A stretch of DNA of 25,155 nucleotides from a virus, in the IMG/VR virus record IMGVR_UViG_3300025401_000095, positions 1-25,155 of that record, one strand, 5' to 3'. Shown here piece by piece: positions 1 through 25,155 of this stretch (positions are counted from its first letter, which is position 1; the number at the start of each line of letters is the position of its first letter). Position numbers and translations under genes: made by a program. The notes under the pieces were generated by a model. It made no database searches and had not been told where the DNA came from. It saw only the letters and a program-made list of their open reading frames with translations.

Positions 1-1
1 C

Positions 2-145
2 ATCATAAAACTGGCGTTCTGCGCCCTCGCTTTCATCGTGGTCTTCAGAATCGCTGCCACGATCTTGATCTGGATGCTCGTCAATCGGCTCGAGTCTCGG
101 CGGTCACTCAACGCTGCGAGGAGGACAACCCATGACCCGCGATGA
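2..145 (+). CDS. 3' end of a small membrane protein, cut by the left edge
   Basis: The frame is open from the left edge to a TGA at 143-145, giving 47 visible residues. It starts very hydrophobic (IIKLAFCALAFIVVF, then AATILIWMLV), which is one or two membrane segments, and ends in a basic tail (NRLESRRSLNAARR). Its stop overlaps the start of the next plus-strand gene by 14 bases, so the two are probably cotranscribed. The true start is outside the window, unless a short product starts at the internal ATG near base 74. Function unknown. Hydrophobic profile and coupling to a well-supported gene argue it is real. Confidence 0.5.
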   Translation: MIKLAFCALAFIVVFRIAATILIWMLVNRLESRRSLNAARRTTHDPR

Positions 146-347
146 AGCAGCCAGATATGCGTTTGCCGAGTTGCATCAAACGTTCTACGACGCGCTTCAC
201 GCGCTGATGGCGAAAGTCGATGCGCGGGCAAGGGCCGAGGAGCGCGAGGCGTGTGCGAAAGTGTGTGAACAAAAGTCGCCCGTCAAAGGCGGCGAGGTCT
301 TTGCGGCTCGAATCCGGGAGAGGGGCGCTACCGAAACCGGCGTCTGA
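132..347 (+). CDS. small phage protein with EREACAKVCE motif
   Basis: A 71-residue protein of unknown function. A strong ribosome binding site (GAGGAGG, about 7 bases before the ATG) fixes the start. The middle holds EREACAKVCE (residues 37-46) followed by AARIRERG (58-65); this Glu/Arg-Glu-x-Cys-Ala-x-x-Cys plus Ile-Arg-x-Arg-Gly layout is common in small early-region phage proteins. The two cysteines are four residues apart and could bind a metal, but that is a guess. It lies on the opposite strand from the late operon and converges on it, overlapping the last late gene by 20 bases. It probably belongs to the early or replication region extending to the left. Confidence 0.75.
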   Translation: MTRDEAARYAFAELHQTFYDALHALMAKVDARARAEEREACAKVCEQKSPVKGGEVFAARIRERGATETGV

Positions 348-450
348 TCCGATTGAGATGCCATGCCATCGCGATCGTCGCAACCAGGGCGATCCGATGG
401 TGGTGGCCGAACCACAGCGCCAACAAGATCAGCAGGACGGCGTGGCCCAT
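328..450 (-). CDS. 40-residue membrane peptide, last gene of the late operon
   Basis: The ATG at 450 shares its A with the TGA of the upstream gene (TGATG), so translation is probably coupled. The peptide has a hydrophobic first segment (VLLILLALWF, residues 5-14), a His-rich turn (HHHR), a second hydrophobic segment (IALVATIAMAW, 20-30) and a very basic end (NRIRRRFR). This is a two-segment hairpin membrane protein in shape. No family recognised. It is the last minus-strand gene and overlaps the 3' end of the convergent plus-strand gene. A lysis-related or membrane role is possible because the operon end holds other small membrane proteins, but nothing in the sequence proves it. Confidence 0.5.
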   Translation of the reverse strand: MGHAVLLILLALWFGHHHRIALVATIAMAWHLNRIRRRFR

Positions 451-698
451 CAGGGTTTACCGGACAAACGCTTGATAATGACCTGTTGCAGCTCGTCCAC
501 TTCAGCCCGAGCCGTCGCCAGTTCCGACCGACTTTCGATCAGCGCTTTGCTCAACCGATTGCGTTTGTCTTTCAGGCTCTGGATGACCGACAGAAGCCGC
601 CCAATCGTTTCCTGCTGCCGCAATATGGTCGGAAGGGCGTCGAGGCGTTCTAGGACCTCTGACGCCCAATCCGATGGGGGTATAACCCCGTCGCCCAT
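450..698 (-). CDS. small coiled-coil protein, unknown function
   Basis: An 82-residue, highly charged and mainly helical protein. Residues about 28-75 carry the spaced Leu/Ile pattern of a coiled coil (IGRLLSVIQSLKDKRNRL, then a Glu-rich stretch). No membrane segment or signal peptide is visible, so it does not look like an Rz-type spanin even though it lies in the lysis and end-of-operon region. Its ATG at 698 overlaps the previous stop by one base (TAATG) and its own stop overlaps the next start (TGATG), which supports it as a real gene in a coupled chain. Confidence 0.65.
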   Translation of the reverse strand: MGDGVIPPSDWASEVLERLDALPTILRQQETIGRLLSVIQSLKDKRNRLSKALIESRSELATARAEVDELQQVIIKRLSGKP

Positions 699-1048
699 TA
701 CGGGGCGATGATCGGCGCTGGCGTGGTTTGGGCAGACACCTGATTGACCACGGTCGTGACCAAGGTGTTCAGGGTCTTAGACGTTACATCGGCGCTGATG
801 CTCTTGAACTCCGTCTGCGCCGAGGCAATGCCGGCAGCAATGGCGCCCGCCGTGCCGCCCGTTGCCAAGCCCGTCAACGCCGCAAGGCCGATGACCTTGA
901 CCGCGTTCTCCAAATCGGCAATGGCGATCTTTTCCAGTTCCGACACCGCCGAGCGAAAGTCTGCTTCGATCTGCGCGCCGACCGGGTTACCGCCGAACCA
1001 CTTACCAAGGGCCGCTACATCGGCCTCCAAAGTCGTGAAAAAACTCAT
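698..1048 (-). CDS. small alanine-rich phage protein, possibly membrane-associated
   Basis: A 116-residue protein. The start at 1048 is chosen because AGGAG lies about 7 bases upstream; an ATG 21 bases earlier has no comparable site. The N-terminal half is acidic and helical (FFTTLEADVAALGKWFGG). The middle is rich in Ala and Gly (VIGLAALTGLATGGTAGAIA) and could be a membrane-active or amphipathic segment. Small proteins of this type occur near holins in phages, but no specific function is known to me. It follows the holin-like gene at 1097-1417 after a 48-base gap and is coupled by TAATG to the next gene. Confidence 0.65.
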   Translation of the reverse strand: MSFFTTLEADVAALGKWFGGNPVGAQIEADFRSAVSELEKIAIADLENAVKVIGLAALTGLATGGTAGAIAAGIASAQTEFKSISADVTSKTLNTLVTTVVNQVSAQTTPAPIIAP

Positions 1049-1096
1049 TTCGTTTCTCCTAAAGGACATTCAAAACCAACGATGACTGGGGGCAGT

Positions 1097-1417
1097 TTAT
1101 TCCATGTTGATGGAATTTTCGCTCCCGGTTCCAGAGATGCCGTCGGGCGACAATCCGACATTTTTTGACGTAATGGTGTGCATGACGGCGTTGACAGCAG
1201 CAACAACAGCCACAATGCCAGCGCCCAGATTTGACATAGTTTCTTGGTCAAGCTCGATGGCGTAACCAAACGTCTTCGCGATGACCAAACACGTCCCCAG
1301 CAGCGCCACGCAGGCATTCGCTGCCACGGTGCGATTCTGCCATGTCGCCGCATTGCTGATCTCCTTGCCTTCCTTGAACAGTTCAAGAAACTGAGGAATG
1401 GATTTTAGCCAATTCAT
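1097..1417 (-). CDS. holin-like membrane protein
   Basis: A 106-residue protein with two likely membrane segments, residues about 30-54 (Val-Ala-Ala-Asn-Ala through Phe-Gly-Tyr-Ala) and about 62-82 (LGAGIVAVVAAVNAVMHTI). They are joined by a short acidic turn (ELDQET). The layout (a WQNRTV start, hydrophobic segment, acidic linker, second hydrophobic segment, Thr-rich tail) resembles many small phage proteins annotated as holins. A GAGG site precedes the ATG. The gene lies downstream of DUF3310 and about 1.5 kb from the endolysin, while another holin candidate sits directly beside the endolysin. It may therefore be a second holin, an antiholin or an unrelated membrane protein. Confidence 0.6.
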   Translation of the reverse strand: MNWLKSIPQFLELFKEGKEISNAATWQNRTVAANACVALLGTCLVIAKTFGYAIELDQETMSNLGAGIVAVVAAVNAVMHTITSKNVGLSPDGISGTGSENSINME

Positions 1418-1420
1418 GAT

Positions 1421-1675
1421 TTAACCCTCGTCGTAATTTAAAAGGTAAGTCAAATACCAATGCGCTTTTTTGAGGTCCTCGGTGCCGCCCTTCTGATCCT
1501 CGCGCCAGACGTACTTGACGACCTGGCCTTTGAGGTAACCTCGGAACTCCTCGGACGTGAGCTGCGCCTCAATGGCGCTGATGCACTCAACTTTACCTTT
1601 TTGGTAATGACTCGGGTTGATCGGATCGTTTTTGCTTTCGTAATTTTCGAGCTTGATAGGCTCTGCAAGGCGCAT
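1421..1675 (-). CDS. DUF3310 family protein
   Basis: An 84-residue protein with the DUF3310 signature. It has NPSHYQKGKVECISAIEA (residues 20-37), then GYLKGQVVKYVWR (46-58), KGGTEDLKKAHWYL (62-75) and a short end. DUF3310 is widespread in phages; it is also found in the T7 gp1.7 nucleotide kinase, but most members have no assigned activity. The start at 1675 has GAGG 7 bases upstream, and an in-frame TGA lies five codons before it, so no longer version exists in this frame. The gene overlaps the 3' half of another open frame. Finding it in the late operon rather than beside early replication genes is slightly unusual. Confidence 0.85.
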   Translation of the reverse strand: MRLAEPIKLENYESKNDPINPSHYQKGKVECISAIEAQLTSEEFRGYLKGQVVKYVWREDQKGGTEDLKKAHWYLTYLLNYDEG

Positions 1676-1836
1676 GTGATTACCTCGATCATGTCATGAA
1701 GCTCGTTGACCTGATCGCGGAGAGCTTCGACGTCCGCTTTGATGTCCGGCCTCATGACCCGACTTTTGTGTCGCGTGCGAAAGGCATGCAGATTACCTAA
1801 TGCCGCAACATAATCATCGAACTCATTGTTTCCCAT
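1450..1836 (-). CDS. small helical protein whose frame runs through the DUF3310 gene
   Basis: The chosen start at 1836 lies 14 bases inside the end of the phosphoesterase gene; a longer version only adds antisense-like residues. Up to about residue 54 the protein looks coding: NNEFDDYVAALGNLHAF, a basic stretch, then an amphipathic helix (ADVEALRDQVNELHDMI). After that the frame continues for about 225 bases inside DUF3310, where composition becomes Ser/Arg/Lys-rich and reads like an out-of-frame shadow. Either the gene truly overlaps, or its original stop has been lost, or the N-terminal part is meant to be joined to DUF3310 by a shift of frame. Function unknown. The N-terminal half is the trustworthy part. 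Confidence 0.45.
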   Translation of the reverse strand: MGNNEFDDYVAALGNLHAFRTRHKSRVMRPDIKADVEALRDQVNELHDMIEVITCALQSLSSSKITKAKTIRSTRVITKKVKLSASAPLRRSSRPRSSEVTSKARSSSTSGARIRRAAPRTSKKRIGI

Positions 1837-2593
1837 AGCGTTCTCGTAATGTGTCGATGCGTAACGGCACCAGGTCATAATCGCCATTATGAACGCAATC
1901 CAACATCACGATACCGTTCCATTCGACCCCTTGGACGTCATCGGGCCGGTAATGCTCGTTGCGGGTGTAGAACCGACCGCACACCAAGCCGTGTTTGACG
2001 TGGTTCGGGTACACCTTGGAAGCGTACATGAACCCTTGCTGATGCCCTTGCACGAACGACCGCCCGATGTTGCCGAGGCGCGCCGTGATGGCCCCACCGA
2101 TGGGGCGACCGCTAAATGGGTTGGGGAAATAGTGGCAGTACGATATTCCGTCGATTTCCACGATCTTGAGGAACGGGTGACGGGTAAACCACGGGGTTTT
2201 CAGGCTGTCGAGGTTGATGATGCCTTCCCATTTGGGGTCGCGAAATATAGCCCTCGTCAGCCGATCTTCGTGGTTTCCGAATAGAAAATGGCATTGCGGA
2301 TTCCACATACGCCGCTTCTTCGTTGCCAAGCGTATGCGCTCGCGCTCAATGGGCGTGACCAACCGTTCAAACGCCTCATTGCCGACTTCAATGTCGGTCA
2401 GTACGCGTCGACCTTCGGCCTCTTTCGATCCCGGAGCGTCGTGGGTGGAGAGTGACGGTAGATCCCACCAATCCCCCAACACCACAATGACGTCGGGCTT
2501 GAGGTCCACGATGGCCCGTGCCGCCCAGTCGATGTGCGTGAAATCGTCGCCCGGCTTCGCTTGGACGTCCGGGATGACAATATGTCGCGCCAC
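1823..2593 (-). CDS. calcineurin-like metallophosphoesterase
   Basis: A 256-residue protein with metallophosphoesterase motifs in order: IPDVQ (7-11), VVLGDWWD (37-44), LFGNHEDR (104-111), YCHYF (152-156) and VQGHQQG (181-187). Such enzymes use two metal ions to hydrolyse phosphoesters; phage members have mostly unknown substrates. Two usual His ligands differ: the first motif is normally Asp-x-His but here is D9-V-Q11, and the last is normally Gly-His-x-His but here is G-H184-Q-Q186. Asp9, Asp41, Asp44, Asn107, His108, His154 and His184 remain. The start is GTG at 2593, one base after the upstream TAA; an ATG two bases before it belongs to another frame. Confidence 0.85.
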   Translation of the reverse strand: MARHIVIPDVQAKPGDDFTHIDWAARAIVDLKPDVIVVLGDWWDLPSLSTHDAPGSKEAEGRRVLTDIEVGNEAFERLVTPIERERIRLATKKRRMWNPQCHFLFGNHEDRLTRAIFRDPKWEGIINLDSLKTPWFTRHPFLKIVEIDGISYCHYFPNPFSGRPIGGAITARLGNIGRSFVQGHQQGFMYASKVYPNHVKHGLVCGRFYTRNEHYRPDDVQGVEWNGIVMLDCVHNGDYDLVPLRIDTLRERYGKQ

Positions 2594-2594
2594 A

Positions 2595-2918
2595 TTATTT
2601 CTTCGATACGCGTTTACGGACGCGCTTCGGTTTCGCGTAGGTCGCGCCCGTCAATGCCTGGTGCAGTAGGCCACCGAGGTTGTCAACGAACGCTTCGTTT
2701 CGGCTCAACTTGTGGTTCATCGCGTCCAAGGCTGCGTGCAGCAGCTCGTGGAAAAACGTGTGCAACTTGTTGGAATCGTCCAACCCGTCGTTGATTTGGA
2801 TCTGATGCTGGTGCGGTATCCAGATGCCCGCCGTGTCTGCGCCGTGAGGCCAATCTTGCTCGGCAATGACGAATACCTGAATGGTGTGGCCCATCAACGG
2901 TACGGTGGTCGGAATCAT
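2595..2918 (-). CDS. small zinc-metallopeptidase-like protein (HExxH)
   Basis: A 107-residue protein with HELLH at 57-61 inside a helix (LHTFFHELLHAALDAM) and Glu75 in NEAFVDNLGGLLHQAL, placed as the usual third zinc ligand of gluzincin-type peptidases. Upstream there is a short beta region with IPHQHQIQIN. The C-terminus is strongly basic (KPKRVRKRVSKK). Similar small HExxH proteins occur in many phages, usually without a known substrate. Its ATG overlaps the endolysin stop (ATGA), so it is translated with the lysis cassette. It could act on host or phage proteins late in infection; no function can be assigned from sequence alone. Confidence 0.7.
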   Translation of the reverse strand: MIPTTVPLMGHTIQVFVIAEQDWPHGADTAGIWIPHQHQIQINDGLDDSNKLHTFFHELLHAALDAMNHKLSRNEAFVDNLGGLLHQALTGATYAKPKRVRKRVSKK

Positions 2919-3334
2919 GTATCAGTCCCCATTTCCATGATAAGAGCCAAACGACGGGCGCGGTCTCCCACCTGCGTTGCCCATTTGCTGTCCAGCATCT
3001 CAGCCGCCGCGGTTTTGTAGTCCCCGGCTTTGAGTGCGGCAATGAAATGGGTGAATTGCATAAGATGCGTCAGACCGAGATTGAACACCATTTCAATCAG
3101 GACGCTGCGCCGCATGGGCGACAGATTGAGGTATCCCGGCACGTCCAAGGCGTCCACTTCGGCCTGTTCCAACTGGATCTTGGCGACGGCTGCGGCGAAC
3201 GGTTCAGGCCAACCGTTATCAAGCGCACAGCCGTAACCAATGGTCATAATGCCGACCGTATCCTTGTACGGATACATCCGGTATCCCTCGGCTTCTTTGA
3301 CCCGAGGGAAAGCGATGTCAAGCTCGGCGCTCAT
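2915..3334 (-). CDS. endolysin, T4-type lysozyme (GH24 muramidase)
   Basis: A 139-residue lysozyme that cleaves the glycan strands of peptidoglycan. The catalytic triad matches T4 lysozyme in spacing: Glu16 in EAEGYR, Asp25 in YKDTVG and Thr31 in TIGYG (9 and 6 residues apart, as in T4). The later helices are also conserved (VLIEMVFNLGL, FIAALKAGDY, and the ending GDRARRLALIMEMG). No signal peptide or signal-anchor is present, so release should depend on a holin. It overlaps the upstream holin candidate by 17 bases and the downstream metallopeptidase-like gene by 4. It lacks a separate cell-wall-binding domain, as expected for a Gram-negative host. Confidence 0.93.
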   Translation of the reverse strand: MSAELDIAFPRVKEAEGYRMYPYKDTVGIMTIGYGCALDNGWPEPFAAAVAKIQLEQAEVDALDVPGYLNLSPMRRSVLIEMVFNLGLTHLMQFTHFIAALKAGDYKTAAAEMLDSKWATQVGDRARRLALIMEMGTDT

Positions 3335-3521
3335 TCTCTTTCTTCAGCCTTCGCCACCGCATGATGTGGTACAGCGTTGCGTAAATGCCTGAAATCAAAC
3401 CGAGTAGCAGACAGAAAAACTGTAGCAGTTGATTCGTTTCAGTCAGGTGACTGATGAAATAGGCGGCCCAGACCGCAACAGCCGCCCCGTCGGCTTTGGT
3501 GGTTGATTCGTGCATCGTCAT
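3318..3521 (-). CDS. probable holin with two adjacent start codons
   Basis: A 67-residue protein directly upstream of the endolysin. It has a moderately hydrophobic segment at 13-26 (AAVAVWAAYFISHL), a strong membrane segment at 32-54 (LLQFFCLLLGLISGIYATLYHIM) and a highly basic tail (RWRRLKKENERR). Size, layout and position fit a holin that forms membrane holes to release the lysozyme. The N-terminus is Met-Thr-Met, so two starts lie two codons apart, as in the dual-start lambda holin gene S, although no extra charged residue separates them here. The first ATG overlaps the stop of a 26-residue peptide (ATGA). Confidence 0.7.
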   Translation of the reverse strand: MTMHESTTKADGAAVAVWAAYFISHLTETNQLLQFFCLLLGLISGIYATLYHIMRWRRLKKENERRA

Positions 3522-3598
3522 TTCCTCGGCGGTCGATCATTGAGAATGATGTCACCAAGGATCAGAAGGGCGATGGTCGCGAATATAACGAATCCCAT
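3518..3598 (-). CDS. 26-residue single-pass membrane peptide upstream of the holin
   Basis: The ATG at 3598 follows the stop of the tail gene by nine bases, with GAGG at that stop acting as a plausible ribosome site. The peptide is almost wholly one hydrophobic helix (MGFVIFATIALLILGDIIL) with a short charged end (NDRPPRK). Its TGA overlaps the holin start (ATGA), the same coupling used throughout the operon. No family recognised. It may be a holin regulator or lysis accessory peptide, or a leader that sets holin translation. Short length keeps confidence moderate. Confidence 0.5.
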   Translation of the reverse strand: MGFVIFATIALLILGDIILNDRPPRK

Positions 3599-3607
3599 GA
3601 TGGCGCC

Positions 3608-4081
3608 TCATGCAATGGTGCAGGTGACAGTACCGCTCGTTCCGAACAGTTCTGCCGCGGGTGAATTCATCCCGAACCGGAATATGGTATAGGCCGGTTG
3701 GTACGTCGTGATCGTGGTCAACGTGAAGTTGCTGATGGTCGTGCCGGCAACTGTCAGGCTGTTGACCGTACCCGTCGGCGCGGATCCCGCGACTGCGACG
3801 TTGTAGGTGTACGCGTTAGACGTTCCTGAGCCGCCGTCGCCCGCATAAACGCCGACGAGGGTATAACCGTAAAGGCTGGGACTGGCGGGCGTAGGCGAGC
3901 CGATAGCGCTGTCCGGGCCGAACGCCGCCGCGAATGCCGGAGACTGTAGCCAACCCCACCAGGTATACGACTGACGCGCGTTTGCCGAGCTGCCGACGCC
4001 CGTCGTGACGTTAGTAATAGAACCGCCACCACCGCCGCCGGACGATCCCGCAATCTGCAATGTCGCGGCTGCGAATGTCAT
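3608..4081 (-). CDS. tail or fibre-associated protein, unknown
   Basis: A 157-residue protein. The start at 4081 is chosen because its ATG overlaps the upstream stop (ATGA); an earlier ATG would add 39 residues that are antisense-like and lie inside the fibre gene. The N-terminus reads TFAAATLQIAGSS, followed by a run of six Gly, then a Thr/Ser/Gly/Ala-rich beta-type sequence with aromatic patches (QSYTWWGWLQSP). Such composition fits a small virion or adhesin-tip protein. The C-terminus contains an Asn-Ser-Pro-Ala motif and ends in TVTCTIA. It sits between a fibre-type protein and the lysis genes, the usual end of a tail module. Confidence 0.65.
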   Translation of the reverse strand: MTFAAATLQIAGSSGGGGGGSITNVTTGVGSSANARQSYTWWGWLQSPAFAAAFGPDSAIGSPTPASPSLYGYTLVGVYAGDGGSGTSNAYTYNVAVAGSAPTGTVNSLTVAGTTISNFTLTTITTYQPAYTIFRFGMNSPAAELFGTSGTVTCTIA

Positions 4082-4857
4082 GAGAAATTCTTGATCAGCG
4101 AGGCGTACCAGTAGCCCGTGGAGGCCCGGTACGTTGCCACCAACAGATCCACCGCGTTCGCTGCCGTGGTCAACACCGGAGCGCTGCCACCGGGCCATTT
4201 GAAACCGCTGGGCCAGTAACCCGTGATCAGGCGACCGCCCGTGCTGTCCTGCGTCAGGAACCAGTTAATCGTCTGACCGTCTTTGGGATTGACGATGGTA
4301 GGCGCCACGGTGATTGAAGCCGTAAGCGTTGTGGTGAACACGTTGGACTGTGAAGCGTCCAAAGACATGGCGGTTGCGGAGAACGTGACGGGGTAAGGCG
4401 TCGTGCTCGCGAACCCGCCAAATTGCACGCCATTTAACGCCGTAATTCGGGCCGCTGGCAGCGTGCCGGCGGTGATGTTGGATGCGTTTGTCGTGTCCGT
4501 CGTAGCCGATGCGGCAAGTCCTGTGACCGACGATGCCGGAATGGTGATCGCCGACGGGTCGTTGATGGCCGACAAGTTATCGTACGTTCCCCCCGAGATC
4601 ACGTTGTTATTGGCGTCAAGTAAGACAATTTTGACCAACGTTCCCGATGGCACCCACATCGCGTTTGGCAACCGACCGTTGCTTTGCAGCACGACGGGGT
4701 TAGTGTTCGCGACCGTCAGGCTCGACGTGGTGTACGTTGTAACGGGCGTTGTCGAACCCGCCAAATAAGTCGCCAATTTGTAGCCGCTCGCAACGATTCC
4801 TTGGTCGGAAAACACTTGCAAACAGTTCGCAACGGGGATCAGGTAGCCGGTAGCCAT
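4078..4857 (-). CDS. tail fibre/tailspike-type protein with head-binding-like N-terminus
   Basis: A 259-residue protein. Residues about 10-95 follow the familiar phage tailspike attachment pattern: QVFSDQGIVASGYKLATYLA, then Thr-Thr-Pro-Val-Thr-Thr-Tyr, ANTNPVVLQSNGRLPNAMWV and VKIVLLDANNNVI. That region usually anchors the fibre to the virion. The middle holds a fibre-like linker (ITIPASSVTGLAASA, then NITAGTLPAARI). The C-terminal 90 residues form a beta module (DGQTINWFLTQDSTGGRLIT and later TGYWYASLIKNF) also seen in the right-edge protein at 24582-25155. No enzymatic depolymerase domain is visible. It probably binds the host surface or is a base to which other fibres attach. Confidence 0.75.
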   Translation of the reverse strand: MATGYLIPVANCLQVFSDQGIVASGYKLATYLAGSTTPVTTYTTSSLTVANTNPVVLQSNGRLPNAMWVPSGTLVKIVLLDANNNVISGGTYDNLSAINDPSAITIPASSVTGLAASATTDTTNASNITAGTLPAARITALNGVQFGGFASTTPYPVTFSATAMSLDASQSNVFTTTLTASITVAPTIVNPKDGQTINWFLTQDSTGGRLITGYWPSGFKWPGGSAPVLTTAANAVDLLVATYRASTGYWYASLIKNFS

Positions 4858-4864
4858 AGGTTAC

Positions 4865-6187
4865 TCATTCATAGGTGAATTCGAGGGCGTAACCGTGCTT
4901 ATGCAGCTCGGGTATGTCTTTTTCCATCTTCTCGTGGCAATCGTCGCGGAACATCATGTCCGGAACGTGCAGTTCCTTAATGACGCCATAAGCGCGCTCA
5001 GCGGCTTGTTTGACCGACTTGCCCGTACCTGTCACCACCGCCAGATAATCGCCACAGGTGGCCCACATGGGCTTTTCAACGATGTTGTCGCCTTCCATCT
5101 GGGGCAACACTGCCATCTTGACCGACTGGGGCGCGATGTAACGGCGGTTCTTCGGGGTCACGCCGTAAATCGGGATGTCCGTGACTTCCTTCTGTGTGGC
5201 GTTGCTGTGGGGATAGTCCGGCTGCGCCACGACAATGCCGCACGCGATGGCGGTGCTGACATCGAGCGTGTCTTCACCTTTGCAAGCGTCCAGCATCCAT
5301 TCCACCGGATCGCCTTTGTGGGTCGCGAGCATGATGTTAAACGCGGGCCAACCAGGGCGCATCGTGAACTCTAAAGGCCACGCCTTGCCTTTCTCGTCAA
5401 TGATGCAGTTGACGTCGATGTCGCCCAGGTGACCCATTTGGATCAGGCTGTCCTCCAAAGGCGCTAGCACCTCGTCAAACAAGACGGATTCGGTGCAATA
5501 CTTCATGACCGTGCCGGACTCGCCACAATTCGGCCCCGCGTCGCCCGATAACAATTTCTTGCGCTCAAAGTTCTCGTTGGGCAATCCGACCCAGCCGTCA
5601 GCGCCAAGCCAACGCGAGACCGCGAACTCCACGCCCGGGATGAATTGCTGCAACATACACGGGCCTTTGAGGGTCATGCCGAGCTTCTTCCATCGCTGGA
5701 TACGCGCCACCATGTCGGCGGGCGTCTTGCCGACGTACGACAGCGACTTATCTTCCTCGCTGCCTAACGTCTTGAATACGTGCCGCTCGCTCGACTTGCG
5801 TTGGTACGCTTCAGCAGCGTCAAGGTTCGGGAACGTCTTGAACTCAGGGCATTCAATGCCGTGCTTTTCCAAGAACTTCATGCCCAGTTCGCGCTTGATC
5901 TCAAGGTCGGCGCTGGCCTGTGACGGTCCAAAAAACTTGATCTGACCTTTTTGCATCACGCCGATGCGGGGCAGGAACTTGTCGTTGCCGGTGGCAAACA
6001 CGAGGTCAGCCCACTTGAACGAGGTGGCCCAGTTGTCAATGTGTTCAACGCCCGGGAAACCCTTGCCGAATTCGTATTTCTTCTCGGCGGGCTTGTAGTA
6101 ACGCACCTTATGGCCGGCTTGGACGCAGCGCAGCACAAAGTCTAGGCCGCAGCCGGCGTCCTCAAGCTCAATCACGAGGACTTTCAT
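4865..6187 (-). CDS. PurD-like ATP-grasp ligase
   Basis: A 440-residue protein resembling phosphoribosylamine-glycine ligase (PurD/GARS), an ATP-dependent carboxylate-amine ligase. Visible features: PSQASADLEIKR (88-99), GVEFAV (185-190), SGDAGPNCG (214-222), IDVNCIIDEKGKAWPLEF (257-274) with ATP-grasp metal-binding acidic residues, and a PurD-like C-terminal AAERAYGVIKEL (395-406) ending in FRDD. Two PurD hallmarks differ: the N-terminal GGREHAL-type phosphate-binding loop is replaced by EDAGCGLDFVLR (9-20), and the FGDPE-type loop is replaced by RPGWPAFN (277-284). ATP use is likely kept while the substrate has probably changed. It is coupled by ATGA to the ejection gene upstream. Its role in the phage is unknown. 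Confidence 0.8.
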   Translation of the reverse strand: MKVLVIELEDAGCGLDFVLRCVQAGHKVRYYKPAEKKYEFGKGFPGVEHIDNWATSFKWADLVFATGNDKFLPRIGVMQKGQIKFFGPSQASADLEIKRELGMKFLEKHGIECPEFKTFPNLDAAEAYQRKSSERHVFKTLGSEEDKSLSYVGKTPADMVARIQRWKKLGMTLKGPCMLQQFIPGVEFAVSRWLGADGWVGLPNENFERKKLLSGDAGPNCGESGTVMKYCTESVLFDEVLAPLEDSLIQMGHLGDIDVNCIIDEKGKAWPLEFTMRPGWPAFNIMLATHKGDPVEWMLDACKGEDTLDVSTAIACGIVVAQPDYPHSNATQKEVTDIPIYGVTPKNRRYIAPQSVKMAVLPQMEGDNIVEKPMWATCGDYLAVVTGTGKSVKQAAERAYGVIKELHVPDMMFRDDCHEKMEKDIPELHKHGYALEFTYE

Positions 6188-8325
6188 TGCGGTTGATCCT
6201 GTTGGTCAGCCATGCCGCGGGTGATTGTAATCGTTGGAATCGTGCCTTTGCGGCGCAAGCTTTCCAACGTCTGGCCTTCGCGTGCGGCCTTCTCCAACGG
6301 ATTCTGCACAGCAGCTCGAGCGGTGCGACCGGCTGCGCCCATTTCTTTAAGCTTTGCCGCTTGTTTGACTGCGCCGGCCACAAATTCAGTGCCGATGTAT
6401 TTGCCGCCCAAACCGCCCAACGTGTCTAGCACGCCCAAAAGGTGCTTGAACGTGGGGCTTCCTTTCCAAGCGTTGGCATCTTCGGTCTTGATGATTTCCA
6501 ACGCCTCAACAGCGTCCTTCAACTTCTTAGCGCCGGCTTTGCCATATAGGATTTCAAGCTTTTCCGGGCCAATCTCGTTCACCGCGTTACGGAAAGCATT
6601 CCAGCCGATCACCGGGTCGCCTGGCATATTGGACGGACCGCGTGTGGCCTTCGACAACAAGTAATCCGCGGTGGCGGCACGGACGTCGTCAAACGCCTTT
6701 GTGCCTTTGGCGACCAGTGCCTGCGTCCGCTTTGCGCCCAACCGACCGGCCTCCACCGGCTTGGTCAGCGAATCTTTCAGCTTCTGTAGATCTTCAACTG
6801 AACCCGTGATGACCGACTGGCGCCAAACATCTTCCAGCGCCACGGCTTTTTCTTTCGACAATCCGCGAGTCTTGACCAAACTTTCTACCGCCCGCGTCCG
6901 CTCGAATTCTTCGCCAACCTTGCGCCGAGCAGCTCGAGCAGCCGCATACGCTTCGCCACCTTTGCCTTCGGTAATGCGGTCGATCAGGTCAGTAATCTCG
7001 CCGGCGTAATGGCCTTTATCGCCGCCGGCCAACTTAGCGGTCGTCGCTGCTTTACGGACAATTTCCAGTTCTTTCAGCGTCAGTTCGCGGGTCAGCCGCA
7101 GTCCGTTCTCGTCAACAACGTACGCGTCCTTGGGCAGCTTGTTTTTTACGTACGGGATCAAACCCGGGTCGCCATGCGTGTTGACATGATCGGCCAGTTC
7201 GCCGGCGTTGACTGGCGTGTCGCCGGCCACGCGCTCTGCCGTGCGGTACAGGCGGCTGACGCCACGCTTCAACGATTGATACTTGGCCTCCAGCGCCTCT
7301 CGAACGCCGCGCCCGGCGCCTGTGCTTTCGTACGGCAATACGCCGCGGTCGCCACGCAACAGCGACAAATTGTTCAACAGCTGTTTGTTTTGCTGAATTG
7401 TCAACTGGCGCAAATCCTCGCCGCCGGCCAACTGCTGCGCTTGAATTTCTGCCTGACGCTGCAAGGGATCGCGGGTCAGCTGCCCTTGTGTGGCTTCCGT
7501 GATGCCGACGCTGCGGAGCTTGTTGAGTCGCGCTACCGCCGCGGGGTCCAGCTTGTCTAACGTCTTGGCGTTACGCGCCACCGTCAGCAGCTGCTTGTAA
7601 ACCGACTCAACCAATTCGTTTTTGTTGATGCCCATTTTCTGGGTCACGAACTCGTCAACCTGACGCGTCGCCTTGGCAATGTCTGGACCGGACAGGCCAG
7701 CCAACGGGTCGTCCGTAGTGCCCGCGGCTTTTCCCGGAACTTTGCCAACGGCCTCGCCCACGGCGCCGCCGGCCAGACCGAGCCCGCCGGCCGTCAAGGC
7801 CTGCTCGCCTTTGCGGACCAACGTTGACCCCGGTTGCGTTTGTTGCGTTGGCGTCATGGCGCCGATCAGGGCGTTGTAACCCGCCGTCTTGCCCATACGC
7901 GCCAACGCGCTTGCGCCTTTGATCTCAGGCATTAAACCCATGTAGATAGATTCAGCAGCAGCTCGAGGAACGTCTATGCCCTTGTCACCAGCCAGTGACC
8001 GCTGCGCCTGATAACCCGCCTCAAGCTTTCTGTACGATTCGGGCGCCACAATTTCCATGCCCGCCAATATCGGCGCACCGACGCCCATGGCCAAACCTTC
8101 GGCACCGGCGGTCACCGCCGCTTGTTCTTTGGCAGTTGGTTTGCCGCCGGGGATGAATGCGCCAGGTTGACCCATTTCCCCGCCCGTGCGACCAGCGGGG
8201 CTTTCCCACCAATGCCGTTTGGGTAAAGCTTGAGTTGGCGTACTTGCCAAATACGCGTCGGGGTCAAACCCGCCCGTAGGCGCCGCCGGCGTTCCTAAAT
8301 ACGCATCTGGGTCAAAGTCAGCCAT
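6184..8325 (-). CDS. large ejection (internal virion) protein, gp16-like
   Basis: A 713-residue protein, the largest of three consecutive proteins in the place where P22 encodes its ejection proteins gp7, gp20 and gp16. These are packed in the head and injected with the DNA to build a channel through the cell envelope. The N-terminus has a repeated motif, FDPDAYL at 4-10 and 20-26. Residues about 90-200 contain Ala/Gly-rich, weakly hydrophobic stretches (VTAGAEGLAMGVGAPILAGM) that could insert in membranes. The rest is mostly charged helix. I see no lysozyme or transglycosylase motif. Family assignment rests on size, position and composition, not on a specific motif. Confidence 0.7.
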   Translation of the reverse strand: MADFDPDAYLGTPAAPTGGFDPDAYLASTPTQALPKRHWWESPAGRTGGEMGQPGAFIPGGKPTAKEQAAVTAGAEGLAMGVGAPILAGMEIVAPESYRKLEAGYQAQRSLAGDKGIDVPRAAAESIYMGLMPEIKGASALARMGKTAGYNALIGAMTPTQQTQPGSTLVRKGEQALTAGGLGLAGGAVGEAVGKVPGKAAGTTDDPLAGLSGPDIAKATRQVDEFVTQKMGINKNELVESVYKQLLTVARNAKTLDKLDPAAVARLNKLRSVGITEATQGQLTRDPLQRQAEIQAQQLAGGEDLRQLTIQQNKQLLNNLSLLRGDRGVLPYESTGAGRGVREALEAKYQSLKRGVSRLYRTAERVAGDTPVNAGELADHVNTHGDPGLIPYVKNKLPKDAYVVDENGLRLTRELTLKELEIVRKAATTAKLAGGDKGHYAGEITDLIDRITEGKGGEAYAAARAARRKVGEEFERTRAVESLVKTRGLSKEKAVALEDVWRQSVITGSVEDLQKLKDSLTKPVEAGRLGAKRTQALVAKGTKAFDDVRAATADYLLSKATRGPSNMPGDPVIGWNAFRNAVNEIGPEKLEILYGKAGAKKLKDAVEALEIIKTEDANAWKGSPTFKHLLGVLDTLGGLGGKYIGTEFVAGAVKQAAKLKEMGAAGRTARAAVQNPLEKAAREGQTLESLRRKGTIPTITITRGMADQQDQPQ

Positions 8326-9842
8326 TAGCGCACGCCCAACTTCTGTTTGATCGCCGCCGCTCGAGGATCGTTCGGGTGAGCGTTAGCCCACGCCAACGCG
8401 CTTTGATCCTGTGCCGACATGGTAGGTCCACCCCCACCGCTACTAGGGGAACTGGGGGGAGGGGACCCAGCTTGGGGGGTTGTAGCGGCAGGGGTGGGTG
8501 TCTCGTTTCGCGCCTGTGCGCGGACTTGGCCGGGCGCTGCCAATGCGGCCTGCGTCTCGGTGATGAGCTGCTTGACCACGGCTTCGTACGCCTGTTGCGA
8601 CTGCGCGGTGTTGAGCATCTCGTTAGCGTGTTCTTTGTCGGCAACGTGTACCGTGCCGCCGCCGACCGCTCGCGTGTAAGCGTTGACCAACGACAACGTC
8701 GCAGCCTTGAACGATGCAAGCTCGGGGCTTTGCACCTGCGTGTCCTTGTATTGGGACAGCTTGTTCCACGGCAGGAATTGACCTCGAGGAACCTTGGCCG
8801 ACGCGTCCAACGCAATCGTGGCAAAGTTCTGAGCTTCTTTGACCGCAGTGGCAATTTTGCCTTCACGCGCCGAAAGCTCAAGTTCAGTGCGACGCTCACC
8901 GGCTCGCGTGATGCCGGCTTCCGTAATGGAACTCCCGGACTTGCCGGCGGTCATTGCCGCCACCGCGTTATCAATCTTGCGGATGTTTTCGGCGCCCTGC
9001 GCGCCACGACCGTAGCCCGCGATGACCTGATTGCGAGGTTCGCCGCCAACGATCCGTTCAGCCGCTTGTCGTATGGCGTCAGCCGACAACGGATCGCCCT
9101 TACCTTCAGCCGCCTTGCCGCGCATGATGTCCAACCGCTCGCGACCTTGCTCTTCCATGTTCTCGCGGTGCTTGATCTCGCTTTGAACATTTTCGCTTTC
9201 GCGCTTTTCTTTTGCTTGCTTAGCAAAAAATTCCTGCGCCGTCCTTGACGCCGCCATCGCGGAATTGATGCCGCCCAACAATGCGCCCGGCTGACCCGAC
9301 AGCATGGTCGAGATCTGCTGGATGTCTTGTTGATTCAGCACCTTTTCGCCGTTGGGCAGCGTTTGCTTTTGCAGCGTGTCGAGGGTCTGTTTAAACGCCG
9401 GCAGCAGCTGCGCCTCAATTTGCCCTGGTGGGATACCTTGCTGCGTCGCCGCTTGAATCTGCTGATACATCGGCATGATGGCCGACGTCATGATCTCGTG
9501 CTTTTTCTGGTACGTGTCAAGCTGCGACGCGCTCAGTTCTTGAGAGCGACGATCCTGCTCGTCAGCCATCCGCATAAAGTCCATCGCGTACTTGCCGCCG
9601 ACTTCCTTTTGCACCCGCGACGCCAGCTCGTGACGCTGCTCGGGGTTGCTCAGGTCGTATTGTTGCGACAGCGTCTTGATCTTGGACAGATCCGCTTGTT
9701 CTTCGCGCTGCGATTGCAACGTCATCTGGTTCATTTGACGTCGGTCGATTGCGTCGGCCAACGTGTATGCCTTCATCGTAGAACCGGCGATGTCTGGCCC
9801 GTTCTGGCCAATACTGGCGATGCTTTGCGGATCAATAGCCAT
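8325..9842 (-). CDS. ejection (internal virion) protein, gp20-like
   Basis: A 505-residue protein, rich in Gln, Ala and charged helix, with no membrane segment. The start at 9842 is chosen because GGAGG lies 8 bases upstream and the codon follows one base after the previous stop; an ATG 63 bases earlier adds residues inside the preceding gene. The last 31 residues (475-505) form a compact motif including ALAWANAHPNDPRAAAIKQK, found at the ends of many phage internal or tail proteins. It is preceded by a Pro/Ser/Gly linker (PPPSSPSSGGGG). Position between the other two ejection candidates supports a role in DNA delivery. It overlaps the next gene by TAATG. Confidence 0.72.
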   Translation of the reverse strand: MAIDPQSIASIGQNGPDIAGSTMKAYTLADAIDRRQMNQMTLQSQREEQADLSKIKTLSQQYDLSNPEQRHELASRVQKEVGGKYAMDFMRMADEQDRRSQELSASQLDTYQKKHEIMTSAIMPMYQQIQAATQQGIPPGQIEAQLLPAFKQTLDTLQKQTLPNGEKVLNQQDIQQISTMLSGQPGALLGGINSAMAASRTAQEFFAKQAKEKRESENVQSEIKHRENMEEQGRERLDIMRGKAAEGKGDPLSADAIRQAAERIVGGEPRNQVIAGYGRGAQGAENIRKIDNAVAAMTAGKSGSSITEAGITRAGERRTELELSAREGKIATAVKEAQNFATIALDASAKVPRGQFLPWNKLSQYKDTQVQSPELASFKAATLSLVNAYTRAVGGGTVHVADKEHANEMLNTAQSQQAYEAVVKQLITETQAALAAPGQVRAQARNETPTPAATTPQAGSPPPSSPSSGGGGPTMSAQDQSALAWANAHPNDPRAAAIKQKLGVR

Positions 9843-9843
9843 A

Positions 9844-10566
9844 TCAGGGGCCTCCGAAAATGTCGCCAAAGCCGCTGGTCTGCGGGGTGGATAACGTCGG
9901 GGCAACGTATGGTGATGCGCCGACTGCGGATCCGCCCTGTAGCGCCTTGAGCGTGTTCATGGTTGTGTACTGGTTCATGGCATTGTTGATGGATCCGGTG
10001 ATGCCGCCCATTTGGCCGATGGCGATGTTGGCCTGATTTTGGCCTTGGTTCATCGCAATGTTGCCGATGTTGGATGCGGCCTGACCGACGTTTGCGGCTT
10101 GACCCGCCGCTGCCGCTTGGCCCAACTGAACGGGTGCCAGAAGGTTCTGGAGTTCTTGCTGATACGTGGAATCAGCCAAGCCTTGGTTGTACTTGGACAG
10201 CGCTTGCAGAGTGTTGCCAGAAAGTCCCATGCCCATCGCGCCGGCCGCGGCCAACGTCTGCTGCTGGCCCTGTTGCTGCTGAAACTGATACCCGGGCATA
10301 TTCTGCAAGGTCTGCTCCGCGAGTTGCGGGTTGACCTGACCGTTGGCGCCGATGCCCAACAGGTTCTGGTACGCGCCCATCGCGTTCTGCCCGAGCTGAC
10401 GGTACGGAGCGGACAACTGGGCTTGTTGCTGTAGCGCCGCCTGTTGCTGCGCAATAGCGGCATTGGACGCGTCTCGGGTCGCGGATGCGGCCTCGCTACC
10501 GGCGATCATGCTACCGGCGGCACCGACTACTGCGGCTCCTGCGATAGCCCCTGCGACTCCACTCAT
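9844..10566 (-). CDS. small ejection protein, gp7-like
   Basis: A 240-residue protein with an Ala/Gly-rich hydrophobic N-terminus (AGAIAGAAVVGAAGSMIAGS, residues 5-24) that could insert in a membrane or be a transient signal as in other injected proteins. It is followed by Gln/Ala-rich helix (IAQQQAALQQQAQLSAPYRQ). Patterns such as LGQNAMGAYQNLLG and LQNMPGYQFQQQQGQQQ are typical of podovirus DNA-transfer proteins. The ATG overlaps the upstream cupin-SET stop (ATGA). It is the first of three ejection-type genes in P22-like order. Low sequence complexity limits certainty about the exact family. Confidence 0.75.
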   Translation of the reverse strand: MSGVAGAIAGAAVVGAAGSMIAGSEAASATRDASNAAIAQQQAALQQQAQLSAPYRQLGQNAMGAYQNLLGIGANGQVNPQLAEQTLQNMPGYQFQQQQGQQQTLAAAGAMGMGLSGNTLQALSKYNQGLADSTYQQELQNLLAPVQLGQAAAAGQAANVGQAASNIGNIAMNQGQNQANIAIGQMGGITGSINNAMNQYTTMNTLKALQGGSAVGASPYVAPTLSTPQTSGFGDIFGGP

Positions 10567-11414
10567 GACTGCGCTCCGATCTGTAGGTTAAGTGCAAGGG
10601 CGTCCCGGTAGTTCACCGTGATTTCCTCGCCGTCAAAGCCTCCGCGACAGCCCACTATCGGGCGTAATGCTACCAAAATAATGCGGTCGCCTGCATTGAC
10701 AAATTTGCAATTTGGGGTAGGAGAATGGTTGGCATAGCGTCCCAACGGCGTCCGCAGGGTGCCGATCCGTGCGGGACCGATGAATTCGCCCGCCGCGATG
10801 TCAGCCGTGGCAATGACGCCCTTGCCCTCAATGAGCGACGCGCCGATTTTGACCTTGTAGGCCCCAAACGGCAGCGGGATCAGGTCGTCCATATTCTGGG
10901 ATACGGAACGGGCATACGACTCGGGCACGTTCAGCTCGGCCAGCACTGTGGCGTAATCGTCACGGTCGTGGCCGATTAAGGCGACGTTTTGCGTCAGCCG
11001 GTGCTGCTGCTGCGCCTCGGCAAACTCCTCGGTCTTGTCGAAATACATGGCCTCGAGCTTGTCAATGTCGGTCTCGTCGGTGGCCCAGACGTTCAGCCAC
11101 ACGAGGTCGGTCTCAACGTAGCCGACTTTTCGCCCTGGCTGACTGACAAAGGTCATCGGCGCTTTCATGGGCTGATGCCTGCCGTCGCACATGATCATCG
11201 TGCCGCTGCCCTGCACAAATACGTTTAGGTGCGGCTCGCGGTGCTTGTGGGTGACCACATACGTGCCGCCGGGAATAGACACCTCTCGGATGTACATTCC
11301 GGGCGCGAATATGTGGCGCACGCTGCACGTCTGCTGTGGCAACCGGTGCATTTCGGCTTCCAGTTGATCCAGTTTCTCGCCATGCCCCTCAACCAATTGC
11401 GCTATTGCGGTCAT
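10563..11414 (-). CDS. cupin-SET domain fusion, putative lysine methyltransferase
   Basis: A 283-residue protein. The start at 11414 is chosen for its ATGA overlap with the previous stop; an ATG 12 bases earlier is possible. Residues about 33-125 form a cupin barrel: APGMYIREVSIPGGTYVV, metal-type histidines in THKHREPHLNVFVQGSG (55-71), and VSQPGRKVGYV. Residues about 183-272 form a SET domain: IEGKGVIATADIAAGEFIG (195-213), RYANHSPTPNCKF (226-238) and GEEITVNYRDAL (262-273), which are the cofactor-binding Asn-His and catalytic Tyr motifs of protein lysine methyltransferases. No cysteine-rich pre- or post-SET is present. Target unknown. A phage SET protein fused to a cupin in a tail-ejection operon is unusual. 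It could methylate virion or host proteins. Confidence 0.8.
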   Translation of the reverse strand: MTAIAQLVEGHGEKLDQLEAEMHRLPQQTCSVRHIFAPGMYIREVSIPGGTYVVTHKHREPHLNVFVQGSGTMIMCDGRHQPMKAPMTFVSQPGRKVGYVETDLVWLNVWATDETDIDKLEAMYFDKTEEFAEAQQQHRLTQNVALIGHDRDDYATVLAELNVPESYARSVSQNMDDLIPLPFGAYKVKIGASLIEGKGVIATADIAAGEFIGPARIGTLRTPLGRYANHSPTPNCKFVNAGDRIILVALRPIVGCRGGFDGEEITVNYRDALALNLQIGAQS

Positions 11415-11884
11415 TTGCCCACCCATCCCGTGTTTGTCGCCGTCCCCGATTCTTTGACGTAGAGCGTCGTCCCCGCGCCGCCCGACTTGTTGAGATACAG
11501 GTCACCCGGGTTACCGGTGACGGATCCGTTAGGGCTTCCCGTGCCGGTCCGTATGGAGACGGCGTTGATCGTGGGTGTGCCGGTCAGGGCCGGTGACGAT
11601 AGCGGCGCCTTGAGCGCCAGATCGGCTGTCAGGCCCGTGACTTGCGATTCGGTAATGGTAATTGCCGTCTGGTCGATTCCGAGCGTCAAGCTGGCCGACA
11701 ATAAACCGCCGCCCGTCAAAGGTGCGGTGGTGGATAGCGGGGTGGATGCGCCCAGAAAGCCACCGGTTGCACCGCTGACGCTGATGTACTGGTACAGTTG
11801 ATTGAACCACGAACGCCAGACTGGCGTGAGCAAGTCCTTGGAGCTGATCTGTGGCCCAGGTATTGGCGATAACGGAGCGGTCAC
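11411..11884 (-). CDS. short tail fibre or tail-tip protein
   Basis: A 157-residue protein starting with GTG that overlaps the previous stop (GTGA). The N-terminus (PGPQISSKDLLTPVWRSWFN) may attach to the tail. The middle contains the tail-fibre repeat type SQVTGLTADLALKAPLSS followed by PALTGTPT. The end contains NGSVTGNPGDLYLNK and LYVKESGTATNTGW, a small beta unit common at phage fibre C-termini. In P22 the gene after gp10 encodes the tail needle gp26, so this could play a plug or tip role, but I see no long needle coiled coil. Fibre or tip protein is the safer call. Confidence 0.7.
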   Translation of the reverse strand: MTAPLSPIPGPQISSKDLLTPVWRSWFNQLYQYISVSGATGGFLGASTPLSTTAPLTGGGLLSASLTLGIDQTAITITESQVTGLTADLALKAPLSSPALTGTPTINAVSIRTGTGSPNGSVTGNPGDLYLNKSGGAGTTLYVKESGTATNTGWVGK

Positions 11885-13302
11885 TGTTCGCCCTCGCGGA
11901 TCGTCACTGCGCCGTCGGTGATGGTGAACTGCACCGGATCTGTGAACCGGATGCGGAATACAAAATCGCGGGACGATCCGAACCGACGGGCGATCAGGCG
12001 CTGACGGTAGTTGCCCAACGCGCCGAGGCTCAATTGCCGCGGCGTGGAATACGTCCTGCCGTTGTCTTTGCTGACCTCTAACATGACGCAGGGTGCCGAC
12101 CCTTGACCGGATACGAGGCCCACGCCTGTTTCCATGTCAAGGTAGATCTCGTCGATGCTGAACACGTTGAAGTTGTTGGAACCGTGACGGGTGATCAGTT
12201 CGCGCGGGATGATCGCCCCGTTGTCGGTGTAGGTCGCAGTGTCGTAGCGATCAATGTTGCCCGAGTTGTATTCCGACACGACGGTGTAGCCGTTGAAATA
12301 CGTGGAGTGCTGGGCGATGTGTCGGGTGCTGTATTTCGTGGTCAAGCCCGTTTGGGTCTCGCTCCACAAGCCCGATGCCGTGTCGTATAGGAACGAACGA
12401 TCCGCAGTCGGGAACGTGATCTGGTACATGGGATGCCCGTTGACCATGTACGAGAGCGCAATGGCATCCGATACGGTGGACATCTTGGACATGATGTAGT
12501 CCATGTCCGGCGTTGAGATCACGGTGATGTTGTAACCCGCGATCTGCACTACCTGCGGCGCCCCTTGGGGGTTCATCGCCAAGACACAGATGGTTTGATT
12601 GACGTGCGCGCGCGAGTATATAGCAGCGATACCGAACTCAGACGTTGCCGAGATGATCGGCGCGAACGGCTCGGGTGACGTACCGACGTTCTGCCAGAAT
12701 TCCGTGTGCTTCTCGCTGAACAGTACGAGGTTACCAATCAGGGCGTCCACAGCCTTTATGTTGTCGCTGTACTGAGCCGCCGACGCGAATGCCAGGGCGT
12801 TCCACGTGGAACCGTCGTACAGGTTCGAGACCCAGAAATACTGGCTACCCGGCTGCTCGCACACAAAATAGCCCGAGACAAACGTCACGGTGTTGGCGCC
12901 GTTGGGGAACCCGGGCGACGTGATCGGACCAAACGCGCCGGTAGCCGGTGTGTACAGGTAACCGTTCACGCCGTCCACGATCACGACCTGCGACGGGTTG
13001 TTCGCCATTGAGACCGTGCCTGAATTGGTGTTCAGGGCGCCGATGGTGGTGCGCGCATACGACGTGCTGACCGAATAGACATTAGAGCCAGCCACGACGT
13101 ATAGCAGCGACTGGGTGCCGAGCATTCGTCGGATGACCCCAGGCATCGTGCCGAGGTTGACCAGTCCGGGCGTCCCGTAGACGACGATATTGGCCTTGTC
13201 GCCGTCGGGGCGCTGCTCGAAATAGCAATTGAGGCGTCGCTGTGCCGTGACCGGCAGCGACCTCCCCTGAATGCCCGCCCCGAACATCGGTACGACTTTC
13301 AT
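11881..13302 (-). CDS. P22 gp10-like packaged DNA stabilisation protein
   Basis: A 473-residue protein, nearly the length of P22 gp10 (about 472), which forms part of the tail hub that closes the portal after packaging. The family look is clear: an N-terminus with GRSLPVTAQRRLNCYFEQRP (residues 14-33), YGTPGLVNLG, then a long beta-propeller-like body with VVIVDGVNGYLY, VSGYFVCEQPGSQYFWVS, LVLFSEKHTEFWQNVG and RSFLYDTASGLWSE. The order gp4-like then gp10-like matches P22. Its start overlaps the gp4-like stop by TAATG. This is one of the best-supported calls in the window and defines the short-tail type. Confidence 0.9.
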   Translation of the reverse strand: MKVVPMFGAGIQGRSLPVTAQRRLNCYFEQRPDGDKANIVVYGTPGLVNLGTMPGVIRRMLGTQSLLYVVAGSNVYSVSTSYARTTIGALNTNSGTVSMANNPSQVVIVDGVNGYLYTPATGAFGPITSPGFPNGANTVTFVSGYFVCEQPGSQYFWVSNLYDGSTWNALAFASAAQYSDNIKAVDALIGNLVLFSEKHTEFWQNVGTSPEPFAPIISATSEFGIAAIYSRAHVNQTICVLAMNPQGAPQVVQIAGYNITVISTPDMDYIMSKMSTVSDAIALSYMVNGHPMYQITFPTADRSFLYDTASGLWSETQTGLTTKYSTRHIAQHSTYFNGYTVVSEYNSGNIDRYDTATYTDNGAIIPRELITRHGSNNFNVFSIDEIYLDMETGVGLVSGQGSAPCVMLEVSKDNGRTYSTPRQLSLGALGNYRQRLIARRFGSSRDFVFRIRFTDPVQFTITDGAVTIREGEQ

Positions 13303-14318
13303 TACGGGTTACCCGCGCCTGGCATGAAGTACACGTCCGAGGTTTCCGTGTTGCTGTGACGCGCAAACGTCACGGCCTCTTGGAAATTCTGTTCCATGAC
13401 CGGCCCCCACGGCGCGTTGAACATGGGCGCGATCTGCTTAGACAGTCCCCAGCACAGTGCCGAATACCACTCTTGCGGGTACTCGGGATTGTCCAACGGG
13501 TTGTTGAAGTCCTGCACGGGCCGCAGGTAGACGATGTGGATCTGCTTAGTGACGTCCTGAGCGCCGCCACAGTCGATGTACAACTGACCGTTCGCCTGCG
13601 ATGGGCCGTTGTTGCCAATCTGTGGCTCGTAATAGATGGCGGTTGGGTCCGCGACGTACGCGCTTGATGTCTTGGTCGGCAGCGATTCGTACGTCTGGAG
13701 CGTCATGTAGTCCAACGGCGTATCGTTGCTCTGGTTATCGCGCAAAATTGCCGTGACGATTTCTAAAGGACGCTGCGCCTTGGTCGTGTAGTTGTACACA
13801 TAGTTGCCGCTAGACGCCGAGGATGGCAAACCCGTGGCAATCGTGATTGAGCCGGATCCCGCATTCACTGCCGTGATGGTGGTGGAGAAAATGTCACCGC
13901 TGTCGAGCTGCACACAGCAGTAATCGCCCGCCGTGAAGTTGCCCGTTGAACCCACGCCCGTGAACAACGTGACGGCTGCGGCGTTCGCGCCCGTGGTCAA
14001 CTGATCCTGACCGTAGTTCTGCCCTGGCAATGCCGCCACGCCACCGGCCCAGTTGCTGCCCGTCGGCCCGAGCGCGTATTGGTACTGCGACGATGACAGG
14101 ATCAGGTCGCCGCGCTGCCGCGTCCATGCCTTCAAACCGGGCGCGTAGTCCAAGCGGCCCATCCACGTCTTGACCATCATGTTCAACTTGCGGGCGCAGT
14201 CGGTGGTCTCAATCGGGTCAATCTGACCGTAAACGTCCAGTTTGCCGATGTTGAGGAGAGCTTCACGGATGATGTCATCCCGTGTCACCGTCCAAGTGTA
14301 TGTGCCTGACGTACTCAT
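13302..14318 (-). CDS. P22 gp4-like head completion / tail accessory factor
   Basis: A 338-residue protein. The N-terminus (VTRDDIIREALLNIGKLDVY, 11-30, then CARKLNMMVKTWMGR) is the helical fold of P22 gp4, the adaptor placed between portal and gp10. P22 gp4 has about 166 residues, so this version is roughly double. A Thr/Ser/Gly-rich beta segment at about 105-178 appears inserted, after which AQRPLEIVTAILRD resumes the adaptor pattern. The C-terminal part has LRPVQDFNNPLDNPEYPQEW and a helix ending in a short flexible tail. It follows directly after the enzyme-fusion gene (TAAATG) and precedes gp10, as expected. Confidence 0.85.
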   Translation of the reverse strand: MSTSGTYTWTVTRDDIIREALLNIGKLDVYGQIDPIETTDCARKLNMMVKTWMGRLDYAPGLKAWTRQRGDLILSSSQYQYALGPTGSNWAGGVAALPGQNYGQDQLTTGANAAAVTLFTGVGSTGNFTAGDYCCVQLDSGDIFSTTITAVNAGSGSITIATGLPSSASSGNYVYNYTTKAQRPLEIVTAILRDNQSNDTPLDYMTLQTYESLPTKTSSAYVADPTAIYYEPQIGNNGPSQANGQLYIDCGGAQDVTKQIHIVYLRPVQDFNNPLDNPEYPQEWYSALCWGLSKQIAPMFNAPWGPVMEQNFQEAVTFARHSNTETSDVYFMPGAGNP

Positions 14319-15962
14319 TTATGCCGCCTTGTTAAGCGCCTGATGGATTTGCGGCGCGATGACCGCCCATGCCATTTCGTCGGTGATTTCGATCTGGCAT
14401 TGCGCGATGCCCATTGGCTTGCCCTCATCGTCCAACGAGTTTTTGCAATGATCCCACCCGTAATGCAACTGATGGCACGCCGGGGCCTCGTTGTCGCCAC
14501 GGCCCGGGCAATGCGTGTTCTTGGCAATCAGGGCGTGCGTGTTGATCCAATCTCGCGTCAGATTTTCAGAGGTGGAGTGAGAAAGGAACACGACCTTGGC
14601 GACGTTCTCGTGCGATACCGCGTTCAGCACGCCCGTTTCCGGGCCGATCACCATGTCCGCGACCTGAGCAAATGCCATCGTCTCGCGGATCGTCCAGTCG
14701 CCCGACATGGGGTGTACGCGCGGATCCGTTGGTATCTTCTTGCCCGCCGCATCGCGCAACGGCATCCCGGTCTCGTCAACCTTGAACCAACCCTGTTCGA
14801 GCAACACCGCTGACGGGCCGCCCACCATGACGATATGGACGTTCGGGAACTCCAGCAGCAGCGCCGCCACGATGTTGTCCACGTAGGGCCACGTCTTATG
14901 TACGGACGATCCGGCGAGCGACCAGACAATGGTGTAATCGCCCATCGCGGCCTTCGTCGCCTTCGCCCACGCCTGTTCTTCGGGTGTCGCGTAGAAGTGA
15001 ACCGCCGGTTTGTGCGGTATGCCCGCGGCATCGTGTTGCAGCTCAAGGTAGTTGACGTTGGTCAACTTGTGCCGCAACTTCGGTGGGACGCCGTGCAGGA
15101 ACCGCCCAGGCAACGCCAGCAGCGTCCCTTCAGCCGACTCCGACAGGTTTACCCACTTGTCGTATTTGGCCTTCTGGTAGTCCCAGAACGCGCCTAAAGC
15201 GTGATTCGGGACCTGATCCTTGTCCTGATAGTAGAACTCATCCACGTTCGGATCGTGCAGGATGACGTCCGATCCCGGCGGAGAGCAGTACACCGTGACG
15301 TGGTAGCCCTGCTCCTTGAGGCCCTTGAACACCGAGGACGCTTGCACGATGTCGCCGAATGCGCCGTACCGTACCACCGCGGCTCGCTTGACCTGCAATT
15401 TCGGTTTGGAGCAACTGAACGTGTGGTGCTTTCCCTTTTTCTGAAACACGAAAAAAAGCGAGTATTCGTCGTTCTGATCGCGTCGCTGCCAGTCCACCAG
15501 ATCCCAACAACCCGCCTTTTCCATCAACTCAACGATAAGTTTGTACGAGACGTTCCATTTGTGGTCGGGATTGGCGCCGTGTTCGCCGACCTTGGGGTAC
15601 AGCGTCTCGTCGGGTAAATACAAAACGAGGTAGCCGTTCAACTTGATGACGCGCAGCCATTCCTTCAGGCACTTCACCACGTTGTCAAACGGGATGTGCT
15701 CCAAGACGTGCGACGAGAACACAAAGTCCATTGACTCCGTGCCGAACAGCCGCAGGTCGGCGGCGTCGTCAATCCACACGTCAGGTTTGAACTGGTGGCC
15801 GAATAACTGGATGTCCGCGCCGTTGTCCACACCGATCATGTGCGGGAACGCTTTGTTCGGGCCGCAGCCTACATCGAGGCCACGGCCACGTGTCCACTTG
15901 ACCAACTCCCATCGAATCTTGCCCGATTCGTTCCCCTGCGGATCATCTGCTTTCCAGACCAT
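14319..15962 (-). CDS. methyltransferase-glycosyltransferase family 9 fusion
   Basis: A 547-residue two-domain enzyme. Residues about 25-175 are a class I SAM methyltransferase: LDVGCGPN (29-36), acidic IGVD (43-46), and FVFSSHVLEHIP (80-91). Residues about 193-540 resemble glycosyltransferase family 9 (ADP-heptose transferases): VRYGAFGDIVQASSVF (197-212), GYHVTVYCSP, WSLAGSSVHKTWPY (347-360), and the donor-site motif GPETGVLNAVSH (440-451). Cys485, Cys496, Cys506 and Cys522 form a C-terminal cluster, perhaps metal-binding. A GGAGG site precedes the ATG. It sits right after the glycine-rich adhesin and its small partner, so it may modify an adhesin or the host surface glycan; substrate is unknown. 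Confidence 0.85.
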   Translation of the reverse strand: MVWKADDPQGNESGKIRWELVKWTRGRGLDVGCGPNKAFPHMIGVDNGADIQLFGHQFKPDVWIDDAADLRLFGTESMDFVFSSHVLEHIPFDNVVKCLKEWLRVIKLNGYLVLYLPDETLYPKVGEHGANPDHKWNVSYKLIVELMEKAGCWDLVDWQRRDQNDEYSLFFVFQKKGKHHTFSCSKPKLQVKRAAVVRYGAFGDIVQASSVFKGLKEQGYHVTVYCSPPGSDVILHDPNVDEFYYQDKDQVPNHALGAFWDYQKAKYDKWVNLSESAEGTLLALPGRFLHGVPPKLRHKLTNVNYLELQHDAAGIPHKPAVHFYATPEEQAWAKATKAAMGDYTIVWSLAGSSVHKTWPYVDNIVAALLLEFPNVHIVMVGGPSAVLLEQGWFKVDETGMPLRDAAGKKIPTDPRVHPMSGDWTIRETMAFAQVADMVIGPETGVLNAVSHENVAKVVFLSHSTSENLTRDWINTHALIAKNTHCPGRGDNEAPACHQLHYGWDHCKNSLDDEGKPMGIAQCQIEITDEMAWAVIAPQIHQALNKAA

Positions 15963-15980
15963 GAGTTCCTCCCTCTGGTA

Positions 15981-16271
15981 CTACTTGAATGGGTTGAGCG
16001 CGGACAGAATCCGCGAAAACAGCCCGGGTGATTGTGAAACAGTTTCGGGAACGAGCGTAAATGTGCCGTCGCCGGGATTGTATGTGTAACCGATCTGTGC
16101 GGTTGGTGGGTCTGTGTCGGGAATGACGACTTGTGGTGTCGGGTCTCCAACCGGATTGCCGTCGGCATCAACAGCTTGATAATCGTTTGGCGTCCACGAC
16201 GTTACGCCATCCCACAACACGACGTTGGTGACCGCACTAACGTTGTTGATAACTGCATATCGGTTCGACAT
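15981..16271 (-). CDS. small protein paired with the glycine-rich adhesin
   Basis: A 96-residue protein starting with RYAVINNVSAVTNVVLWDGV (4-23) and a Trp-Thr-Pro motif, followed by a Pro/Asp-rich middle, IGYTYNPGDGTFTLVP and an amphipathic end (GLFSRILSALNPFK). Many phages encode a similar short protein directly after a fibre or adhesin gene, with the pattern Tyr-Ala-Val-Ile-x-Asn and a Gly-Tyr/Trp-Thr-Tyr-Asn segment. It may assist assembly or cap the fibre. Its start overlaps the adhesin stop by TGATG, so the two are made together. No enzymatic motif. Confidence 0.7.
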   Translation of the reverse strand: MSNRYAVINNVSAVTNVVLWDGVTSWTPNDYQAVDADGNPVGDPTPQVVIPDTDPPTAQIGYTYNPGDGTFTLVPETVSQSPGLFSRILSALNPFK

Positions 16272-17569
16272 CAGAAATACTCCACGACCCAGCAGACGCC
16301 AGCGCCACCTGCGCCACCGGCACCTGCGACACCTGTTGTCAACGCGCTGCCACCGCCGCCGCCGCCGCCGCCGGGAAATCCACCGTCGCCGCCTTTGCCG
16401 CCAGTAAAGGTTGAAATGGCCGAACCGCCACCCGCGCCGCCACCGTTTGCGATATACGCAGCAAGGGTGGGGGGCGATGCGCCTGCGCCACCGTTACTTC
16501 CAGATCCTGCTGTACCCGCAATGGTGTGCGTGGTGCTGTTGTTAAGTAGTCCGTCGCCACCGGCAAACGTCGCTGGAGCTGTTGACACGCCCCCACCTGA
16601 ACCGCCGCCTGACGCACCACCCAAAACATACAAAGATCTACCGCTAACTTGACCGACGCCACCGTTCAATCCACCGCCGCCGCCGCCGCCGCCGGCTGGA
16701 GAGCCTGCGCTTTGACCTGCCGCGCCAGACCCACCGGCTACGCCGCTCGAACTACCAGCCGTACCGGCTGTCGAACTGGTTGTTGAGCCGCCAACCTGTA
16801 ATGTACCCGCACCGCCACCGCCACCGCTGTTGGCAGCGCTTTGACCGACTGCTCCGCCACCACCGCCATACGCTATGACAAACGTGCCAAACGATGCGTT
16901 GCCACCAACTGAACCGCTGGTTCCTGCGGGTGGAGATGTCGGGCCTGCTGGAACCGTGACGGATACGGAGCCGCCCAAACTTGAAGTTGGGAAGGTGACG
17001 TCGAAATAAGCGCCACCGCCACCGCCACCGCCGCCGCTGTTTGCTGTACCTGATGCTGTCGTGGTTCCAGCGCCACCAGAACCGCCGGCCGCGCAAATAA
17101 TTACGCGAGTGGCAATAGCTCCAGAGGCTGGCGTGTACGTGCCGTTGCTCGTAAAAGTTGTAACTTTCGTTTTGGCCAACACCGAGCCGCCCAACGTCAG
17201 GCCGGTAGCCGATGACAGAGCAAGGGATACGCCGGTGGCCGCGTCGATTGAGGGTGTAATCAGCGCTGGTGAGTTGGCAAGGACGTTGTTGCCCGTCCCA
17301 GTGTTGGCCAATTCGCCAACGACGCCAGCGTTGTCATACAGGACATAACCGGACGTGCCGCCCGTGATCGGGGTGATGCCAAGCGCCAAGGCAGCGCCGG
17401 CTGCGACCGCGACCCATGTAGTGCCGTTCCATGCGTACAAGCCGCCATCGACGGTGTACGCAAGCATACCAATCGGCTCGCCCACCATTTGCGATAGGCT
17501 CGGCAGGGTCGCCACGGTGAACGCGCTGCCTATCTGTTGGCTGCGTCGTACCGGTAAGTCATATGACAT
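16271..17569 (-). CDS. glycine-rich tail adhesin / receptor-binding protein
   Basis: A 432-residue protein. The first 55 residues (VRRSQQIGSAFTVATLPSL, then GLYAWNGTTWVAV) look like a virion-attachment region. A fibre-like Thr/Ala/Gly part follows (LITPSIDAATGVSLALSSAT). From about residue 135, TFTSNGTYTPASGAIATRVI begins a glycine-rich domain running to the end (GVCWVVEYF), with many runs of four to eight Gly. Such domains in phage adhesins pack as polyglycine helices with variable loops that contact receptors. AAGGAA lies five bases before the ATG, directly after the terminator. GC-rich triplet runs inside the gene may be prone to length change. Confidence 0.82.
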   Translation of the reverse strand: MSYDLPVRRSQQIGSAFTVATLPSLSQMVGEPIGMLAYTVDGGLYAWNGTTWVAVAAGAALALGITPITGGTSGYVLYDNAGVVGELANTGTGNNVLANSPALITPSIDAATGVSLALSSATGLTLGGSVLAKTKVTTFTSNGTYTPASGAIATRVIICAAGGSGGAGTTTASGTANSGGGGGGGGAYFDVTFPTSSLGGSVSVTVPAGPTSPPAGTSGSVGGNASFGTFVIAYGGGGGAVGQSAANSGGGGGAGTLQVGGSTTSSTAGTAGSSSGVAGGSGAAGQSAGSPAGGGGGGGGLNGGVGQVSGRSLYVLGGASGGGSGGGVSTAPATFAGGDGLLNNSTTHTIAGTAGSGSNGGAGASPPTLAAYIANGGGAGGGSAISTFTGGKGGDGGFPGGGGGGGGSALTTGVAGAGGAGGAGVCWVVEYF

Positions 17570-17580
17570 CGCGATTCCTT

Positions 17581-17608
17581 AAAACAAAAGACCGGCGCAA
17601 GGCCGGTC
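17581..17608 (-). terminator. intrinsic terminator between head and tail modules
   Basis: On the minus strand the RNA would form a perfect 7-base-pair stem GACCGGC/GCCGGTC with a 5-base loop (CTTGC), followed at once by TTTTGTTTT. It lies 25 bases after the stop of the 59-residue gene and 12 bases before the adhesin ATG. That leaves no room for a promoter between them, so tail transcription should depend on read-through or an internal promoter upstream. Confidence 0.85.
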
Positions 17609-17633
17609 CCGTTGTACCGGCTTACCCGGTAGA

Positions 17634-17813
17634 TTACGCCTTCTTTTTCGGGTCCAACGCGGGCTCAACGTAGCCTACCGGCTTACGATCGCCGCGGTAG
17701 TGAATGCCATCCTGCACCCAACGACCATCTTCCGGGCCACCGCCATAGACGGTGCCGTGTGGACGCGACGGGTTGAACAACATCGTCCCATCAACCGTGT
17801 ATTCGTCTTTCAT
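17634..17813 (-). CDS. small 59-residue protein at the end of the head module
   Basis: The ATG at 17813 has an excellent ribosome site (GGGAGAGGAC just upstream) and ends at TAA 17634-17636. The protein is hydrophilic with no membrane segment: an acidic start (KDEYTVDGTMLFNP), a Gly-rich middle (HGTVYGGGPEDGRWVQDG), IHYRGDRKPVGYVEP, and a basic end (DPKKKA). No family recognised. Close spacing after the 132-residue gene (12 bases) and position just before the terminator mark it as the last gene of the head transcription unit. It may be a minor capsid or assembly factor. Confidence 0.7.
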   Translation of the reverse strand: MKDEYTVDGTMLFNPSRPHGTVYGGGPEDGRWVQDGIHYRGDRKPVGYVEPALDPKKKA

Positions 17814-17825
17814 GTCCTCTCCCTA

Positions 17826-18224
17826 TCAGTCCCAAAGTACGTTCCACAGACCGGGAGTTCCGGTCGTGACCACCACAAGGCTACCATTGTAACGGACGCC
17901 CGTGCCACCCGATCCCGGGTTGCCCTGAAAGCCCGTCGCCGCTGCCGTTTGCGTGGCGATCAACTGGTTGGTGTTAGTCGCCGTACCCTGCACGTACACG
18001 TCATACGCCGTGATCGTCCAGCTCGTGCCGGTGCTGATGGCATTGAAGCCGTACAGGATGCCGCCACTCGAGTTGTCGATGGTAGCCGTGCCCGCGGTGC
18101 TGAGTGGCGTGTAGTTCGAGCAACCCGGGGAATAGACCAAGCCCGACGTCGGGTCGATGGAACAGATGCCCACCGGCGACTGGACGTTGGCGGGAAATGT
18201 CTGGATGAGTGTAGAGCCTGCCAT
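17826..18224 (-). CDS. small beta-rich protein, probably a virion component
   Basis: A 132-residue, Thr/Ser/Gly/Ala-rich protein with few charges, typical of beta-structured capsid or fibre decoration. It starts AGSTLIQTFPANVQSPVGIC and includes DPTSGLVYSPG, ATIDNSSGGILYGFNAIS, a central VYVQGTATNTNQLIA, and a C-terminal GNPGSGGTGVRYNGSLVVV ending in GLWNVLWD. Three cysteines are visible, two near the N-terminus. AAGG upstream of the ATG serves as ribosome site. It follows the two paralogous small genes after a 46-base gap with no obvious hairpin. Confidence 0.7.
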   Translation of the reverse strand: MAGSTLIQTFPANVQSPVGICSIDPTSGLVYSPGCSNYTPLSTAGTATIDNSSGGILYGFNAISTGTSWTITAYDVYVQGTATNTNQLIATQTAAATGFQGNPGSGGTGVRYNGSLVVVTTGTPGLWNVLWD

Positions 18225-18270
18225 GATTACGCCTTAAGTGTAAAGAGCGATGAATTCACGCGCCCAATAT

Positions 18271-18717
18271 CTACAAACGATCGAGGTAATTGTTCCTTTC
18301 TATAAACCCACCGACGTTATCGTAGAAGGCATCGTTGTGCTCTCTCGTGTATTCATCGTCCGTTTGTAGCAACTTTTTCTTGCTAAAGCCGACGCGCAAC
18401 GATTGCGCGGTCAACTCGTTGTTCGTCAAATCGCCTCGAGCGTACTCGGTCGGCATGTTGCCCGACACGTTGATACCCATGCGGCGGATGTCGACCACTT
18501 CCTGATCTTCAATGTCCATGCCCGGGGGCAGGCTGTTAAAGAACGCGGCGTTGTTCATAAAACGCGACGCCGCGTCCCCGCCCGGCACACCTTCGCGGCC
18601 GGGCATCATCTTCTTTGACCGAGCTTCCATGTCGGTCAGCCAGCCATGCTGATTTTCTGCGCTTGACTGTTTGTCCGGGTAGTTAACCTGGAACTTCTCT
18701 TGCACGATCTTCGGCAT
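18271..18717 (-). CDS. small head-module protein, paralogue B of the SLPPGMDIEDQEV pair
   Basis: A 148-residue hydrophilic protein. Residues about 61-80 contain NSLPPGMDIEDQEVVDIRRM, shared almost exactly with the upstream gene, and both start with Met-Pro-Lys-Ile. The rest differs: an N-terminal part with EKFQVNYPDKQSSAEN and a charged C-terminal part with FSKKKLLQTDDEYTREHND. AGGAG precedes the ATG. No known family. Position after the capsid and decoration genes suggests a virion or assembly protein. Confidence 0.72.
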   Translation of the reverse strand: MPKIVQEKFQVNYPDKQSSAENQHGWLTDMEARSKKMMPGREGVPGGDAASRFMNNAAFFNSLPPGMDIEDQEVVDIRRMGINVSGNMPTEYARGDLTNNELTAQSLRVGFSKKKLLQTDDEYTREHNDAFYDNVGGFIERNNYLDRL

Positions 18718-18731
18718 GACTGGCTCCTAGG

Positions 18732-19214
18732 TCAGACTTTCTTGCGGCCGATGTAATTGGTTTCCGCAACGCGGCCCATGTCCTTCGTCTTAGGCATCAT
18801 GGAACCCGCGCTGCGGTAGACCCAACCATCGCCCGGATAGCCAAGGCCGCCTTGGTAGGCGTACACGTCCATCTTGCGGATGTCCGAGACTTCCTGATCT
18901 TCAATGTCCATGCCCGGGGGCAACGAGTTGTAGAACGCGTTGACGCCGTACTCGAGGCCCTTCTTGACCAAATATCCCGAGTTGCGGACGCCGACCAGCT
19001 CGTTGTGAACCATCTCGGCGCTGTCCGGCAGCACCTCAACGTCCGCAACGTGCTGACCCTTCATCTCGTGACGCTTCTGGGCGCGAGCGTTGGCCGACTT
19101 GATGACGTCCGTGTGCGACGGCGCTTCGCCGCCGTACATTTCGGTTGCGAGCTGGTCCGGGGTGACCTGCGGCGTTTCGTACATCTTCCGACCCGGCTGA
19201 GTGATCTTAGGCAT
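18732..19214 (-). CDS. small head-module protein, paralogue A of the SLPPGMDIEDQEV pair
   Basis: A 160-residue protein. The start at 19214 has AAGGAG six bases upstream; an earlier ATG would add 17 residues that lie mostly inside the preceding gene. It begins PKITQPGRKMYETPQVTPDQ and carries NSLPPGMDIEDQEVSDIRKM in its second half, matching the next gene. The C-terminal part is Gly/Tyr-rich (YAYQGGLGYPGDGWVYR) and basic at the end (NYIGRKKV). No family recognised. The shared motif lies in otherwise different sequences, which suggests duplication followed by strong divergence, or a shared binding site. Confidence 0.72.
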   Translation of the reverse strand: MPKITQPGRKMYETPQVTPDQLATEMYGGEAPSHTDVIKSANARAQKRHEMKGQHVADVEVLPDSAEMVHNELVGVRNSGYLVKKGLEYGVNAFYNSLPPGMDIEDQEVSDIRKMDVYAYQGGLGYPGDGWVYRSAGSMMPKTKDMGRVAETNYIGRKKV

Positions 19215-19224
19215 ACGTTTCTCC

Positions 19225-19770
19225 TTAGGCGACCACGTTAGCGAGCGGCAGAACCGAGTAGTCAATCGTGATGAGATTGACCGACGACGTGTCCGTGCCG
19301 TTCACAACGTAGATCTGATCGCCCTGGTTGATGGCGAGGCCGTTCAGACCCGCCGAACCCGTGGACGTGTTGAGCGCCACCTGCGCCACCGCACCGATCT
19401 GACCCGTCGCCGTGCCGTTCGCAAACAGCGTGTCGACGTAGAAAGGACCGATCGTGGAGGTCGACAGGGACGGCGCGACGCCGGCGGAGGCCGTGTTGGT
19501 GATGCGGATCAGCGAGAGCTGCGACGCGTTCACGTGGACGGTGGCCGCGGTTGAGGAACCCGCGTAGTTGTAGTACTGGGTCGCCGTGTAGGTCGAGGTG
19601 CCAGCCGTGGTTGTATAGGCGTTGAGCCCGAACAACAGCATGTTGGCGTGTGCCACGAACTTGCCCGAGACGCCGCCCGAACCCGCCGTCATCACGGTGG
19701 CGAAATTGCCACGCGCGATGTAGGCGGCGTTGTCGTAGGCCATATTTTTGGTCGTATTCTGAAGTGACAT
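19225..19770 (-). CDS. capsid decoration-type protein
   Basis: A 181-residue Ala/Thr/Ser/Gly-rich protein with almost no Lys or Arg after the N-terminus. It begins SLQNTTKNMAYDNAAYIARG and continues with long beta-type runs (TTAGTSTYTATQYYNYAGSS, then AATVHVNASQLSLIRITNTA). A middle segment contains GPFYVDTLFANGTATGQIGA and a final part GDQIYVVNGTDTSSVNLIT. Directly downstream of the major capsid gene (12-base gap) is the common place for decoration or head-stabilising proteins. No motif distinguishes it from a minor capsid or fibre protein. Confidence 0.65.
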   Translation of the reverse strand: MSLQNTTKNMAYDNAAYIARGNFATVMTAGSGGVSGKFVAHANMLLFGLNAYTTTAGTSTYTATQYYNYAGSSTAATVHVNASQLSLIRITNTASAGVAPSLSTSTIGPFYVDTLFANGTATGQIGAVAQVALNTSTGSAGLNGLAINQGDQIYVVNGTDTSSVNLITIDYSVLPLANVVA

Positions 19771-19782
19771 TGCTATTGCTCC

Positions 19783-20754
19783 TTAGGCCTGCGAGTCCCA
19801 CTTCACGATGCGGGTGTTAATCGCAGCCGTGTGGACGATGCCGAAACCGCCGAGGTAGTACCAGGCGATGCCCTTGCTGCGACCGTAGTCGGTCGGAATC
19901 TTGCCGCGCATTTCCTCAGGAACCGCGATGGCTTCGGCCACCGTGTCGTTACCGAAGAAGAAGATCCAGTCGGACTGACCGTTGGTCCACGCGTTTGTGG
20001 TGATACCGTCTGTGCCGGTACCTTTAGAAATTGAAGTCTGCTCCACGTAACGTGTATTTTCGTATCGGCCAATTTCTCCGTTCATAATCAGGTTAAAACC
20101 TGTGTCGGAGTACTGGTGGATCGTCTCAAGGTTGTTCTTGAGGGTACGCAGCGTCGTCGGCCATGCAATCGCGTAGTAATCGTCCGCGATGTACGCCGGG
20201 ATATTGCGCTCCTTCATCGCGTCCACAATCGCCTTGGCGTGGGCGTTGCTGAACGCAATGGAGTTTGTGCCGGTGACCGTGCCGTTCGTGTACAGCGTGA
20301 CCGCAGTCGCCGAGGTACCGCCCGTCGGGATGGCGCGCAAGAGCGTCTGGTTGAACTGCGTCCACGCGCCGCGGTCAAGGTACTTGACGCAATCGTTCTT
20401 GAGCACCTTCTTGATGACGTCCTCAACCGGGAACTTCGACAGGTTGTCGAGCTTGCCCGAGTACGGAACGCTGTTGCCAGCTTCTGTGACCGTCAGGGTA
20501 CCCTGCACAATCGTGAAGTTGGTTTCCGGCATCGTGTTCGTTTCAACGAGGACGGCGCCAGCCGCCGACACGTCCGAGAACACGTCCCACGTGAAGGTGT
20601 CACCCTTCTTCTTGCCCTGCTGAGAAATGTCATGAACGTCAGCGAACTGACGGAACTTGACGAGAGGCTGCACGTTAGCGCGCAGTACGTTCGAGAGCTG
20701 ACGGCTGTAGAGGTAGCCGCCGAGGCTGTTAACAGCCCAAACTTGACCTGCCAT
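19783..20754 (-). CDS. major capsid protein
   Basis: A 323-residue protein following the scaffold gene, the usual order portal-scaffold-capsid. The N-terminal region has YSRQLSNVLRANVQPLVKFR (17-36), then VHDISQQGKKKGDTFTWDVF, typical of the N-arm and E-loop of HK97-fold shells. It has a helix with FPVEDVIKKVLKNDCVKYLD (spine-helix type), then a beta and domain-A part (AYIADDYYAIAWPTTLRTLK). Later comes a glutamate-rich segment ending in IVKWDSQA. Length is shorter than P22 coat (430), lacking an obvious insertion domain. SD and start lie in a hairpin region. It must be made in large amounts. Confidence 0.85.
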   Translation of the reverse strand: MAGQVWAVNSLGGYLYSRQLSNVLRANVQPLVKFRQFADVHDISQQGKKKGDTFTWDVFSDVSAAGAVLVETNTMPETNFTIVQGTLTVTEAGNSVPYSGKLDNLSKFPVEDVIKKVLKNDCVKYLDRGAWTQFNQTLLRAIPTGGTSATAVTLYTNGTVTGTNSIAFSNAHAKAIVDAMKERNIPAYIADDYYAIAWPTTLRTLKNNLETIHQYSDTGFNLIMNGEIGRYENTRYVEQTSISKGTGTDGITTNAWTNGQSDWIFFFGNDTVAEAIAVPEEMRGKIPTDYGRSKGIAWYYLGGFGIVHTAAINTRIVKWDSQA

Positions 20755-20795
20755 GTGGCGAGACTCCTAGTGTTGGCCTCGCCACCATGACGAGG
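20755..20795 (-). promoter_or_regulatory. pair of exclusive hairpins at the capsid gene ribosome site
   Basis: In the 44-base gap before the capsid ATG, the minus-strand RNA can form an 8-base-pair stem with perfect arms GTGGCGAG (20785-20778) and CTCGCCAC (20762-20755). Its 15-base loop carries the AGGAG ribosome site, and the ATG follows the stem directly. A second stem pairs CCTCG (20795-20791) with CGAGG (20781-20777). The two share bases 20778-20781 and cannot form together. A translation or mRNA-stability switch is inferred, not shown. Confidence 0.5.
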
Positions 20796-20798
20796 TTT

Positions 20799-21794
20799 TT
20801 AACGTCGATGCACGATAGGGCGAGCTTGACCGCGGAGCTGTGCCATCTTGGCGATGGACATCTCATACGTCTCATTCTCGTCCTCTTCGGCCTCATCCAA
20901 TTGCCGTCCACCGGCCACCGGAATCGACCGAACTGACGCCTTGCGCTGCTCTTTGTCGGCTCGACGCTGCGGATCAGCAGCTGGCGCACTCGGTCGGCCT
21001 CGCAATGCCCGCGCTTCTTCGCCAACCTGGCGGAGTCGCTCCTTGAAGTCCATGTCCGGGTTGGCCTGCGCTAACTGCGAGTCCTTCCAGACCATGTATT
21101 CCTTCAAGCGGGGATCCGATAGCTCTGCCGAATATTCCTTGTCAAACCAATTAACAGCTTCGCGAAACGTCAACCGACCATCAACGCGCTCGTCCACAAG
21201 TCTCGCAACGTCCGCCGTGGCGGATGGTCGCTCAATGGCCTGTGCCAACTCGTCAATCGCCTCTTGCTCACCCATAATCGCGCGGTTGAGCAGTTCGCGC
21301 ACGCGGCCTCGATCCGCGCCCGCCGACTCGTCCCTGTGGGATGGAGTGGCGCTGAGGTTATTTTTAACAAGTTCCTTGGCCGAACGCAAGTATTCGTCAG
21401 CCGCGGACACCTTTGACGCGTTCTCACGCAGCTGCTGGAGCGTCAGCCACCGCTCCTGACCGTTGACGATCAGGCGGTAGTAGGTCTCGCCGTTGGTGAC
21501 ACGGACGTCGTCAGCGCCGGCAGCGCGGGCTTCGTCCAAATCGCGGTCCTGCTGCTCGGCTTCGGCCACAATCGTGCCGTCATCCTGCTCAGTCTCGCGT
21601 TCGCGGCGCGGGCCCTGCTCGGTCCACGCCTCGTCTTCCAGATCTTCCATGCCGTCAGCCGACTTTTTCTCGTCAGCCTGGTTGGCGATGGCGTTGAGAC
21701 GTTCCAAGCGCTCGTCGTTGCGCTGTTTGTTGGCAGCTCGAGCTTCGGCCTCACGCTTGGCGCGGGCTTCTTCATCGGTCATTTGTTCAGCCAT
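20799..21794 (-). CDS. scaffolding-type protein
   Basis: A 331-residue, highly charged, mostly helical protein with no membrane segments, between portal and capsid genes as in P22. The N-terminal 110 residues are Glu/Asp/Arg-rich (EEARAKREAEARAANKQRND, then a strongly acidic middle). A small beta patch (NGETYYRLIVNGQERWLTLQ) is followed by long helices (RELLNRAIMGEQEAIDELAQ). The end is basic (RGQARPIVHRR), comparable in charge with the coat-binding tail of scaffolds. Scaffolds diverge quickly, so the call rests on position, charge and helix content. It overlaps the upstream stop by TAATG. Confidence 0.75.
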   Translation of the reverse strand: MAEQMTDEEARAKREAEARAANKQRNDERLERLNAIANQADEKKSADGMEDLEDEAWTEQGPRRERETEQDDGTIVAEAEQQDRDLDEARAAGADDVRVTNGETYYRLIVNGQERWLTLQQLRENASKVSAADEYLRSAKELVKNNLSATPSHRDESAGADRGRVRELLNRAIMGEQEAIDELAQAIERPSATADVARLVDERVDGRLTFREAVNWFDKEYSAELSDPRLKEYMVWKDSQLAQANPDMDFKERLRQVGEEARALRGRPSAPAADPQRRADKEQRKASVRSIPVAGGRQLDEAEEDENETYEMSIAKMAQLRGQARPIVHRR

Positions 21795-22081
21795 TATTCA
21801 TCCTCCTTCAGCATTTCCAACGATTGACGCCCCATGTCCACGGCATGGCCTAGCCATTGCGTGAAATTGCGCGCCCAGTAGATCCGACTGCGAATCTCGC
21901 GAATCTGGCGGTCCTCAAGGACGCCGACACCCGAAATTAGCTCCTCAATGGCCGTCTGCTCGTCGTGTTTGGCCTTTTGGAGCAGGTAATCACCGATATC
22001 GGACGTCAAAAAGTCCTCAACCTGCTTCCCAAAAACCGCTGTACGGACCAGCGGCTCGTCTGGATCAATGTGCCTCCCCAT
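21794..22081 (-). CDS. small helical protein between portal and scaffold
   Basis: A 95-residue protein with three likely helices: an N-terminal part (TAVFGKQVEDFLTSDIGDYL), a second with AKHDEQTAIEELISG, and a third with RQIREIRSRIYWARNFTQWL ending in a Met/Glu-rich tail. The layout (Asp-x-x-x-Tyr-Leu, Ala-rich middle, Gln/Arg-Ile repeats, Trp-Leu) matches a small protein often seen between portal and scaffold in short-tailed phages. Function unknown, perhaps in procapsid assembly. AAGGGG upstream of the ATG is a plausible ribosome site. Confidence 0.7.
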   Translation of the reverse strand: MGRHIDPDEPLVRTAVFGKQVEDFLTSDIGDYLLQKAKHDEQTAIEELISGVGVLEDRQIREIRSRIYWARNFTQWLGHAVDMGRQSLEMLKEDE

Positions 22082-22092
22082 TTATGCCCCTT

Positions 22093-24195
22093 TTATGCAG
22101 GTTTCTGCATATTTTGCGGTTGTGCAGCCGCCTGTTGCGCCTGCAACTGCGCCTGATGCTCGGCCTGATCCTTGGCGGCCAGATGGCCGGCGTACAGCTT
22201 GATGTTCTCGTGCTGATCTTCTTTGTCGGCCAGCAGCAGCTTGACGATGTTGGACTGAGTCGCCGTCTCGCGCTTGACCGCATTGGCCTCGGACTTGTCC
22301 CGACGCTCTATCATGAGCTGCTGCAACTTCATCTGAAGCTGCTTGAGCTGCATTGCCTGCGCTGCCTTCTCAGGATCGTTGCCCATGCTGAACCGCTCTC
22401 CGTCACTGTAACCCGACAGCGCCATGACTTCCTTGAACACTTCCTCAAGGTTGACGCCCGGCGGCGGCTTCAGGCTGATCTTGGCAAATGCCATGATGCC
22501 GGACAGGAACTTCTGCATCTTGGTCACCGGGTCGGTGTTGCCCATGCCGACGTTGACGTTGACCGTCATCTCGCGCTCAAGCATATCGTCGGTGACCTTG
22601 TCCATGCCGAACTTCTGGAACTGCTTGGACTTCTTGCCGGCGATCTCCAAGACCGTATGATCGGTTTCGTAATGCTGCTCGAGCAGCACCAGTTGGCGCA
22701 GGACGGGCGCGATGAACGTCTCGCAGTACGTCATCAGCATGTAGTCGGTCAGTAGGTTGGCGGGCGCCTGAAGCAGCGTCATCGCCCTGGCAGGTTCGCG
22801 CGGGCTGCGCTGGGTGCTGACGGATGCGGCGCTGAAGTTGCCCACCAGCTCGTCAAAGTTGGCGTTGTTCCGATCTTCTTCAGCGTAGGCCGATGCGGTT
22901 ATGTCGGGCCAAGTGTTTTCCACAACGTCGGTCGCGGGGTCGTCCATGAGAACGACGCGTCCCGGTACGTTCCGGACAAGGGCGGGAAGGTCGACGTTTT
23001 TACCACGCTTGGCAAAATAACCTTTGTTGAGTACGAATTTAACATTGTCGAGACGGCTGTTCTTAATTTCGTTGATTTCATCCTGCAGCCCCTTCACCAT
23101 TTGCGGGATCGTTGACGGTATCGGTCGGTGCGTTTCCACGTTGGCGACGCCGAACACGTACGGGCGCTTGCCGTGAAACACGGTGGCATCCAAAGGCTCC
23201 GGATCGGTCAGCATCTTGTCGCTGTTGAGCGTCCAGAATTGGTAGTCGGTGCCGTTCCAACGATGGATATGGCGATGCACCCAAACGATGTCGTAATCGC
23301 TGATCGTGCGACGCTCCATGTGGGGATCCTGAGCGACGCCCGTACGCGCTCGACGGGTGCTGTCATCGGTCATCGGCGAGATCAAGGCGCTGTCGGGGTA
23401 CTTTTTCCACTGGCGCCCCTTCGGATCGGGACGCTCCATGCGCTGCTTCACGTCCACCGCGTACATCGGGATGATGTGGATGATGTACGGGCTGCTGTTG
23501 ACCGGGTCGGTCCAGTTGGCAGACGGGTCGAACCGGAAATTCTCAATCGGGATGAGGTCAATGCACGGCTTATCGTCCGACCGAATCAGCTTGCCCTTGG
23601 CATCCTTCCGCATGGCATAGCGCCAGTGGACGTGAGCCACGCACGCGCCTTGAACCTGCGCGTCCTGTAGACCGCCCATGCACACCTGAAACCACGGGAT
23701 CGACTTGGTAAGCCGATACTGGATCAGCTGCTGCATGACGTCAGCCGATACGCGCTCCACCTCGTCGTTGCCGTTGACCGGCGTGACCGAGATGCGGTCG
23801 AGGTTGCTGAAAAATGCCGCTGCCGCAGCCGCTTCGTTCTTGCGGATGATCGCCCTGGTCTTGGGGACGAATATGTTGGACCGCTTACGGAATATCTCGC
23901 TGTTGTATTTCGAGTCCGACGGGTGCGTGTTGTTGAACGCCTTAATGGAGTTGTCCCAGGCGCCGCGGTAGTTCGTGTCAACGAATGACGTGCTGAACCG
24001 ATACGCGTCTTGCGCCCGACGCTTCCAGTTCGGTTGCTCAGGGTCAAAATCGTCGTACTGATCCTCGGGACTGACTTGCTCGGGCATGATGCCTTCGCCG
24101 TCCTGCTCGTTCGCCATGTAGTCAAGATGCACGTCACCCGCCGGCGGGTCTTTGATGCTCGGCGGTTGCGGACGCCACTGGGTGCTGTCGGTCAT
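22093..24195 (-). CDS. portal protein, P22-like
   Basis: A 700-residue protein, close to the 725 of P22 gp1. It forms the dodecameric ring at one head vertex through which DNA is packaged and to which the tail attaches. Features: an acidic N-terminus, WKRRAQDAYRFSTSFVDTN (57-75), then FVPKTRAIIRKNEAAAAAAF, a wing region with IDLIPIENFRFDPSANW, DYDIVWVHRHIHRWNG, clip/stem-type helices (VKGLQDEINEIKNSRLDNVK), and a Gln/Ala/Lys-rich C-terminal helix (LKQLQMKLQQLMIERRDKSE and on to the end), like the P22 barrel. ATG overlaps the preceding stop (ATGA). Confidence 0.88.
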   Translation of the reverse strand: MTDSTQWRPQPPSIKDPPAGDVHLDYMANEQDGEGIMPEQVSPEDQYDDFDPEQPNWKRRAQDAYRFSTSFVDTNYRGAWDNSIKAFNNTHPSDSKYNSEIFRKRSNIFVPKTRAIIRKNEAAAAAAFFSNLDRISVTPVNGNDEVERVSADVMQQLIQYRLTKSIPWFQVCMGGLQDAQVQGACVAHVHWRYAMRKDAKGKLIRSDDKPCIDLIPIENFRFDPSANWTDPVNSSPYIIHIIPMYAVDVKQRMERPDPKGRQWKKYPDSALISPMTDDSTRRARTGVAQDPHMERRTISDYDIVWVHRHIHRWNGTDYQFWTLNSDKMLTDPEPLDATVFHGKRPYVFGVANVETHRPIPSTIPQMVKGLQDEINEIKNSRLDNVKFVLNKGYFAKRGKNVDLPALVRNVPGRVVLMDDPATDVVENTWPDITASAYAEEDRNNANFDELVGNFSAASVSTQRSPREPARAMTLLQAPANLLTDYMLMTYCETFIAPVLRQLVLLEQHYETDHTVLEIAGKKSKQFQKFGMDKVTDDMLEREMTVNVNVGMGNTDPVTKMQKFLSGIMAFAKISLKPPPGVNLEEVFKEVMALSGYSDGERFSMGNDPEKAAQAMQLKQLQMKLQQLMIERRDKSEANAVKRETATQSNIVKLLLADKEDQHENIKLYAGHLAAKDQAEHQAQLQAQQAAAQPQNMQKPA

Positions 24196-24572
24196 GTGAA
24201 GTTGCTCGTTTGTTTATAGCGCCATGCTTTAGGCACCTGTGGCTCCCGACCGTCCCATGCCCCGCGCGGTAAATCGAACGCTTCGAGCAGCTCGCCGCCG
24301 AAACGTATGCAGGATTCGCGGATCTCGTCCGGCGTCCCCAGTTTGTTCTTCGGGAGGAGGCTGCTGAACCCTTCCTTGCCCAATGTGTTGGCGACCGCAC
24401 CCGCGATGGCAAGGTGTCGCACGACGATGCCACCGCCTTGGAAGCCGATGACCCACGGGTGATTCGGATACGCCTTGTTGAGCGCGTCGCCCACCTTTTG
24501 GGCCAGCTCGAGCTGCGTCAGTTCTTCGGGGTCGCCCGCCTCAAGGACGGTGTTGAAGTCGGCGTGGATCAT
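24192..24572 (-). CDS. small unknown protein upstream of the portal
   Basis: A 126-residue globular-looking protein with no recognised motif. It begins HADFNTVLEAGDPEELTQLE, then a helix (LAQKVGDALNKAYPNHPWV), a Gly-rich segment (IGFQGGGIVVRHLAIAGAVA), and a charged helix (TPDEIRESCIRFGGELLEAF). AAGGA upstream of the ATG is a good ribosome site, and the stop overlaps the portal ATG. The conserved-looking Gly-Gly-Gly-Ile-Val-Val and helices suggest a folded protein rather than a spurious frame. It may assist packaging or head assembly. Confidence 0.7.
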   Translation of the reverse strand: MIHADFNTVLEAGDPEELTQLELAQKVGDALNKAYPNHPWVIGFQGGGIVVRHLAIAGAVANTLGKEGFSSLLPKNKLGTPDEIRESCIRFGGELLEAFDLPRGAWDGREPQVPKAWRYKQTSNFT

Positions 24573-24581
24573 GGGGTGTCC

Positions 24582-25155
24582 TTAGTTCGGAACGTCTGCC
24601 GCTGCGCGACTCAATTCGTACCAATATGTTCCATTGCACTTAAACGTGATTGAGCGATTGTTGCCCGTGGCTGGTGACGTCCACGTAGACATTTTGTAAT
24701 TGCCGCCCCACGTAATAGCGCCTAGAGCGCCGCCCGATGTATTAAGAATGGTGATGTTAATAATTTCGCCATCGTAACTATTTGTCGGACTGCTAATTGT
24801 AAACCCAGTGCCGTTTGTTGCCGTGATGTCAAAAGAATTACCCAGCGAAGCGTCAATTGTGACTGTTGTCCCGTATACCGGAGCGGTTCTAACTAATTGC
24901 ACCGCAGCGCCAAAATTCCATCTGCCCAATGGAAAATTGCCATTGCCAGAAGTAAAGCCGATTTGCAACGTGTTGTTTGTTGCCATCTTTAGCACTTGCC
25001 GCTGCGTGCCGCCATTGTCTACGGCAACCAATGGAATGTTGTTCAGCAGCGTCAAGTTACCGGTGTTGAGCTGCACATTAGCGTCTGCTCCAATCCAGAT
25101 CGTTTGTGATCCGCTATCGGAAATCCACGTTGCCAATGAACCGCCTACAAAACGA
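24582..25155 (-). CDS. tail/fibre-type virion protein, cut by the right edge
   Basis: The frame stays open to the right edge; the first possible start (TTG at 25136) lacks convincing support and the sequence before it (RFVGGSLATW) looks like coding protein, so the N-terminus probably lies outside. The visible part, about 190 residues, is Thr/Ser/Asn/Gly-rich: LNTGNLTLLNNIPLVAVDNG, FTSGNGNFPLGRWNFG, then a C-terminal beta module with YDGEIINITILNTSGGALGA, ITWGGNYKMSTW and FKCNGTYWYELSRA. That module resembles the end of the fibre protein at 4078-4857. Its place upstream of the portal is unusual for a fibre gene. Confidence 0.65.
   Translation of the reverse strand, partial: RFVGGSLATWISDSGSQTIWIGADANVQLNTGNLTLLNNIPLVAVDNGGTQRQVLKMATNNTLQIGFTSGNGNFPLGRWNFGAAVQLVRTAPVYGTTVTIDASLGNSFDITATNGTGFTISSPTNSYDGEIINITILNTSGGALGAITWGGNYKMSTWTSPATGNNRSITFKCNGTYWYELSRAAADVPN

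Follow-up and report, generated by a model that had tools for sequence, protein, structure and literature searches.

SET is the fold best known from histone-methylating enzymes and, to our knowledge, studies of SET methyltransferases have almost all concerned eukaryotes and a small number of bacterial pathogens. In phage P22, the gene order 4-10-26-14-7-20-16 places gene 14 (L098:8911-9366) just before gene 7, and its product, gp14 (DUF2824, PF11039), is annotated as a head morphogenesis or virion stability factor. The proteins of PHROG 12032 and PHROG 24280 (PHA00672; phages VvAW1, BA3, and VPMS1) are about 140–190 aa long. A close relative in an isolated phage is gp30 of Rhodoferax phage P26218 (PHROG 34170), encoded between gp31 and a DNA ejection gene; it is annotated as hypothetical and 'similar to putative tail fiber protein' of Ralstonia phage RSK1, with no description as a cupin-SET protein.

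The window, i.e. the whole stretch of viral DNA that was analysed (25,155 nucleotides), showed the order portal, capsid, gp4-like, gp10-like (Hc3), a 157-aa fibre-like protein, cupin-SET, gp7-like, and two large presumed ejection proteins. The genes around the cupin-SET gene were the following:

11881–13302, minus strand: head closure protein Hc3, P22 gp10-like (phrog_578, 1.6e-93)
11411–11884, minus strand: fibre-like protein of 157 aa in the position of P22 gp26 (needle), from weak tail-fibre PHROG matches and position
10563–11414, minus strand: cupin-SET gene (PHROG 34170), an ORF of 283 aa, from the phrog_34170 match and the AlphaFold2 model
9844–10566, minus strand: DNA ejection protein, P22 gp7-like (phrog_598, 1.4e-27)
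8325–9851, minus strand: presumed P22 gp20-like ejection protein, from position only
6184–8325, minus strand: presumed P22 gp16-like ejection protein, from position only

This order matched that of P22, with the cupin-SET gene in the place of gene 14. The gene shared four bases with each neighbour (ATGA at 11411–11414 and at 10563–10566), and these overlaps on both sides mark it as a coupled member of the operon; an alternative in-frame ATG is possible four codons upstream, at 11426. Across 80 IMG/VR loci a gp10-like gene was found in 61 and a gp7-like gene, which in most cases overlapped or abutted cupin-SET, in 59; the order among relatives was gp10, a small gene in some cases, cupin-SET, and gp7. 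Wherever the flanks could be read, the slot was the same. Cupin-only relatives occupied it in phages of Thalassomonas, Vibrio, Shewanella, and Dickeya and in Manatee Spring phages. The T7-like phages of Sphaerotilus and Variovorax encoded a cupin-only protein with tail tubular protein B on one side and the first internal virion protein on the other, which is where gp13 sits in T7.

Several other genes of the window were of interest in their own right. Between the ejection and tail genes lay a 440-aa ATP-grasp or GARS-like enzyme (4865–6187, minus strand; GARS_A 2.5e-6) with no match in PHROG, which could be a ligase for assembly or an auxiliary gene. Within the structural block, a 547-aa protein (14319–15962, minus strand) combined a class I methyltransferase domain at its N-terminus (Methyltransf_11, 8.8e-9) with a C-terminal region resembling a glycosyltransferase by eye; this gene was near cupin-SET in eight related loci. 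Two adjoining small genes between the capsid and gp4-like genes (18271–18717 and 18732–19265, minus strand) had a common stretch like FxNSLPPGMDIEDQEVxDIRxM, which makes a tandem duplication likely. A metallophosphoesterase (1823–2593, minus strand; phrog_221, 7.9e-37) was present amid the late genes.

The cupin-SET protein matched PHROG 34170, a family of unknown function, over nearly its whole length (1.6e-69; aa 16–277 against positions 21–283 of the 296 in the profile, a full-length match), and it was 43% identical to P26218 gp30. In the AlphaFold2 model built from a 53-row alignment (pLDDT 91.4, pTM 0.87), a helical linker separated two strand-rich halves, one N-terminal and one C-terminal. 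Foldseek matched this model in the PDB to cupins and to two SET domains, those of MLL1 and SETD8. The TM-scores were modest because each target covers one half only and because the phage protein lacks a region present in the SET targets. Mean pairwise identity among relatives was 59% for the cupin, 35% for the linker, and 58% for the SET domain. The first-pass annotation had proposed a cupin-SET fusion adjoining ejection genes, and the profiles, the model, Foldseek, and the neighbouring genes all bore this out. The parts of the protein were placed as follows:

11031–11336, minus strand: cupin domain, aa 27–128 with approximate boundaries (phrog_12032, phrog_24280; Foldseek matches to solved cupins)
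11229–11252, minus strand: THKHREPH histidine cluster, aa 55–62, lineage-specific
10872–11030, minus strand: variable helical linker, aa 129–181 (helices in the model; low identity)
10599–10871, minus strand: minimal SET domain, aa 182–272 (Pfam SET match, PDB profile matches, Foldseek matches to MLL1 and SETD8)
10818–10826, minus strand: GxG motif of the SAM loop, aa 197–199, with both glycines in 77/77 relatives
10722–10754, minus strand: RTPLGRYANHS, aa 221–231, the subfamily signature and the NH cofactor motif (conservation among 77 relatives)
10608–10631, minus strand: GEEITVNY, aa 262–269, with the conserved Glu and the catalytic Tyr (E264 in 77/77, Y269 in 76/77)

The C-terminal half matched Pfam SET (PF00856) at 3.3e-9 with 37.5 bits against a gathering threshold of 22.4, so that by sequence its assignment is far above chance. 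A profile of 53 relatives searched against the PDB found MLL1 (1.3e-7), vSET (7.8e-4), and further SET enzymes, and the Foldseek E-values for this half were 7.9e-5 for MLL1 and 9.3e-5 for SETD8. The predicted structure contained the SET fold that the first-pass annotation had expected, and pLDDT was above 90 across most of the domain. The stretch RYANHSPTPN, on which that annotation had partly relied, corresponds to aa 226–235, and the SET motifs it named proved to be real and conserved. The core (GxG, NH, Glu, and Tyr) was complete in 76 of the 77 distinct relatives, and the remaining one ends at a contig end; the SAM-binding residues were thus present across the homologues. R221 was found in 76/77, and T222, R226, N229, and H230 in 77/77; together with G225, residues R221, T222, and R226 define RTxxGRYxNH as a signature of the subfamily. 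The fuller signature was also seen in 75 of 80 rows of another set, more divergent and collected with the SET half and from genome contigs. These counts are to be read with the selection in mind, as each locus from the scans was selected by at least one of two scan patterns, the TxxGRYxNH and GEExTxxY stretches. GxG was not among these patterns, and the relatives found by tblastn in phage records, with no pattern selection, likewise retained all core SET motifs.

The phage SET has the GxG, NH, Glu, and Tyr motifs in common with vSET of PBCV-1, MLL1, and SETD8, but most of SET-I is gone. The spacing from GxG to NH was 30 residues in all 77 relatives, compared with 57–65 in bacterial SETs where it was measurable and 64 in MLL1 in the PDB profile alignment. 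This short spacing indicates that the SET-I region is essentially absent, and the Pfam match, which spans only positions 62–104 of the 105 in the profile, fits such an absence. The phage domain also carries its own RTxxGRYxNH signature, and most members carry a GCxGGxxGEE insert, which vSET, MLL1, and SETD8 do not have. SET-I is a usual but variable part of SET domains that the motif-based definition does not require; in known SETs it contributes to the substrate groove.

The cupin-SET protein is quite probably an active methyltransferase. The apparent loss of SET-I counts against the reading as a lysine methyltransferase proposed below. The same loss could be taken to mean that the SET fold turned non-enzymatic and forms the tip of a short tail fibre, with a structural or receptor-binding role; the fibre names given to the cupin families and the repeated gain and loss of SET at the C-terminus would suit such a role. 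The cofactor and catalytic residues are, however, the best-conserved part of the domain, opposite to what a receptor-binding tip would show, and no experimental source for the 'short tail fiber' naming of these cupins was found in the open-access literature. We consider a fibre tip improbable.

The cupin half was below threshold by sequence in Pfam (Cupin_2, E 0.021). The N-terminal half alone matched phrog_12032, named 'short tail fiber protein', at 4.4e-30 and phrog_24280, named 'tail fiber adhesin', at 3.1e-23, and the Foldseek search with the model found many solved cupins in the PDB at E-values of about 1e-5 to 1e-4. The proteins of these two families have the same cupin half and the same gene slot as cupin-SET but lack the SET half. 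Clustered histidines had been pointed out in the cupin half: the THKHREPH cluster is indeed there, but it does not hold as a conserved metal site, as H58 was found in only 23/77 relatives. The SET-fused relatives showed an invariant H34, common H56 and H62, Gln at position 58 in 53/77, and Gly or Ala at position 98, close to the motif-2 His. In cupin-only relatives, position 56 was Lys, Arg, or Ala, and position 58 was His. Among the relatives, the metal residues of cupin motif 1 (HxH...E) and motif 2 (H) were not conserved. Some cupins have lost their metal-binding residues, and histidine positions that vary between lineages make a fixed metal site unlikely here; the cupin half probably has a structural or scaffold role.

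An enzymatic cupin half, e.g. a metal dioxygenase or a JmjC-like lysine demethylase that pairs with SET as a two-way switch, would draw on the cupin fold detected by Foldseek, the histidine cluster of the window's lineage, and the H34 that is invariant among SET-fused relatives. The other histidines are not fixed, with H56 replaced by Lys, Arg, or Ala in cupin-only relatives and H58 by Gln in most SET-fused ones. The HxD/E...H triad is absent, and among the Foldseek matches listed there were mostly small cupins and no JmjC demethylase. A metal enzyme or demethylase was accordingly left without support as a candidate, and we regard it as highly improbable.

Searching 50,697 phage records by tblastn with the cupin-SET protein gave 8 records with a query coverage of at least 80% (one of zth2-2, three Manatee Spring records, two of Rhodoferax P26218, and two of Pseudoalteromonas PH1) and 33 more that match the cupin half only. 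In IMG/VR, at least 477 cupin-SET relatives found by profile were confirmed, which rules out a rare one-off fusion; on these matches, environmental podoviruses commonly carry the fusion. The first-pass annotation had called it unusual within a phage tail-ejection block, a view that does not stand beside these loci and several isolates. When IMG/VR was scanned with the SET half alone, 76 of 77 loci were cupin-fused, and the other one ends at a contig end. GTDB genomes gave 13 loci, mostly on phage-like contigs inside MAGs. Among 399 genomes of the order of the starting Paraburkholderia MAG (taken as Burkholderiales), the full-length fusion was present in that MAG only, six genomes had the cupin only, and the other matches were ordinary bacterial SETs. 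A host-borne gene or a prophage-only trait was thereby ruled out. We found nothing relevant on phage cupin-SET in the open-access literature. Cupin-SET is thus a widespread phage protein, absent from the literature searched, in which a minimal SET sits on the cupin of a podovirus slot; the folds themselves are known.

In a tree of 104 cupin domains, which contains many open forks and some long rows, the labels SET-fused and cupin-only needed nine changes on the best tree, at least two of them on well-supported branches. Close relatives differing in SET were locus L301 and Thalassomonas phage BA3, and also L315 and L364, a cupin-only locus in a bacterial genome. Such a patchy distribution is as expected for an activity added to a core scaffold. 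A Paraburkholderia ferrariae prophage had separate cupin (L118:9680-10408) and SET (L118:10405-11127) genes with a 4-base overlap, behind a helicase-like gene. Their adjoining, overlapping arrangement links the two functions without fusion and suggests that the cupin and SET parts cooperate even as separate chains. A Comamonadaceae prophage had a SET-only gene of the same subfamily (L116:9860-10426) between replication genes and a gp7-like gene. With these two prophages, the tie to the virion block is not absolute.

The substrate was approached through the neighbouring proteins. No lysine conserved across the SET-bearing phages was found in the gp7-like and gp10-like neighbours, which the comparison covered, portal and capsid lying outside most flanks. 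The gp7-like proteins were lysine-poor, with 2.0% lysine in SET-bearing phages versus 3.0–3.1% in those without SET. A conserved lysine of gp7 or gp10 was thus rejected as the substrate, which weakens the simplest idea of ejection or tail-protein methylation and leaves another particle component, no single conserved site, or a host protein as the target. In the last case, SET would be an active lysine methyltransferase, produced late or entering the cell together with the ejection proteins, that modifies a host protein, with the cupin only as carrier, and could for example alter host translation or defence. Accessory functions directed at the host are typically gained and lost in the patchy manner seen for SET, and the SET genes near replication genes in the two prophages would also agree with a host target. 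Fusion to a slot protein in the late virion block in 76/77 loci speaks against it, as delivery to the host is not obvious from there, and nothing points to ejection of the cupin-SET protein. We consider a host target possible but rather unlikely.

The two predicted folds, the fixed gene slot common to the cupin-only relatives, and the conserved SET core can be regarded as established from sequence and model. Our best reading, held with moderate confidence, is that cupin-SET may be a SAM-dependent protein lysine methyltransferase mounted on a virion-assembly factor, with its target in the tail or ejection apparatus. The protein would serve P22-like podoviruses as a virion-assembly factor, made late from a gene coupled to its operon. 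Its cupin half would perform the assembly or docking job common to the slot members, at tail or ejection proteins, and carry the SET half to its target. The minimal SET would then bind SAM and, during particle building, methylate a lysine on a nearby protein that would belong to the tail or ejection apparatus or be attached to it.

P22 gp14 shares with cupin-SET the slot just before gp7; its sequence is unrelated and its fold is different. The gp14 model from a 27-row alignment reached a pLDDT of 79.6 (five models ranged from 56 to 80) and showed the strand and helix order of GNAT. The 50 Foldseek matches listed were N-acetyltransferases or related acyltransferases (best 3.3e-9, TM about 0.76), and the fold predicted for gp14 is that of a GNAT acetyltransferase. 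The gp14 profile matched 0/157 IMG/VR cupin loci and 0/16 phage-record cupin loci; the cupin profile matched 0/160 gp14 loci, which are closely related, so that this mutual exclusion represents many copies of few events. With no gp14 match in the cupin-SET loci and with differing folds, homology of cupin-SET to gp14 was ruled out. T7 gp13 gave weak spermidine-acetyltransferase matches (E 0.4–0.5), and hhalign gave no match for it as a GNAT protein or gp14 homologue. The stretch from the tail nozzle or needle genes to the first ejection gene may be a dedicated virion-maturation slot of podoviruses that, depending on the lineage, holds different protein-modifying folds (GNAT in P22, SET on a cupin here) or a bare cupin scaffold. 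We offer this only tentatively and think it unlikely; the recruitment of modifying folds is supported by one contrast, SET versus GNAT. If true, acyl- or methyl-marking of a particle component would be a general, unrecognised step in short-tailed phage assembly.

Hundreds of slot-bound phage SETs without SET-I would offer a minimal SET domain for enzymology, and the family would be an early sign of a role for lysine methylation in phage assembly or infection. The comparison with P22 makes the slot idea testable in a model phage, where gp14 is a little-explained gene product with a predicted acetyltransferase fold. The chief interest is that phage lysine methylation and the gp14 slot become testable.
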